DNA from: Cognaticolwellia mytili
GTDB taxonomy: Bacteria > Pseudomonadota > Gammaproteobacteria > Enterobacterales > Alteromonadaceae
Length of the DNA: 64,000 bases
Reading direction: 5' to 3'
Assembly (NCBI RefSeq): GCF_002104475.1
Contig: NZ_NBOF01000001.1
Coordinates: 248,001-312,000, forward strand
Positions 1 to 64,000 of this stretch are shown here, one piece after another; the first letter of the stretch is position 1; each line of letters begins with the position of its first letter. Made by a program: the position numbers and the translations under genes. The notes under the pieces were generated by a model. The model was given only the letters and a program-made list of their open reading frames with translations, was not told the DNA's origin and ran no database searches.

Positions 1-2
1 TT

Positions 3-1235
3 TTGACCATTAATAATAATGCAATTTTAAATGCTTGGATACCAAATGTTGATCGCACACCGATTGATGATTGGCGTCATAGTTGGACATTGTCTAACGA
101 TAACAAAGTTGAAGAAGATGTTACTGCTGCTTATGTACAATTAAATATTGATGCTGAAGTATTTGGTATCCCTGTTTCCGGTAATGTTGGTATTCGTGCT
201 ATTGAAACAGAGCAGAAAAGTACCGGTTTAGTGAATGTTGGCGCAGGTAATGGTGACGTCATTACTGATGGCCGCGGTGTAACAAATGACGCATGGATCA
301 ACGATACGCGTGGTATAAAATATCGTGATTATCTACCATCACTAAATTTAAACTTCTCACTTACTGATGAAGATCAATTACGTTTTGCTTTCGCCAAAGT
401 TATGGCTCGCCCTGATCTACCAAAGTTAGCTAACAGTGGTAATTTTTCATTAAATGAAAGAAATGGTGTTAATTTTTTAGATTTTAATAGTGACACTAGT
501 CCAGAACTGAGACCATTTTACGCTGATCAAATTGACATTTCTTATGAGCACTATTTTGCTGACACCGATGGCGCGTTTGTTTTTGCAGTATGGAATAAAG
601 ACGTACAAAGTTTAGTCGTAGATAAAATAGTTAATAATTTTGATTATGCCGCAGCTGGTTATGACTTTGGTACAATTCTAGGAGATAACGGAGCGCCAAT
701 TCAATTTGAAAATGGCACTTTGAAGGTAGCAAGTAATAACCCAGATAGCGGGTATATCCGTGGTGTTGAGATTGCTTATACACAAACATTCTCATTTTTA
801 CCTGGCTTATGGTCTGGTTTGGGCGCAAACGTTAACTTCTCTTATACTGAAAGTGAGATTGAAGTTGAATCTGATGTTCCAGGGTTCGAAGAAGGAACAA
901 AAGGCCCTCTTCCTGGTTTATCTCCACGTGTTTATAGCGCAACGATTTTTTATGATTGGGAAGAAACATTTACGGCGCGAGTAAGTGCACGTCATCGTGC
1001 CGCTTATGTTAGTGAGCAAATTGCTACTGGCAATCCAGAATCTGCATTTTTTGATGATGAAACTATCGTTTCAGCGCAAATGTCTTATCGATTTAGCGAA
1101 AATCTGCAAGGTGTAGTTTCAGTTGATAACTTAACTGATGAACCGAATAGATCTTATTTTGGTGATACCAGCAAAACAGGTACAATTCAGTACTTTGGTC
1201 GAACGATTTACTTTGGTGTAAATTACAGTCTTTAA
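3..1235 (+). CDS. TonB-dependent receptor, C-terminal part (5' end outside window)
   Basis: The frame is open at the left edge, so the gene starts before the window; about 410 codons are visible. The sequence alternates short aromatic-rich strands and charged loops, as in a 22-strand outer-membrane barrel. It has the late receptor features 'YLPSLNLNFSLTDEDQLRFAFAK', 'GYIRGVEIAYTQTF' and a final strand 'GRTIYFGVNYSL' (fragments quoted). The last residue is Leu rather than the usual Phe. The plug and TonB box are not visible. Such receptors import a large ligand across the outer membrane. The halogenase follows 121 bp downstream behind a strong terminator, a common pairing in marine Alteromonadales. 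The ligand cannot be told from this fragment. Confidence 0.9.
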   Translation: MTINNNAILNAWIPNVDRTPIDDWRHSWTLSNDNKVEEDVTAAYVQLNIDAEVFGIPVSGNVGIRAIETEQKSTGLVNVGAGNGDVITDGRGVTNDAWINDTRGIKYRDYLPSLNLNFSLTDEDQLRFAFAKVMARPDLPKLANSGNFSLNERNGVNFLDFNSDTSPELRPFYADQIDISYEHYFADTDGAFVFAVWNKDVQSLVVDKIVNNFDYAAAGYDFGTILGDNGAPIQFENGTLKVASNNPDSGYIRGVEIAYTQTFSFLPGLWSGLGANVNFSYTESEIEVESDVPGFEEGTKGPLPGLSPRVYSATIFYDWEETFTARVSARHRAAYVSEQIATGNPESAFFDDETIVSAQMSYRFSENLQGVVSVDNLTDEPNRSYFGDTSKTGTIQYFGRTIYFGVNYSL

Positions 1236-1249
1236 TCAAGATAGTTAAT

Positions 1250-1280
1250 AAAGTGCAACCTTAGAGTTGCACTTTTTTTT
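1250..1280 (+). terminator. Rho-independent terminator after the TonB receptor
   Basis: A perfect 10-bp stem (AAAGTGCAAC / GTTGCACTTT) with a 6-nt loop runs into eight T residues, 15 nt after the receptor stop. It probably ends the receptor transcript, so the halogenase gene is likely read from its own promoter or by read-through. Confidence 0.9.
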
Positions 1281-1356
1281 CAAAAAATTTAGCTTGATAT
1301 CAACCATGAGTTATCAATTTTCTGATCAGACAAATAGTTTACTAACAGGCAATTGA

Positions 1357-2901
1357 ATGTTTAAAATTATTATTTTAGGCGGTGGTACCGCTGGTTGGAT
1401 GACCGCAAATTTAATGGCTAAGGCATGGCCACAAGATAACATTGAAATTACCTTAATTGAATCTCCAGCTATCGGCGTTATTGGCGTTGGCGAAGGTTCG
1501 ACACCACACTTACAATCATTTTTTAAGAAGATTGCTGTCAGTGAAGAGCAATGGATGCCAGCATGCAATGCGACTTATAAAAATGGTATAAGATTCGAAA
1601 ACTGGTCAACGAAAGTAGGTTTTGAATCCTATTTTCACCCTTTTACCTCATTAATCGACGCTCATACTGCACCAGCTTTTACTTACAATAGTCTTTTTAG
1701 ACGTCGTGGTTACAATGTCGACAGTCACCCTGACCGATTTTTCTTATCAACGGCTTTAGCGGCCAATCAACAGGTACCTATTGGAGATTACAATTTTCCT
1801 TTCGATATCGGATATGGCTATCACTTTGATGCAGTCTTACTAGGACAATTTCTGGCAAAAATAGCCACCAAAAATGGTGTTAACCGTATCCAGGCAACCG
1901 TCGATAGTGTTGAATTGAAAAAAAATAGTGCAGTAGAAAGTGCTATGGAAGATGGCGATATAAAAGCGCTAAGGCTTGATAATGGACAAAACATTACTGG
2001 CGATCTATTTATAGATTGCTCCGGCTTTAAAAGTATCTTATTGCAGGGTGCATTAAAAGTACCGTTTATCAGCTTTGACGATAATTTATTTAATGATAGT
2101 GCAGTAACTATTGCTATACCGAATGATGAATCAGCAACAAGTATCAATTCACAGACTATTTCTACCGCAATGAAATGTGGCTGGGCGTGGGATATTCCAC
2201 TAACAAATCGCACCGGTAATGGCTACGTTTATAGTTCAAAGTATTGCACTAAAGAAGCTGCAGAGCATGAACTTAGAGAAAAATTAGGTGCTAGTAGCGA
2301 AGGTATTCCCGCCAGACATATAGCGATGAAAGTAGGGCGAGTAGAGAAACATTGGTTTAAAAATTGTATCGCCATTGGCTTATCACAAGGCTTTATTGAA
2401 CCACTGGAAGCAACGGCGTTACATTTTGTACAAGAAACCATTGAGCAACTGATCGAAAATTTAACTAAGAATGCTTTTTCTTGCGCAGAGCAAAATTGTT
2501 TTAATGAAAGAATAAATGCTCGGTTTGAAGGCATACGAGACTATATTGTTGCGCATTACCGCTTAAGTTCTCGTGAAGACAGTCAATACTGGCGCGACAA
2601 TAGCGTTAACCCCAACATATCAGACAATCTTAAGCGTATTGTCCAGTCATGGGTTAAAGGCGAGGATCTTAATAAAACGCTAACCACGAGTGATATCGTG
2701 AGCTTTTATCCTCCAATATCATGGCATGCTATTCTAGCTGGTTATGGTGTCTTTCCTCCGCTAGCTAGTCAAAATGATGAAAATTCAAGTGTTCACAAAT
2801 ATGACTTGGCCCATATAGATCAATTTATTGAGCGCAGTCGCAGTAACTTTCAAGATCACTATGCATTCATAAAAACAAGAGAGTGTGCAGATGAAAAATA
2901 A
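1357..2901 (+). CDS. Flavin-dependent tryptophan halogenase-family protein
   Basis: A 514-residue protein of the PrnA/RebH family. These enzymes use FADH2, O2 and halide to form HOCl/HOBr, which reaches the substrate by way of an active-site lysine. The FAD motif GGGTAGW is at residues 8-14. K75 in 'NATYKNGIRF' lines up with the catalytic lysine (PrnA K79). The family motif WxWxIP appears as 'GWAWDIPL'. There is no signal peptide, so it acts in the cytoplasm. The stop codon overlaps the next gene. A flavin reductase partner is not nearby. Homologues beside TonB receptors in marine bacteria mostly have unknown substrates, so free tryptophan should not be assumed. Confidence 0.9.
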   Translation: MFKIIILGGGTAGWMTANLMAKAWPQDNIEITLIESPAIGVIGVGEGSTPHLQSFFKKIAVSEEQWMPACNATYKNGIRFENWSTKVGFESYFHPFTSLIDAHTAPAFTYNSLFRRRGYNVDSHPDRFFLSTALAANQQVPIGDYNFPFDIGYGYHFDAVLLGQFLAKIATKNGVNRIQATVDSVELKKNSAVESAMEDGDIKALRLDNGQNITGDLFIDCSGFKSILLQGALKVPFISFDDNLFNDSAVTIAIPNDESATSINSQTISTAMKCGWAWDIPLTNRTGNGYVYSSKYCTKEAAEHELREKLGASSEGIPARHIAMKVGRVEKHWFKNCIAIGLSQGFIEPLEATALHFVQETIEQLIENLTKNAFSCAEQNCFNERINARFEGIRDYIVAHYRLSSREDSQYWRDNSVNPNISDNLKRIVQSWVKGEDLNKTLTTSDIVSFYPPISWHAILAGYGVFPPLASQNDENSSVHKYDLAHIDQFIERSRSNFQDHYAFIKTRECADEK

Positions 2902-4588
2902 CCATATTAAAAATATCATTACACTTTGTGTATTAAGCGCTTTAACCGCTTGTGGTGGCTCGGGTGGTAAATCTACTACTCAGGTCACGCCAACACCGCC
3001 TCCTGTTGTGGTAACGCCAACTGGCCCGCAAGTCACCGGCGTTTCGGTGATTATAAGCCAAGCAGACGCGATAAATGATAGCAGCCATCAATGTCATGCG
3101 AGCAACAGTAATGAGAGTGGCGTACAATTTTCTGAAGTCTCTCTGCAAGCCGGGATTGATTTTAGTCACCAGCACGTTAACGGTGATGGTATTTTGGGCA
3201 TGTCAGGTGGTGTTGCTTCAGGCGATTTTGACGGTGATGGTTTTGTCGATTTATATACTTTAGGTGGCGATGCTGGAAGTAATCGATTATACAAAAATAA
3301 AGGTGATGGTAGTTTTGAAGATGTTACTGAATTTTCAGAATTGTCATTAACAGCGAAAAGTAGTGGTCCTGCATTCGGTGACTTTAACGGCGATGGCTTA
3401 CTCGATTTATTTGTCGGTAGCGTTGGCGGAGATGACGCTAAATTGTATTTAAATCAAGGTAATGAAAAGTTTTTAGATATTACTGACAGCTCTGGTTTAG
3501 ATTTACCAGGTAATAATTTTACCGGCACTTGGTCTGATTACGATAAAGATGGTGATTTGGACATTTTTATTACCCATTGGACTGATGATAAAAATGAATA
3601 TTATGCTTATTTTTGGCGCAATAATGGTGACTTGACCTTTACTGATGTTAGTTTTGAAGCAGGCATAAATAAACTAGGTCAACAAGACAAAACCTTCACG
3701 CCGTCATTTGCTGATATCGACAACGATGGCTGGCAAGACCTGTTATTAGTTGCTGATAACAGCCAGACTCGAGTTTTTCACAATAATGGCGATGGCTCTT
3801 TTAAAGATATAACCGATCAAAATGTGATCACAGACAATTCAGGCATGGGCTCTGCCATTGGCGATTATGACAATGATGGCGACCTTGATTGGTTTGTTAC
3901 CGCGATTTCTTACAAAGATGGTGTTGAACATTTCGGTTGGTTAACACCGGGTAATCGCTTTTATCAGAATCAAGGCGATGGCAGTTTTATTGATAAAACT
4001 GACGAAACTGGCGTACGTCATGGTTATTGGGGCTGGGCGACTTGCTTTAATGATTTTGATAACGACGGTTTTCTCGACTTGTTCCATGTTAATGGCATGT
4101 TTGGCGACAATATAGACGAGCAATTTGCGACCGATCCATCAAGGTTATTTATGTCTAATGGTGATGGCACGTTTACTGAGTCAGCGGTTGCATCAGGCAT
4201 TGATGATCAAGGCATGGGGCGTGGAATTGTCTGTTTTGATTACGATCGTGATGGTGATCAAGATTTATTTGTTGCCAATTATGGCCAAGCGCCAAAACTT
4301 TATTGTAATCATGGCAACACCAATAACTTCATCAATATAAAATTAATTGAAAAGTCAGCGAACAATCAAGCATTGGGTGCCAGAATTTACCTAAAAACCT
4401 CAACCATGGAACAAATGCGAGAATTACGTTCGGGTAATAATTATACCTCTCAAAATCCAGTTGAGGCGCACTTTGGCTTAGCATCGAATGACGCCATAGA
4501 ACAAGTGCGTATAGTTTGGCCTGATGGTAACGAAACTATTGTAACACAAGTCGATATTAATCAGTTTTTGACAATCGAGCGCAGCTAG
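2891..4588 (+). CDS. CRTAC1-like lipoprotein with VCBS/FG-GAP repeats and ASPIC/UnbV domain
   Basis: The ATG at 2891 is preferred to an in-frame GTG at 2885, because an AAGAGAG ribosome site lies 7 nt upstream; it overlaps the halogenase end by 11 bp, so translation is probably coupled. The 565-residue product starts with a lipoprotein signal (LTAC, Cys21) and a Gly/Pro/Thr linker. It then carries about seven calcium-loop repeats of the DxDxDGxxDLF type (for example DFDGDGFVDLY, DYDNDGDLDWF), which build a beta-propeller. The last ~90 residues match the ASPIC/UnbV domain ('GARIYLKT...RIVWPDGNE'). It is likely on the cell surface or in the periplasm. This family has no settled biochemical role. 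Confidence 0.9.
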   Translation: MKNNHIKNIITLCVLSALTACGGSGGKSTTQVTPTPPPVVVTPTGPQVTGVSVIISQADAINDSSHQCHASNSNESGVQFSEVSLQAGIDFSHQHVNGDGILGMSGGVASGDFDGDGFVDLYTLGGDAGSNRLYKNKGDGSFEDVTEFSELSLTAKSSGPAFGDFNGDGLLDLFVGSVGGDDAKLYLNQGNEKFLDITDSSGLDLPGNNFTGTWSDYDKDGDLDIFITHWTDDKNEYYAYFWRNNGDLTFTDVSFEAGINKLGQQDKTFTPSFADIDNDGWQDLLLVADNSQTRVFHNNGDGSFKDITDQNVITDNSGMGSAIGDYDNDGDLDWFVTAISYKDGVEHFGWLTPGNRFYQNQGDGSFIDKTDETGVRHGYWGWATCFNDFDNDGFLDLFHVNGMFGDNIDEQFATDPSRLFMSNGDGTFTESAVASGIDDQGMGRGIVCFDYDRDGDQDLFVANYGQAPKLYCNHGNTNNFINIKLIEKSANNQALGARIYLKTSTMEQMRELRSGNNYTSQNPVEAHFGLASNDAIEQVRIVWPDGNETIVTQVDINQFLTIERS

Positions 4589-4657
4589 TATTGTGTTATT
4601 GGTGTAAATTTATAACTAGGGGAAACACTAAGAAGTTATTTTTTAGTGTGTTGTATT

Positions 4658-6652
4658 ATGAACAGTACAAAAAATTACTATAAAAAATCGATATTCACCA
4701 CCACACTGACTTCGTTGTTACTCGTCGCATGTGGTGGTGGCAGTGACAGTAAACCGACGGTTGTCCCTGAACCGCCGATTGTTGAGGTAATATTAACGCC
4801 TGAGCGCAGTGGCTACTCGGTTGCACGCCAATGGAATAATGTGCTGCTTGAGGCGATACGAAATGATTATGCAAGACCGACAGTGCATGCACGTAACCTA
4901 TTTCACATCTCTGCTGCTATGTATGACAGCTGGGCAGTATTTGATACCAGCAGCCATCACTATTTGTTTAGCCAAACATTGAATGACTACAGTTGTAATG
5001 CAGAAGGTATCACGATACCTGCTGATACATTACCAGAACAAGAGCGAGCACTAAGTTATGCAAGTTATCGCTTGCTTGAACATCGTTTTCGTTTAGCGCC
5101 AGGCGTAGATACCATTATGGCCTCTGCGAATAAGTTAATGACAGAGCTAGGTTTTGATATTAACGAGGAAAGTCAGGACTATAAACAAGACGGTTCGGCA
5201 GCATTGGGTAATTATATCGCCAATTGTTATATCGAATATGGTCTCCAAGATGGTGCCAATGAACGTCAATTCTACGCAAATCAATACTATCAACCGGTAA
5301 ATCCGCCGTTAGTGTTAAGTAATGAAACCGCGGGTAATCCTGATATTGTTAATCTTAATCGTTGGCAGCCACTGTCAATTGCAGGTTACATTGACCAAGC
5401 AGGTAACCCTGTCGATGAAGCGCCAAGTTTTTTGAGTCCTGAGTGGGGTAATGTTAAGCCTTTCTCTTTATCCGAAAATGACAAAAGCATTTTCTTAAGG
5501 TCGGGTAATGAATACCAAGTCTATCATGATCCTGGTATGCCACCGTTGATAGATAACGAGCTTAGCGAAGAGTATAAATGGGGCTTTGCTACCGTTGCCA
5601 TTTGGTCTGCACACCTAGATCAAACAGATGGGGTTATGTGGGATATATCACCAAAAAACTTAGGTAATATTACCAGCTTGCCAAGCAGTTTCGAAGACTA
5701 CCGCCAGTTTTATCAACAATTTTCTGGTGGTGATACTAGCACTGGTTATACTGTCAATCCCGCCACTAATGAACCTTATCAAGAGCAACTAGTTCCTCGC
5801 GGTGATTATGGCCGTGTTTTAGCTGAATTTTGGGCGGATGGCCCCGATTCAGAAACACCGCCAGGTCACTGGTTTGTTATCCTAAATAGCGTTAGTGATC
5901 ATCCTCAATTGGAAAAACGCTGGCAAGGCGAAGGAGAGACTCTAGGTAACCTTGAATGGGATGTAAAGTCTTATTTTGCGATGGGTGGTACGATGCACGA
6001 TGCAGCAATTTCTGCTTGGAGTATCAAAGGACGCTATGATTACATCCGTCCTGTATCAGCTATTCGAGCAATGGCTGATTTAGGGCAAAGTAGTGATTTA
6101 TTGTTACCGTCTTATCATAAAAATGGCATAACGTTAGTCGACAACTATATTGAATTAGTGAAACAAGGAGATGCATTAGCAGGAGCTAATGGCGAAAATA
6201 TTGACAAAATTAAGCTCTATAGTTGGAAAGGCCCAAGTTATATTGATAACCCTGAAGTGGAACAAGCCGGAGTTGGTTGGATTTTGGCAGAAAATTGGTG
6301 GCCGTATCAACGACCATCATTCGTTACTCCTCCTTTTGCTGGTTATGTTTCTGGGCACTCTACTTATTCTCGAGCAGCCGCAGAATTAATGACTAGAATG
6401 ACAGGAGATGCTTATTTTCCAGGTGGCATGAGTGAGTTTAAAGTAACGGCAAACGAATTCTTGGTTTTTGAACAAGGGCCTAGTGTTGATATGACATTAC
6501 AATGGGCGACATATCGTGATGCGTCTGATCAATGTAGTCTTTCTCGCATTTGGGGCGGAATACATCCCCCTGTAGATGATATTCCCGGTAGGCTCATTGG
6601 CGAAAAAATTGGCAAGAATAGTTTTGAGTTTATTCAAGGTTTTATTGAATAA
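4658..6652 (+). CDS. Vanadium-dependent haloperoxidase / PAP2-family lipoprotein
   Basis: Start taken at ATG 4658, since a GTG four codons earlier has no better ribosome site. The 664-residue product has a lipoprotein signal ending LLVAC-GGGS. The C-terminal third carries the complete PAP2/vanadium chloroperoxidase signature: K457-x6-R464-P465, then S565-G566-H567 (here VSGHS), then S629-R630-x5-H636-x3-D640. In vanadium haloperoxidases these residues bind vanadate and hold the axial histidine; in acid phosphatases they bind phosphate. The length and the large all-helical N-terminal part fit the haloperoxidase branch. Peroxidase activity is inferred from the family, and a phosphatase role is possible. 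It lies 69 bp after the VCBS lipoprotein, probably in the same transcript as the halogenase. Confidence 0.85.
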   Translation: MNSTKNYYKKSIFTTTLTSLLLVACGGGSDSKPTVVPEPPIVEVILTPERSGYSVARQWNNVLLEAIRNDYARPTVHARNLFHISAAMYDSWAVFDTSSHHYLFSQTLNDYSCNAEGITIPADTLPEQERALSYASYRLLEHRFRLAPGVDTIMASANKLMTELGFDINEESQDYKQDGSAALGNYIANCYIEYGLQDGANERQFYANQYYQPVNPPLVLSNETAGNPDIVNLNRWQPLSIAGYIDQAGNPVDEAPSFLSPEWGNVKPFSLSENDKSIFLRSGNEYQVYHDPGMPPLIDNELSEEYKWGFATVAIWSAHLDQTDGVMWDISPKNLGNITSLPSSFEDYRQFYQQFSGGDTSTGYTVNPATNEPYQEQLVPRGDYGRVLAEFWADGPDSETPPGHWFVILNSVSDHPQLEKRWQGEGETLGNLEWDVKSYFAMGGTMHDAAISAWSIKGRYDYIRPVSAIRAMADLGQSSDLLLPSYHKNGITLVDNYIELVKQGDALAGANGENIDKIKLYSWKGPSYIDNPEVEQAGVGWILAENWWPYQRPSFVTPPFAGYVSGHSTYSRAAAELMTRMTGDAYFPGGMSEFKVTANEFLVFEQGPSVDMTLQWATYRDASDQCSLSRIWGGIHPPVDDIPGRLIGEKIGKNSFEFIQGFIE

Positions 6653-6721
6653 TAGTGATTTTTGCAAGCTGGTTGCTCAAAGGGCCGTTTGTAACCAAGT
6701 GTATAGTGAAAAATAAGGTTA

Positions 6722-7642
6722 ATGATGAAAAAAGTATCAATCGGTAACACTAATATTGAATCATCTCGATTCATATACGGTTGTATGCGTATTGCTGGTG
6801 ATAATAGCGCAGAAGATCGTAGTAAAGGTAAGCGTGCAATAATGGCAGCCTTAGAATCTGGTTATAATCACTTTGATCATGCTGATATTTACGGTGGTGG
6901 CACGTGTGAAAGCCTTTTTGGCGAAGTGTTAGCAGAAAGCCCACAGCTACGCGAGAAAATTATTCTTACCTCTAAAGCAGGAATTCGTCCTCGAAATAGT
7001 GATGACGCTTATGCACCAACACGTTATGACTTTAGTCAGCAGTATTTATTAGCAAGTGTTGAAGCTTCCCTTAAACGCTTAAATACCGACTATTTGGATA
7101 TGTTTTTGTTGCACCGTCCAGATTATTTATTCGATGTGCATGATGTCGCTGAAACCTTTGCACTATTAAAAGCTAGTGGTAAAGTTAAGCACTTTGGGGT
7201 GAGTAATTTCAAACCGTCGCAAGTTGAATTACTAAAATCATCGGTTTCAATGCCATTATTGGTTAATCAAGTAGAAATCAATATTCACAATATTGATACT
7301 TTGCTTGATGGAACGTTGGATCAATGCCAGCAATACGGCATAACACCAATTGCTTGGTGTCCTTTAGGTGGTGTTGTTTATTCGGCTTGGGGTAATACGT
7401 TTGCTGTTGAAGATGAACAGCGTATCGAAAGCGAATTAGCGAAGCAAAGTGAAAAGTATGGCTGTGCGCCTTGGCAAGTTATCCTAGCTTGGTTGTTAAA
7501 GCATCCAGCAGGCATCTGTCCAATTATTGGTTCAACAACACCTGAGCGTATTGTGGCGGCTAAATTGGCATTAACGCTAGATTATTCTCGTGAAGATTGG
7601 TATCGCCTGCTAGAAGCAAGAAATGGTCAGCAAGTCCCATAA
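6722..7642 (+). CDS. Aldo/keto reductase (YdhF-like)
   Basis: A 306-residue NADPH-dependent oxidoreductase of the AKR fold. The catalytic tetrad is visible as D52, Y57 (FDHADIYGG), K85 (LTSKAG) and H131 (LLHRPD). The C-terminal cofactor loop 'CPIIGSTTPERI' is present. The closest type I recognise is E. coli YdhF (298 aa). AAGG lies 3 nt before the first of two tandem ATG codons. It follows the haloperoxidase by 69 bp on the same strand and could reduce an aldehyde or ketone made by the cluster, but that link rests only on position. Confidence 0.88.
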   Translation: MMKKVSIGNTNIESSRFIYGCMRIAGDNSAEDRSKGKRAIMAALESGYNHFDHADIYGGGTCESLFGEVLAESPQLREKIILTSKAGIRPRNSDDAYAPTRYDFSQQYLLASVEASLKRLNTDYLDMFLLHRPDYLFDVHDVAETFALLKASGKVKHFGVSNFKPSQVELLKSSVSMPLLVNQVEINIHNIDTLLDGTLDQCQQYGITPIAWCPLGGVVYSAWGNTFAVEDEQRIESELAKQSEKYGCAPWQVILAWLLKHPAGICPIIGSTTPERIVAAKLALTLDYSREDWYRLLEARNGQQVP

Positions 7643-7662
7643 CTAAATCCCCTTTAATCTAT

Positions 7663-7690
7663 AAGGCTGCAGTGAACCTTTTGTAGCCTT
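7663..7690 (+). terminator. Weak terminator-like hairpin after the aldo/keto reductase
   Basis: A 10-bp stem with two G-U pairs (AAGGCTGCAG / TTGTAGCCTT) and an 8-nt loop lies 20 nt after the stop. It is followed only by a mixed TCTCTTC tract, so termination would be weak. The rest of the 278-bp gap before the patatin gene shows nothing I can name. Confidence 0.4.
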
Positions 7691-7920
7691 TCTCTTCACA
7701 AAACTATTAACCTTGCTACATTACTCTTTCAGAAGTTTGCAGCATCTGAATATTAGACATTTAATTAAAAAATACTAAGCTTTCGCATGTAACATTGTCG
7801 ATGAAAGGAGTTATCGCTTGCCATAACGGGGTCATAAATATCCTGAGCATTTTTCAAACGAACGTTAGTCAATGTTTAAGTAAACACTAAAACTACATTT
7901 GTTAAATAAAGGAACTTATT

Positions 7921-8943
7921 ATGCCAAAACTAATTTTATCATTAGATGGAGGAGGGATTCGGGGAGCCGCGACTACGCAATTTCTCTCTAAGGTTGAAGA
8001 ACAATTACAACTTAACGATACAACCATTCGAGACTGTGTTGATTTCTATGCGGGCACAAGCACTGGCAGTATCATTGCCTTAGCACTTGCCACAACCAAT
8101 ATGAAAATGGCTGAGATTAACGAATTATATAATTATGACAATGGTCAGAAAATATTTACTGAAAATAAAGGTTGGTTCGAAATAGACGGCGTGAATGCAC
8201 CTAAATATGAAGGACAAAGTAAAACAGAATTGCTACAAGCTAAGTTTAAAGCAGCAAGAATTGATGATTTACCTAATAATAAACATGTTCTAGCAGTGAC
8301 TTATGCGATAGAGAAGCGCCGACCTATGATTATTAAATCGAGTAAAGCGGATTATCAGTCGCTGTATTCTTATCAAGTGGCTGATGCCTCAAGCGCCGCG
8401 CCAACCTATTTTCCAACTAAAGAGTTAGAGATGCCTCCTGAGATGGATGAGTCATGGCTAATTGACGGTGGTGTTATTGCGAATAACCCCACCATGTGTG
8501 CAATTGCTGAGGCTCGGCGGTGTTGGAAGGAAGAATCAATTAGTGATCTAAGAGTACTATCAATTGGCACTGGTTTTATGACGCGAAAAATTAATGGTCC
8601 AGCATCGAGAGGTTGGGGCGCATTACAATGGATGACGAAAGGGAAAATCCTCGACATTCTCAGTGATGAACGTGTGGTTGCCTATCAAGGGATTACACTG
8701 ATGGATCAAGGGACGTATATCCGAGTCAATGCCAAGCTTTTAGAACAACCAGGCCTACCAAACCCACCTGATGATGCTATGGATGATGTGAGTCGAACCA
8801 ATATTAAAAAATTAAAGGCATTAGGCGATTTTTGGTTTGAACAATACGGTGAAGCGGCGGTTCAGTTGTTATTAGGTGATTATAATGGCCCATCGCTCGA
8901 TCGTATTGACCCTAAAACGGGTAGGCCGATAGAGCATGGTTAA
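7921..8943 (+). CDS. Patatin-like phospholipase
   Basis: A 340-residue single-domain patatin. It has the oxyanion-hole motif DGGGIRG (residues 9-15), the nucleophile elbow GTSTG with S47, and the catalytic-aspartate motif DGG with D182 ('IDGGVIANNPT'). Patatins are Ser-Asp acyl hydrolases of membrane lipids. AAAGGA lies about 9 nt before the ATG. There is no signal peptide and no secretion partner. The length and the DGGGIRG start resemble CapV-type effectors as well as housekeeping lipases. No nucleotide cyclase or other defence gene is adjacent, so a general lipase role is the safer reading. Confidence 0.9.
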   Translation: MPKLILSLDGGGIRGAATTQFLSKVEEQLQLNDTTIRDCVDFYAGTSTGSIIALALATTNMKMAEINELYNYDNGQKIFTENKGWFEIDGVNAPKYEGQSKTELLQAKFKAARIDDLPNNKHVLAVTYAIEKRRPMIIKSSKADYQSLYSYQVADASSAAPTYFPTKELEMPPEMDESWLIDGGVIANNPTMCAIAEARRCWKEESISDLRVLSIGTGFMTRKINGPASRGWGALQWMTKGKILDILSDERVVAYQGITLMDQGTYIRVNAKLLEQPGLPNPPDDAMDDVSRTNIKKLKALGDFWFEQYGEAAVQLLLGDYNGPSLDRIDPKTGRPIEHG

Positions 8944-9255
8944 TAGGTGGCGAAAATGCTGAACGTTCAAATATGTTGTCAGAAGCAGAAGCAATTATGC
9001 CAATCTGTATAATGAAGTGATCGTTCAGCTAGCCTTTGATGAGTGAATTAACCAATTGATTTATTCTTTGCTCATTATGTGCTTTATGTATTGCAGTTGA
9101 GCTTATTTAATTGGGCTGTACAATGGATAAAACGAAAAATGCGCAATGTTAAAAAGCCTAATAGAATGGCATCAGCTATATCTATTGATGTCGGCATTGG
9201 GCTTGTATTTACAAGAGTTTATAAAGTTAAGCTATTAAAAGGAATTACGTAAATT
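8944..9255 (+). other. 312-bp intergenic stretch with a structured segment
   Basis: No supported gene. A discontinuous inverted repeat lies at 9154-9204: arms AAGCCT/GGGCTT, then AATG/CATT, then GCATCA/TGATGT, around an 11-nt loop. It has no T tract. A 37-codon frame at 9139-9252 ends in the VOC gene's ribosome-site region, but nothing supports it as coding. The VOC ribosome site AAAGGAA lies about 15 nt before its ATG. Confidence 0.5.
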
Positions 9256-9615
9256 ATGTCAGCGAACTTAAAATTAAATTATGTTGAATTTCCAGCCTGT
9301 AATATTCCGGCAACAAAGCAGTTCTTCGAGCAGGCCTTTGGCTGGATATTTCAAGATTTTGGCCCTGAATACACAGCTTTTATTGGCCAAGGTTTAGACG
9401 GCGGCTTCTATCAATCAGAGCTTACATCTTTGGCCGCTGAAGGTTCGGCATTATTGGTACTTAAAAGTGATGACTTAGAAGGTACTCAAGCAATAGTAGA
9501 GTCTGCTGGAGGCAAAATATCTACCGCTATTTTTTCATTCCCTGGTGGTCGCCGTTTTCACTTTATTGAACCAAGTGGTAATGAATTTGCGGTGTGGATT
9601 ATAGAAAATACTTAA
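9256..9615 (+). CDS. VOC-family (glyoxalase/bleomycin-resistance fold) protein
   Basis: A 119-residue protein with the paired beta-alpha-beta-beta-beta units of the vicinal oxygen chelate fold. It opens 'NYVEFPACNIPATKQFFEQAFGW', typical of the glyoxalase-like group (CDD glyoxalase/dioxygenase type), and ends with 'FIEPSGNEFAVW', which carries the Glu of a metal site. Substrate unknown; members bind small electrophiles or antibiotics or act as dioxygenases. It is a single-gene transcript closed by a strong terminator. Confidence 0.85.
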   Translation: MSANLKLNYVEFPACNIPATKQFFEQAFGWIFQDFGPEYTAFIGQGLDGGFYQSELTSLAAEGSALLVLKSDDLEGTQAIVESAGGKISTAIFSFPGGRRFHFIEPSGNEFAVWIIENT

Positions 9616-9642
9616 CCATTGTAGATATTTTAGTGTTAAACG

Positions 9643-9680
9643 AAAAAGCACTGTTATTTTGCAATAACAGTGCTTTTTTA
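9643..9680. terminator. Bidirectional terminator between the VOC and U32 genes
   Basis: A near-perfect stem AAAGCACTGTTATT / AATAACAGTGCTTT with a TTGC loop has T6 on the plus side and a run of A (T on the minus strand) on the other. It sits between two converging genes and can stop transcription from both. Confidence 0.93.
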
Positions 9681-9706
9681 TTTTAGATAATTACCGTTGA
9701 TAGTAA

Positions 9707-12007
9707 TTACAAGCCATTATGGTATTGAATGTTCGTTGACTCTGGCACTAAGTTATTGAGCTGCTGCGTAACAGCGGAATCGTTGTCTATTGTTTGGTTT
9801 GACAATAACTCTTCAAATTGCTGAATTAACAAAGCTTTGTCAGGAGATTCTCTATCGCCTGCGCCAATGTTAGTTAAGTCAACCATAAAACCGTCAAACA
9901 AGTGCGATAAATCTGCAATAATTTCCATATTTAAAAACTGATCTTGGTTATAAATGCTCGGATAACCTGCTTTTTGCTTATCAATAGCAAATGACACACC
10001 TTTAAGGTTAGTGATGCTGGTTGATTTATCACATGACAGCATACAACCATTGTCGATACGGGGTTTTTCACAGCCAACACTCTGCTGGAAGAAACATTGT
10101 CGGCTGGTCATCAGTAAAATAGGGTGGTAAATACTGTAGAATAATTTAAAGTTTTCAGGGCGAGCAATATTTCTCATTTGCGATGCGTTAATTTCATTAG
10201 AAATAAAGGCGCCGCTACAGTCAAAGTCTTCTTTTAAGGCTAATAATGCGTAGGAGTTGGTAGTATTCAAAAACGGCCCTGCAATCCATTTGATACCAAG
10301 CTCATTAGCGCGATACGCAATACCTGTGTTGTTAGTCACAATTAAGGCGGGTTTAACTTGTTCTAAAATATTAACCGCGACATCGTAATCTTTACCAATG
10401 AGTACTGCTGGAAACCACGGAATTAAGCGTGGGTTTTGCTGTAAAAAACCAATATATTTAGTACAGCCACGCTTGTAAGCGTCAGGTAATTTAAAGTAAA
10501 TGTCGGCATTGGTAACATTAGCCAATTCAACATCGGCTTCATCACAAATTAATAGTGATAATTTAGCTTTTTTATCGTGTTGAGCGTCAGCTTTAGGGTG
10601 ACTAACCAATGGTGGTAACGTCACTTCAGGTAATACAGTCACTGAGTTGTTTAATCGACTAGCGACATCGTTCTTCAAAACAGTTAGCTCTTTAAAAGGA
10701 ATGCTTAAGCCGCTAGCTAAGTTATCGCAGTTAATGTCTTTTAATAAAAATTCGGCATTATTAAAGCTTTTAAAGCGCTTGTTAATGGTGGTCGAGTCAA
10801 TAAAAGCTTTGTCACTGGTTCTTAGCAAACTGGTTGATTGCAAAGTAAAAGTGCTTTGCTCCACAGAAAAACCTTCTGTCGTAACTGTTACTGACAATGG
10901 TTGGCCAAGTTGACCAGAAAATTTTAGCATTAGCGGCACTTTTTCAATGCTTAAGTGTTTAATCTTTTCGACCACTTCTGCTTCAATAGTATTTTTATCC
11001 GCTTGTAGGTTTTGTTCTACATCTTGAATTTGTACCACTGAAATAGCCTGGCTCTCGTCAGCCTTAAATTTATTTACCGCATGTACCTTTGAGTTATCAC
11101 GTGGGTTATCAATAAACATTGATTGGTTTAAGTCGCCACGCAAAAATGCATTGGAAAAATCGCGGTTAAATACTTTGTACAAACGCTCTCCATCTTCGGT
11201 TAATTCGCCCGTATTAAGGAAACCATCAATTTGTTTGCGAAAGCTATCAACCACGGTATGAACATAGTTAGCGCCTTTAATTCGGCCTTCAATTTTAAAT
11301 GAATGCACTCCAGCATCGATTAACGCCGGTAAATCAAAAAATGCTGAATTGTCTTTAATATTCAGTGGGAAATTATGGCCTGATGGTGTGGTTTCATATT
11401 CTTCACGACAGGCTTGGCTACAACGGCCACGATTTCCAGAATTACCAACACTGGCAGAGGTTGAATAACACAAACCTGAAAAGGCAACACAAAGTGAGCC
11501 ATGGACAAACACTTCGGTCAGTACATCTTGCTCAAGACAAACTTTATTGATGGCGGTAATTTCGCGTAAGTTTAACTCGCGAGATAGGTTAACGCGAGAC
11601 GCGCCCAGTTTTTTCAAAAAGGGAATTTGGCCAATATTATGGGTGGTTAACTGGGTAGACGCGTGAATGTCTAAGGTTGGGAAGTGCTTCTTAATAATAT
11701 TGAACATGCCGATGTCTTGCACGATAACGCCATCTAATGTGGTGTTAACCAATTTACTTAATAATTTGGCAATAGACTTAAATTCGCGCTCTAAAATAAT
11801 AATATTTAGCGTTAAGAAAATCTGGCAATTGTATTGATGTGCCAAACGAATAATGCCGATAAGTTGCTCGAAGGAAATATTAGCAGCACGATTTCGGGCG
11901 TTGAGCGTGTCTAAACCACAATATACCGCGTCAGCCCCTGCAATAATGGCCGCTTTGATGGCATCAACATCACCGCCGGGCGCTAATAATTCAATTTTCT
12001 GTTCCAT
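9707..12007 (-). CDS. U32-family protein (RlhA/YdcP-like tRNA/rRNA hydroxylation type)
   Basis: A 766-residue protein starting 'ELLAPGGDVDAIKAAIIAGADAVYCG', the TIM-barrel opening of peptidase U32 proteins. The central 'FVHGSLCVAFSGLCYS' and 'GNRGRCSQACREEY' motifs hold the cysteines thought to bind an iron-sulfur cluster. The Asn-Arg-Gly-x-Cys spacing is closer to E. coli RlhA (23S rRNA C2501 hydroxylation) than to TrhP. A long C-terminal part contains further Cys (CFFQQSVGCEK, GCMLSC). It is about 100 residues longer than E. coli RlhA. The old 'collagenase-like protease' name is probably misleading. It is a monocistronic gene, divergent from the GST gene. Confidence 0.82.
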   Translation of the reverse strand: MEQKIELLAPGGDVDAIKAAIIAGADAVYCGLDTLNARNRAANISFEQLIGIIRLAHQYNCQIFLTLNIIILEREFKSIAKLLSKLVNTTLDGVIVQDIGMFNIIKKHFPTLDIHASTQLTTHNIGQIPFLKKLGASRVNLSRELNLREITAINKVCLEQDVLTEVFVHGSLCVAFSGLCYSTSASVGNSGNRGRCSQACREEYETTPSGHNFPLNIKDNSAFFDLPALIDAGVHSFKIEGRIKGANYVHTVVDSFRKQIDGFLNTGELTEDGERLYKVFNRDFSNAFLRGDLNQSMFIDNPRDNSKVHAVNKFKADESQAISVVQIQDVEQNLQADKNTIEAEVVEKIKHLSIEKVPLMLKFSGQLGQPLSVTVTTEGFSVEQSTFTLQSTSLLRTSDKAFIDSTTINKRFKSFNNAEFLLKDINCDNLASGLSIPFKELTVLKNDVASRLNNSVTVLPEVTLPPLVSHPKADAQHDKKAKLSLLICDEADVELANVTNADIYFKLPDAYKRGCTKYIGFLQQNPRLIPWFPAVLIGKDYDVAVNILEQVKPALIVTNNTGIAYRANELGIKWIAGPFLNTTNSYALLALKEDFDCSGAFISNEINASQMRNIARPENFKLFYSIYHPILLMTSRQCFFQQSVGCEKPRIDNGCMLSCDKSTSITNLKGVSFAIDKQKAGYPSIYNQDQFLNMEIIADLSHLFDGFMVDLTNIGAGDRESPDKALLIQQFEELLSNQTIDNDSAVTQQLNNLVPESTNIQYHNGL

Positions 12008-12090
12008 TTTTACAACTTATTTTTCGCTAAATTTAAGAGCAGGGATTTTACCCGTATATTTCCCGAATGAATACCGTTAAAGTTGCACTT

Positions 12091-12096
12091 TATAAT
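12091..12096 (+). promoter_or_regulatory. Consensus -10 element before the GST gene
   Basis: A perfect TATAAT lies 28 nt before the chosen ATG at 12124. The -35 region is weak. If it is used, transcription would begin near 12103, which removes the upstream in-frame ATG at 12067 from the message and supports the shorter start. Confidence 0.5.
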
Positions 12097-12123
12097 GTGT
12101 GTAACTTTAACAAGAAGAAAATC

Positions 12124-12828
12124 ATGGCACTACCTATCCTTTATTCATTAAGAAATTGCCCTTATGCCATGCGGGCCAGGATCGCGATTTATAAGTCACA
12201 ACAACCGATTGTGCTACGCGATATCGTGTTGAGTAATAAACCCGAAGCAATGACTATTGCCTCGCCTAAAGCCACAGTACCGGTTTTGATGTTGACTGAA
12301 TCGAGACAAGAAACATGTGAAAGTGAAGTCGGGGAGCAAAGCGGCGAGATAAAACAGGTTATCGATGAAAGCTTCGATATTATGCTGTGGGCGCTTAATC
12401 GTGCTGACCCCGATAATTTACTGCACAAAAGCAATTCGGAATTATTAAACGAAATGTTAGCGCTGATCAGCGATTTTGATGTTGAATTTAAAGTCCGCCT
12501 AGAAGCGTATAAATGTGCAAAACGCTACCATGAAAGCACGTTAATTGATTGTAGAGTAGCTTGTGAAGCATATATTCAGTTGTTAGAAACACGTTTAATT
12601 AAGCATGAATTTCTATTCTCTACAAAAGAAAGCTTAGCAGATATTGCCTTGTTACCCTTTATTCGACAATTTGCCCGAGTAGAGCGCCAGTGGTATTTAC
12701 AATCGCCATATCCAAACTTGCAACGTTGGTTAAATAGTTACTTGCAAAGCCCAATGTTTACCAAAGTGATGGCTAAATATCCGCTTTGGTTGGAAAGTGG
12801 TGAAGAGGTTGTTTTTGTTGGTAAATAA
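12124..12828 (+). CDS. Glutathione S-transferase-like protein
   Basis: A 234-residue protein. The N-terminal thioredoxin-like half begins 'LPILYSLRNCPYAMRARIAI', with a glutaredoxin-like CPYA site. It continues to a helical C-terminal half with 'LADIALLPFIRQFARVE', the Asp N-capping box of GSTs. The start is set at ATG 12124 because AAGAAG lies 6 nt upstream and a TATAAT box lies between it and an earlier ATG at 12067, which would add 19 unlike-family residues. A stretch of ~25 residues in the middle of the thioredoxin half (around 'TESRQETCESEVGEQ') looks like a lineage-specific insert. Likely cytosolic, acting on glutathione conjugates. Confidence 0.8.
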   Translation: MALPILYSLRNCPYAMRARIAIYKSQQPIVLRDIVLSNKPEAMTIASPKATVPVLMLTESRQETCESEVGEQSGEIKQVIDESFDIMLWALNRADPDNLLHKSNSELLNEMLALISDFDVEFKVRLEAYKCAKRYHESTLIDCRVACEAYIQLLETRLIKHEFLFSTKESLADIALLPFIRQFARVERQWYLQSPYPNLQRWLNSYLQSPMFTKVMAKYPLWLESGEEVVFVGK

Positions 12829-12923
12829 AAGTAAAAATAAAAATAAAAGTGAGGACTAGAAACACTTACACTTACAAAAGTTTGATTTTTAGAAACCATT
12901 TATTAACTTTGCTAAGGGTCGTT

Positions 12924-13445
12924 TTAAGCACTATATTCATATACATTACTTGTTTCACCATAGATTTCCATAGAGCCCTTAAAACTAAAACTTATTTTTT
13001 TTAGTAAATTAATAGAGCTTTGGTTGGTGAGTGAGGTTACCGCTAAAACCTTAGCTAGTGAATGCCTTGTGACTTCATTTCTCAGTGTGGCATCGACAGC
13101 TTCAAAGGCGTAACCTTTGCCGCAATATTCAGGTAAAAAAGCATAGCCTAAATCTGGGTAAGCTAACTCTGGCCTTTTTAGCAATCCACACATGCCTATT
13201 AGTGTTTCTTTATTTGAAATTTCGTCGCTTTTTAGCACCACTGCATGTAAGCCAAAGCCATAATCTTTATAGTTTGCCATAGGCCCTGTGGCTAAATAGT
13301 TTTCTGCATCTGCAATCGTTCTAACTTGTTTGTCGGTGATATTTTCTATAAATGATTTTTCATTCAGTAGTCTAACAATAAACTTGGCATCATTGCGGGT
13401 GAACTCTCTGATAATTAATCTTGATGTTTGGCAAATTTGTTTCAC
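12924..13445 (-). CDS. GNAT N-acetyltransferase (RimJ/RimL-like)
   Basis: A 173-residue product from a GTG start at 13445. AAAGGGG lies 5 nt upstream and the protein then begins directly with the family opening 'TSRLIIREFTRND'. A longer reading frame from 13526 would add 27 residues with no ribosome site. The acetyl-CoA site is visible as 'FLPEYCGKGYAFEA', close to the Q/RxxGxG/A motif, with 'SLTNQSSINLLKKISF' near the end. The group acetylates amino termini or small amines; the substrate is not evident. Confidence 0.85.
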   Translation of the reverse strand: MKQICQTSRLIIREFTRNDAKFIVRLLNEKSFIENITDKQVRTIADAENYLATGPMANYKDYGFGLHAVVLKSDEISNKETLIGMCGLLKRPELAYPDLGYAFLPEYCGKGYAFEAVDATLRNEVTRHSLAKVLAVTSLTNQSSINLLKKISFSFKGSMEIYGETSNVYEYSA

Positions 13446-13500
13446 TAAAGCCCCTTTATTTATTGTTGAGTGTGGAAAATAATTACTATTTTTACAGTCA

Positions 13501-13538
13501 TAACTGGCTAGGACGTTCTTTAACAACTTAGCCAGCTA
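13501..13538 (-). terminator. Hairpin downstream of the M9 protease gene
   Basis: Inverted arms TAACTGGCTA and TAGCCAGCTA (one mismatch) enclose an 18-nt loop, 27 nt after the protease stop on the minus strand. There is no T run after it, so it may stabilise the 3' end rather than terminate. Confidence 0.4.
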
Positions 13539-13564
13539 TTGTTATTGCCTTGTCGGTTTAGATC

Positions 13565-15841
13565 TTACTTAACAACAAAAATATTACTAGTGTCATTTAG
13601 ATCTAGCACGCCAATACAGGTATCGCTTTCGTCTGTTACCATCATGCGGTCGCCAACAGCCCAAAATGTTTCAGTATAAATTTGACCTTCTGCAAGGGTG
13701 GCGTAAACGCTACTTAGTAATGGTTCGCCAGTGTTATTGTTGATCCAATATAGTTTCACTGCGGTGGTTAGGGTGTTCGCTACTTGTAAATCAGGTGCAT
13801 TTCCTGAACCTCGGGTATAAGATACTGCTAAATCACAACTGCCAATTTCAGCGGTAGGCTCTGGAATTTCTACTGGTGGTGCTTCGTCCATCGCATTTTC
13901 AACCATAGCTTCAGTGACGGTAAAGCCATTGTTTTCGTCGTTTAATAGTGCAACACCTAAACAGTTGTCTGCGCCATCGGTAAGCATGATGCGATGACCA
14001 ATATCCCAATCGTCAGCCGTGTAACTTTCGTCTTTTGCTAATGTGGCGTATGAGTTACCTGATTTATCGCCTGAGCTGCGGCTTAACCAGTACACTTTCA
14101 CAAGTTTGTCAGTTGGGTTAGTAATTGACAGATCAAGTGCTGGCTTGGCTGAGTCATAATAAGTTTCGCCTAAGCTACAAGTACCAATAGTCCCTTTTTC
14201 TGGCCAATGTGGTAGGTAAGGTTCTGTTGCAACAACTTCAGCTAATTGCTCAGGTAACATCACTTCACAGTCGGTGCCGGCACAAGCGCTAAAATTTAGG
14301 TCGATAATATCAGAGCCAACAAAGTCAGATGAAATGGCGACATAATATTTCCCAGTCTCTGGTGTGGTTAACGTACATTTTTCTTCATTGCTGTCATCAG
14401 TGATTGATGTGCAGGTAAAGGTATCGGTAAGCGCAGGATGCATTGCTTCGCCTTTATTTACCCACATATCAACATTACCTGAGCCACCACTTGTGGCAAA
14501 ACTAACGGCTTCTAACCCTGGGGGGATGTCGACCGAGAATAACCAGCCGCCACGACCATTAATTTGTTGATAGTCACCTAAAGTTAATGTTTCAACGCTT
14601 TCCTTAAATTGTTCAGGTAGCGTGGTAGTTGACCATGTTTCAAATTCGCTTTGGTTATCGCTAGCAATTGTGGCAAGTAGGGCATCAAACTCAGTCCATT
14701 CGCCAGCGCGCATGTGTACTAGCATTTGGTTGACTAGTTCAGGGTGCGATTCAATTAAAAAGGCAACAGCAAGTTGTCCCCATGTGTAGTAGTTAGCGTC
14801 ACCAGCAAATATTTCTGCCAAGGTATACGGATTATCACTACTAGCCGTTGTTACGCGAGTATAAGGTAGTTGGTAGAAGGTACTTAAGTATTCAGCAAGG
14901 CCTTCACTCCACCAGCCCATATTACTTTTGTAACCACCTTCTTTGTTGTATCTGCCGTCTAGTGCATGAATGTATTCATGATTAAGTGAACGTATGACCG
15001 TGCGGCCATCACTCCATTCTAAAGCATTAAAGGTGAGTATGTCTGAGCTATGCCACCAGTCTGTTGGGCTAGTTTCGAAGTAAATACCACTAGTATTGCT
15101 GGTCTCAAAAAGGTGTTCAGCCCACGAAGCATGATTAGATAAGCTTTCGAAAATATGGATGTTGGTAACTTCGTTAAGATCAAACTCAACGGATTGTTGA
15201 AATTCAGGCGTAATGTCTGAGCTCAATACTTCGTCGAACACACGTTTAGTTTGGCTAATAACGGCACAAGCTTGTTCAAGCTCTTCCATCGTCATTGCTT
15301 GTGCACGAATTCGTACAGGTTCATCACAAAGTATGTTAGCGCTAAATAATTCTGTGGTAGCAAACATTGAAGCGTCAACTGCATCACCACCTTCATAGGC
15401 ATCGATGAATATGTGATAACGTCCTGCAGCAGGCTTATCGATGATACAAGTTTCGTTGTAGTCTGAGCCGTTGTAAGAAACACAGTCAAATACACCATTT
15501 TCACCGGCACTGGCTGCTTCTTCAAATTTTACATAAACATCTGGATCACCTAAAGCTTTATTCTCAGTGCCGCTGAACAAACTGACGACAAGGGTTTCTG
15601 CGTCTTCAGTAACATCAACATAGTAGGAAACGCCTTCGCCCTCAGTCGTGTTAATATGGGTTTTTACTACGCCAAGTTTAACTGCTTCAACTTCGGCGCT
15701 GGTATAGTCAACCTCAGGCTCAGGCGTAACAACTGGAGCTGGTGGGCTTACTTCAACCTCTGCTTTTTTTGAGTCGCTTCCTCCACAACCAGCTAATGCT
15801 ATTAATATTGCACTGGTTAACGTTAGTGTTTTAAAAGACAT
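13565..15841 (-). CDS. Secreted M9-like collagenase/metalloprotease lipoprotein with PPC and repeated C-terminal domains
   Basis: A 758-residue protein. The signal peptide has lipobox LAGC (Cys19). An N-terminal PPC-like domain spans about residues 58-165. The zinc-protease core shows H288-E-Y-I-H292 followed by 'WWSEGLAEYL' (E313/E317, candidate third ligand), as in peptidase family M9. A second PPC-like domain lies at about 425-520. Two copies of a ~60-residue module lie at 580-640 and 694-756, both of the form 'VK(V/L)YW...YATLA...GxRxMxTD...CxGV', resembling the VHL beta domain. GAGGGGAAG lies just before the ATG. Probably surface-anchored or released; it would degrade collagen-like or other extracellular protein. 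Confidence 0.87.
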   Translation of the reverse strand: MSFKTLTLTSAILIALAGCGGSDSKKAEVEVSPPAPVVTPEPEVDYTSAEVEAVKLGVVKTHINTTEGEGVSYYVDVTEDAETLVVSLFSGTENKALGDPDVYVKFEEAASAGENGVFDCVSYNGSDYNETCIIDKPAAGRYHIFIDAYEGGDAVDASMFATTELFSANILCDEPVRIRAQAMTMEELEQACAVISQTKRVFDEVLSSDITPEFQQSVEFDLNEVTNIHIFESLSNHASWAEHLFETSNTSGIYFETSPTDWWHSSDILTFNALEWSDGRTVIRSLNHEYIHALDGRYNKEGGYKSNMGWWSEGLAEYLSTFYQLPYTRVTTASSDNPYTLAEIFAGDANYYTWGQLAVAFLIESHPELVNQMLVHMRAGEWTEFDALLATIASDNQSEFETWSTTTLPEQFKESVETLTLGDYQQINGRGGWLFSVDIPPGLEAVSFATSGGSGNVDMWVNKGEAMHPALTDTFTCTSITDDSNEEKCTLTTPETGKYYVAISSDFVGSDIIDLNFSACAGTDCEVMLPEQLAEVVATEPYLPHWPEKGTIGTCSLGETYYDSAKPALDLSITNPTDKLVKVYWLSRSSGDKSGNSYATLAKDESYTADDWDIGHRIMLTDGADNCLGVALLNDENNGFTVTEAMVENAMDEAPPVEIPEPTAEIGSCDLAVSYTRGSGNAPDLQVANTLTTAVKLYWINNNTGEPLLSSVYATLAEGQIYTETFWAVGDRMMVTDESDTCIGVLDLNDTSNIFVVK

Positions 15842-16227
15842 TTTACTTCCCCTCGTGTTTCTTGTTGTTATGAGTATCTTTTTTTATTACTTATATTCAG
15901 TTGGTTAACGTTTTTTCTTTCAATGGTTTACTTCTATTGCTCTTAAATATTGATTTTGAAAGTTCTATTTTTTTTCAACGTGAACATTTGTAACATAAAT
16001 TAAAATATATTGTAAATTGTATGCAATATATTATTTTGAAATAATAAATAAAGTAAAATGCAAATATGTGCTTAAAAGTGGCAGGTATTAATAGTGTAGG
16101 TTTAAAAATTATTTGATAAATAGCAGAATAAATACAAAGAATGAACTAAAGAAGACGGCAGTGAAAAAGTCAAAAAAGGGTTAGTTATACTGAATTTTAG
16201 TGGGTTTAAGTCAGCATAAGGGAGCAA
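15842..16227 (-). promoter_or_regulatory. AT-rich upstream region of the M9 protease gene
   Basis: No gene is seen. An inverted repeat AATATATTG / CAATATATT lies at 16004-16032, about 165-190 bp upstream of the protease start, and could be a regulator site. No confident -35/-10 pair stands out because the whole stretch is AT-rich. Confidence 0.4.
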
Positions 16228-16285
16228 TGAAAAAGCCCATCACTAATAACTAGCAATGAGCTTGATAAGTTTTTCTATTAGTGAT
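16228..16285 (-). terminator. Terminator of the amylase-glycogen operon, with an overlapping alternative stem
   Basis: On the minus strand an 8-bp stem AAGCTCAT / ATGGGCTT (one G-U) runs into TTTTT. A second, longer inverted repeat, ATCACTAATA / TATTAGTGAT (16239-16248 with 16276-16285), begins at the stop codon and shares two bases with it, so the two folds exclude each other. Confidence 0.7.
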
Positions 16286-18120
16286 TATTTCACTTGTTGG
16301 TATATCGCAAAGCTAAGTGCTGGCATTTCAATACTGAACTCACTACTTCCAGAGCTAGCATTTTTCACAAGCTTACTACTACCTGCAACTTGTTTATATT
16401 CATTACCATTAACGCTAATTTTTGCCGTTGCAGTACTATCGCCAACATTAAAAGCCACTAACATGGTTTGCTCATTGCTAATCGTACGCGTGATGGCAAA
16501 AATATTGCTGTCATCAGCTTGAAATACTGTTGTTTGTTCGCCTCGACGTAGTGCCGGATATTGATAAAAAATATCGGCAAAGTTAGCAAAGCTCTGATAA
16601 ATTGGATGATTAGTATCGAAATTATCGTCAGCGGTTGTTGCATCGGTTGCTAGCAAGTTATCATCATTATAGCTGGTAACCAATGACGGCATCATGTCTT
16701 GACGTGAGGCTTGATCACCACCGTCACCAACAAAACCTTGCTCGTCACCGTAGTAAATAATTGGCACGCCGCGCATAAAGTAAGTCATGGCGTGAGCAAG
16801 TAAACTGCGCTTGACCATTTGTTCTTCGCTGTAGTTGAATTCACTTTGCTTGAGCATATAGGCAAAGCGTCCCATGTCATGATTGCCAGTAAAGTTCATC
16901 AGTTGATTAGCGTTGCTGTCGTGATCAAGGTAGTCACCGTCGTTAGCAAATAATGTCGCTAATACTTTGGTGCCTTTTTGATCTATCAAGCTTTGTGTCA
17001 TAGCACTTTGAAAGGCAAAGTCTAATACCGATTGCATATTACCGTCAGTGGTATATTCACTCAACTCTTTACTTGTGAAGCTATACACTTCACCAAACAT
17101 AAAGAAATTTTTAATACCTTCTTTTTGTGCATGCTCAACTAATGCCGGCGAAAACTCAGCCCAAAACTCAGTATTAACATGTTTTACGGTATCAATACGA
17201 AAGCCGTCAGGTTTAAATTCTGTGATAAGGTTCTTGAAAATCTCAGTCATGCCTTTAACGACAGCAGGGTCGTTAGTATTGATATCATCGAGACCAGAAA
17301 AGTCGCCCCGCTTTGAGCTTTCGCCTTGCCAAAATGAGTCACCTTGGTTGTGATAATACTGGGTATCGTTTAACCAAGCGGGTGTTTTTAATTGTTCTTG
17401 GCCTTTTGGAATAACTGTGGTGTATTTATTACCTGCTGCTAGTTGCGCGGCTGATTTAAAAGGACAACCTTTGTCAGTTTCAACTAACCATTGTAAGCCG
17501 TCTTCACCATGACATTCGGTGTATTTAATAACATCAGCAGTATGGTTGGTAATAATATCAAAATAGATTTTAATATTTTCGTTATGAGCACTGTCGATTA
17601 AATCTTTTAAATCGTCATTGCTGCCTAAATGTGGGTCAATTTCGGTAAAGTCTAACACCCAGTAACCATGATAGCCTGAACTATCTGCTTGCATCGCTTG
17701 ATTACGTAGAATAGGAGTTAACCAAATAGCAGAAATTCCTAATTCTTTTAAATACGGAAGCTTGTCTTTTAAGCCTTGAAGATCACCTCCATGGAACATG
17801 CCTTTGTTGGTTTTGTCTAAACCACCAGCAGAAATAGGCTGAGTTTTTGAACCTAAGTCATTGTCAGTATTTCCGTTGTTAAAACGATCAGGCATGACGA
17901 AATAAAATACTTCTTCTTGTACGTCACGTTCAAGATAGTGTGGCAAATCTGCAGCTGTTTTATTAGCTTTACTCAGCGACTTTTTTACTTCAACAGTAGG
18001 TTTGCTTTTAGTCGCAGCTTCACTTTTATTGGTAGTACTGTCGGCATCTTCACAAGCCATCAGGCTCAGTGAGATAGCTGTTGAAAACAGTAATGTAGAT
18101 ATTTTATTTTTTTTATACAT
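16285..18120 (-). CDS. Lipoprotein alpha-amylase (GH13)
   Basis: A 611-residue enzyme with a lipoprotein signal (LMAC, Cys23), so it is anchored in the outer membrane or periplasm. After a ~40-residue linker comes the GH13 barrel. The nucleophile is D310 (DGFRIDTVKHV), the acid/base is E344 (FMFGEVYS), and the third carboxylate is D415 (FTGNHDMGRF). 'GYHGYWVLDFTEIDPHLG' is the conserved first region. It should cut alpha-1,4 links of starch or glycogen outside the cytoplasm. It follows malQ by 29 bp and is the last gene of the glgP-glgB-glgX-malQ run. AGGAT precedes the ATG. Confidence 0.92.
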   Translation of the reverse strand: MYKKNKISTLLFSTAISLSLMACEDADSTTNKSEAATKSKPTVEVKKSLSKANKTAADLPHYLERDVQEEVFYFVMPDRFNNGNTDNDLGSKTQPISAGGLDKTNKGMFHGGDLQGLKDKLPYLKELGISAIWLTPILRNQAMQADSSGYHGYWVLDFTEIDPHLGSNDDLKDLIDSAHNENIKIYFDIITNHTADVIKYTECHGEDGLQWLVETDKGCPFKSAAQLAAGNKYTTVIPKGQEQLKTPAWLNDTQYYHNQGDSFWQGESSKRGDFSGLDDINTNDPAVVKGMTEIFKNLITEFKPDGFRIDTVKHVNTEFWAEFSPALVEHAQKEGIKNFFMFGEVYSFTSKELSEYTTDGNMQSVLDFAFQSAMTQSLIDQKGTKVLATLFANDGDYLDHDSNANQLMNFTGNHDMGRFAYMLKQSEFNYSEEQMVKRSLLAHAMTYFMRGVPIIYYGDEQGFVGDGGDQASRQDMMPSLVTSYNDDNLLATDATTADDNFDTNHPIYQSFANFADIFYQYPALRRGEQTTVFQADDSNIFAITRTISNEQTMLVAFNVGDSTATAKISVNGNEYKQVAGSSKLVKNASSGSSEFSIEMPALSFAIYQQVK

Positions 18121-18149
18121 TTATCTATCCTATTTAAGTTTTTGTCTAG

Positions 18150-20315
18150 TTATGTGCGAGGACGTGCTGCTCTCATCGTCGCTGCTAAATCAGTTACAGA
18201 TTCAGTTTGATCAAACGCTTCGATACTGACTGGCAATTTTTGTAACCAATTTGGATGTTCATCAATGGTGCCTGGAATGTTAACTTGCTCAATAATTTCT
18301 AAAGCATCTTCCATAGGAATTAATTGAATATGGCTCGGTGCTTGTGCCATGTATTTTTGTACCGCTAAGCTTAATTCGCGGTTAATTTTTGCTGGCGCTT
18401 GCATTGGCGCTTTACTCATGTCTATAACATTTAAGTCATCTAATGCTGAGACTAGTAATTGGCGATCTTCAATACGGCCGGCACGTTCATTTTGTCCCAT
18501 TGCTTCATTCGGATATAGGTTTAGCTTTTGACGCCATTCAAGATCTTTACCTGTCCACCAACCGGCAAGCGTAGGTAAGTCATGGGTTGATACTGTCACC
18601 ATAGATTGTGCTGGGTATAAGTCTGGACGCATAAAGAAACCTGAGTCCCAACGCTCAAAAAATAATACTTTGTATGACAACAAACCTGCACGTGCCATTA
18701 TGTCGCCAAAGCCGTCCGGCACTGTACCTAAATCCTCACCGATAACTACACAGTTATTACGGCGAGACTCTAGCGCAATAATTCGTAAAATGTCTTCTAG
18801 TGGGAAAGTGATATAAACACCCTCATCAGCTTTCATGCCTGGGGCAACCCAATATTGGCGCATCAACCCTAGAATGTGATCAATGCGTAGCGCACCCGCA
18901 TATTGCATATTACTACGTAAAGCTTTTACTAAGGGTTGGTAACCTTGTTTTTGTAGGGCAACGGGGTTAATTGGCGTTAAGCCCCAATCTTGTCCTAATG
19001 TGTTCATCGCATCAGGCGGCGCACCTACGGCAGCACCGGCAACATAAACATCTTTGTCAGACCAAACGTCAACACCAGAGCCATCACAACCTACGGCTAA
19101 ATCAAGGTATAAACCAACAGGCATACCCAATTCAGTTGCTTGGTTTGCAATTGATTTTAATTGACGGTGAGCAAGCCACTGAACAAAACAAAAGTAATTA
19201 ATACGGATTTCATTGTCTTGCTGAAAAGCTTTTACTTCTTCGCTATTTGGCGATTGGTAAGCGCTTGGCCAACTTGTCCAGCCGTAAGCATTGAAGTTAG
19301 TTTTTCTAAAATGTTCATAAAGTGCTTCAAAGGTAGCAAGTTGCAATAAGTCAGCACCTTGGCTAGCAATAAAGTCGTTAAACTCTGCTGTTTCATTTTG
19401 TTCAACGCTGATGAAGTCTTGATATAAAATTTCTAATAAATCGAATTTAATATCCGCAACAGCAGGGTAGTCAATCAAGTCAGTTTGTTTTGCGTAAGCA
19501 ATTTTGTTTTGTACTTCTTCACTATTAAAACGTGTTTGTGCTGCTTGGCATGAAGTAAAGTTTGGTACTTGTTTTACGTCAATGTAAAGTGTGTTTAAAA
19601 AACAACGACTCGTTGGTGAATATGGGCTGCGATGCGCTGGATTATTTTGATATAAAGGGTGCAGTGGATTTAAACCAATGGCAGAGGCTTGTTGCGCGGC
19701 TGATTTCTCAACCAGTTTAGCTAAATCGCCAAAGTCGCCCATACCTAAATTGTCTTTACTGGTTAAAGAATAAAGTTGTGCGGCATAGCCCCACATTTTA
19801 TCAGCTGACGCTTCTTCTGGGTTGTAACAAGTCTGCGGTGCATAAATTAGTGGGCAACTTGCGGTGTTCTCTCCGTAATGCAGCGTTAGTTGATGATAAC
19901 CTTGCGCTAATGTAGGTAACGCTAATGCATATTTGTTAAAGCTATTACCGTCAAAATTTGCAGACTCGACAAGCGTTAATTGCGAAAGTAAAAGTGTGTC
20001 ATTAACTTTTTCACCAGACTCTAAACTGATTTCCCAGCTAAGTTGTTCGATATCTGCATCAGCAAGGCTAATGGTAATATGATGTTGCTGTGCTTCAAGT
20101 TTAGCAATGTGTGCTGGTGGCAGCATATTGCGCCATGTGGTTTGCTCTAACTCGACAATGCTAGCACTGATTTTTTCATCAGATGAAAGGTCGTAACCCA
20201 TAGCGTTAAGTAACGAGTGTCTCGCCTCATCTTTGGCGTAAACTTGTTCACCATATGAGTTAATGTATGTCGGATGAAAACCAACGAGCTCTGCAAGTTT
20301 CTCAATTAAATTCAT
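18150..20315 (-). CDS. malQ: 4-alpha-glucanotransferase (GH77)
   Basis: 721 residues, usual for the long proteobacterial MalQ (E. coli 694). GH77 active-site segments are visible: 'LRIDHILGLMRQYW' (nucleophile Asp), 'VIGEDLGTVPDG' (acid/base Glu) and 'STHDLPTLAGWW' (stabilising Asp). A ~180-residue N-terminal extension carries a beta-rich domain, as in E. coli MalQ. It moves maltodextrin segments between chains, releasing glucose and making longer chains for phosphorylase. The start codon lies 1 bp after the glgX stop, so the two genes are translationally coupled. Confidence 0.96.
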   Translation of the reverse strand: MNLIEKLAELVGFHPTYINSYGEQVYAKDEARHSLLNAMGYDLSSDEKISASIVELEQTTWRNMLPPAHIAKLEAQQHHITISLADADIEQLSWEISLESGEKVNDTLLLSQLTLVESANFDGNSFNKYALALPTLAQGYHQLTLHYGENTASCPLIYAPQTCYNPEEASADKMWGYAAQLYSLTSKDNLGMGDFGDLAKLVEKSAAQQASAIGLNPLHPLYQNNPAHRSPYSPTSRCFLNTLYIDVKQVPNFTSCQAAQTRFNSEEVQNKIAYAKQTDLIDYPAVADIKFDLLEILYQDFISVEQNETAEFNDFIASQGADLLQLATFEALYEHFRKTNFNAYGWTSWPSAYQSPNSEEVKAFQQDNEIRINYFCFVQWLAHRQLKSIANQATELGMPVGLYLDLAVGCDGSGVDVWSDKDVYVAGAAVGAPPDAMNTLGQDWGLTPINPVALQKQGYQPLVKALRSNMQYAGALRIDHILGLMRQYWVAPGMKADEGVYITFPLEDILRIIALESRRNNCVVIGEDLGTVPDGFGDIMARAGLLSYKVLFFERWDSGFFMRPDLYPAQSMVTVSTHDLPTLAGWWTGKDLEWRQKLNLYPNEAMGQNERAGRIEDRQLLVSALDDLNVIDMSKAPMQAPAKINRELSLAVQKYMAQAPSHIQLIPMEDALEIIEQVNIPGTIDEHPNWLQKLPVSIEAFDQTESVTDLAATMRAARPRT

Positions 20316-20316
20316 T

Positions 20317-22668
20317 CTATGCTTCTCTTTGCTTATCGCTACGCAGATTCGCGCTAGCGCTATTATTTGTCAAATTTGGTTCGGATAATGTTGAGTCAAT
20401 ATTTAGTTGATATTGTGGGCCAAAAAAGCTCAGTACTACGCAACTATGGGCAGCAACAGTGATTGTTGATGCCGTAATATTGGTTTGCTCAGTATTTGTT
20501 GTACTTGTTGATGAAACATTTGCCTCATCAGCGGTATTAATTAATTGCTGCCAGTAACCATTAAGTACTGGTAGTTGGTAATTTATTTCGCATGGGTGAG
20601 CGTTAAAAATAACCAGTAATGCATCATCTTGGATGGTGTTATCGCTATTTTCTGATAACTGCTCGTCAGTTTGTGCAAGGAGCATGGCAAAGCATTTAAC
20701 TTCTTGGTCTTGCCAGTCAGACATTTGCATGATCTCACCACGGCAATTGAGCCAATCAATATCCTTTAAGCCGGTTTTATTCGATATTTGTTGGCCATGG
20801 TGGTAATGACTGCGATTCAACAACGGGTGCTGTTTTCTTAATTGAATAAGCTGTTTAACAAACGCGATATCATCTCTGACGATGGTATTTGTGCTGGTAT
20901 TTTTGTTGATATTTTCTGCAGTCAAATGAGGCCAGCCAAGCCATGATATTTCGTTGTCTTGGCAATAGGCATTATTGTTACCTTGTTGGCTATTACTCAT
21001 TTCATCGCCGGCAAGCAGCATAGGTGTGCCTTGAGAAATGAATAACGTAGTTAATAAATTGCGTTTTTGTCGGGCTCTAAGGCGAACAATAGTTGCGTTA
21101 TCAGAGTCACCTTCATGGCCGAAGTTACAGCTAAAGTTGCTGCCGTGGCCATCGCGATTGTTTTCGCCGTTGGCTAAGTTATTTGGCGTTTGATAACTGA
21201 CTAAATCTTCAAGCGTAAAGCCGTCATGAGAGGTGATAAAATTCACGCTAGCGCTAGGGCGGCGACTCGGTTGTTCAAAAATATCACTTGAGCCATGCAA
21301 ACGTGCGGCAAACTCAGGCGCAATACCTGCGTCGCCTCGCCAGAAGCGTCGGCAAGTGTCTCGAAATCTGTCATTCCACTCTAGCCAGTTTTTATCAAAC
21401 CGGCCAAGTTGGTAACCGTCTTGACCAATATCCCACGGCTCAGCAATCAATTTCGTTTGCGCTAAAATAGGATCTTGTTTTAATGCTGCGAAAAAAGGGT
21501 TGTTGGCATTAAAATGGGGAGTTTCCCGGCCTAGAATTGTTGCAAGATCAAAACGGAAACCATCAACACCCATGGTTTCTACCCAATAACGTAGGCTGTC
21601 AGTCACTAACTGTAAGACGCGTGGCTGGGCAATATTTAAGGTATTACCGCAACCTGAATAATTTTCATAGAAGCGCTTGTCATGACTTTGTAAGCGGTAG
21701 TAGCTAGCATTATCAATACCTTTGAAACTGAGTGTAGGACCAAGCTCATTGCCTTCGGCACTGTGGTTATAAACAACGTCGAGGATTACTTCTATGCCAT
21801 GCTGATGGAAAGTTTCTACCATAGCTCTAAATTCTTTGATACTTTCTGCAGCGCCATTGGCAAAACAATAACTTGCCTGCGGTGTAAAAAATGACACGCT
21901 ATTATAGCCCCAATAGTTATTGAGCTTTTTTTCTTCGATAAATGCTTCATTTAAAAACTGATGAACGGGCATTAATTCTATACTGGTGACACCCAATGAA
22001 GTTAAGTATCCAACAATGCTTTCATCTGCCAATGCAGCAAAAGTTCCTTTTAATTCGACTGGAACATTTGGATGTTGGGCAGTAAAACCTTTGACGTGCA
22101 TCTCATAAAGTATGCTGTCACGTTGGCGAACTTGTGGATGGGTTTTACAAGGTTTTAAAATGTTTGCGTCAACAACAATACATTTAGGCATAGCCCTAGC
22201 ATTATCTTGAAGATCTAAAGTGAGATCTTGCTGCGGACATTGCTGCAATTTTCCGTCATCCATACTTTTTTGGTAAGCAGTTTGATAGGCATAATGTAAA
22301 GGTGAATTTTTAATCTCGCCATGCAAGGCTTTCGCGTAGGGGTCGAGTAATAATTTTGCCGGATTAAAACGATGGCCATTATGTGGTTCAAACGGGCCGT
22401 AAACACGATAACCATATAACGCACCGGGCTTGATACCTGCAACAAAGCCATGAAAAACATCATCAGTATATTCTGGCAATACTAAACGTTGTATTTCGTT
22501 TTCACCGCTGTCATCAAACAAGCATAACTCGACCTTTTCAGCATGAGCCGAAAATAGTGCGAAGTTAGTGCCGCCGTCGTTTTCTGCGCTAGCGTTTAGT
22601 TGATCGCTAGAGGTAAAACTCGCGCCAAGCGGAAAACAACGACCTGATGTGATAGCAAATTGGCTCAC
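20317..22668 (-). CDS. glgX: Glycogen debranching enzyme GlgX (GH13)
   Basis: 783 residues with an N-terminal CBM48-type domain ('GTNFALFSAHAEKVELCLFD'), then a GH13 isoamylase-type barrel: 'GVDGFRFDLATILGRE' (nucleophile), 'LIAEPWDIG' (acid/base) and 'NFITSHDGFTLEDLVSY'. GlgX cuts alpha-1,6 branches of phosphorylase-limit glycogen. It is longer than E. coli GlgX (657 aa), mainly through inserts in the C-terminal part and a Ser/Thr/Asn-rich tail. It begins 4 bp after glgB ends. Confidence 0.95.
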   Translation of the reverse strand: MSQFAITSGRCFPLGASFTSSDQLNASAENDGGTNFALFSAHAEKVELCLFDDSGENEIQRLVLPEYTDDVFHGFVAGIKPGALYGYRVYGPFEPHNGHRFNPAKLLLDPYAKALHGEIKNSPLHYAYQTAYQKSMDDGKLQQCPQQDLTLDLQDNARAMPKCIVVDANILKPCKTHPQVRQRDSILYEMHVKGFTAQHPNVPVELKGTFAALADESIVGYLTSLGVTSIELMPVHQFLNEAFIEEKKLNNYWGYNSVSFFTPQASYCFANGAAESIKEFRAMVETFHQHGIEVILDVVYNHSAEGNELGPTLSFKGIDNASYYRLQSHDKRFYENYSGCGNTLNIAQPRVLQLVTDSLRYWVETMGVDGFRFDLATILGRETPHFNANNPFFAALKQDPILAQTKLIAEPWDIGQDGYQLGRFDKNWLEWNDRFRDTCRRFWRGDAGIAPEFAARLHGSSDIFEQPSRRPSASVNFITSHDGFTLEDLVSYQTPNNLANGENNRDGHGSNFSCNFGHEGDSDNATIVRLRARQKRNLLTTLFISQGTPMLLAGDEMSNSQQGNNNAYCQDNEISWLGWPHLTAENINKNTSTNTIVRDDIAFVKQLIQLRKQHPLLNRSHYHHGQQISNKTGLKDIDWLNCRGEIMQMSDWQDQEVKCFAMLLAQTDEQLSENSDNTIQDDALLVIFNAHPCEINYQLPVLNGYWQQLINTADEANVSSTSTTNTEQTNITASTITVAAHSCVVLSFFGPQYQLNIDSTLSEPNLTNNSASANLRSDKQREA

Positions 22669-22672
22669 AGGA

Positions 22673-24946
22673 TCAATTCGCTCCTTGTAAGCTAAATATC
22701 ACCGTTGCCATTGGCGGTACGGTAACGTTTATCTGATGAGGCTGTCCTTGCCATGCTGATGCAATACTTTGTACTACTTCAGCATTACCTTGGCCTGAGC
22801 CTGAATAAATTTCCATATCGGTATTGATTAATTCTTTATAATGTCCGGTCTCAGGTACACCAACGGCAAAGTTATGTTGAGCTTGAGTGCTGAAATTACA
22901 AAGTACAACAACTGGTGCTGCGGTGTTATCGCCAAAGCGAATAAAGCTGTAAATAGACTGCTGTGCGTTTTCATGGTCAAGCCAAGTAAACCCTTCCTGC
23001 TGGCAGTCTTTTTGATAAAGCGCAGGTGTCGTGGTGTAGACCTTATTTAAGTCTTTTACTAGGCGTTGTATACCGCTATGCCAGTGGATATCGAGTTGAT
23101 GCCAGTCGAGAGATTGGTCGTGATTCCATTCTTTACCTTGGGCAAATTCACAACCCATAAAGAGTAATTTTTTCCCCGGATGCGCCCACATAAATCCATA
23201 ATAAGCACGTAAGTTTGCAAACTGCTGCCAAGCGTCGCCTGGCATACGAGCGATAAGAGAGCCTTTACCATGAACAACTTCATCATGACTTAGCGGCAAG
23301 ACAAAGTTTTCATCAAACGCGTAAACTAAACCGAAACTTAATTCATTATGGTGATGCTGACGATGAATAGGGTCGCGCTTCATGTATTCTAGACTGTCGT
23401 TCATCCAGCCCATATTCCACTTATAACCAAAACCTAAACCGCCGTTGTCGGTAGGGCGTGAAACCCCCGGCCATGAGGTTGATTCTTCTGCGACAGAAAA
23501 AGTACCAGGGTAGAGCGAGTAAAGCTCTTCATTAAAGCGTTGTAGAAAATCAACAGCTTCTAAATTCTCTCGACCACCGTCTTTATTTGGGATCCATTCA
23601 TCTTCTTTACGGCTGTAATCTAAATACAACATTGAAGCGACTGCATCAACGCGAATGCCATCAACATGAAAAGTATCAAGCCAATGTAAGGCACTGGCGC
23701 GTAAGAAGTTTGCCACTTCAACACGGCCATAGTTGTAAATTAGGGTATTCCAATCAGGGTGGTAACCTTGGCGAGGGTCAGCATGTTCATATAAATGGCT
23801 GCCATCAAATTGGGCAAGACCATGCGGATCACTTGGAAAATGGCCGGGTACCCAGTCAATTAGCAAACCTAAGTTCGCTTGGTGACATTGGTCAACAAAG
23901 TATTGAAAGTCTTCTCGACTGCCAAAACGTGAACTGGGTGAAAATAAACCTACGGGTTGATAGCCCCAAGAACCATCAAATGGAAACTCGCTTACTGGCA
24001 TTAATTGAATATGAGTAAAGCCCATTTCTAAGGTATATGGAATAAGCTTATCGGCAATGGTGCGATAGTTTAAATACTGGTTGTTTTCATCTCGTTGCCA
24101 TGAGCCTAAGTGTACTTCATAGATAGAAATTGCGGCGTTACGTGCGTTACGCTGTGCACGCTCGTTTAGCCATTGTTGATCTTGCCATGGGTAGTCTTTT
24201 TCATTGGCAACAATAGATGCAGTATCAGGGCGGTACTGCGCTTGTATACCAAAGGGATCCGCTTTTGCAGGTTGTAAATTACCGTCATGGTCTTTAATTT
24301 CAAATTTATATAGGGCACCGGCTTCAATGTTTGGAATAAATAGCGTCCAATAACCGCTATTTTCGCCGTGATGAACGGTGTTAGCCATAGCGTGGCAGCG
24401 GCCATCCCATTGGTTGAAATCACCGATAACGCTGACATTACTCGCATTGGGCGCCCAAACAGCAAAACTACAACCACTAACTTCTCGCCCAGTGCTTGTG
24501 TCTAATGTTGTTAAGTGTGCGCCAAGTTTTTTATAAGCGCTTTGATGATTACCTTCGCGTAATAAATGTAAGTCGAGCTCGCCTAGTACCTGTGTTGATG
24601 AAAACGCAAAAGCGTCATCACAGATAACGCTTTGTTCTTCGCCGCTTATATTACGGGTAATTTTCAGCTGATAATCAAAAGCTTTCTTTCTTCTTAGCTT
24701 GAGTGAGAACAAACCTTCATCGTTAAGTCGTTTAAGCTTACCAAGCGATTTTTGTGTCTTATAATCTAGTATTTCAATGACAGAATCAGTGTTGCAATCA
24801 GTAGAATTGTTGCTAATTAAATGAGGCATGAAAACTGTGATCACCAAATAGCCTTTTTCAGACTCTGGGTGTAAGCCCAAAACCTGATGTGGGTTAGGGT
24901 GACTAGCGCTTAATAGGCTAGAAATATCACAGTTTGTTATTGCCAT
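22673..24946 (-). CDS. glgB: 1,4-alpha-glucan branching enzyme GlgB
   Basis: 757 residues, like E. coli GlgB (728). Two N-terminal carbohydrate-binding-type domains precede the GH13 barrel, with 'GIRVDAVASMLYLDYSR' (nucleophile), 'SVAEESTSWPGVS' (acid/base) and 'LPLSHDEVVHGKGSL'. It transfers chains to make alpha-1,6 branches. AAAGGA lies 8 nt before the ATG. A 90-bp gap separates it from glgP upstream. The synthesis partners glgC and glgA are not in this window. Confidence 0.96.
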   Translation of the reverse strand: MAITNCDISSLLSASHPNPHQVLGLHPESEKGYLVITVFMPHLISNNSTDCNTDSVIEILDYKTQKSLGKLKRLNDEGLFSLKLRRKKAFDYQLKITRNISGEEQSVICDDAFAFSSTQVLGELDLHLLREGNHQSAYKKLGAHLTTLDTSTGREVSGCSFAVWAPNASNVSVIGDFNQWDGRCHAMANTVHHGENSGYWTLFIPNIEAGALYKFEIKDHDGNLQPAKADPFGIQAQYRPDTASIVANEKDYPWQDQQWLNERAQRNARNAAISIYEVHLGSWQRDENNQYLNYRTIADKLIPYTLEMGFTHIQLMPVSEFPFDGSWGYQPVGLFSPSSRFGSREDFQYFVDQCHQANLGLLIDWVPGHFPSDPHGLAQFDGSHLYEHADPRQGYHPDWNTLIYNYGRVEVANFLRASALHWLDTFHVDGIRVDAVASMLYLDYSRKEDEWIPNKDGGRENLEAVDFLQRFNEELYSLYPGTFSVAEESTSWPGVSRPTDNGGLGFGYKWNMGWMNDSLEYMKRDPIHRQHHHNELSFGLVYAFDENFVLPLSHDEVVHGKGSLIARMPGDAWQQFANLRAYYGFMWAHPGKKLLFMGCEFAQGKEWNHDQSLDWHQLDIHWHSGIQRLVKDLNKVYTTTPALYQKDCQQEGFTWLDHENAQQSIYSFIRFGDNTAAPVVVLCNFSTQAQHNFAVGVPETGHYKELINTDMEIYSGSGQGNAEVVQSIASAWQGQPHQINVTVPPMATVIFSLQGAN

Positions 24947-25036
24947 GGTTTGTCCTTTATATGCTCTTTATTCATTCTTGATTGCAATAACACCTACAAC
25001 CATTGTGAGGTGTTATTTGTCGATTAAGCCGCTGCT

Positions 25037-27544
25037 TTAAACGCTAGGCGTTAGATTCCAAATGTTTTGCACGTAATCTTCAATTGAGCGATCAGAGTTA
25101 AACTTACCCATTAGGGCGGTGTTTAAAATCGCCATTTTTGCCCATTGCTGCTGGTTTTTGTATGCACTATCTAACGCTTGATGCGCATTAGCATAGGTTT
25201 GAAAATCAGCTAATACTTTGTAAGGGTCGCCGCCTTCTAGAAAACAGCGTTTAACTGCTGATAACTCACCTGGATTACCTGGCGTAAAGTAGTCAGTGTC
25301 TAACCAATCTAAACAAGCGCGAATTTCAGCATTATTTTCGTAATACTCAGCTGAGTTATAACCTTGTGCATCTAATGCTTTAACTTCATCAACCGTTAAA
25401 CCGAAAATAAAGATATTGTCGTCGCCCACTTCTTCAGCAATTTCAATATTAGCGCCATCAAGTGTGCCAATAGTCACTGCACCATTTAGGGCTAGTTTCA
25501 TATTGCCAGTACCAGAGGCTTCTTTACCGGCGGTTGATATTTGCTCAGAAACATCGGCAGCTGGAATGATTTTTTCAGCTAAGCTCACACGATAGTTCGG
25601 TAAAAACACTACTTTTAACTTGTCTTGAATACGCACATCGTTATTAATTTTTTCCGCAATTTTATTGGTTGCGTAAATGATTTCTTTCGCTAATTCGTAA
25701 CCCGGAGCGGCTTTAGCGCCAAAGATAAACACGCGAGGTTGCATATCTAATTCTGGGTTCGCTAACAATCGACGGTATAACGCGATAATGTGCAACAAAT
25801 TTAAATGTTGACGTTTGTATTCATGCAAACGCTTAATTTGCACATCAAAAATAGCGTCAGGGCTTACGGTCACACCGGTTAGTGTTTTAATTTCTTTAGT
25901 TAAGGCAATTTTGTTTTGATGCTTTATTGCCATAAATTTTTTCTGGAATGTTGCGTCATCAGCAAACTTTGCTAACTCACTTAAGCTGTTAAGGTCTTTC
26001 GCCCAGTCACCGTCGATAGTTTTATCGAGTAATTCAGCGAGTAAAGGGTTACAAGCTTTTAACCAACGACGTGGCGTAATACCGTTAGTCACGTTAGTTA
26101 ATTTTGTTGGCCATAATTGGTCAAATTCAGGGAATAAATCTTGTTTCACTAAATCAGAGTGAATTTGTGCCACACCGTTAACTTTATGAGAAGTCACCAC
26201 ACAAAGATGTGCCATACGTACTTTACGCTCATGACCTTCTTCAATTAACGATAAACGGCGACGCATATCGTCATTGTTTGGCCAAAGTGCTTCAACGTCG
26301 TTGTTTAAAAACGCTTCATTGATACGGTATAAAATAGTTAAATGGCGCGGTAATACACGTTCAAATAACGCGACTGACCATTTTTCAAGGGCTTCAGGCA
26401 ATAATGTGTGGTTAGTGTAAGCAAAAACTTTCTGACAAATGCCCCAAGCGTTGTCCCAATCGATGTTGTGGTTATCGATTAAAGTGCGCATCAGTTCAAG
26501 TATGGCGATCGTTGGATGGGTATCGTTTAATTGAATAGCTACCTTTTCACAAAATGTTGGCCAGTTTTTACTCTCGCTAATTAAACCGTATTGGTTTTCA
26601 AATCGCGCGATAATGTCTTGCACTGAACAGGCACAGAAGAAGTATTGTTGAACAAAACGCAATTCTTTACCAGCGTCGTGTTCGTCATTTGGGTATAGCA
26701 CTTTTGAAACGGTTTCAGCGGCAACTTGCTGTTGGTGAGCATTTAAATAATCACCATTGTTAAATAGGTCCCAGTCAAAAGCGCTGTCAGCACGACATTC
26801 CCATAAACGTAATGCATTTACCGTTTGTGAGTTGTAACCAACAATTGGCACATCCCAAGGAACACCTTTGAGCATTTTACCTGCATGCCAAACTGATGCG
26901 GTGGTACCGTCAGCTTGGGCAATTTCTTCAACATGACCATAAAGCGGAATAGTTTGGCTTGATTCAAGACGACAAACTTCCCACGGGCTGCCAAATTCAC
27001 GCCACATATCAGGTGTTTCAATTTGGTGACCATCAACAAAGCTTTGTTTGAATAAACCGTGTTGATAATGCACGCCGTAACCCATAGCATTGTAATCAAG
27101 TGTTGCTAATGAATCTAAGAAACACGCTGCTAAACGGCCTAAACCGCCATTACCAAGGGCCAGATCAGCACCTTCTTCACATAGGTCAGCCAACTCAAAG
27201 CCCATTTTTTGTAGCGCTTTTTCTGTATTGGTATATAAACCTAAGTTATGTAAATTGTTAGATAGCAAACGGCCCATTAAATATTCGAGTGATAAATAGT
27301 TAACTGACTTTGCTTCATTTTGATTTTGACGGGCTTTAGTGCTCTGTAATTTTTCAACGATAATGTCGTTAAGCGCGAGTGACGTTGCACGCCAATAAGC
27401 GGGTTTTTGATTAGCACTGCTTTGCTCACCCATGGTGAACTGTAAATGGTGTTCGATACGCTGGCTAATGTCTGCCACAGTGATTGATTGTTTATTGCTT
27501 TTTACTGCAGGCTTTTTAGTTGACGCTTTTGTTTTGGAAACCAT
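25037..27544 (-). CDS. glgP: Glycogen/maltodextrin phosphorylase (GT35)
   Basis: 835 residues from the ATG at 27544. An ATG nine codons earlier (27571) has no ribosome site, while AGAAGAG lies about 11 nt before this one. The family core is clear: 'EYLMGRLLSNNLHNLG', 'DLALGNGGLGRLAACFLDSLAT', 'QLNDTHPTIAI', and the pyridoxal-phosphate site 'EASGTGNMKLALNGA' with its Schiff-base Lys. It phosphorolyses alpha-1,4-glucans to glucose-1-phosphate. A Lys/Ser-rich N-terminal extension of ~25 residues is present. It is the first gene of the operon and is divergent from the LacI regulator across a region with two candidate operators. Confidence 0.95.
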   Translation of the reverse strand: MVSKTKASTKKPAVKSNKQSITVADISQRIEHHLQFTMGEQSSANQKPAYWRATSLALNDIIVEKLQSTKARQNQNEAKSVNYLSLEYLMGRLLSNNLHNLGLYTNTEKALQKMGFELADLCEEGADLALGNGGLGRLAACFLDSLATLDYNAMGYGVHYQHGLFKQSFVDGHQIETPDMWREFGSPWEVCRLESSQTIPLYGHVEEIAQADGTTASVWHAGKMLKGVPWDVPIVGYNSQTVNALRLWECRADSAFDWDLFNNGDYLNAHQQQVAAETVSKVLYPNDEHDAGKELRFVQQYFFCACSVQDIIARFENQYGLISESKNWPTFCEKVAIQLNDTHPTIAILELMRTLIDNHNIDWDNAWGICQKVFAYTNHTLLPEALEKWSVALFERVLPRHLTILYRINEAFLNNDVEALWPNNDDMRRRLSLIEEGHERKVRMAHLCVVTSHKVNGVAQIHSDLVKQDLFPEFDQLWPTKLTNVTNGITPRRWLKACNPLLAELLDKTIDGDWAKDLNSLSELAKFADDATFQKKFMAIKHQNKIALTKEIKTLTGVTVSPDAIFDVQIKRLHEYKRQHLNLLHIIALYRRLLANPELDMQPRVFIFGAKAAPGYELAKEIIYATNKIAEKINNDVRIQDKLKVVFLPNYRVSLAEKIIPAADVSEQISTAGKEASGTGNMKLALNGAVTIGTLDGANIEIAEEVGDDNIFIFGLTVDEVKALDAQGYNSAEYYENNAEIRACLDWLDTDYFTPGNPGELSAVKRCFLEGGDPYKVLADFQTYANAHQALDSAYKNQQQWAKMAILNTALMGKFNSDRSIEDYVQNIWNLTPSV

Positions 27545-27705
27545 ATAACTACAAACTCTTCTTTCGGACATTGTTATGTCGGTAAATTTTTATTTCACTG
27601 TGTAGCAACAACTGCTAAAGAATGAAATAAAGGTACGGCATGCCTTGTATTAATCCTTTAATGAGACAAGATGTAATTGATAGAGCGACTATCAAGTTAT
27701 TATTT

Positions 27706-27746
27706 TTAAATTGCGCTGCAGCCAAAATTGGCTAGTAGCAATTTAA
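27706..27746. repeat. Nested inverted repeat upstream of glgP
   Basis: Outer arms TTAAATTGC / GCAATTTAA (9 bp, perfect) enclose inner arms AGCCAA / TTGGCT around AA. It lies 160-200 bp before the glgP start and about 80 bp from the nearest candidate operator. It could be a second regulator's site or an RNA hairpin in a long leader. Confidence 0.6.
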
Positions 27747-27822
27747 CGCTCAATATATTTATTTAATCTGCAATTTAACTGATGAATTAATTATGCCGAT
27801 GTCTGAGAGTAGAGCAATAAAC

Positions 27823-27836
27823 TACATACGTATGCA
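27823..27836. promoter_or_regulatory. Candidate LacI-family operator 1 (glgP / regulator)
   Basis: TACATACGTATGCA holds the perfect 10-bp palindrome CATACGTATG with a central CG, the usual layout of a LacI-family site. It lies in the 546-bp divergent region between glgP and the LacI-type gene. The same core occurs 39 bp away and again before the sugar permease. Confidence 0.7.
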
Positions 27837-27861
27837 CAATAGATATTTTTGATAATTTGCA

Positions 27862-27875
27862 TGCATACGTATGTA
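27862..27875. promoter_or_regulatory. Candidate LacI-family operator 2 (glgP / regulator)
   Basis: TGCATACGTATGTA is nearly the mirror image of operator 1 and shares its 10-bp core. The 39-bp centre-to-centre spacing is about 3.7 helical turns, close enough for two dimers to interact. Position fits repression of glgP and autoregulation. Confidence 0.7.
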
Positions 27876-28090
27876 TTTTTTGTCGTTCGTGGAAGTAAAT
27901 TTATCTATTGTTGGTCTATCTATATAGTAAACACATATTGACGGCTTCTAGAAAAACCTTTCTCTGGGTTGTTAAACAAAAAAGTAGATAGTTTCGATGA
28001 TATTTACTATATGGCATCACTAATTAAATTATATACTTAGCCAAAGTGCTCGGTTAAGATGAGTTAATAATTTTCACTTATAGGTAAAAT

Positions 28091-29113
28091 GTGAAATCAA
28101 AACAAACATCATTTGATATTGCTTATCGTGCTGGCGTTTCTCAGTCGACAGTTTCTAGAGCATTACGTAATAGTCCTTTAGTTAATGAAGAAACACGTAA
28201 GCGTGTACAAGAAATAGCTAAAGAGCTAAATTACAAGGTTGATAAAAATGCTAGCAGTCTACGCACTCAGCAAAGTGGCACTATAGCGCTTTTATTGTTT
28301 GAAGACCCAACCAATGACGATTCATTAATTAACCCTTTCTTTTTGTCGATGCTAGGCAGTATTACCCGTGCTAGTGCTAAAAAAGGCTATGACTTATTGG
28401 TGTCATTTCAGCAAATGAGTAATGATTGGCATGCTGATTTTGAGGATACACGTAAAGCTGATGGTATTATTTTGTTGGGCTATGGCGATTACACTGACTA
28501 TGAAGAAAAGCTGATACAGTTGATTAAGCAAGAAACGCATTTTGTGCGTTGGGGCGCTGATGTTAAAAATTTATCGGTTGTTTCTGTCGGGTGTGATAAT
28601 TTTCATGGCGGTTATCAAGTAACTGAACATCTCATTAAGAAAAATCGTCGCAACTTTGCATTCTTAGGTGGCGTAACTACAGGTTCTCCTGAATTCTTAG
28701 ATCGCTATCAAGGGCATTGTCAGGCACTTAAAGATAACAGTCTTGATGTAAATGAACAGTTGCAAATCGATGCAGTGTCGACTGATGAGTCTGGATATCA
28801 AGCGGTGAAGCAACTATTAGCAACAAAAATTAAATTTGATGCTATTTGTGCTGCAAGTGATTTAATTGCTATTGGTGCGATGCGAGCAGTTCAAGAAGCA
28901 GGTTATAACGTGCCTGGTGATATCGCAGTAGTTGGCTTTGATGATATCGCCACGGCAAGTTTTACTTTTCCACCTATGACCACAGCAAAACAAAATACTG
29001 TTTTGGCTGGAGAACTATTGGTTGATAAATTGCTGCAACTAGTGAGCGGTGAAGAAGCGCAAACTCAGCTTATGCCAACAACCTTAGTTGTTCGTAAATC
29101 ATGCGGTAGCTAA
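28091..29113 (+). CDS. LacI-family transcriptional regulator (MalR-like)
   Basis: 340 residues from a GTG start (weak TAGGT site upstream). The helix-turn-helix is 'SFDIAYRAGVSQSTVSRALR', followed by the hinge 'ELNYKVDKNASSLRT' and a periplasmic-binding-protein-like effector domain with 'ICAASDLIAIGAMRAVQEAGY' and 'DIAVVGFDDI'. It is divergent from the glycogen/maltodextrin operon, and shared palindromes suggest that it controls that operon and the MFS permease 4 kb away. The ligand is probably a maltodextrin or a derivative; this is inferred from context only. Confidence 0.92.
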   Translation: MKSKQTSFDIAYRAGVSQSTVSRALRNSPLVNEETRKRVQEIAKELNYKVDKNASSLRTQQSGTIALLLFEDPTNDDSLINPFFLSMLGSITRASAKKGYDLLVSFQQMSNDWHADFEDTRKADGIILLGYGDYTDYEEKLIQLIKQETHFVRWGADVKNLSVVSVGCDNFHGGYQVTEHLIKKNRRNFAFLGGVTTGSPEFLDRYQGHCQALKDNSLDVNEQLQIDAVSTDESGYQAVKQLLATKIKFDAICAASDLIAIGAMRAVQEAGYNVPGDIAVVGFDDIATASFTFPPMTTAKQNTVLAGELLVDKLLQLVSGEEAQTQLMPTTLVVRKSCGS

Positions 29114-29180
29114 CGCGACTGTTTATAATACCACGAGTCACAGGAAGGGCTTTTAATCACCGGTTATCAGTCTTTTTTTG

Positions 29181-29774
29181 TTATTCAAATAGTGCAAAAG
29201 CAACGGCAATAATCATAAGTAAAGCAAATAGAATTCTGATAATACGTGCTTGTTTAGGCTCAGCAAAAATAGGGCGTAATAGGCCGCCAAAAAATAACCA
29301 CAACATATCAACGAGTGCAGCGACAAGTAAACAAATTAACCCTGTAGCTAAATAACTGAGATTTGTTGATGCAAGTGGCAATAAAAACTGTGAAAAAATC
29401 GCTAAAAATGCGGCATATGCCTTTGGGTTTAGTAGGTTTAATATAAAACCATCTTTAAAGCTTGGCGGGCTTACTGCAGTTTCGGTAATATTTGTTGGTG
29501 CTGTTGCAATTTTATATGCAACAAATAGGATATAACCGGTGCCTACTATTTGGCATATTAGTTTCATGGTAGGAAAGGTTACAAATAACGTAGCTAACCC
29601 GATACTTGCACAAAATATTGCTACAGCAAGTCCAGATAATATACCGAGCAGAAATGGTATGCCTTCTTTAGTGCCAAAAGCCGCACTAGTTGCTGCTAAT
29701 GCCAATGGCGCAGGCCCTGGGGAGCCTAGTAATAGTGCGGTAGTTGTTATTAGGGTAATTAATGCTTCATGCAC
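29181..29774 (-). CDS. LysE/RhtB-family exporter
   Basis: 197 residues from a GTG at 29774, with AGGA 9 nt upstream. A frame extending to 29843 would add 23 hydrophilic residues and overlap the next gene. The product has about six membrane segments and the family signature 'LLLGSPGPAPLALAATSAAFG' near the N-terminus. Members export amino acids or homoserine lactones; the substrate is unknown. It is transcribed after the DUF3565 gene. Confidence 0.87.
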   Translation of the reverse strand: MHEALITLITTTALLLGSPGPAPLALAATSAAFGTKEGIPFLLGILSGLAVAIFCASIGLATLFVTFPTMKLICQIVGTGYILFVAYKIATAPTNITETAVSPPSFKDGFILNLLNPKAYAAFLAIFSQFLLPLASTNLSYLATGLICLLVAALVDMLWLFFGGLLRPIFAEPKQARIIRILFALLMIIAVAFALFE

Positions 29775-29814
29775 TGGTTTGATTCCTAGTCTTTCTATGT
29801 TACGTGTTGTTTTC

Positions 29815-30018
29815 TTAAAAGCGCTTTGCTGATTCAGTTTCACATTTAGTACAATTTAACTTCTGATCCAACATTGCCTTTCTTGTTGCTTTTTGAAGCA
29901 CCCAAGGGCGATTGATAAATGGTGGTTGATGGCGAGCATGTTGATTGTGCCCACATTGCAATTTAGCAAACCAGTGATTTTCTTCATCGGTATCAAAGCC
30001 GATAATTGTTTGTAACAT
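29815..30018 (-). CDS. DUF3565 small protein
   Basis: A 67-residue protein. It has 'IIGFDTDEENHWFAKLQCGHNQHARH', 'PPFINRPWV' and a C-terminal CTKC pair, together the pattern I recognise as DUF3565. The Cys and His residues suggest metal binding. It lies between a GNAT gene and a LysE exporter on the same strand. No function is established. Confidence 0.8.
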   Translation of the reverse strand: MLQTIIGFDTDEENHWFAKLQCGHNQHARHQPPFINRPWVLQKATRKAMLDQKLNCTKCETESAKRF

Positions 30019-30057
30019 AAAGGAACTTTCTTCGGTTAGTGTTGAGGGAATTGTAAT

Positions 30058-30462
30058 TTAATTCACAGTATTTTCTTGCCAGTGCATTCCCTCACATTCT
30101 GGGCGGCTTAGAACAAATTTAAATTTCTTATAAAGCTCGGGCACATCAGCAAGCAAGGTAATGTAAGCACCTTCTGACGCGTTCTCATTTAGATATTCCA
30201 TAATGTTTTGCATGACGATGTGGCCTAAGCCTTGATATTTTGGACCAATGGCTACATCAACAGTTTCAAAATTAAGCGCACCATCACCGACAACTCCGTC
30301 CATCTCAATCGTATTATTGCTAATAACAAGGTGCACACCAAACAAACTGTTAGGTAAGACTGTTTTCGCAGCATCAATAGGGCGAGGAGTTAAACCTGAA
30401 ATTACTCTTAAGCGTAAATAATCATCTACTGGTGCAACCTCTTTAATAACAGCTATTTTCAT
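30058..30462 (-). CDS. GNAT-family N-acetyltransferase
   Basis: A 134-residue single-domain GNAT. Recognisable elements are 'NFETVDVAIGPKYQGLGHIVMQNIMEYL' (fold strand plus the QxxGxG-like acetyl-CoA loop, here QGLGH) and 'ITLLADVPELYKKFKF', the common YxxxGF region with Lys in place of Gly. The substrate is unknown. It is probably cotranscribed with the DUF3565 and LysE genes (39-bp gap to DUF3565). Confidence 0.82.
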   Translation of the reverse strand: MKIAVIKEVAPVDDYLRLRVISGLTPRPIDAAKTVLPNSLFGVHLVISNNTIEMDGVVGDGALNFETVDVAIGPKYQGLGHIVMQNIMEYLNENASEGAYITLLADVPELYKKFKFVLSRPECEGMHWQENTVN

Positions 30463-30913
30463 AATTGTCTTGTTCTAGGGCTAATGCTTATCAATGTTAT
30501 CAAATATTAGCATCGATAGATAACCTGCTTCGACACTGAAAACATCAATGGGATATTGCTACTAAGGTTTACGGTATCATAGTCTGCTTTTAGGTATATC
30601 TTCATATTATATTGATGTTTCCAATTACCACCACTAGAGCTGTTTTACTGCTATCGATAATATCATAGTTATATTGCAACGCACCGTTCTGTATATAGAA
30701 GTAGTTACGCTTTGTAATAGAATATTAAGCCTTAGCACTGTTCATGAAGCCTTAGAGTTAAATTTTTTAGTCGTTAAAATATCAACAAAACTAGTAAGTG
30801 AATTATTGTCACCTTTTAAAGAGTCTACACCTACAGTGAGATACTCATTGGTACACTATTGATATGACAAAACGCGAGTAAACAGACTTTACAAAACGGC
30901 CCATAATATTTCT
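30463..30913 (+). other. Intergenic stretch before the regulator remnant
   Basis: About 450 bp without a supported gene. A 62-codon frame at 30674-30862 is open, but it has no ribosome site and no recognised similarity. The stretch may be degraded sequence of the same lost regulator. Confidence 0.4.
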
Positions 30914-31087
30914 CATGAAATTGCAGTAATAAGCTTTGCTCTTCCTACAATAACGGCAATTAAGTAGGACACTGTATTGGTAGGTAAGTCATTAGTTGAT
31001 AAATTACTGTAATTAGTTAACGCTGAAGAAATGAAAACTCAATTTGTATCTACAAGCTGAGTTTTTCGTAAGGCTTGTGTTTGTTAG
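30914..31087 (+). pseudogene. Decayed C-terminus of a second LacI-family regulator
   Basis: Read in one frame, 57 codons align without a gap to the last 57 residues of the LacI-type protein encoded at 28091-29113. Shared blocks include 'TVL-G-LVDKLL', 'EE' and 'FRK' against 'VRK'. Three stops interrupt it (30965, 31010, 31058); two fall where the intact gene has Gln, as single C-to-T changes would give. No upstream portion is recognisable in the 450 bp before it. It is the remnant of a paralogue or tandem copy. Confidence 0.85.
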
Positions 31088-31140
31088 CCATACTCTTAAA
31101 AGAGTTATATATTATCAAAGACTTCAACTACATAAAATTC

Positions 31141-32361
31141 TTAAACGGTCATGCTCCATTTTAAAGCCTCATGATAATAATTAAGTAACTCTCTTTTTGA
31201 TATTTTTGCTGTCTTTAATATTTCGTCTATGCTTTTATCATCAGGAGACTCAAAGTATATTGCTAATTGTAATAATTCATACAACTTGCCTTGATGATTT
31301 ATCAAAGCTTGTTTAATTTCTTGTGGAAACGGTAAGCTTTCTATTAATTCAAATATTGGCACATTCAAAATTATGCCTAAATTGCTCAAAATGCCAGTAA
31401 TAAAGGCCATTTCTTTTACATTGGAAAATGCTGGTGTATTGGCTATGAACTCCATCATTTTTGCACGAATAATTGATTCATTGAATAGTTCACTAGGGCT
31501 TTCAGATGATAGTGTCGACATTGATATAATGGCGATATACTGTTTGACTTTATCTGCACCTAAATATGTTACAGCTTGTTTTATAGATGTTATCTCTTTA
31601 TTTGCGCACTCTGCAGCACCATTGACAAGTTTTAATATTCCACTCATTAGGGTGATGTCATGGGTAATAATTTCAGAGATTCGATCAAAGTCTAAATTAG
31701 GTTTGTATACCTCTAAAAATAATTGAATTAGGTTTAGCTCAATAGGCGATATACAGTGACCTAATTTCATTTCTGGCTTGTGAAAAAAATATCCTTGGTA
31801 GTAGTCAACCCCCATCGATTTGAGTGTTTGAAATTGTTCTTGTGTTTCGACTCGTTCGCAGACGATTTTAATTTTACTTTTGATTATTCGTAGTTTTATT
31901 TTTAACATCTGGACTTGATCAAAAGATATGTCCTCAATGTCGATCTTAATTAGAGAGATATATGAGAATAGTACGTCCCATTTAGGGGAGAAATCATAAT
32001 CATCAAGAGCAACCAAGTAACCCTTTTTATGAAGTTGAGAAATGTTGAAAATCACTTCATCGTTTAGTTCTATGGTTTCTAATAGTTCAATAACAATACT
32101 GTCAGGGCTAAATACTAATGCAGATTTTTGTAAAATAGTGGTTTTGTCAAAATTAATAAATGCAACTTTGTCTGCGCAAACATTAGATAAGTCGCCAAGT
32201 ATATGGTTCTGTAAAATCACGCTCGAAGTTGCTTTTTCAGGTGAAGCACTTTTAAAAATATTATCTAAGCTATCTCGATAAAGAAGTTCATATCCAAAGG
32301 TATTAAGGTTGCTATCTAAAATTGCTTGTCTTGCTATAAATGTACTACGAGTTGATTCCAT
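31141..32361 (-). CDS. EAL-HDOD signalling protein (YuxH/CdgJ type)
   Basis: 406 residues. The N-terminal half is an EAL fold with 'FGYELLYRD' (EAL replaced by ELL), 'IVIELLE', 'VALDDYDFSP' and 'KIVCERVETQEQF'. The GTGYSS loop after DD is lost, so c-di-GMP hydrolysis is unlikely. The C-terminal half (about 200-400) is an HDOD domain with 'LMSGILKLVNGA' and 'ITSIKQAVTYLG'. Proteins of this build regulate motility or adhesion in Vibrio and relatives through protein contacts. AAGGATA precedes the ATG. It stands alone, with 436 bp upstream. Confidence 0.9.
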   Translation of the reverse strand: MESTRSTFIARQAILDSNLNTFGYELLYRDSLDNIFKSASPEKATSSVILQNHILGDLSNVCADKVAFINFDKTTILQKSALVFSPDSIVIELLETIELNDEVIFNISQLHKKGYLVALDDYDFSPKWDVLFSYISLIKIDIEDISFDQVQMLKIKLRIIKSKIKIVCERVETQEQFQTLKSMGVDYYQGYFFHKPEMKLGHCISPIELNLIQLFLEVYKPNLDFDRISEIITHDITLMSGILKLVNGAAECANKEITSIKQAVTYLGADKVKQYIAIISMSTLSSESPSELFNESIIRAKMMEFIANTPAFSNVKEMAFITGILSNLGIILNVPIFELIESLPFPQEIKQALINHQGKLYELLQLAIYFESPDDKSIDEILKTAKISKRELLNYYHEALKWSMTV

Positions 32362-32541
32362 TTTTATCCTTACTTACTATATAACTGCCAAACTATTATG
32401 AATAAAAACATGATGTTAATTCTATCTATTAGAGCTACTTATAATTTACGATGTTGTAATAGAAACTCAATATTCATAACTGGATTGCTTAAGTTTCTTC
32501 GCAGAAAACTAAAAATCATTTGTTATCCATAATATTAGTTT

Positions 32542-32623
32542 AAAGCTAAAAATCCACCATTTTTTGATGCTAAATAAAGCGAGTTTTTACTACTTGATCG
32601 CTTTTCGCATTTGTTTTAGCTTT
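32542..32623. repeat. 82-bp nested inverted-repeat element
   Basis: Outer arms AAAGCTAAAA (32542-32551) and TTTTAGCTTT (32614-32623) are perfectly complementary. Inner arms AAAGCGA (32576-32582) and TCGCTTT (32598-32604) pair within them. It lies in the 436-bp gap between the EAL-HDOD gene and the sugar permease and belongs to neither coding region. It could be a small RNA, a miniature element or a leader structure. Confidence 0.55.
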
Positions 32624-32744
32624 CAAGGGAAGGGGATGTAACGAGTTTGATACAACGGCGGCAATATCTTCAAATGCCAGAGTAGGCTACTACCCTTTAT
32701 TTCTAGTGACTTTAAAACACTGTTATCAATAGTTAAATTTATGC

Positions 32745-32769
32745 GGAAAAGCCTACCGATTGCAGGCTT
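32745..32769 (-). terminator. Terminator after the MFS sugar permease
   Basis: On the minus strand AAGCCT / AGGCTT with a 9-nt loop runs into TTTTCC, 28 nt after the permease stop. Confidence 0.65.
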
Positions 32770-32797
32770 CTTCAATGTGATGCAATGACATTTCTTG

Positions 32798-34300
32798 TTA
32801 CTTATACTCAGGTTCTTTTACCCGCAGTGTTAGAATACCCGCAAGCGCCATGCTAACACCACCAATGACCAAAGCGTAAACAGGCTGATTATCGAATACT
32901 TTTGTGATTAAAAACCCTAATATACTTGCCGCTAAAATTTGCGGTAATACGATGAAAAAATTAAATATTCCCATGTACAAACCCATTTTTTTAGCTGGTA
33001 ATGCGTTGGCCAAAATTGCATAAGGTACCGACAATATAGAAGCCCAAGCAAAACCAATACCTACCATGGAAACAATAAGTAAGGTCGGGTCTTTAATAAA
33101 TAAGAAAGAGATAAAGCCTGCACCACCTAAAAATAGGTTGATCATATGGGCAATGCGTAAGTTAAAGTGCTTAACCACCATAGGAATACAAATAGCGGCA
33201 AAAACTGAGGTTAAATTGTATGCCGAGAATAGTACGCCGACCCAGTCTGCGCCTTCGTTAAAAGCGGCCGATGTCACATCAGAACTACCAAAATGAAATT
33301 CAGTAACCGCTGCGGTAGTGTATGTCCACATTGCAAAAAACGGAAACCATGAAAAGAATTGTACAAAAGCTAATTGCTTCATGGTTTGCGGCATTGAAAA
33401 CAAGTCAGACATGATTTGGGCAAAACCGTTATGGCTATTATTTTTTGCCATTATGCCTGCCACTAACTGACATATAGCAAAGAAACAAAAACCACCGGCA
33501 AGAATAAATAAACTTTTATCTAGTTTTTCAATATTTAAAGCAACCAGCGTAAAACTAATTACGCCAACGGATAACCAAATAGCGCCGCCAGTGAAGTATT
33601 TTTTAGCGCTACGAGAGATAAAAGACTCTTCAGTTATGTCCTTATCTTCTGCTTTATGGAATGCTTCGAGCTCAGCCGGAGAATATTCTTTAGTTGAGTA
33701 GATAGTCCATAATACGGCTAGTAAAAACAGTACACCGCCTGCATAAAAAGAAAACTTAACTGTGTCGGGTAACATTCCAGGCTCTGCGACATTACTGATA
33801 TTGAACCAATTAGTCATCATCCACGGTAAAGATGAGGCAACGACTGAAGCAACACCGATAAAGAAGCTTTGCATTGCATAACCCATCGCTCGTTGCTTTC
33901 TCGGTAACATGTCGCCAACGAAAGCACGGAAGGGTTCCATTGAAACATTAATTGAAGCGTCCATTATCCACAGCATACCGGCAGCGACCCATAAGGTTGG
34001 CGAGTTAGGCATAATGAATAATGACAAACTAGCGGCGATAGCACCGAATAGAAAATAAGGTTTGCGCCGACCTAATCTATTCCAAGTGTTGTCACTGAAA
34101 TAACCGATAATAGGTTGAACAATTAAACCTGTTATTGGCGCAGCAATCCATAAAATTGCCATGTTTGAATAATCAGCACCTAAGGTTTGAAATATTCGAC
34201 TAACATTGGAGTTTTGCAAGGCGAAGCCAAACTGAATGCCCATAAAGCCGAAACACATGTTCCAAATTTGCCAAAAATTAAGCTGGGGTTTTGTGGTCAT
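32798..34300 (-). CDS. MFS sugar permease (SLC45/GPH-like, probable maltose/maltodextrin symporter)
   Basis: 500 residues with about 12 membrane segments. It has the sucrose/maltose-symporter signatures: 'NFWQIWNMCFGFMGIQFGFALQNSNVSRIFQ' at the N-terminus and 'LGRRKPYFLFGAIAA' in the first cytoplasmic loop. A hydrophilic middle loop contains 'YSPAELEAFHKAEDK'. AAGAG precedes the ATG. A copy of the palindrome found between glgP and the LacI gene lies about 130 bp upstream, so it likely belongs to the same regulon and supplies maltose or maltodextrin to MalQ and the phosphorylase. Confidence 0.88.
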   Translation of the reverse strand: MTTKPQLNFWQIWNMCFGFMGIQFGFALQNSNVSRIFQTLGADYSNMAILWIAAPITGLIVQPIIGYFSDNTWNRLGRRKPYFLFGAIAASLSLFIMPNSPTLWVAAGMLWIMDASINVSMEPFRAFVGDMLPRKQRAMGYAMQSFFIGVASVVASSLPWMMTNWFNISNVAEPGMLPDTVKFSFYAGGVLFLLAVLWTIYSTKEYSPAELEAFHKAEDKDITEESFISRSAKKYFTGGAIWLSVGVISFTLVALNIEKLDKSLFILAGGFCFFAICQLVAGIMAKNNSHNGFAQIMSDLFSMPQTMKQLAFVQFFSWFPFFAMWTYTTAAVTEFHFGSSDVTSAAFNEGADWVGVLFSAYNLTSVFAAICIPMVVKHFNLRIAHMINLFLGGAGFISFLFIKDPTLLIVSMVGIGFAWASILSVPYAILANALPAKKMGLYMGIFNFFIVLPQILAASILGFLITKVFDNQPVYALVIGGVSMALAGILTLRVKEPEYK

Positions 34301-34430
34301 AAATGAACTCTTATTATTTTAATGTGGGGTGAACTGTTACACTAAGTAGAAATTTATTTCTACTTCATCGAACCATGACTAACGAAATTACCTAGCATCT
34401 TAGCAATAGTCATTAATATACGACATTGAA

Positions 34431-34444
34431 TGCATACGTATTCA
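34431..34444. promoter_or_regulatory. Candidate LacI-family operator upstream of the sugar permease
   Basis: TGCATACGTATTCA shares the first ten bases TGCATACGTA and the core ATACGTAT with the two sites between glgP and the LacI-family gene. It lies about 131 bp upstream of the permease ATG. Confidence 0.65.
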
Positions 34445-34506
34445 CCATTTGGCGAAGGTAAAGTTTGATATGAAATTTGGTAATAGATGAAAATATCTCA
34501 ATAAAT

Positions 34507-35055
34507 TCATCTAGCCTCTGTAATTTGCGTTTGTTCAAGCCATTGTTGTTCATTTATTACGTCAGCTTCATGGTTTAGCCGTTCAATAAAAGTAATGCCG
34601 TCGAGGTGGTCTAATTCATGTTGAAAAATTCGAGCAATAAAACCGTTAAGTGTTTGATGATGTTTCTTTCCAGTTTCGTCTTGAAATTTCACTTCAATGC
34701 AAGTGTACCTTGATACCTGCGCACGCTTACCTTTAACACTTAAACACCCTTCCCAATCAAGCTCTTGCAGGCTATTTTTATTGATAATACTCGGGTTTAT
34801 TACCACCGTCAGCGGAAGTAGGGGGGCGTTAGGGTAGCGCTCACTTGGTGCAGATGCCATTAAAAACACCCGTAAACTTACACCCACTTGTGGCGCAGCA
34901 ATGCCAACACCACCTGCGTTTTGCATGGTAACTTTAAGGTTACTAATTAGTTGCTTTATCTCATGGCTATTAATATCTTCAATAGCGCTTGCAACTTGCG
35001 CTAAAATTGGCTCGCCGCGTTGCAAAATAGGTAGATTATCTGGATTATTAACCAT
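34507..35055 (-). CDS. def: Peptide deformylase
   Basis: 182 residues. All three deformylase motifs are present: 'GVGIAAPQVG' (motif 1), 'EGCLS' (motif 2, metal Cys) and 'HELDH' (motif 3, two metal His and catalytic Glu). It removes the formyl group from nascent proteins. fmt is not adjacent, so this may be a second copy beside a def-fmt pair elsewhere. It starts 5 bp after the upstream MFS gene ends, so the two are cotranscribed. AAGG lies about 11 nt before the ATG. Confidence 0.95.
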   Translation of the reverse strand: MVNNPDNLPILQRGEPILAQVASAIEDINSHEIKQLISNLKVTMQNAGGVGIAAPQVGVSLRVFLMASAPSERYPNAPLLPLTVVINPSIINKNSLQELDWEGCLSVKGKRAQVSRYTCIEVKFQDETGKKHHQTLNGFIARIFQHELDHLDGITFIERLNHEADVINEQQWLEQTQITEAR

Positions 35056-35060
35056 CGATT

Positions 35061-36323
35061 TTATGCCTTTTCTGGTACTGGGTGAGCGTGCTCTTTTTTA
35101 AAGTAAAACCAACTCACTACAAATAAAATAATAATAAACGGTAAGCTGGTTAATACCACAACATGCCAACCGGCCTTAAATAAAATCCATCCCGCCATTA
35201 ATGATGCGGTCGCTTGAAAACCAAAAATAATGAAATCATTAATGGCTTGAACTTTGTGGCGCTCACTGGCTCGATAGCTTTGCGGTAGCAGGGATGTACC
35301 GGTAAGAAAAAGAAAATTCCAGCCAATGCCGAGTAAAATCAAAGCCCACCAATAATGCATAACCTGTTCACCTGATAAAGCAACGACAGCAACTAGTGCA
35401 TAAATAATGGTACCCGCGAGCATCAAGTTTTGTAAGCCGATGCGTTTTACTAACAGCGCTGTGAAAAGTGATGGAATAAACATCGCAGCGATATGGCTTT
35501 GTATCACCCATTTTGTATCATTTAAACTATGGCCGCGTAAGTGGTGCATACTAATAGGGGTAGCCGTCATTAAATAACTCATCAGCGCAAAACCAATAGC
35601 GGCAGACAATATTGCGATAACAAATATCGGCTGTTTAATAATTTCAGTTAATGGTCGTGCACTGCCATGGTGTTCATTTTGTTGAATTTCGGGATTTTTG
35701 AATTTTAGCATTAACATCATGGCTATGATAAATAGTCCCGCAAGAAATAAAAATGAGCCCGCGTAACCATGCGGCGAGCTTAACCAGTCTTTTGCTGTTA
35801 CTGCAATTTCAGGTCCTAAAAAGGCAGAAAAAATACCGCTTAGCATGAGTATTGATAAAACAGTCGGTACATCTTTACTTTCTGGGACACTTTCAATGGC
35901 GGCAAAGCGCAGTTGCTGAATAAAAGCTGTACTGGTGCCAAACAATAAACTGGCTAACACAAGTAACTCGAAGTTGGCATTTAATGCCGCAACCATCGCC
36001 AACAAAGTACCCATCAAACCTAAGCTAAGGCCTGTATAAGTGGCAAAGCGTCGCCGGTACTTTTTAGCCAGTAAAGCGGCTGGAATTGCGGCACTTGCCA
36101 CACCTAAAATCATCACGGTGACTGGCAAAGTGACTAGTGCAGGATCGGCATTCATGCTAGTGGCGAGTATGCCGCCAATAAAAACAATCACCGGTGATGC
36201 TGCCATTACCAAAGGTTGCACTAAAAATAACAACCAAACATTTTTGGGGAGCGTAAATATTTGCTGTAAACCAAAGAAAGCAGCGAACAATACTGCTAGC
36301 GTTATAAAAATGTTAGATAGCAT
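35061..36323 (-). CDS. MFS transporter (sugar-efflux-like)
   Basis: 420 residues with 12 predicted membrane segments and a Lys/Glu-rich end. The C-terminal half has 'GIGWNFLFLTGTSLLPQSY' and 'ERHKVQAINDFIIFG', a pattern common to an unstudied group of MFS carriers. No substrate can be assigned. AAGGG lies 6 nt before the ATG. It is the first gene of a two-gene unit with def. A 216-bp AT-rich divergent promoter region separates it from recR. Confidence 0.85.
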   Translation of the reverse strand: MLSNIFITLAVLFAAFFGLQQIFTLPKNVWLLFLVQPLVMAASPVIVFIGGILATSMNADPALVTLPVTVMILGVASAAIPAALLAKKYRRRFATYTGLSLGLMGTLLAMVAALNANFELLVLASLLFGTSTAFIQQLRFAAIESVPESKDVPTVLSILMLSGIFSAFLGPEIAVTAKDWLSSPHGYAGSFLFLAGLFIIAMMLMLKFKNPEIQQNEHHGSARPLTEIIKQPIFVIAILSAAIGFALMSYLMTATPISMHHLRGHSLNDTKWVIQSHIAAMFIPSLFTALLVKRIGLQNLMLAGTIIYALVAVVALSGEQVMHYWWALILLGIGWNFLFLTGTSLLPQSYRASERHKVQAINDFIIFGFQATASLMAGWILFKAGWHVVVLTSLPFIIILFVVSWFYFKKEHAHPVPEKA

Positions 36324-36539
36324 TAATTGCCCTTGATTTAAATTTCGTGAGAACGTGGTTGTTATTTATATATATTGAAAACTATCATACTGAAATTTTT
36401 GGCAATTAGGTAAAATTACAGACCAAAATTAGAAGTAAAATCTTTTAATTAAAGATTATAAATTTTTTATCTCAGTGCTAAACTGCCAACCCTTAGTATG
36501 TAGCGTTTATTTAGTTTATTTAAATTATAAAGAGTCGTA

Positions 36540-37145
36540 ATGAAATTTAGTCCTTTAGTTCAAGAGCTTATTGATTCACTAAAATGTTTGCCAGGTGTTG
36601 GCGCAAAATCAGCACAACGTATGGCATTTCATTTGCTCGAGCGAAATCGAAAAGGCGGTAGTAAGCTTTCTCAAACGTTAGGGCAAGCAATGGAACATAT
36701 TGGTCATTGTCAGCAGTGTCGAAACTTTACTGAAGAAACATTATGTGATATTTGCCAAAGTCCAAAACGTAAGGTCGCCACTCAATTATGCATTGTTGAA
36801 ACGCCTGCAGATGTTATTGCGATTGAGCAAACGGGCGAATTCCAAGGGCGATACTTTGTTTTGATGGGACATTTGTCGCCACTTGATGGTATTGGTCCAG
36901 ACGATTTAGGCCTAGATGTACTAGAAAAACAATTGGCGACAAGGCAGTTTAGCGAAGTTATTTTAGCAACTAACCCTACTGTAGAAGGAGAGGCAACAGC
37001 ACACTTTATTGCTGAACTTGCCCAAGAACACGATGTTGAAATATCTCGCATAGCTCACGGTGTACCTGTTGGTGGTGAACTGGAATATGTTGATGGCAAC
37101 ACCTTATCGCACGCATTATCGGGTCGGAAAAATTATAACTTGTAG
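36540..37145 (+). CDS. recR: Recombination protein RecR
   Basis: 201 residues, the normal length. It contains the helix-hairpin-helix '[17 protein letters not shown]', the C4 zinc finger '[16 protein letters not shown]', and a Toprim domain with 'NPTVEGEAT' and '[12 protein letters not shown]'. RecR works with RecO and RecF to load RecA at gaps. In many gammaproteobacteria it follows dnaX and ybaB; here those are absent and it has its own divergent promoter region. AAAGAG lies just before the ATG. Confidence 0.97.
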
Positions 37146-37195
37146 CGTTAACCTTCTTCGGTTTAGTTAAGTCGCCACTATTGGGAATTAGTAGC

Positions 37196-38305
37196 TTGCG
37201 AAAAATTAGTATAATTATTGGTGCAGCAACCAGTGTCGTTGTCAGTTTGTTTATGTTTACGGGGTGTTCAACCCCTAACCAAGTGATACATGTTGAACAA
37301 GTTGATTCAATTATAAAATATAAAGCCAAATCAACGAGTCCATCACGTTACTCAAATTTATATTCTGAAAAGAAGAACTACCCATTTACCTGTAAAGAAA
37401 ATTGTTATCAACCCTCTCCATTGCTCGAATGTGAATCACCGGCTGAAAATTGTCGTTATATTGGGAGAAAATCTACTCCTGTGATAAATACGGGTTTTAC
37501 TATTCGCTGGCTCGGACATGCTAGCTTTTATCTTAAAAGCCCTGAAGGAAGCACGGTGTTACTTGATCCCGTTAGCAAGCAGTTTGATTGGCCAGTAAAT
37601 TGGGCTTTTAAGCTAAGTGCTGGATTTTTTCGTAATGAGCCAGAATGGCCATCAGTCAATGAAATTTCCGATACCGATGCGGTGCTTTATTCACATATTC
37701 ACTACGATCACTTCAATAAGGATGATATTGCTAGAATAGGGCAAAGCGCTGAATATTTCGTGCCTTTAGGTTTTGCTGAGCACTTTGCTAATGATGGTTA
37801 CCGTATTAATGAAATGGCATGGTTTTCGGCGAAAAAATTAGCTGAACTTACCTTTAATTTTGTACCTGCACACCATTTTAGCAGTCGAATTTTAGTTCCT
37901 TACCTTTATGAAGACAATGATGCTACGCTTTGGGGCGGCTGGGTAATAGAACACGAAGATAAGCGTATATTTTTTGCCGGCGATACGGGGTATTCAAAGC
38001 ATTTTAAAGATATCCAGCAGCGTTATGGTGATATGGATATATGTTTAATGCCAATAGCGTCATATTTTCATCAAGAAAATGGTAATTGGTATCGCTATGT
38101 TCACACTACGCCAGAAGATGCTTTAGTAGCAGCGCAAGAGCTCAATTGTAAAGTGATGGTCCCTTGGGGTTACGGCAACTCAAGCTGGAAAATGGGCGAC
38201 CATAGCTCGCATTCAGCTTTACTTAGACTGTTGAAAATACATAAGGAAATGGGCTCTAAAATACCTTTATACATATTGAATGAAGGTGAAGAAGTGACAT
38301 TTTAA
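37196..38305 (+). CDS. MBL-fold metallohydrolase lipoprotein (NAPE-PLD/UlaG-like)
   Basis: 369 residues from a TTG at 37196 (GGGA 9 nt upstream), which makes a clean signal of the form M-R-K-I-S followed by a hydrophobic run and lipobox MFTGC. A TTG at 37181 is the alternative. The metallo-beta-lactamase core shows 'WLGHASFYL', 'SHIHYDHFN' (HxHxDH) and 'FFAGDTGY'. This layout matches the N-acyl-phosphatidylethanolamine phospholipase D-like group. The substrate is unknown, possibly a lipid or lactone at the cell envelope. It lies 50 bp after recR. Confidence 0.87.
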   Translation: MRKISIIIGAATSVVVSLFMFTGCSTPNQVIHVEQVDSIIKYKAKSTSPSRYSNLYSEKKNYPFTCKENCYQPSPLLECESPAENCRYIGRKSTPVINTGFTIRWLGHASFYLKSPEGSTVLLDPVSKQFDWPVNWAFKLSAGFFRNEPEWPSVNEISDTDAVLYSHIHYDHFNKDDIARIGQSAEYFVPLGFAEHFANDGYRINEMAWFSAKKLAELTFNFVPAHHFSSRILVPYLYEDNDATLWGGWVIEHEDKRIFFAGDTGYSKHFKDIQQRYGDMDICLMPIASYFHQENGNWYRYVHTTPEDALVAAQELNCKVMVPWGYGNSSWKMGDHSSHSALLRLLKIHKEMGSKIPLYILNEGEEVTF

Positions 38306-38554
38306 GTTGCAACCAGAAGTAATTATTAACATCAGTATTTTTTGCCTTTATATTATTAACCTCAGCTCACTTTCATGGCTATCACAATGGTCAAATAACT
38401 AGTGGTTTAATGAACCTGCTTACTATGTGACGGTGCTTAAACCAAGCTGAGGGTCATTAGTTTACTCGCTTATTTAGAGCAGGTGTTAGCCATATAAACT
38501 GTAATTTATACATAACGTTGTTTACTAACAAAATTATAAAAAGGATTTAAATAA

Positions 38555-39328
38555 ATGTTAAAGATAGTAAGTTATGTTCCTTTACTCCTTTTATTTACTT
38601 TTGGTCTCAGGGCTGAAACATTAGTCGTTGCTTCAGACGTTTGGTGTCCTTATATCTGTAATAACAAAGAAAACCCAGGTATCTTGGTGGATGCTTTGAT
38701 TGAAATAGCCAGAGTAAAAAAACTAGATATACGCTTTAAAGGAGTTTCTCTATCTCGGTCAATTACTATGGCTCAACATAGCAAAGTTGATATAGTCTTA
38801 GCAGTTACAGAGTCTCATATTTTAAATTACAAATTACAGCGTAGTAATCACTACTTTGGTGGTTGGTACAATGATATTTATATCCGTAAAAGTGATGATT
38901 GGACCTTTGACTCTCAGCAGGATATCGAAGATTTTTTAAATGCAGGTGAAACCTTAGGTATAATTGATGGTTATGAGTACGGTTCATTTATTGACAAGTT
39001 AAAACGCAAATACTCAACAAAAATTTATCAAGCATCAGGACTATCACCGTTAGAAAATAGCATTAACATGTTACAAAAAGGGCGCATGTCTGCTTTCCTT
39101 GATTCCAGGTATAATGTTGAGTATGTGATGAAGAAAAATAATGTTGATAACATTATTTATGCTGGTAGTGAAGGTGATTTTGTACCTCTATTTTTAGGTT
39201 ACTCTCCGACAACCTCGCCTGAAGTTATTAACAGTATTGATAATGGGCTTTTAATCATTCGCAAAAGAGGTATTTTAAAGGCTATTTTAGAAAAGTATGG
39301 GGTACCAGATTGGCAGCAATCGAAGTAA
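38555..39328 (+). CDS. Periplasmic solute-binding protein (SBP family 3-like)
   Basis: 257 residues with a signal peptide (MLKIVSYVPLLLLFTFGLRA). The mature part opens 'ETLVVASDVWCPYIC', typical of extracellular solute-binding family 3. No transporter or sensor gene is adjacent, so its ligand and partner are unknown. Stand-alone members in Alteromonadales are often of unknown role. AAAAAGGA lies 9 nt before the ATG. The 249-bp gap before it contains the inverted repeat TGGTTTAA / TTAAACCA (38403-38444) with a long loop and no T tract. Confidence 0.82.
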   Translation: MLKIVSYVPLLLLFTFGLRAETLVVASDVWCPYICNNKENPGILVDALIEIARVKKLDIRFKGVSLSRSITMAQHSKVDIVLAVTESHILNYKLQRSNHYFGGWYNDIYIRKSDDWTFDSQQDIEDFLNAGETLGIIDGYEYGSFIDKLKRKYSTKIYQASGLSPLENSINMLQKGRMSAFLDSRYNVEYVMKKNNVDNIIYAGSEGDFVPLFLGYSPTTSPEVINSIDNGLLIIRKRGILKAILEKYGVPDWQQSK

Positions 39329-39389
39329 ATTATACACTGAAAAATTAAGATTATTTCTGGCTGTATAATAGATGCAATATAATAAACAT

Positions 39390-39443
39390 AATTAGGGGAC
39401 TCTTTGCTTAATAATTCAGCTGAGAGATAAGTCCGCCCTAATT
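39390..39443 (+). other. Stem-loop resembling the first half of a THI-box (TPP riboswitch)
   Basis: Arms AATTAGGGGACT and AGTCCGCCCTAATT pair over 12 bp with a 2-nt bulge. Inside lies CTGAGAGATA (39420-39429), the conserved hexamer context of TPP aptamers, downstream of GGGG. The second half expected of a TPP aptamer (CCTGA... GCG) is not recognisable, and no thiamine gene follows. It may be a decayed copy or chance. The rest of the 373-bp gap shows only a 36-codon frame (39499-39609) with no support. Confidence 0.3.
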
Positions 39444-39701
39444 AAGATGAAAATGGTGCAATGTAGTCATTAAAATCAACTTTTTAACACAAAGTAAGAT
39501 GGTTTTAGCCCCAATCTCTTGGGCAATAACTGCTTTAACGCTAGCAGCATCAGTATTTCATTTATGCGGAACAACTAACTCCACTTACTCTGTTTTACTA
39601 GCATTTTAATCCACCTATCACTGAAGATATAATCACAGAACAATAGCCTTTAGTAACGAGTTGATGTTTAGATACAGCGTAAAAATTACAATAACGAACT
39701 T

Positions 39702-40892
39702 TTACAGGCCATGAGCTGTGTGACTGCTAAATATTAAATTAGTTTTAGCGTATTTTAGTAACAAGATACCGATAATCACAACAATGGCTGTAACATAAAG
39801 CGCGGCATTATAGTTATTAAACTGTTCAATTAATGCAACACAATATAATGGTGCGACTACTTGACCAACTCCGTAAGCGGCAGTAATTAATCCCATAATA
39901 AATACGGGGTTTTTGCCCGCTAATTGGCCACCAAAATTCATAAATAAAGCCACTAAACCAATAAACGTCCCTCCGAATAATATGCCGCTTATTAAATTCA
40001 AAATAATGTTGCTAGAAAAGGTTGGAATTAAAATCCCAATTACCTGTAGCGCCATGGCTAGCATCATAATATCGATACTGTTATAGCGATGTGCCAAACG
40101 CATCCAAATGATACAAGATGGAACGCCTGCTAAACCCACAGCTAGCCATGCATAGCCGCCATACCCAGTTAATCCTTCTAATGAATTAACAATGTCAGGC
40201 AAAAATGTTGCTTGCACCACCATACCAACACCTTCTGTAAAGTAGGCGAGGGCAAGAATAATAACTAATGGATTAAATAACGATTTATCGAAGGCATGTT
40301 TAACCACTTTATTTGCTGGTTGTTTATCAAAGCTCAGGATATAAGCGGAATAACTGGCAAAAATTATACCGGCTAAGGCGAGGGCAACCCAAGCATGTTG
40401 CCAATAGTCACTGACACTAAATACTGCACGCATAATCAAGTCAGATACTAATATTGAAAAACCTAAGCCACTGAAATGAATGCCCATTGCTTTAGTTTTA
40501 TTGGTGTTTTGTAATTTTGACATCACGATAGCAGAGCCAACTACCAATGCCATTGCTGCGCCAAAACCCGCTAATAATCGTGCTATTAGCCAAATGATAT
40601 TGTTTTCAGTAAAGCCCAATACTAGTGAGGTGATAATACACAACGCTAAGCCAAACCTGAAAAACCGTACCTTTGAATGGACATCTTTAATGAAAATTGA
40701 AAAAATTGAGCCTGATAAATAACCAACATAATTGATGGATGCGAGTACGCCGGCAAAAGCGATACTTAAATAGTCATCTAACATGGCCGGTAGTAATGAA
40801 GTGAATGCAAAACGGGCGACACCTACGCCAACCACCAAAGCGAGAATGCCTGCTAATAAAATGGCAGCATTATTATTTCGGTCGAGTAACAT
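39702..40892 (-). CDS. YbfB/YjiJ-family MFS transporter
   Basis: 396 residues from ATG 40892, with CAGGGA 5-6 nt upstream. A frame running to 40982 would add 30 residues before the family opening 'ILALVVGVGVARFAFTSLLPAML', so it is rejected. It has about 12 membrane segments. The YbfB/YjiJ group has no firmly known substrate. The gene sits, oppositely oriented, in the segment between recR and htpG. Confidence 0.88.
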   Translation of the reverse strand: MLLDRNNNAAILLAGILALVVGVGVARFAFTSLLPAMLDDYLSIAFAGVLASINYVGYLSGSIFSIFIKDVHSKVRFFRFGLALCIITSLVLGFTENNIIWLIARLLAGFGAAMALVVGSAIVMSKLQNTNKTKAMGIHFSGLGFSILVSDLIMRAVFSVSDYWQHAWVALALAGIIFASYSAYILSFDKQPANKVVKHAFDKSLFNPLVIILALAYFTEGVGMVVQATFLPDIVNSLEGLTGYGGYAWLAVGLAGVPSCIIWMRLAHRYNSIDIMMLAMALQVIGILIPTFSSNIILNLISGILFGGTFIGLVALFMNFGGQLAGKNPVFIMGLITAAYGVGQVVAPLYCVALIEQFNNYNAALYVTAIVVIIGILLLKYAKTNLIFSSHTAHGL

Positions 40893-41090
40893 GTTAAATC
40901 CCTGTATTCGTACTTTGATAAATACGTCGCTAGCGTAGCTTTTAGAGTGTAGCAATGTAAGGGCTATAGTCGTTGAAAGCAAATCATTATTTGTGATGAA
41001 GAATATGCGAATAATAGATACAAATAAACGTTAACCGTGCTAAGAATAAAGCGAGCAATAGATTTTATCTGTGAATTTTTTAGATTTTTG

Positions 41091-41118
41091 CTTGAAAAAG
41101 TTTTCACTACCCCCACAT
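41091..41118 (+). promoter_or_regulatory. RpoH (sigma-32) heat-shock promoter of htpG
   Basis: CTTGAAA at 41091-41097 and CCCCAC at 41111-41116, spaced 13 nt, match the sigma-32 -35 (CTTGAAA) and -10 (CCCCAT) boxes. It lies about 90 bp before the htpG ATG. The remainder of the 314-bp gap to the divergent MFS gene shows nothing I can name. Confidence 0.82.
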
Positions 41119-41206
41119 GTTAACTATCGAGTGAGTATTGAATGGTTAAATTTGATAGCCACGACAAATAATCGTTTTAAACTAGTAAATGTAGGAAAAA
41201 TTTCAC

Positions 41207-43168
41207 ATGTCAGAAACAGGCCAAAAAGAAAATCATCAGTTTGCAACTGATAACGCTAAGCTATTAAAATTAATGATCCACTCTCTTTACTCAAATAAAG
41301 AAATATTCTTACGTGAGTTGGTATCAAACGCTGCCGATGCTGCTGACAAATTACGCTTTAAAGCGCTTTCAGATGACAATTTATATGAAGGTGATGGCGA
41401 TTTACGTGTTCGAGTAAGTTGTGATAAAGAAAACAATACGGTGACTATTTCTGATAATGGTATTGGTATGACGCATGACCAAATCGTTGATCACTTAGGT
41501 ACTATTGCAAAATCAGGTACGTCTGAGTTTTTCTCACAGCTTTCTGGTGATGAAGCGTCTGATTCACAATTAATTGGCCAATTCGGTGTTGGTTTTTACT
41601 CAGCATTTATTGTTGCTGACTCAGTAACTGTACGCTCACGTGGCGCTGGTGTTGATGCATCTGCAGGCGTTGAATGGTCGAGTGATGGCGAAGGTGAATT
41701 CACCACTACTGCAATTGAAAAAACCAGCCGTGGTACAGATATTATTCTTCACTTAAAAGAAGAAGAAAGCGAGTTTGCTGATGATTGGCGTTTAAAGTCA
41801 ATTGTGACTAAATACTCAGATCACATTTCTGTTTCTGTTGAGATGTTAACACCAGAGGTTCCAGCAGTTGAAGCCGTTGCTGAAGTAAAAGATGAAGAAG
41901 GTAATGTAACTACGCCTGCTATTGAAGCGCGTGACGCAGTTTCTGCACTATGGGAACCTGTGAACAAAGCTACAGCGCTTTGGACACGTGAAAAATCAGA
42001 AGTTTCTGACGAAGAATATAAAGAATTTTATAAGCATGTATCACACGATTTTGGTGACCCATTATTATGGGAACACAATAAAGTAGAAGGTAAAACTGAA
42101 TATACTTCATTACTTTACGTTCCATCTAAAGCCCCGTTTGATATGCATAATCGTGAAAAACAGCATGGTTTAAAATTATTTGTTCAACGCGTATTCATTA
42201 TGGATGATGCTGAGCAATTTATGCCAAGTTACTTACGTTTTGTTAAAGGTTTATTAGATTCTAATGACTTGCCATTAAACGTATCACGTGAAATTTTGCA
42301 AGATAACAAAATTACCCAAGCAATTCGCAAAGGTTGTACGAAACGCGTATTGAAAATGCTTGAGAAATTAGGCAAAAAAGACGCTGAGCAATATCAATTA
42401 TTCTGGAACGAATTTGGTCAAGTGCTAAAAGAAGGTCCAGCAGAAGACTCTGCCAATAAAGATGCCATTGCTAAGTTAATGCGTTTTGCTTCAACTCATG
42501 AAGACAACAGCATGCAAAGTGCTTCTTTAGCGCAATACATTGAGCGCATGAAAGAAGGCCAAGACAAAATTTACTACGTAGTTGCTGATAGCTTTGAAGC
42601 CGCTAAAAATAGCCCGCATTTAGAAGTGTTCCGCAAGAAAGGCATTGAAGTATTACTAATGTCTGACCGCATTGATGAATGGTTAGTGAGCCACTTAACA
42701 GAGTTTGACGGCAAGCAATTACAATCTGTGACGCGTGGTGGTTTAGACCTTGGTGATATGGATGATGCAGAAACGAAAGAAGCACAAGAAAAACTTGAGC
42801 AAGAATTCGATTCAGTTGTAACTCGCATCAAAGCAGCGCTTGATGGCAAAGCTAAAGACGTGAAACTTTCACAGCGTTTAACTGACTCACCAGCATGTAT
42901 CGTTGCCGATGAACATGATATGAGCAGCCAAATGATGAAATTGATGCAGTCTGTTGGTCAAGAAGTACCTGATTCATTGCCAATTTTTGAAATCAATGCT
43001 GAGCATGATTTAATCAAACACGTTGCTGATGAACAAGATGATGCACAGTTCAAACAATGGGCTGAAGTATTATTTGAACAAGCAATGCTAGCAGAGCGCG
43101 GTAGCTTGAAAGACCCAGCTACTTTTGTTACACGTTTGAACAAACTAATGTTGAGCCTAACTAAATAG
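41207..43168 (+). CDS. htpG: Chaperone protein HtpG (Hsp90)
   Basis: 653 residues (E. coli 624). It has the GHKL ATPase motifs '[15 protein letters not shown]', 'ISDNGIGM' and '[12 protein letters not shown]', then the middle domain ('[19 protein letters not shown]') and C-terminal dimerisation domain. A ~30-residue acidic insert around '[26 protein letters not shown]' in the charged region explains the extra length. It is an ATP-dependent cytosolic chaperone, here with a sigma-32 promoter. AGGAAA lies about 10 nt before the ATG. Confidence 0.97.
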
Positions 43169-43201
43169 TGACTTAGGTCATATTGTCGTTAGACTTTAGT
43201 C

Positions 43202-43230
43202 AAAAAAAGGAGCTTTTTAGCTCCTTTTTT
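43202..43230 (+). terminator. Rho-independent terminator after htpG
   Basis: AAAAGGAGCT / AGCTCCTTTT, 4-nt loop, followed by a T run; 37 nt after the stop. It separates htpG from adk. Confidence 0.93.
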
Positions 43231-43330
43231 GTTTTTTTGCACAGCTAGCCACTTGTTTGAAACCCTTTGAATATGTATAGTGACAGCCTTTATGCAAAAC
43301 CAATTCATTAATTAAATAGGGTTATACTAA

Positions 43331-43975
<645 letters not shown>

Positions 43976-44007
43976 TTTTATGAAAATGTTGCATAGATAG
44001 CATTTTA

Positions 44008-44037
44008 AGAAAGTCGCATTAGCGGCTTTTTTGTTTT
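44008..44037 (+). terminator. Rho-independent terminator after adk
   Basis: AAGTCGC / GCGGCTT with one G-U pair and an ATTA loop, followed by T6GT5; 35 nt after the stop. Confidence 0.88.
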
Positions 44038-44282
44038 TAAAAAGGCTTTATTATTTAATCCACATTATTTGGGATAATTAGATCGTTTAAAGCTATGCGA
44101 ATGGACGTTGAATAAGCAAATAATGAACAAGGCTACATTTTATACCACTTTATATTCTTCTAATACTTTTACCAATATCAATGCTAATTGAGAGTTAAGG
44201 CGGCTTAAAATATCCATAACGGTGTTGCTCTCAATCACTGTAGCTAGCTATTACTTAAGTAAGCAGCATTAAAATGTTTACT

Positions 44283-47200
44283 TTACTCTAATGGTGATGA
44301 TGCTAGTAATGTCGTTAGTTGCTCTAATGCAACCGGACGAGCAATATAATAGCCTTGAACATAATCACAACCAAGGCTAACTAAACAGTCGTAGTGCTCT
44401 TTTGTTTCAACACCTTCTCCGACAAGCTTAAGCTGGAAGTTGTGACCAATCATAATTATGGCCTTAACTAGATTTGCATCAGCTTCGTTCTCTAGCATTT
44501 TCCAAATGAAACTTCGATCAATTTTTAATACATCAATGGGAAATTGTTTCAAATAGCTTAGCGATGAATAACCAGTACCAAAATCGTCCATGTATATATC
44601 AATACCCAGATCTTTGATTGCTTGAAATGTGTTCTTAGTTTTCTGGGTATTTTCTATTAATAGACTTTCTGTGATTTCAATATGAAAAAATGCTGGTGAA
44701 ATATTAAAGTCCGATAGTATATTTTTAAGTTCTATTTCGATTGGCGTTGAATTTGAACTACACTGGCGCCCGGAGATATTTACAGCCATTTTAATTTTAT
44801 AACCAAGCTGATGAAGAAGGTTAAGATCTGTAGCCGCTTGCTTTAATACCTGCCTACCAATTTCAATAATCAAACCGGTGTCTTCTGCAAGTTCGATAAA
44901 CTCGTCTGGATATATCATTCCTCGTTCAGGGTGCTGCCAACGTAATAGTGCTTCTACACCTGATATTGTATTCTTTTCGGTTTCAAGAATAGGTTGATAG
45001 TGTAATAAAAACTCGTGATTTATGATCGCCTGACGTAGCTCCATATCTAAATGCATACGTTGAGACATCGCATTGTTCATTTCATTGGTATAAAAACAAA
45101 ACCTATTTTTACCAAGCTCTTTCGCCCGGTACATGGCTGTATCAGCATTCTTTAATAAAGATTCAGCATCATTAGCATCATTTGGATAAACACTAACACC
45201 AATACTTGCTGTCACCGTTGCTTGATGGCCATTTGATAATGCGACAGGAGTTGATGCTTCTTCTAGTATTTTTGTTGCCAGCCTTTCCAGGTCGGATAGC
45301 TGTGCGATGTTCGGTAGTAAAACAATAAACTCATCACCACCTAAGCGAGCGATAGTGTCACTTTTGCGGATACAATTACTGAGCTTTTCAGCAATACTAA
45401 TTATTAGCTCATCGCCGTAGCTATGACCAAATGTATCATTAATATATTTAAATCGGTCTAGATCAATGAACAATACAGCTAATTTTTTTTCTTGTCGTTG
45501 CATCAAGCCTAGTTCATGTTCAAGGCGGTTTGATAATAAGTTCCTATTAGGGAGCTTAGTTAGTGCATCATAGTTTGCTTGATACCAGATATCTTGCTCG
45601 TATTGCTTATGTTTGCTGATATCAGAGAATAAAGCTATATGCTGTACTATATTGCCCTTATTGTCTTTTACAGCACTTATTGCTAAATACTCAGGATATA
45701 TTTGACCATCTTTGCGGCGATTCCATACTTCGCCTTGCCAGCTCCCTGTACGAGTAATACTGTGCCACATGGCTTGATAAAACTCCTTGTCATGACGCCC
45801 AGAAGTAAGCATTTTTGGGGTTTTTCCTACGGCATCCTCTGCGCTGTAGCCTGTAATATAGGTAAATGCTGGGTTAACCTCTTCGATAATATTATCGGCA
45901 TTAGTGATAAAGATAGCTTCAGAAGCATGCTGAAACACTGCAGCAGAAATGCGGGTGAGGTGTTCAGCTTCTTGCCGTTCTGTTAACAGCTCGTTGTAAG
46001 CGCGCTCCATGTCTGTTATTTCATCATTCCCTGTTAAGGTGATTTTATTATTAAACTCATGATGATGTTTAGTCTGCTTCATAAAACGTACTATATTCCC
46101 TATTTCTCCAACGAGTCGTTGAAGGATGAGATAACAGAAGAGAAATGAAATACCTAAGGTTAAGATAATAACCAATGTGCTACTTGCTAGCGCATAAATT
46201 GATTTGGTTTCTAGCAGTTTTGCATTTTGTACGAGTTGGTTTTGGATACCATTATTTATTTTAATAATAGCGTTAAGCCGCTTAGTCGTTAGTTGCCACC
46301 ACTGGCTATCAGACATATCCAATTGCCCGCGCTGTAAGTGTTCTAACGCTTGTTGAACATGCTCAGTGTTAAATAATTGCGGTGACATACTGGGTACTAT
46401 GCTCATATCCTGAGCACCGTTTGTTGCTGACGAAAATAAAGTACTTAACTCCTTCATTGCGCTAATAGCAACGATATCCTCTTGATTAATCAGATAATTA
46501 TGCTCGAATTGTTTAATGATTTGATTCAATATGGTTAATTTTTCATTAACTTTCCCTAAATAATTTAGGTTACCCGTGATCGCATAATCTTTCAGGTGAT
46601 GAATAATACCATTAAAGCCTATTAAGCTTTTAATTTGGCTAATGGCTGAATCTCGAGCAATTTTTTGCTGTATTTTTGTGCGAATAACAACGATGTCTTC
46701 ATGCTCTTTTGATGCCAATATTCGTTTTAATAATTTTTGCTTTTCACTGGTTGCTGTTGATAAGAAGCGTTCTACTATTTCGTCTTGTGCGGCAATGTAA
46801 TTTAAGACATATTGTAATTCTTTTACATCCAAGCTTTTACTTGCGAGAATGCCATTTAATGCCCCTCGCTCTTGACCAGAGCGCTCAATGAGCCACAGCA
46901 GATTGATAAACTCACTTGTTAGTCGACTTTGAATAGGATTACTTTGTGCAACTTCAATATTTTCAATAATATCAATTGCTTTTGTGATTAAAGATGAATA
47001 GAAATTAAATGAATTTATTTCATCATTTTTATCTATATTTAAACGAATTAAATATAATTGTTCAATAAGCTTTGCGAGCTTGTTGAGTTTCAATTGAACG
47101 ATTCTATTATCAGTAAGGTGGTTTCTGATATATTGTTGCTTATCAATATTGCCGTTAATAGAGTCAAACGCTTTGATAGCTTGATCGGTAATGTTTCTTT

Positions 47201-47480
47201 GACTGTGAACTTTTTCTTTAAATAGATTTGAGGGAGCAGTGATATAAAACTCAGTTAAGCCACGTTCTTTTTGCAATTCAACCATCAATGCCTCAAGTTT
47301 TAATGACATAGCGACAAACTGGCTGCCCTGTTTTGATTGTACGTAAGCTTGATAATGCTGACTAATTTGGTTAGCGCCAAGCAGTGTTATTACGATGAAG
47401 GGTAGTGCCATAAATATTAATAGCTTTGTTTTGATTTTAAACTGATTAAACTGAGTTTTTATTATGCGAAAAATATCCAT
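44283..47480 (-). CDS. NIT-PAS-GGDEF-EAL membrane sensor of c-di-GMP turnover
   Basis: 1065 residues from ATG 47480; a TTG at 47519 would add 13 residues. A first membrane helix ('LLIFMALPFIVITLLGA') is followed by a ~390-residue periplasmic part with the NIT-domain pattern ('LEALMVELQKERGL', 'LLWLIERSGQERGALNGILAS'). A second helix ('ALASSTLVIILTLGISFLF') leads to a PAS domain ('FITNADNIIEEVNPAFTYITGYS'). The GGDEF is intact (RLGGDEF) and the EAL is intact (GVEALLRW, DDFGTGYSSLSYL). NIT domains sense nitrate or nitrite in some proteins. Both synthesis and breakdown of c-di-GMP are possible; the net activity is unknown. Confidence 0.92.
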   Translation of the reverse strand: MDIFRIIKTQFNQFKIKTKLLIFMALPFIVITLLGANQISQHYQAYVQSKQGSQFVAMSLKLEALMVELQKERGLTEFYITAPSNLFKEKVHSQRNITDQAIKAFDSINGNIDKQQYIRNHLTDNRIVQLKLNKLAKLIEQLYLIRLNIDKNDEINSFNFYSSLITKAIDIIENIEVAQSNPIQSRLTSEFINLLWLIERSGQERGALNGILASKSLDVKELQYVLNYIAAQDEIVERFLSTATSEKQKLLKRILASKEHEDIVVIRTKIQQKIARDSAISQIKSLIGFNGIIHHLKDYAITGNLNYLGKVNEKLTILNQIIKQFEHNYLINQEDIVAISAMKELSTLFSSATNGAQDMSIVPSMSPQLFNTEHVQQALEHLQRGQLDMSDSQWWQLTTKRLNAIIKINNGIQNQLVQNAKLLETKSIYALASSTLVIILTLGISFLFCYLILQRLVGEIGNIVRFMKQTKHHHEFNNKITLTGNDEITDMERAYNELLTERQEAEHLTRISAAVFQHASEAIFITNADNIIEEVNPAFTYITGYSAEDAVGKTPKMLTSGRHDKEFYQAMWHSITRTGSWQGEVWNRRKDGQIYPEYLAISAVKDNKGNIVQHIALFSDISKHKQYEQDIWYQANYDALTKLPNRNLLSNRLEHELGLMQRQEKKLAVLFIDLDRFKYINDTFGHSYGDELIISIAEKLSNCIRKSDTIARLGGDEFIVLLPNIAQLSDLERLATKILEEASTPVALSNGHQATVTASIGVSVYPNDANDAESLLKNADTAMYRAKELGKNRFCFYTNEMNNAMSQRMHLDMELRQAIINHEFLLHYQPILETEKNTISGVEALLRWQHPERGMIYPDEFIELAEDTGLIIEIGRQVLKQAATDLNLLHQLGYKIKMAVNISGRQCSSNSTPIEIELKNILSDFNISPAFFHIEITESLLIENTQKTKNTFQAIKDLGIDIYMDDFGTGYSSLSYLKQFPIDVLKIDRSFIWKMLENEADANLVKAIIMIGHNFQLKLVGEGVETKEHYDCLVSLGCDYVQGYYIARPVALEQLTTLLASSPLE

Positions 47481-47811
47481 CGAATTTTTTAAGATCCATT
47501 TAGGTCTGTTTATGATCAAAACTAACTATGATTTATGTTATAAAAAGTAATTACGTAAAATTTACAATCTATTAATAATATATTCTTTGTTTTTAATGAG
47601 TTGTATTAGCCCGTTGATGCTATCTTATACAAAAGCGTATTAATAGGCTATTAACACTAGTGATCTTTTGACCTATCTGCAGTTTTTTATTTCCTAAATG
47701 CCACTTTAAATTACTGTATCAAATAGGTATCATAATTTAAATCAATAAAAACAATACGTTATATTCTGTCGTTAATGGTGGTCTATAAATAAGTTTAATA
47801 AAGGAAGTACA
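47481..47811 (+). other. 331-bp divergent intergenic region
   Basis: AT-rich gap between the divergent sensor and MAPEG genes. It should hold both promoters. I see no confident box, operator or riboswitch-like fold. Confidence 0.5.
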
Positions 47812-48216
47812 ATGATAACTTTATCTTTAACTGGGCTTTATGCGAGTCTGCTAGGAATTTTATATATTGGATTAACAATTAACATTATTCGTTTGCGTAG
47901 GCGTTTTAAAATAGGTATTGGTACAGGTCAAAATGACATTTTAGCCAAGGCTATTCGAGTTCATGGTAATTTTTCTGAGTATGTGCCGTTGGCTCTTATT
48001 TTACTAGGGATTTATGAGTTAAATAATGCATCATCGGTAATGTTACACGCGCTTGGTAGTATTTTAGTCTTAGCGCGAGCGTTACATGTGGTCGGGCTTA
48101 ATCGAACTATAGGGATTTCAAAGCAAAGAGTTTATGGCATGCTTTTGACGTTTCTCGTTATTTTGGTATTAGCAGTCGAAAATATTCGCCTATTTGTCAT
48201 AGGTTCAATTGGTTAA
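47812..48216 (+). CDS. MAPEG-family membrane protein
   Basis: 134 residues with four membrane helices and the family motif 'KAIRVHGNFSEYVPLALILLG' (FxNxxExxP type, here NFSEYVP), then 'RALHVVGL'. MAPEG proteins include microsomal glutathione transferases; the bacterial small ones (YecN-like) have no clear substrate. AAAGGAAG lies 6 nt before the ATG. Confidence 0.88.
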   Translation: MITLSLTGLYASLLGILYIGLTINIIRLRRRFKIGIGTGQNDILAKAIRVHGNFSEYVPLALILLGIYELNNASSVMLHALGSILVLARALHVVGLNRTIGISKQRVYGMLLTFLVILVLAVENIRLFVIGSIG

Positions 48217-48235
48217 TAAGAAATAAAAATAAATT

Positions 48236-48264
48236 AAAAACTGCAGGTGCGGCTTGCAGTTTTT
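48236..48264. terminator. Bidirectional terminator between MAPEG and elaA genes
   Basis: AAAAACTGCA / TGCAGTTTTT is a perfect 10-bp stem with a 9-nt loop, between converging genes. It works on both strands because the stem ends in A/T runs. Confidence 0.88.
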
Positions 48265-48283
48265 ATGACAATGTATATTCAAG

Positions 48284-48748
48284 CTAATCTGTATTCAACA
48301 TTCCAATATGAGGAATACCATCTTCAAGATACATATTACTAACACGCTCAAAGCCATGTTGGTTATAAAATTTTTCTAAATGTTCCTGTGCTGATATTTT
48401 TATCGTATCTTGTGCAAAGTATTTGTTAGAAACCATTAATGCTTCTTTCATTAACTTATGGCCCAACCCTGTGCCACGAGCGTGTGATGAAATTGCTACA
48501 CGACCAATGCTGATATGATCTCGATACGTTGACCCTTTAGGTAATATGCGTAAATAAGCAGTCATTTGACCACATTGATAGCAGAAAAGATGTAGTGTTT
48601 CCGAATGTCGGTCATGATCATCTAAGTCTGGATAAAAGCAGCTTTGCTCAACAACGAATATATCAATTCTTAGTTTGAGAAGATCATATAACTCGTCTGT
48701 AGTTAATTGGATAAACTTCTTGGCTTGCCAGTTTTTTGTCGTGCACAT
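48284..48748 (-). CDS. elaA: ElaA-family GNAT acetyltransferase
   Basis: 154 residues, like E. coli ElaA (153). 'LYDLLKLRIDIFVVEQSCFYPDLDDHD' is the ElaA signature, followed by 'IGRVAISSHARGTGLGHKLM' (acetyl-CoA loop RGTGLG) and 'KISAQEHLEKFYNQHGFE'. The substrate of ElaA is not established. It is monocistronic and convergent with the MAPEG gene. Confidence 0.9.
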   Translation of the reverse strand: MCTTKNWQAKKFIQLTTDELYDLLKLRIDIFVVEQSCFYPDLDDHDRHSETLHLFCYQCGQMTAYLRILPKGSTYRDHISIGRVAISSHARGTGLGHKLMKEALMVSNKYFAQDTIKISAQEHLEKFYNQHGFERVSNMYLEDGIPHIGMLNTD

Positions 48749-48844
48749 AAATTATTATCTTTAACCCTTTTTAAATTTTTCATGAACAATATAAAGTGTA
48801 CATACATAAAGGTTAAAAATCTAAACTGATAGATATTTTAATCC

Positions 48845-51133
48845 CTACGTTTGGTGATTACTGATTAGTAATTCTTCAAAATCATTTGCTGAAAGAGGTC
48901 TGTCTAATAGATAACCCTGCCCAAAGTCACAACCTGCAGTAGATAGTAATTGTCTTTGTTGCTCAGTTTCAATACCTTCAGCTATGACCTTAATATTAAG
49001 TTTCTTAGCCATGACAATGATGGCTTCACATAAAGCCAAGTCATTACTATTAGCAGACATATTTTGTATAAAACTTTTATCTATTTTTAAGTAGTCAAAG
49101 GAAAAGTTTTTCAAATATGAAAAGGAGGAATAGCCAGTACCAAAATCATCAATTGATATAGCTATACCACTAAGGCGAATTTTATCGAGCACAGTAACTA
49201 CTTCTGCCTGATTTTCCATCAGTAAATTTTCTGTTATTTCAATACCAATTGCTTGTGGAGCCAGTTTTTTTTGAGCTAGTGCATCAATCCAATTGATAAT
49301 TTGCTCACCTTTATTTTTGTATTGTATTGGAGAGGTATTAATACTGATTTTTAGGTTCGAGCAGTAATTCTTTCGCCAACGTTTAACTTGTCGTATTACT
49401 TCGTAAAATATCCAGTCACTAATTTCAATAATTAGTCCTGTCTCTTCTGCAAGTGGTATAAATTCGAGTGGCGATATTAATCCTTTTGTTGGGTGCTGCC
49501 AGCGAATTAGTGCTTCTGCTTTAGTAATATCTTCAGTCTCTAAATTAGTAATAGGCTGATAAACAAGATGAAATTGATTTTTTACAAGTGCAACACGTAA
49601 GTCTTCAACCATTTCTATGCGCCGAAGAACATCAGTACGCATATTTTCAGTAAAGTAATGTACGTTATTTCGACCTTGTGCTTTAGCACCATACATTGCT
49701 TGGTCTGCGCTTCTAAGTAATGTATCTCGATCTAGGGCGTCGTTAGGATAAATTGCAATGCCAATGCTGACGCTACAATAAATATTTTTTTGTTCTAATT
49801 CATAAGGTTGAGCGAGTTTTTCTAATAGCTTTTGTACAATGTTTTCAACAAATTGCGCCCCGACGAATAATACCACAAATTCATCACCGCCTAAACGAGC
49901 GACAATATCGTTTTTTCTAATACTATTTTTAATGCGTTTTGAACATTCTACTAATAATGCATCGCCAGTTGCATGACCTAATGAGTCATTTACATCTTTA
50001 AAGTTATCAAGATCTAGCATGGCAACCGCGAGTTGTTTGTCATCACGTTTCGCATTCTTCATCGCTGCTATAAGGTGTTCGTACAATAAATTACGATTAG
50101 GTAAATGGGTTAAACTATCGAAATTTGCTTGCTGCCAAATCAACTTATCTGCTTTTTCTCGTTCCATAGCTATACGGACCAGATTAGCAAATTGCTCTAT
50201 TAGAATGAAATCAATCGCTTTTGGTGCCGATATTTTCTTATGGTAAATGGCGAAGGTGCCTAAAATATTCCCTTGATTATCAATAATAGGCTCAGACCAA
50301 CATGATGCTAGGTTTGCTCTTTTAGCTAATTCAGTCCAAGGGGACCAAAAGGGGTGGCTGCTAATATCCTCAACAATTACTCTTTTACCCGTATAAGCAG
50401 CTGTGCCGCATGAACCGACTCCATAACCAATTTCTACACCATCGATGGCTTCATTGTAAAAGTCTGGAAAGCTTGGTGCAGCGCCTATGATTAAATGTTT
50501 TTTACTGTCATCAAGTAACAGTATGCTGCACTTTGCATCGTGATACTCTCTTTCAACGCTGACTAAAATAGCAGGTAAAATCTCTGACAATTTTGCTGAG
50601 CTGGCGATTAATTCTAAAATATTATTACGCAAGCGACTTAGCTTTTCATTGTTGAATAACTGTTGATTTCTAGTCTTCATAAATAATGAAAAGGCGAGAG
50701 AAAATAGATTGGTTAAAATGAGTGCGGCAATAATCCGAAGTAGTTCAAAATCATTGAATTGCGTATAGGTTAAAAAACAAGCGATAAAAATAAGCAGGGC
50801 ATTCAATATACTGGCAATGATTGTTGGTAACAAATAAAAGCCAGCAATAATTATAGGGAAAACCCAATAAATTAATATTGCCCCTTTGGCATAAATGGCG
50901 CCGATCATCGTAATTTGGATAAATATAGCTAAAAGGCCACTATAAAATTGAGTTTTTTTAGTAAACCAAACCCCAGAGAAGATTACTGTAATGCCAAGTA
51001 TTGCAACAAGGTCAATGATGATTTGCACTTTATCTTGAGCTTTTACACTCAAAACAAGAAATGGGAATAAACCTAATAGGGCAAATGCTGTGACGGTGAG
51101 TAATATCTTATCTTCACGTGAGCGTCTCATCAT
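48845..51133 (-). CDS. Membrane GAF-GGDEF-EAL c-di-GMP protein
   Basis: 762 residues. The N-terminal ~160 residues form about six membrane helices of an unclassified sensor module. A GAF domain follows ('EIGYGVGSCGTAAYTGKRVIVEDIS', of the type seen in oxygen or redox sensors). The GGDEF is intact (RLGGDEFVV), as is the EAL (KAEALIRW, DDFGTGYSSFSYL, VIAEGIETEQQ). Both cyclase and phosphodiesterase sites look complete. It resembles the neighbouring NIT-PAS-GGDEF-EAL protein only in the output half. Two ATG codons open the gene. Confidence 0.92.
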   Translation of the reverse strand: MMRRSREDKILLTVTAFALLGLFPFLVLSVKAQDKVQIIIDLVAILGITVIFSGVWFTKKTQFYSGLLAIFIQITMIGAIYAKGAILIYWVFPIIIAGFYLLPTIIASILNALLIFIACFLTYTQFNDFELLRIIAALILTNLFSLAFSLFMKTRNQQLFNNEKLSRLRNNILELIASSAKLSEILPAILVSVEREYHDAKCSILLLDDSKKHLIIGAAPSFPDFYNEAIDGVEIGYGVGSCGTAAYTGKRVIVEDISSHPFWSPWTELAKRANLASCWSEPIIDNQGNILGTFAIYHKKISAPKAIDFILIEQFANLVRIAMEREKADKLIWQQANFDSLTHLPNRNLLYEHLIAAMKNAKRDDKQLAVAMLDLDNFKDVNDSLGHATGDALLVECSKRIKNSIRKNDIVARLGGDEFVVLFVGAQFVENIVQKLLEKLAQPYELEQKNIYCSVSIGIAIYPNDALDRDTLLRSADQAMYGAKAQGRNNVHYFTENMRTDVLRRIEMVEDLRVALVKNQFHLVYQPITNLETEDITKAEALIRWQHPTKGLISPLEFIPLAEETGLIIEISDWIFYEVIRQVKRWRKNYCSNLKISINTSPIQYKNKGEQIINWIDALAQKKLAPQAIGIEITENLLMENQAEVVTVLDKIRLSGIAISIDDFGTGYSSFSYLKNFSFDYLKIDKSFIQNMSANSNDLALCEAIIVMAKKLNIKVIAEGIETEQQRQLLSTAGCDFGQGYLLDRPLSANDFEELLISNHQT

Positions 51134-51618
51134 ACCAAAAAAGTCCCTATAAATTTAAGTCATATAGAGTATAACTTTATCTCTAAGCGTCGCGAGTATC
51201 AATTATATCGTGAATATAATTGATCTCTCTCATGGTAGTGAATTGTTATATAAAAAGAGATATAAAGTTGTATGTGAAGTTAGGGGCTGTTGAATTTTTG
51301 TGGTTGAACTTTGTTCGCTTTATTTAACGAGAATAAAGCGTTTTAATTGAGCCGAGTAGTGTGTAGTCTAGTCATTCTAAGTAAATAGTACTCACCGTTT
51401 CCACATCCTGCTCACGCTAAGCACCGACCTCTATGTAGGCAACAAAGAGTAAAACGGCTTTTAGCCGGATCCTTTGGACAATGTTTGTTGCAAAAGTAAT
51501 CTCGAAAGATAAAAAAATTCTAATTACAGTTCGATTAAGCACATAGAATATAAGGTTCATGTATAAGTAGTGGCAAATAGCGGAGTTAACTACTTTCAAC
51601 ATTATTAATATGTTGTAT
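51134..51618. other. 485-bp gene-free region with IS-like features
   Basis: No supported gene. A perfect 9-bp stem CGCTTTATT / AATAAAGCG (51316-51340) is followed by TTTT, and a short CGGCT / AGCCG stem (51455-51467) comes later. The part from about 51290 to 51480 is less AT-rich than its surroundings and is out of style with local intergenic DNA. It may be a remnant of a mobile or dispersed repeat, but no transposase fragment or second copy is visible. Confidence 0.4.
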
Positions 51619-51912
51619 TTAAGCTAGCTTCTGTAAATAACCGTGATAACGTTTACGATTTAAGTAATTGATAATCTCTTGCTTATACTGACCAATGTTA
51701 AGCTCAGGATACTCAGTATATAGAACATTTTTGAGCGCATTTTGCTCTAGAAAAAGTAAATAAGCTAGCGGTAAATATTTAGGGTTGAAGTTACTTTGAT
51801 ATACGGTAGCTCTAACTTCTGAAGGGTTATAATGGGGTTTTATTCCGTAACGCTTCTCAAGTGCGGGTAATAACTTTACCCCGTATTTTTTGATCGAATA
51901 GTATTTAAACAT
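51619..51912 (-). CDS. Conserved-looking small hypothetical protein (97 aa)
   Basis: A basic, soluble 97-residue protein: 'YYSIKKYGVKLLPALEKRYG', 'YNPSEVRATVYQSNFNPKYLPLAYLLF', and a C-terminal 'YLNRKRYHGYLQKL'. It may belong to the DUF6559 group, judged only from the opening lysine/arginine pattern. Codon use matches neighbours. It has its own upstream gap and no partner gene. Function unknown. Confidence 0.65.
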   Translation of the reverse strand: MFKYYSIKKYGVKLLPALEKRYGIKPHYNPSEVRATVYQSNFNPKYLPLAYLLFLEQNALKNVLYTEYPELNIGQYKQEIINYLNRKRYHGYLQKLA

Positions 51913-52240
51913 ATGCTAATCCCTAGCGTCATATTACATCCTAAGTGAGGGCGGGTATTATAATCTTGCGTTTTTACGACGTCAACTCCAAAATTGAGGT
52001 AAGTCACATTTTTATTGGGCTGTATGGAAAAATCATACAAATTTTTTGGCAGTTCTCTTACAAGGAAGAAAGAGTATAACTATATAAAAACTCCTTTTAG
52101 GTGGCATTAATTACGACTTGAATGTGTTTGAATTTTATTGAAAAACACATGCCGCTATATCAGTATTTTGTTATGTGATAGCGACATACGAGTAAACCAG
52201 CAGGCAGAATAACAATGTTATTCTGATATTAAGCAGAATG
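51913..52240 (-). other. Gap downstream of hisIE, with a hairpin at 52205-52225
   Basis: The perfect 9-bp stem CAGAATAAC / GTTATTCTG with a 3-nt loop lies 15 nt after the hisIE stop on the minus strand. It lacks a T run, so it may act as a 3'-end stabiliser or weak terminator. The rest should hold the promoter of the 97-residue gene; no clear boxes are seen. Confidence 0.45.
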
Positions 52241-52864
52241 TTAGGTTTTATTGTGCCTTGCTTGTAAAACGGCCATCACTTCGCTTAAGTCGATGTTTTG
52301 ATCTTGTAGTAACACTAACGTGTGATAAAACAAGTCCGCACATTCGCCTAATAAGTCTTCTTTAGTTTCAGCAACCGCTGCTAATGCAACTTCAACACCT
52401 TCTTCGCCAACTTTTTGCGCAATTTTAGTAGTGCCACGTGAAAATAAATGTGCGGTATAACTATCTTCAGGTGCATCATTTTTGCGGCTAGCAATGACTT
52501 GCTCTAGTTGGCTAAGAAAATTTTGCTGGCTAAGCTTTTGTTCAGGAAAGCATGATTCTGTACCTAAATGGCATGTTGGTCCTTGTGGACGACAAGCGAT
52601 AAGCAAGCTGTCTTGGTCACAATCAGTGATCACTTGGCTGATTTTTAAATAATTGCCACTGGTTTCACCTTTACACCAAAGTGCTTGCTTAGCTCGACTA
52701 TAAAATGTCGCTAAACCCGTGTTTAAGGTTTGTGTCAAAGCCTCAGTATTCATGTAACCTTGCATTAATACTGCACCGGTATCTTGGTGCTGAATGATTA
52801 CTGGGATCATTCCTGACATTTTGTCCCATGCCAATTGGCTAATATTATCTTTTGTTATTAGCAT
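52241..52864 (-). CDS. hisIE: Bifunctional phosphoribosyl-AMP cyclohydrolase / phosphoribosyl-ATP pyrophosphatase
   Basis: 207 residues. The HisI half has '[16 protein letters not shown]', '[10 protein letters not shown]' and '[21 protein letters not shown]' (zinc and metal ligands). The HisE half has '[13 protein letters not shown]' and '[13 protein letters not shown]' (pyrophosphatase Glu cluster). It performs steps 2 and 3 of histidine synthesis. It is the last gene of the operon and overlaps hisF by 7 bp. Confidence 0.97.
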
Positions 52865-53646
52865 AATCTTATCTCAACTTTTTCATTTTTAAGGGTTTGC
52901 TTTAATTCGCTCATGGCAATGATGCCTTTATGGAAAACACTCGCTGCTAGTGCGCCATCAACATCAGTTTGCTGAAAAACATCAATAAAGTGTGATATGT
53001 CACCTGCGCCGCCTGAAGCGATTAGTGGCATATTGCACTTTTCACGTACTTGTCTAAGCTGTTCAATGTCGTAACCTTGTCGAACACCATCTTGATTCAT
53101 ACAATTAAGTACTATTTCTCCAGCACCTAATTTTTGCACTTCTTGTATCCAGTCTAAGGTGCGCCATTTAGTTTTTTGTGTTCGGGTTTCATCGCCGGTA
53201 AATTGATAAACTTGGTACTCTCCTTGGCCGTTGTTGGCGTTTTGATTAAAGTAACTGTCAATGCCAACCACAATGCATTGCTGGCCAAATACATCGGCTA
53301 ACCTTGATATTAATTCAGGATCGCGCAGTGCAGGGGAGTTAATCGATATTTTATCGGCGCCCATCATTAAAATTTGTCGAGCATCTTCTTCTGACTTAAT
53401 GCCGCCGGCAACACAAAAGGGAATGTCGATGACTTGTGCAATACGACTGACCCAGCTTTTATCAACCACGCGATCGTCTGAGCTGGCAGTAATATCATAA
53501 AAAACTAATTCATCAGCACCTGCCTCAGCGTATTTTTGCGCTAGCGGAACTATGTCACCAATAATTTCATGATTACGGAATTGAACCCCTTTAACGACTT
53601 TACCATCCCTAACATCTAGACAAGGAATTATGCGTTTGGCCAACAT
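52858..53646 (-). CDS. hisF: Imidazole glycerol phosphate synthase, cyclase subunit
   Basis: 262 residues, a (beta/alpha)8 barrel with '[19 protein letters not shown]' (catalytic Asp), 'VVGIDSY' and '[14 protein letters not shown]' (second catalytic Asp). With HisH it makes IGP and AICAR. It is a few residues longer than usual (about 257) through an insert in '[16 protein letters not shown]'. It overlaps hisA by 19 bp. Confidence 0.97.
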
Positions 53647-54365
53647 GCGATTGCCTCCTCGAGAGTGAATTTACCTTCTAACAATGACCGGCCTAATATT
53701 ACGCCATCAACACCAGTTGGGATCAGTGCAGTAATATCAGCTAATGAGCCAATGCCTCCAGAGGCTTGCCATTTTATATTCGGGTATTGCTGACAAAGTT
53801 CTCGATACATTTCAACATTACTGCCTGTTAACGTACCATCCTTACTGATGTCAGTGCATAAAACATGAATTAAACCTGCGGCAATATAATCATCTAATAA
53901 TGACTCTAAATTAACGCCACTGTCTTTTATCCAGCCGTGTGTTGGCAAGGTTTTATTGCCATAGGCATCAATTTTTACGTCAAGTGCTAAAACAATGCTC
54001 TCACCGCCAAATTCGGTCAGCCAAGTGCGAACCAAGCCTGGCTCTTTAATGGCGAGTGAGCCGATCACCACGCGATCAGCGCCTAGCGTTAATAATTGTT
54101 CAACATCTTCCTTGCAGCGTACACCACCGCCAACCTGAATAATCATGCTTTCGTGCTTTACTAAAGTTTTCAGTAAACTTAGTTGGCGTTTATTACTATC
54201 CTTTGCGCCATCTAAATCAACAAAGTGCATCACGGTAGCACCAGATTGAGCATATGAATCTTGGCGTTCTTTGGCGGTGGTTTGATAGTTAGTTTTCTGC
54301 CGGTAATCACCTTGAAATAATCGAACAACTTCACCGTCAATTAAATCGATTGCTGGGATCATCAT
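53628..54365 (-). CDS. hisA: ProFAR isomerase HisA
   Basis: 245 residues, the family length. '[20 protein letters not shown]' carries the general base Asp, 'VGGGVR' and '[15 protein letters not shown]' the second Asp and the phosphate site. It isomerises ProFAR to PRFAR. It begins 3 bp after hisH ends and shares the half-barrel repeats with hisF. Confidence 0.97.
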
Positions 54366-54368
54366 CGT

Positions 54369-55007
54369 TTACATCTCCAAAAAGTTTTTAATGATTTTAC
54401 TACCAAGATCGCTTGAGCGTTCAGGGTGAAATTGACAACCAATGAAGTTATCTTTGGCAATAGCTGCTGAAAACTCACTACCATATTGGCAGCGTGCAAC
54501 CGTGTATTCAGACACTGGTGCAGCAAAGCTATGAACAAAATAAAAATAGTCTCCAACGTTTATTCCGTTAAATACGGGGTGACTTTCAACCTGGCTTAAA
54601 GTATTCCAGCCCATATGTGGCAGGCGTAAGCTTTTAGCATCAAGTGGACGAACATCAGTGGGAATTACGCCCAAACACTCGATAATTTGATCGTCACTAT
54701 TAGAATTAGCACCTTCTACTGAACTTCGAGCCATTAATTGCATACCTAAACAAAAACCTAATACTGGTTGAGTAAGTCGCTGTAAGGTTGCTACTAATCC
54801 TTTTGCTCGAATATTTTCCATGGCATGACGGGCAGTGCCAACGCCAGGTAAAATTACTTTTTTAGCATTTTTTATTGTTTTAATATCATCAGATATAACG
54901 ATGGCATAGCCCAAACGCTCAACGGCGAATTTTACCGAAGAGAGGTTTGCACATCCCGTATCAACAATAACAAAATCAGCTGTTTGCGTTACTTGGTCAG
55001 TTGTCAC
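54369..55007 (-). CDS. hisH: Imidazole glycerol phosphate synthase, glutaminase subunit
   Basis: 212 residues from a GTG at 55007. That codon starts one base after the hisB stop and has AAGGA 10 nt upstream. A longer frame to 55079 would overlap hisB and add residues unlike HisH. Class I glutaminase: 'VDTGCANLSSV', oxyanion 'ILPGVGTARHAM', nucleophile 'LGFCLGMQLM' and the His-Glu pair in 'GCQFHPERSS'. It feeds ammonia to HisF. Confidence 0.95.
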   Translation of the reverse strand: MTTDQVTQTADFVIVDTGCANLSSVKFAVERLGYAIVISDDIKTIKNAKKVILPGVGTARHAMENIRAKGLVATLQRLTQPVLGFCLGMQLMARSSVEGANSNSDDQIIECLGVIPTDVRPLDAKSLRLPHMGWNTLSQVESHPVFNGINVGDYFYFVHSFAAPVSEYTVARCQYGSEFSAAIAKDNFIGCQFHPERSSDLGSKIIKNFLEM

Positions 55008-55008
55008 G

Positions 55009-56079
55009 CTATAAACATCCTTTTGTGCTTGGTAAGTCATCACCAGATATAGTAATTGCTTGACGTAATGCACGACCAAACACTTTAAATAAGCTTTCTA
55101 CTTGGTGATGACAGTTACCTTCAGTGGTTGAAAGGTGTAAGGTTATTGCCATGGCGTCAGCTAAAGAGCGGAAAAAGTGCGATACCATCTGTGTCGACAT
55201 TTGCCCGACGTTACTATCGGTAAATGTTGCGTCAAACTCTAACCAAGGACGACCAGATAAATCGATTGAACATTCTGCTCGGCATTCATCCATAGGTAAA
55301 ACAAAGCCAAAGCGTCCAATACCGCGTTTATCGCCTAAGGCCTGTTTTAGCGCTTGCCCAAGTGCTAGAGCTGTGTCTTCAACACTGTGATGTTCATCAA
55401 TGTGATAATCACCATCAACGTTGACGTTCATGCTAAAGCCGCCGTGAGCGGCAATTTGTTCAAGCATATGGTCGAAAAATCCCAAGCCTGTTTTGATCTT
55501 AATATCGCCAACCTTATCGAGATTTATCGCGACATTGATATCAGTTTCTTTTGTTGTTCGAGTGACATTCGCAATACGAGGTTTTGTTAGTAGCTGTTCG
55601 GCGATATCCTGCCAGTTAAGCGATTGACGATTATATTTAATACCTTGAATGCCCATGTTGGCTGCAAGTGTAATATCGGTTTCTCGGTCACCAATCACAT
55701 AAGAGTTGGCAAAGTTAACTTTACCTTGTTGCAGGTAATCGCTAACTAGCCCTAATTTAGGCTTTCGACAGCTACAATTATCTTCATCGAAATGTGGACA
55801 AAGCAGCACTTCATCAAAGCTAATGCCTTGTGATGAAAACATTGCCATCATTGCATCGTGTGGTAAATTAAAATCGCTTTGTGGGTAACTATCGGTACCT
55901 AGCCCGTCTTGATTCGATACCATCACTAAGCGAAAGCCTTTTTTTTGTAGGGCAATTAGCACAGGAATAACATTAGGTTCGAAAACTAACTTCTCCAAGC
56001 TATCAACCTGTTTATCCGTTATCGGCTCTTCAATTAAGGTACCGTCACGGTCGATAAATAAAATATTTTGCTGATTCAT
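55009..56079 (-). CDS. hisB: Bifunctional histidinol-phosphatase / imidazoleglycerol-phosphate dehydratase
   Basis: 356 residues, as in E. coli. The N-terminal HAD phosphatase has '[12 protein letters not shown]' (nucleophile) and the zinc-loop cysteines '[15 protein letters not shown]'. The C-terminal IGPD half has '[15 protein letters not shown]', '[17 protein letters not shown]' and '[17 protein letters not shown]' (metal His/Glu). Steps 6 and 8 of the pathway are fused in one protein. Starts in a 4-bp overlap with hisC. Confidence 0.97.
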
Positions 56080-57200
56080 ACTAATTCTCTTTTATCTGGT
56101 GTTATAGCGTTGATAATTTTTTGTTTTAATAGTGATAGTTCGTTTGCACTGCCAATACTGATCCGTAAGCAATTGGCTAAGCTTAGTTGCTTAGATTGGT
56201 CGCGAATTAAAATACCTTGCTGAGCAAGAGTATTAAAAATAAAGCTTTTTGTGGCTTCGCTTTCACAGCGAAATAGCACAAAGTTGGCGTCGCTAGCAAA
56301 TACTTGTTCGCACCATTTTTGTTGAGCTAACCAATGAGCAAGTTGGTCTCGTAACGTACCTGTTTCTTGCACACGATTGTTCATTTGCCTTAAACCATTT
56401 TGTGCCAATGCTTCACTTGCTATTTCGGCAACTGGGGCGGAAATAGGGTAAGGCGCAATAACTTTACTGAGCATGGTTATTACGTCTTCATTAGCTAAAG
56501 TGAAGCCACAACGTAAACCTGCTAAAGCAAAAGCTTTTGATAATGTTCTTAATACCACTAAATGCGGATAGTCTTTTAACCAGCTAGCAACGGATTGCTC
56601 TGGGCTAAATTCAATATAAGCTTCGTCGACAACAACCATGGCGGAATCGGCAAATAACTCTAGCGTTGCTTGAATATCTTGTTGTGATAATAAATTGCCG
56701 GTTGGGTTACCCGGAGAGCATAAAAAGACTACTTTAGCTTGGTCAACTTGTTGTTTTAGCCCCGCTAAATCTAATGACAGTTTGTCGGTTAACGGCACTT
56801 TAATGGTGTCTACGCCGTGATTTTCTGCGCTAATGGCATACATGCCATACGTAGGTGGGCAAATTAATACCTTATCTTGATAAGCTCGACAAAATGTTCG
56901 GATTAATAACTCTATGCCTTCATCAGCACCGCGGGTTGCTAAAATATTTTCAGCGCGAATATTGTCAGTACTTACGCCACAATAATCACGGTAAGCATTG
57001 ATTAAATTCTCCGGCTGAAAATCAGGGTAGCGATTAATATTGTTACTGTTCACTTGATAGGTGCCCGAGCCTGAAGCTTCATTCGCATTTAGCCAGGTTT
57101 TACTTTGCATATCGCCATTACTTGAATGTAAACGACGTGCAGACTGATAAGGCACCATATTAACTAATTCTTCGCGGGCAAGTTTGTTCGCAATAGTCAT
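56076..57200 (-). CDS. hisC: Histidinol-phosphate aminotransferase
   Basis: 374 residues of the class II fold-type I aminotransferases. 'NEASGSG' at the start, '[11 protein letters not shown]', '[12 protein letters not shown]' (PLP-stacking Asp/Tyr) and '[17 protein letters not shown]' with the Schiff-base Lys. It transaminates imidazole-acetol phosphate. A 4-bp overlap links it to hisD upstream. Confidence 0.97.
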
Positions 57201-58567
57201 TTATGCAGCTCCTGCTTCATTAGTAGTTCGCTTTTCAATAGTTTTTTCTCAGCAATAGGTTGCTCTTCTAAACGAATCGTTACGGCGCGCTTGTGGCCGT
57301 CTAAGCCTTCGGCGTCAGTGAGTTCGCAAATGCATTCAGCTAAGTTGCTCAAACCTTGGCGTGTAATTTCTTGCACAGTAAAGCGTCTTGAAAAGTCTGC
57401 CAATGATAAACTACTGATCACTTTTGAATAGCCATAGGTTGGCAATACGTGATTAGTGCCACTAGCATAATCACCGGCTGATTCAGGGGTATAAGCGCCA
57501 ACAAAAATAGAACCGGCATTTCGTAACTGTGCTAGTAATACTTGCGCATTCTCAGTTTGAATAATTAAGTGCTCAGGGCCATATTCATTTGAAACGTCAA
57601 CCGCTTGAGCCAAATCTGTGGTTAATATTAAACGACTTTGCTTTAAGGCTTGCTTGGCAATATCTGCTCTTGAAAGTTCACTTAATTGCTTAACTAATGC
57701 GTCTTGCACTTCACTAATAAGCGTTTCACTGTCAGACAACAATATGACTTGGCTATCAGGACCGTGCTCTGCTTGTGAAAGTAAGTCAGCGGCAACAAAG
57801 CCTGCGTTGGCATTTTTGTCGGCAATGACTAGTACTTCAGAAGGGCCTGCCGGCATATCAATAGCAAAGCCATTGACCTGTTGCGATAGTTGTTTTTTAG
57901 CTTCAGTTACATACTTATTACCTGGGCCAAATATCTTATTGACTGGCTTAATCGTATTTGTACCAAAAGCTAAAGCAGCACAGGCTTGTGCGCCGCCAAT
58001 GTTATAAATTTCGTCTATCTGGCAAAGTGATGCTGCAACAAGAATTTCATCCGCTAGCTGGCCACTTTTATTGGGCGGACAAACCAATACTTTACGCGGA
58101 CATTGCGCCAACTGTGCTGGCACACCTAACATTAATACCGTTGATGGTAGCGGCGCACTGCCGGCGGGAATGTACAAACCGACACTAGCAATCGCCTCTG
58201 TTTTTAAGGTACAAACCACACCAGGGGTGGTTTCAACCCGAATGTCATCGGTTATTTGTGCTTGGTGAAAACGCTTAATATTGTCATAGGCACTTTTAAT
58301 CGCTTGTAGTCGCTTACTGGTTAATCTGGCTTTCGCTGCTTTAACTTGCGCTTGAGTAACCTGTAAACTTTCAAGCTTTACGCCGTCAAATTTTTCAGTT
58401 AAATCAAATAGTGCCGTATCACCATTCTTTCTAACATTGCTTAATATATTTTCTACTTGCTGCGACAATAAACCACTTTCGGCAATTGCCGGACGCGATA
58501 GTGCAAACTTTCGTTCTGCACTTGATAAGTTTTCCCAACTGATTATTTTATTTTTCATATCATTCAA
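57197..58567 (-). CDS. hisD: Histidinol dehydrogenase
   Basis: 456 residues, slightly longer than E. coli (434). 'GLYIPAGSAPLPSTVLMLGVPAQ', 'GPGNKYVTEAKKQL', 'MPAGPSEVLVIADKNA', 'LLSQAEHGPDSQ' (zinc and catalytic His) and 'TNHVLPTYG'. NAD-dependent, last two steps to histidine. AGAAG lies 4 nt before the first ATG (58567) and 9 nt before a second ATG (58558); the second may be the true start. The extra length is at the C-terminus. Confidence 0.96.
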   Translation of the reverse strand: MNDMKNKIISWENLSSAERKFALSRPAIAESGLLSQQVENILSNVRKNGDTALFDLTEKFDGVKLESLQVTQAQVKAAKARLTSKRLQAIKSAYDNIKRFHQAQITDDIRVETTPGVVCTLKTEAIASVGLYIPAGSAPLPSTVLMLGVPAQLAQCPRKVLVCPPNKSGQLADEILVAASLCQIDEIYNIGGAQACAALAFGTNTIKPVNKIFGPGNKYVTEAKKQLSQQVNGFAIDMPAGPSEVLVIADKNANAGFVAADLLSQAEHGPDSQVILLSDSETLISEVQDALVKQLSELSRADIAKQALKQSRLILTTDLAQAVDVSNEYGPEHLIIQTENAQVLLAQLRNAGSIFVGAYTPESAGDYASGTNHVLPTYGYSKVISSLSLADFSRRFTVQEITRQGLSNLAECICELTDAEGLDGHKRAVTIRLEEQPIAEKKLLKSELLMKQELHK

Positions 58568-58596
58568 CTTCTAATAATGTTGTTTAGAAAGGTCTG

Positions 58597-59496
58597 CTAT
58601 CCCATCATCTTCTCAATTGGCATTACTAAAATGGAGTTACAGCCTAAGGCATTAAGCTGTTCCATCGTTTCCCAAAAAAAGGTCTCTGTTGCTACAACGT
58701 GTACGGCAACAAGATCTTCGCGTCCCGCTAAAGGCAATATAGTTGGTGTTTCCTTGCCTGGCATTAATGCACTTACTTCAGCAATTTTGTCTTTTGGCGC
58801 GTGTAACATAATGTACTTACTTTCTTTTGCTTTCATTACTCCCTGAATACGCGGTAATAAGGTATCGAGAATACTTTGTTTTTCTGGCGCTAAGGCGGTA
58901 GATGTTTGAATTAATGAAGCTTTAGAGCGAAAAATTTCTTCTACTTCAACTAAGCCGTTTGCTTCTAGTGTGGCACCGGTTGAAACTAAATCACAAATAC
59001 CGTCGGATAAACCAACACGGGGGGCAACTTCAACAGAGCCTTTTAATAAGCAAAAATCGACATTGATACCATTTTCTTTCGCATAACGGTTTAGCAGTTG
59101 CGGGTAGGTAGTGGCAAACCTCAAGCCATTCAAGCTTTCAACGCCTTGATAATCAAAACCTTCAGGCATGGCAATAGATAAACGACAGCCGCCAAAGTTC
59201 AAGCCAGAAGTTCGAATGTATTGCGATTTTTGTCCCATTAATTCACGCTCTAAAGCCGTTTCTTCTAACGTGTTGTCGCCAACAATACCCAGATCACAAA
59301 CGCCGTCCATGACTAAGCCTGGAATGTCACTGCTACGTACGCGCATGATATCAATTGGCATGTTAGTAACATGCGCAAGCAAGCGGCGATCAGAAACATT
59401 GAGTTTTAAGCCGCAACGTTTTAGTAGGGCTTGCGTGTCGTCACTTAAACGACCTGATTTTTGCATTGCGATGCGTAAGCGTGGTTCTGTTGTCAT
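58597..59496 (-). CDS. hisG: ATP phosphoribosyltransferase (long form)
   Basis: 299 residues, the hexameric long form (E. coli 299). '[23 protein letters not shown]' and the PRPP site '[18 protein letters not shown]'; the C-terminal ~80 residues form the histidine-binding regulatory domain. It is the first, feedback-inhibited step. AGGAAA precedes the ATG. It is the first structural gene of the operon, 112 nt after the attenuator. Confidence 0.97.
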
Positions 59497-59607
59497 TTTA
59501 TTTTCCTATTAAATTTTAAATTATGTTCTTATTAGTTCGCTTTTTATGTTGTAAAAATTGTTCAAAAAATATCATGTATATACAATTCTAAGCCCATAAA
59601 AATGCGA

Positions 59608-59642
59608 AAACCCCCGAGAGAGGTGAACTCTTTCGGGGGTTT
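59608..59642 (-). terminator. his attenuator (leader terminator hairpin)
   Basis: A 15-bp stem, AAACCCCCGAGAGAG (59608-59622) with 59628-59642, one G-U pair, 5-nt loop. On the minus strand it is followed by TTTTCGCATTTTT. It lies between the leader peptide and hisG, where the attenuator of a his operon belongs. Confidence 0.9.
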
Positions 59643-59669
59643 AGAAATTAATTTTTATTTATCTTACAC

Positions 59670-59696
59670 CGCTGAAAGGTTCATAGCCCCTCAGCG
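59670..59696 (-). promoter_or_regulatory. Leader hairpin between hisL and the attenuator
   Basis: On the minus strand CGCTGAGGGG pairs with CCTTTCAGCG (two G-U) around a 7-nt loop. A segment just past the hisL stop, CTCAG, can instead pair with CTGAG in its left arm. These exclusive pairings are the layout expected of a ribosome-controlled attenuator. I could not settle the full antiterminator by eye. Confidence 0.6.
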
Positions 59697-59711
59697 AATA
59701 AACCTGAGCAG

Positions 59712-59762
59712 CTAATCCGTGTGATGGTGATGAAGATGGATGGCGTTCAAGTTTATTATCAT
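59712..59762 (-). CDS. hisL: his operon leader peptide
   Basis: A 16-codon frame, reading MIINLNAIHLHHHHTD and then a stop, lies on the minus strand 216 nt before hisG. Five of seven consecutive residues are His. Stalling at these codons when charged tRNA-His is scarce should favour the antiterminated form. The ribosome site is weak. Attenuation of this type is well known for E. coli and Salmonella his operons; here the count and order of His codons (CAT CTT CAT CAC CAT CAC) differ. Confidence 0.88.
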   Translation of the reverse strand: MIINLNAIHLHHHHTD

Positions 59763-59829
59763 TTGTTCGTTACTCTACTTTTCGTTAAGTTAATTAGGCG
59801 TAAGTTTTATTCGCTTTTTTTCAAGCAAT

Positions 59830-59865
59830 AATCATAAATTAAAGTAACTACTTTAATTTATGATT
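59830..59865. repeat. Perfect 17-bp inverted repeat upstream of hisL
   Basis: AATCATAAATTAAAGTA (59830-59846) and TACTTTAATTTATGATT (59849-59865) are exact reverse complements separated by AC. It lies 68 bp upstream of the hisL start, within or just above the his promoter region, and is followed by TTTT on the plus strand. It could be a protein-binding site or a relic terminator. The 59865-60062 stretch beyond it holds the promoter of the next gene but no clear box. Confidence 0.75.
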
Positions 59866-60062
59866 TTTACATTACGTTGATTTTATTACTAAGGCAAGTG
59901 TTTAATTTTACATCGATATGATAATTTGAACTAAGCTAGTCAAGTTTTTATCTAAGAAAAAGTAGCGAACGTTAAAGCTTTGTTTTATCTAGTCGATAAA
60001 GTGATTATATTTTGGATGTATTGATATATGATTTCTACAATGAAATAAAAAAGGGGGTAAGA

Positions 60063-60398
60063 ATGGACATTTTCACTACAGTGCTAACACGTGTTGTCCC
60101 CGTACCCATTAAACCGGCTAATTTAAAAGTGAAAGCCCTAGCTAAAGAAGCTGCCGCAAATGGTGTTTCGGATGACCTTCAAGGTTTAGAAGATCATGAA
60201 TTGTATCTGAACAAGCAGGTAAATGACAAAACTGAGCAGGAACAGCAAAAGCAAGCGAAGTTTGCGGCAGATGAAACTATTGAGCCAACGGCTGTACCTT
60301 CTGATAATACCGGCCAAAATGTCGACTTGTTTGATGACAGTGAAGAAAAAATTAAAAACGATAAAGATGATGAGCCTCATTTAGATCTTTTTGTTTAA
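60063..60398 (+). CDS. Small acidic hypothetical protein ending in LDLFV
   Basis: 111 residues from ATG 60063, which has AAGGGGG 5 nt upstream; an ATG at 60012 would add 17 residues without a ribosome site. A short hydrophobic start (MDIFTTVLTRVVPVPIKP) is followed by a low-complexity, Lys/Glu/Asp/Gln-rich tail that looks disordered. It has DLF twice: 'GQNVDLFDD' and the extreme C-terminus 'PHLDLFV'. No family is recognised. It lies 139 bp before the YoaA helicase gene on the same strand. Confidence 0.7.
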   Translation: MDIFTTVLTRVVPVPIKPANLKVKALAKEAAANGVSDDLQGLEDHELYLNKQVNDKTEQEQQKQAKFAADETIEPTAVPSDNTGQNVDLFDDSEEKIKNDKDDEPHLDLFV

Positions 60399-60537
60399 CA
60401 ATTTCAGTGCAGTCCTGCTTACGTAATATTCGATATTATTGTTATATTAATCCCCACTATTTTTCTATTCAATTCTAGGCTCGCATCTCAAAGTAGCTTG
60501 GGTATAATGAGTGCAAACTCCCTAATATCATTTCCTA

Positions 60538-62481
60538 ATGAGTGCTGTAGAACACGCGTTTTCACATCAAGGTGCTTTAGCCAAAGCCATTAATGGTTTT
60601 TCTCCTCGTCAAGCTCAACTTGATATGGCGATGGAAGTTGCCAAGGCTATCGAGCAAAAAAATTCTCTCGTTGTTGAAGCTGGCACAGGTACTGGTAAAA
60701 CTTTCGCCTATTTAATACCTGCATTACTGGCCAATAAAGCCGATGCAGAAAGCGATCAAGGGCAAAAGAAAATTATCGTCTCGACAGGGACAAAAAACCT
60801 CCAAGAACAATTATTTCATAAAGACTTGCCGTTAATTCGCAAAGCATTGGCGAGTAATGCTCAAGTGGCACTTTTGAAAGGACGAGCAAATTACCTTTGT
60901 ATTTATCGCCTTGAACAGTATCAAAATTCACGCGGTCAACTTGATGCACAAACATTAGCTGACTTCGTTAAAGTTCGCTCTTGGGCCAATGGCACACGTA
61001 GTGGTGATATTGGTGAAGTCGTTAATGTGATGGAAGGTTCACCGGTTTTTCCTTTTGTTACCAGTACCGTTGATAATTGTTTGGCAAAAGATTGCCCTAA
61101 TATTGATGATTGTTATTTAATTAAAGCACGTGAAAAAGCAATTGATGCCGACCTTGTGGTGGTTAACCATCATTTGTTTTTTGCTGATATGGCGCTAAAA
61201 GATAGCGGCTTTGGTGAATTGATCCCCAAAGCCGATGTGATGATATTTGATGAAGCCCATCAAATTGCAGATATTGCCAGTGAGTATTTTGGTGAAGCAT
61301 TTTCAACTCGGCAATTATTGGATTTATGCACTGATGTCTTGCAAGTTTATCGCAGTGAATTAACCGATGTTAAACAACTCGGTAAAGCGGCTGAAAAGTT
61401 ATTAAAAACCAGCCAAGAATTTCGTTTATTGTTTAACTACGATCCCGAACGGGGTAATTGGCGCGAAAAACACAAACAACAACGCTTTTCTCATGCCTTC
61501 ACATTGTTGAAAACAGATTTAGATTTTTTGTATCAAGTGATCAAACTTTGTGTTTCGCGCAATGAGGCGATTGATAACTGTTTCGACCGGGCGGTTAATT
61601 TGCTAACACAATACGAAGTGATGGCCGATGTTGATGCTATGGGCATGAGCTTTTGGTATGAAACCACACCTCGTCATGTCGTGCTACATAAAACACCATT
61701 ATCGGTGGCAGATAAATTTGGACATTATGTAAAAGAGTCAGGTGCAGGTTGGATTTTTACCTCTGCAACGTTGGCGGTTGATGGCGCATTCCAACATTTC
61801 TCTAGTCATTTAGGCATAGAGCATTCTGCAAGTTTATTACTTGATAGCCCATTTGATTATGCCAAACAATCACAATTAGTTATTCCACGTTATTTACCGG
61901 CAGCAAATGATAGGAACAGGGCAAAAGCATTAAGTGATTTAGCAAAACCGTTAATTGAAGCCAGTAAAGGCGCTTGTTTTATGCTGTTTACCAGTTATCG
62001 TGTGATGCATCAAGTGGCTGAACTACTAGCTGAAGAGGTTGATAATCGCTTATTGGTTCAAGGGCAAATGGGTAAACGTAAGTTACTTGAAGAGTTTGTT
62101 GAGCAAGCTGATGCCGTGTTGCTTGCCACCGCAAGTTTTTGGGAAGGTGTTGATGTTCGTGGCGATAAATTAACCTGTGTAATTATCGATAAGTTGCCAT
62201 TTGCTTCTCCTGATGACCCGTTATTACAAGCTCGCAGCGAAGATGTTAAGCGCCAAGGTAAAGACCCCTTTGCACAAATTCAATTACCACAAGCGGTTAT
62301 CGCGCTAAAACAAGGGGTTGGTCGTTTAATTCGCGATGTAAGCGACAATGGCGTATTAGTTATTTGTGATGATAGATTGGTGAATCGTCCTTATGGTGAA
62401 GTATTTTTAAAAAGTTTACCTGAAATGAAACGCAGCCGAGACATTAAACAGGCCGCAAATTTTCTCTCAAAACTGGGCTAA
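60538..62481 (+). CDS. yoaA: YoaA-type XPD/DinG-family DNA helicase
   Basis: 647 residues (E. coli YoaA 636). Walker A 'AGTGTGKT' at residues 48-55, DEAH box 'IFDEAHQIAD', the iron-sulfur cysteines in 'YLC', 'NCLAKDCPNIDDCY', motif V/VI 'ATASFWEGVDVRGD' and 'GVGRLIRDVSDNGV'. In E. coli YoaA binds the HolC (chi) subunit and helps repair stalled forks. The ribosome site is poor (TTTCCTA before ATG). It is the first gene of the yoaA-tsaB run. Confidence 0.93.
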   Translation: MSAVEHAFSHQGALAKAINGFSPRQAQLDMAMEVAKAIEQKNSLVVEAGTGTGKTFAYLIPALLANKADAESDQGQKKIIVSTGTKNLQEQLFHKDLPLIRKALASNAQVALLKGRANYLCIYRLEQYQNSRGQLDAQTLADFVKVRSWANGTRSGDIGEVVNVMEGSPVFPFVTSTVDNCLAKDCPNIDDCYLIKAREKAIDADLVVVNHHLFFADMALKDSGFGELIPKADVMIFDEAHQIADIASEYFGEAFSTRQLLDLCTDVLQVYRSELTDVKQLGKAAEKLLKTSQEFRLLFNYDPERGNWREKHKQQRFSHAFTLLKTDLDFLYQVIKLCVSRNEAIDNCFDRAVNLLTQYEVMADVDAMGMSFWYETTPRHVVLHKTPLSVADKFGHYVKESGAGWIFTSATLAVDGAFQHFSSHLGIEHSASLLLDSPFDYAKQSQLVIPRYLPAANDRNRAKALSDLAKPLIEASKGACFMLFTSYRVMHQVAELLAEEVDNRLLVQGQMGKRKLLEEFVEQADAVLLATASFWEGVDVRGDKLTCVIIDKLPFASPDDPLLQARSEDVKRQGKDPFAQIQLPQAVIALKQGVGRLIRDVSDNGVLVICDDRLVNRPYGEVFLKSLPEMKRSRDIKQAANFLSKLG

Positions 62482-62618
62482 CTTTTTTCGGTTAATGCCG
62501 TATATTAGTTAAATGTTGTAATAAATTAGTCTTAACGCAAAGATTGCTCAACCACGGCAAAAATTAATGATAAACTTGCCGGCAAGCAATAATACAAATT
62601 TTAAAAGGTTTTTTTGAC

Positions 62619-63308
62619 GTGAATTTTTTGGCCATCGATGCCTCTACTGAAGCTTGTTCAGTCGCAATAACATTTAATGAGTCACAATTTAACGAATATG
62701 AACTGTGCCCTCAGTCTCATAGTTTACGTTTACTACCTATGGTTGATAGCGTATTAAAACAGGCTAATTGTAAGTTAGCTGAGCTTGACGGTATTATTTT
62801 TGGTCAAGGGCCAGGCAGTTTTACCGGTGTGCGTATTGGTATCGGGGTAACACAAGGGTTAGCCTTCTCAGCGCAGTTGCGTGCTAGAGGTGTTTCAACG
62901 TTACAAGCGATGGCACAACAAGCTTACATTGAAAAAGGCGAAAGAAGCGTTATCGCTGTAATTGATGCACGTATGTCTGAAGTTTATACCTGCTATTTTG
63001 AATTAGATGAACAAGGTGTGATGCAGGCTAAAACAGCTGAGGCTGTATTAAAACCAGAATTGGTAGCGCAATATTATAATGATATGGCTATACCTGCTTA
63101 CGGTGTCGGAACGGGGTGGGATGCATATAAGGATTTAGCCGCATTAAAATCGAACCCTGATTCACCTGAAATATTATTTCCAACGGCAGAAGCAATGTTG
63201 GCTATAGGGCAGATCGATTTTTCTCAGCATAGTGTTGATGCAGAAAATGCCCAGCCTAAGTATGTTCGTGATACTGTTTCATGGAAAAAATTACCAGGTC
63301 GTGAATAA
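62619..63308 (+). CDS. tsaB: tRNA t6A-synthesis protein TsaB
   Basis: 229 residues from a GTG with AAAAGG 9 nt upstream. 'AIDASTEACSVAI' is the ASKHA phosphate-1 motif and 'GQGPGSFTGVRIGIGVTQGLAF' is diagnostic of TsaB (YeaZ). It forms the TsaD-TsaB-TsaE complex that makes N6-threonylcarbamoyl-A37 in tRNAs. It lies 137 bp after yoaA, as in E. coli. The gap holds a perfect 12-bp palindrome CTTGCCGGCAAG (62575-62586). Confidence 0.95.
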   Translation: MNFLAIDASTEACSVAITFNESQFNEYELCPQSHSLRLLPMVDSVLKQANCKLAELDGIIFGQGPGSFTGVRIGIGVTQGLAFSAQLRARGVSTLQAMAQQAYIEKGERSVIAVIDARMSEVYTCYFELDEQGVMQAKTAEAVLKPELVAQYYNDMAIPAYGVGTGWDAYKDLAALKSNPDSPEILFPTAEAMLAIGQIDFSQHSVDAENAQPKYVRDTVSWKKLPGRE

Positions 63309-63314
63309 CTGCAA

Positions 63315-63348
63315 TTGCTTGATGAAGGTTAGTTTCCCCATCAAGCAG
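63315..63348 (+). terminator. Terminator-like hairpin after tsaB
   Basis: TTGCTTGATG / CATCAAGCAG pairs over 10 bp (one wobble) with a 14-nt loop, 8 nt after the stop; it is followed by TTTAAAA rather than a clean T run. Confidence 0.5.
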
Positions 63349-63459
63349 TTTAAAACTGCATTAAGTTATGATTCGTAGTGTCGAACTAATGCTGAGATAA
63401 ACTAAGCTTTAAATATAAAAATATTTTAACCTTGAATAAAATTTGTTAGATTAACTCTT

Positions 63460-63840
63460 ATGCAAGTAACAAATAACACTAATTTAGCCACTAAATCCAT
63501 TGTGGCACCTAGTAATACTTTACCAGTACAAGCCCGAGAGCTGCGTACTCGAACACTTGCACAAGAAGAAAGTCAAGCTCAAAAACTTCAACCTGATACA
63601 AGTTCACCACAACGTTTCGATGTTGATCAACAAGCTATTGCTTTGATTGAACGTGAACAATTGCAGCTTGATAACAACGGCAATAATCAACAGCAAACTA
63701 CTGGCTCAAATGACGGCAATAGTCGTTATGATGCACCATCAAATCAAAATCAGTCAGCAGTTGCTGCTTATCAGTCTGTTGATTCGATTGCTCAACGCGA
63801 TAATATTCAACAAGTATTTGGCGTTGACTTGTTTGCTTGA
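63460..63840 (+). CDS. Small Gln/Asn-rich hypothetical protein ending in VDLFA
   Basis: 126 residues, without a signal peptide or membrane segment. The N-terminal half has 'NTLPVQARELRTRTLAQEE'. The middle is Gln/Asn/Ser-rich and disordered-looking ('NNGNNQQQTTGSNDGNS'). The end is 'SIAQRDNIQQVFGVDLFA'. No ribosome site is obvious (GTTAGATTAACTCTT before ATG). The last four residues resemble the end of the small protein before yoaA. No family recognised. Confidence 0.65.
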   Translation: MQVTNNTNLATKSIVAPSNTLPVQARELRTRTLAQEESQAQKLQPDTSSPQRFDVDQQAIALIEREQLQLDNNGNNQQQTTGSNDGNSRYDAPSNQNQSAVAAYQSVDSIAQRDNIQQVFGVDLFA

Positions 63841-64000
63841 TTTTTCAAAGAAAGCCTCCCAATCATCGGATAATCACACGTTAGGTTTTAGCCAAAGGTA
63901 TCAATTTTGGTTATTATTTATTTTTGCCATTATTGTTTTACAAATTCCGCTAGTTTCTATTCCTTTTAAATGGCTAGAAAGTTATTTTCATGAAATTAGC
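63833..64000 (+). CDS. Probable M50-like membrane metalloprotease, N-terminal part (cut by window end)
   Basis: From the TTG at 63833 a frame stays open to the window edge (56 codons); the true start is uncertain, and the frame overlaps the previous gene by 8 bp. It reads a hydrophilic 25-residue start, then a membrane helix 'FWLLFIFAIIVLQIPLVSI', then 'FKWLESYFHEIS'. HEIS at the cut is the beginning of a likely HExxH zinc motif, which matches the M50 family of site-2-type proteases. Only the first ~55 residues are visible, so this is tentative. Confidence 0.55.
   Translation, partial: MLDFSKKASQSSDNHTLGFSQRYQFWLLFIFAIIVLQIPLVSIPFKWLESYFHEIS

Follow-up and report, generated by a model that had tools for sequence, protein, structure and literature searches.

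Two proposed halogenation-type gene modules beside a TonB receptor in a probable alpha-glucan uptake locus of Cognaticolwellia mytili

Do two halogenase types encoded in one run of genes behind a TonB-dependent receptor serve one pathway or two? Tryptophan-type flavin-dependent halogenases are marked by GxGxxG and WxWxIP motifs and by a catalytic lysine and glutamate, and vanadium haloperoxidases by the ligand motif K-x6-R, SGH and R-x5-H. PAP2 phosphatases and vanadium haloperoxidases have ligands in common. A sequence-only reading of the window, the 64,000-nucleotide stretch of DNA analysed here, had joined four genes into a halogenation, dehalogenation or quorum-quenching pathway for an imported substrate. 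Its descriptive part held: all four open reading frames (FDH, CRTAC, VHPO and AKR) lie where it had placed them, its motif positions in FDH and VHPO are exact in the translations, both families are intact in their motifs and ligands, and FDH and CRTAC overlap by 11 bp (2891-2901), provided that CRTAC starts at its ATG. The features are as follows.

3..1235, plus strand: TonB-dependent receptor, C-terminal part (TonB_dep_Rec_b-barrel 7e-23; TIGR01782 4e-81, under its cut-off)
1250..1275, plus strand: terminator-like hairpin with a 10-pair stem and T-run (consensus scan only)
1357..2901, plus strand: FDH, flavin-dependent (tryptophan-type) halogenase, 514 amino acids (Pfam Trp_halogenase 9.8e-128)
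2891..4588, plus strand: CRTAC, FG-GAP/ASPIC-UnbV lipoprotein; seven calcium-type loops (DxDxDG) and a UnbV domain at the C terminus (Pfam)
4658..6652, plus strand: VHPO, vanadium-dependent haloperoxidase-type exported lipoprotein (Pfam VCPO_2nd and DUF6851)
6722..7642, plus strand: AKR, aldo/keto reductase (Pfam Aldo_ket_red 4e-54)

The whole receptor gene, which starts upstream of the window, encodes 991 amino acids including a plug domain, and the hairpin separates it from the FDH gene. FDH carries GGGTAGW from residue 8, K75, GWAWDIP from residue 275 and the second catalytic residue E351, the full set of tryptophan-type marks in the family and PDB alignments; K75, E351 and WxWxIP are kept in all 43 aligned FDHs (window included). 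No export signal was seen in FDH by eye. In CRTAC, FG-GAP_3 (6e-49) matches in seven stretches together with UnbV_ASPIC (3e-18), the domain make-up of CRTAC1/ASPIC-UnbV proteins; the seven loops begin at residues 114-452, numbered from an alternative start at 2885, and a lipobox was seen by eye.

VHPO contains K457, R464, S565-G566-H567, R630, H636 and D640, that is, the complete vanadate-ligand motif. Across the alignment of 87 sequences, the one from the window among them, every row has these ligands, except that R630 can be read in 86 rows and is an unreadable X in the remaining one. An AlphaFold model was built on this 87-sequence alignment after a 12-sequence attempt (pLDDT 48.7) had been discarded as poor; the model is confident and predicts the double helical bundle of the chloroperoxidase class. 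VHPO is described here as a putative haloperoxidase. A phosphatase, or a non-halogenating enzyme resembling NapH3, could carry the same ligands, and NapH3 (8cxl), by its structure title a homologue with other chemistry, is among the best fold matches. However, the model matches chloro- and iodoperoxidases over its whole length and far above phosphatases, and it possesses the VCPO-type second helical bundle, which makes a function other than haloperoxidase quite unlikely. The small, single-bundle PAP2 acid phosphatases, with only the core in common, do not describe this protein.

FDH appears to be matched to its own receptor, as judged from sequence divergence. With longer flanking stretches used for 23 of 30 FDH loci, a TonB receptor lies within five genes of FDH in 27 and directly in front of it in 17; 13 loci are headed directly by no receptor and three have none within five genes. 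FDH and receptor diverge in parallel (r 0.92; 21 adjacent pairs), compared with correlations of 0.46 for FDH and AKR (14 pairs; p 0.016) and 0.40 for receptor and AKR (p 0.012), AKR being the sole control gene and neighbouring genes often moving together. Only receptors of at least 600 amino acids, on the same strand and directly upstream of FDH, entered this comparison; L102, a near copy of L101, and L033-L039, which are repeat places or short stretches, were left out, and the L099 receptor is truncated by a contig end. The pair would thus be inherited and exchanged jointly, and the question of the FDH substrate is narrowed to the receptor or its ligand. Halogenases of the FDH group are widespread: of the 196 genomes searched, the source genome among them, 122 contain a match (E 1e-20), and even for the studied BrvH the natural substrate is doubtful (PMC5945002).

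AKR is the locus anchor common to the window and 12 congeners (81-91% identity). Nine of these have the order receptor-FDH-AKR, with a receptor and an FDH that differ from those of the window and with CRTAC-VHPO absent; AKR stands with receptor and FDH, again without CRTAC or VHPO, in G063, G075 and G108 as well. In the window species, CRTAC and VHPO are placed between FDH and AKR. By eye, patatin-like and glyoxalase-like genes also set the region apart from the congeners.

CRTAC and VHPO, for their part, form a unit on the evidence of gene fusion and linkage. Among 80 VHPO loci kept, CRTAC is fused N-terminally to VHPO in 33 and lies within two genes in nine; one locus has no intact reading frame, and 37 have neither fusion nor a CRTAC within two genes, although some of their contigs end near VHPO. 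CRTAC is therefore not obligatory for VHPO. CRTAC genes are also seen behind TonB receptors or FDH with no VHPO. In relatives CRTAC is near VHPO at seven of 11 VHPO places, and FDH was absent from the stretches fetched around them. In a wider even sample of the order, VHPO matches at E 1e-50 occur in three of 394 genomes (own included). In a search of open-licence PMC papers, no title or abstract among the matches names the CRTAC-VHPO pair. For these exported haloperoxidases, a large family represented in several phyla, the fusion points to a partner that can be tested.

FDH, CRTAC and VHPO recur together in two other named genomes, in the same order in L142 and in a different arrangement in L113. 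Both loci are GlcNAc-type, and their FDH and CRTAC come from other lineages than those of the window, which was entered twice in the CRTAC tree (L032 and L033). For groups chosen after the trees had been viewed, single descent of the three loci was rejected on the FDH tree (p-AU 1e-6; 5e-4 with two FDH-CRTAC loci added) and weakly rejected on the VHPO tree (p-AU 0.036). The three genes have been put together repeatedly, and linkage of the receptor-FDH module with the CRTAC-VHPO module is rare.

These observations bear on whether all four genes act in one pathway on an imported compound. Their closeness and common direction, the overlap of FDH with CRTAC and the recurrence just described speak for it. 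Yet the compartments differ as judged by eye (VHPO exported, FDH without a signal), FDH-AKR and CRTAC-VHPO exist independently in relatives, no locus examined in relatives holds all four genes, and the neighbours identified around the run are glycan-uptake genes. A single four-gene pathway is thus unsupported and very improbable. The imported substrate fares better: the receptor adjoins and the locus is of the alpha-glucan (starch-type sugar) uptake type, in a probably marine host, so that import is plausible. A stronger competitor, though still doubtful, is that CRTAC-VHPO is a general secreted device for peroxide or hypohalite defence or signal quenching that landed in the locus by chance, unrelated to receptor or FDH. 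FDH lies beside VHPO in only two of 79 VHPO loci, the neighbours of VHPO in relatives are highly diverse, and CRTAC-VHPO is one of several differences from the congeners. TonB receptors are nevertheless the commonest neighbour family in two hand-picked sets, with nine of 59 neighbours (from 95) in a mostly Pseudomonadota set and three of 70 (from 83) in an Alteromonadales-type set, but not among 70 (from 157) in Bacteroidota, where Pfam tallies gave no dominant partner; reading frames above 1300 amino acids were excluded from all three lists and CRTACs from the Alteromonadales-type one. In addition, the two FDH adjacencies outside the window, among 18 loci that include two strains of one species, compare with 0.09 expected (P ~0.004), a rough estimate assuming five FDHs in 4000 genes.

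We favour, with a probability of about 0.6, an alpha-glucan-type uptake locus carrying two independent halogenation-type modules. One would comprise the receptor with its matched cytoplasmic FDH, followed by AKR, the glycan presumably being the receptor's ligand. The other would be the exported CRTAC-VHPO pair acting as one unit, in which the calcium-type propeller of CRTAC may hold or position either VHPO itself or the VHPO target at the outer membrane beside the receptor. With H2O2, VHPO could there oxidize sea-water halide to hypohalous acid and serve oxidative chemistry at the glycan-feeding surface, such as peroxide disposal, competitor damage or glycan attack. No H2O2-making oxidase was recognized among the reading frames read. 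FDH and VHPO are not taken as sequential steps. A bolder extension, which we consider unlikely, is that orphan FDHs of glycan-uptake loci act on their own TonB receptor or its ligand and that CRTAC-VHPO is a surface haloperoxidase machine repeatedly recruited to the same receptors; glycan uptake in marine bacteria would then be accompanied by halogen chemistry on both the inner and the outer side, the two being matched.

Each component has known counterparts. The bacterial haloperoxidases 3w35, XhnO11 (9l8x) and the Zobellia-type iodoperoxidase 4cit have the fold in common with VHPO over about 387-435 residues, at 21-26% identity in the structural alignment, and all their vanadate ligands are present in it; the family described here differs in being lipoprotein, T9SS-exported or CRTAC-fused, the window copy standing in an alpha-glucan-type uptake locus. 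BrvH-type orphan halogenases (6frl) and other PDB 'tryptophan halogenases' belong, like FDH, to the Trp_halogenase family with catalytic lysine and glutamate. According to the BrvH paper (PMC5945002), in which the term TonB is absent, a second FDH gene adjoins that of BrvH, and it is doubtful whether BrvH naturally acts on indole; the closest PDB sequence to FDH is 5lv9 (1.3e-99), and receptor-adjacent FDHs co-diverge with a TonB receptor. CRTAC resembles the CRTAC1/ASPIC-UnbV propeller proteins in its FG-GAP repeats, seven DxDxDG loops and UnbV domain, and is distinguished from them by being paired or fused with a haloperoxidase-type protein.

The run of four genes set out by the sequence-only reading was confirmed, with a TonB-dependent receptor (TBDR) upstream, of which the window holds only the C-terminal part:

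3-1235, C-terminal part of the TonB-dependent receptor
1357-2901, + strand, flavin-dependent halogenase (FDH)
2891-4588, + strand, seven-loop FG-GAP/ASPIC-UnbV lipoprotein (CRTAC)
4658-6652, + strand, vanadium-haloperoxidase-type lipoprotein (VHPO)
6722-7642, + strand, aldo/keto reductase (AKR)

That reading had joined the four genes in one halogenation, dehalogenation or quorum-quenching pathway and had called for a neighbourhood survey. The survey leaves a single pathway unsupported: CRTAC-VHPO and receptor-FDH are two modules with a clear partnership inside each, most likely brought together more than once, and the 12 AKR loci of congeners showed no match to CRTAC or VHPO.

The CRTAC-VHPO unit is the strongest new result of the analysis. 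A scan of named genomes confirmed at least 582 VHPO relatives, and among the best 80 loci retained, 33 encode CRTAC and VHPO in a single polypeptide, always with the CRTAC part N-terminal (15 in Bacteroidota, 18 in Pseudomonadota; at least one fused ORF, at L152, extends beyond its contig end). Unfused CRTAC lies no more than two genes away in nine, neither arrangement is present in 37, and one has no intact ORF. On the CRTAC tree the fusion label requires at least six changes. T9SS export tails in all four Bacteroidota proteins scanned, together with a lipobox recognized by eye in 10 of 12 VHPO rows inspected, argue that the unit is most likely extracytoplasmic. No literature pairing a haloperoxidase with UnbV, FG-GAP, VCBS or CRTAC1 was found among open-licence PMC papers. 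Two elaborated proteins were also seen: a 1760-aa product with two CRTAC parts ahead of VHPO (L131, 6566-11848), and a VHPO followed by five stretches of MopE-type copper-binding motifs and a T9SS tail (L138, 1906-5022).

Full-length VHPO relatives (55-69 % identity) occupy 11 places in 10 other genomes among the 196 searched, own included; the own genome holds one VHPO and one CRTAC (at E 1e-20), and 16 congeners lack VHPO, with just short weak matches in two. CRTAC adjoins VHPO or sits one gene off in seven of the 11 places, where the two genes may be in tandem, convergent or divergent; two of the other four (L023, L024) lie close to a contig end. At L145 (6853-12762) VHPO stands between two CRTAC genes. 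The VHPOs of L030 (8270-10381) and L031 (1464-3575) have no lipobox and end in a hydrophobic/basic tail (by eye), possibly a GlyGly-CTERM-type anchor.

Fold, ligands, fusion and export signals suggest that VHPO is a haloperoxidase of the outer membrane, which together with the CRTAC propeller would sit beside the receptor and turn H2O2 and halide into hypohalous acid. The purpose may be peroxide disposal, competitor damage or attack on the glycan. No H2O2-making oxidase was recognized among the ORFs read. FDH would work apart in the cytoplasm, on a target linked to the receptor or to what the receptor binds.

A starch-binding-type lipoprotein and a pullulanase, upstream and divergent, and a GH97 enzyme farther along mark the window's cluster as a predicted alpha-glucan-type locus. 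An AKR ortholog (81-91 % identity) is present in 12 congeners, all 12 loci of which were fetched; the order is receptor-FDH-AKR in nine, and a pullulanase adjoins within the fetched stretch in five. A common peptidase gene (U32-type by eye) directly follows AKR in eight, three of them without receptor and FDH. Congener receptors share only 27-31 % identity with the window's receptor, and congener FDHs 33-38 % with its FDH. The window's two proteins resemble those of two other relatives, G063 and G090 (64-68 %), and the own genome's best match to one congener's FDH of the locus (54 %) lies at another place. These identities indicate that a different receptor-FDH pair sits at the conserved place, with CRTAC-VHPO between FDH and AKR. 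As a further local difference from the congeners, patatin-like (7921-8943) and glyoxalase-like (9256-9615) genes (by eye) separate AKR from the peptidase gene in the window. In G063 the two halves stand apart, one locus reading TBDR-FDH-AKR (L100) and the other VHPO-CRTAC-TBDR (L021). Divergent to the latter are DUF6445, SapC and methyltransferase-like genes (L021, 43-2467; only the last by eye); a SapC-like gene (by eye) is also part of the FDH array L223 of the own genome.

FDH, CRTAC and VHPO recur together elsewhere. An uncultured Paraglaciecola (L142) has them in the window's order, followed by glucosamine-isomerase-type, NagK-like and NagA-like genes. At L113, in Psychrosphaera sp. F3M07, VHPO and CRTAC face FDH and receptor, near GH20, NagA-type amidohydrolase, NagK- and NagP-like genes (in both, names without a Pfam match by eye). 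Two further loci, L088 and L089, read TBDR-FDH-CRTAC with no VHPO within the stretch, L089 with GH20 and Nag-type genes as neighbours. Where CRTAC follows FDH in tandem (four cases: window, L088, L089, L142), the interval between them runs from an 11-base overlap to 29 bases. The trees place FDH and CRTAC of the window in clades other than those of L113, L142, L088 and L089; a single FDH clade for the three triads was rejected (p-AU 1e-6), and a single VHPO clade weakly so (p-AU 0.036), which argues that the association most likely arose at least twice. With the window left out, P for the recurrence of FDH beside VHPO by chance is about 0.004, an order-of-magnitude estimate assuming 5 FDHs per 4000 genes.

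The own genome, with 41 receptor plug domains above cut-off, has five full-length FDHs (leaving out a 424-aa frame on C29 with two weak PF04820 pieces), forming three arrays with a TonB receptor at the head of each: the window's alpha-glucan-type locus, a GlcNAc-type locus (L223) with NagP-, NagA-, SIS-, NagK-, GH20- and SapC-like genes, and an array (L222) adjoining sugar-transporter-type genes (both by eye). Of the 30 best-matching FDH loci, 17 have a receptor directly ahead of the FDH or FDH pair (the window, L034-L039 and 10 of 23 loci checked on longer stretches), 27 have one no more than five genes away, and three have none in that span; the tie is therefore strong, not strict. Receptor and FDH protein distances correlate at r 0.92 over 21 directly adjacent pairs; in the subset with AKR (14 pairs) the values are 0.95 for FDH-receptor, 0.46 for FDH-AKR and 0.40 for receptor-AKR. 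Linkage alone does not easily explain this gap, because AKR is also a direct neighbour of FDH in relatives. At eight FDH loci (L232, L233, L236, L240-L243, L247) a 338-357-aa gene of one kind (by eye) lies directly upstream and the receptor three genes off.

Tandem FDH pairs occur at L215, L216, L222 and L223. The partners differ in type at L215 and L216 (33-34 % versus 47 % identity to the window's FDH), and those of L222 are 33 % and 54 % identical to a congener FDH. A tandem FDH pair, 42.7 % identical, is likewise described for BrvH in PMC5945002.
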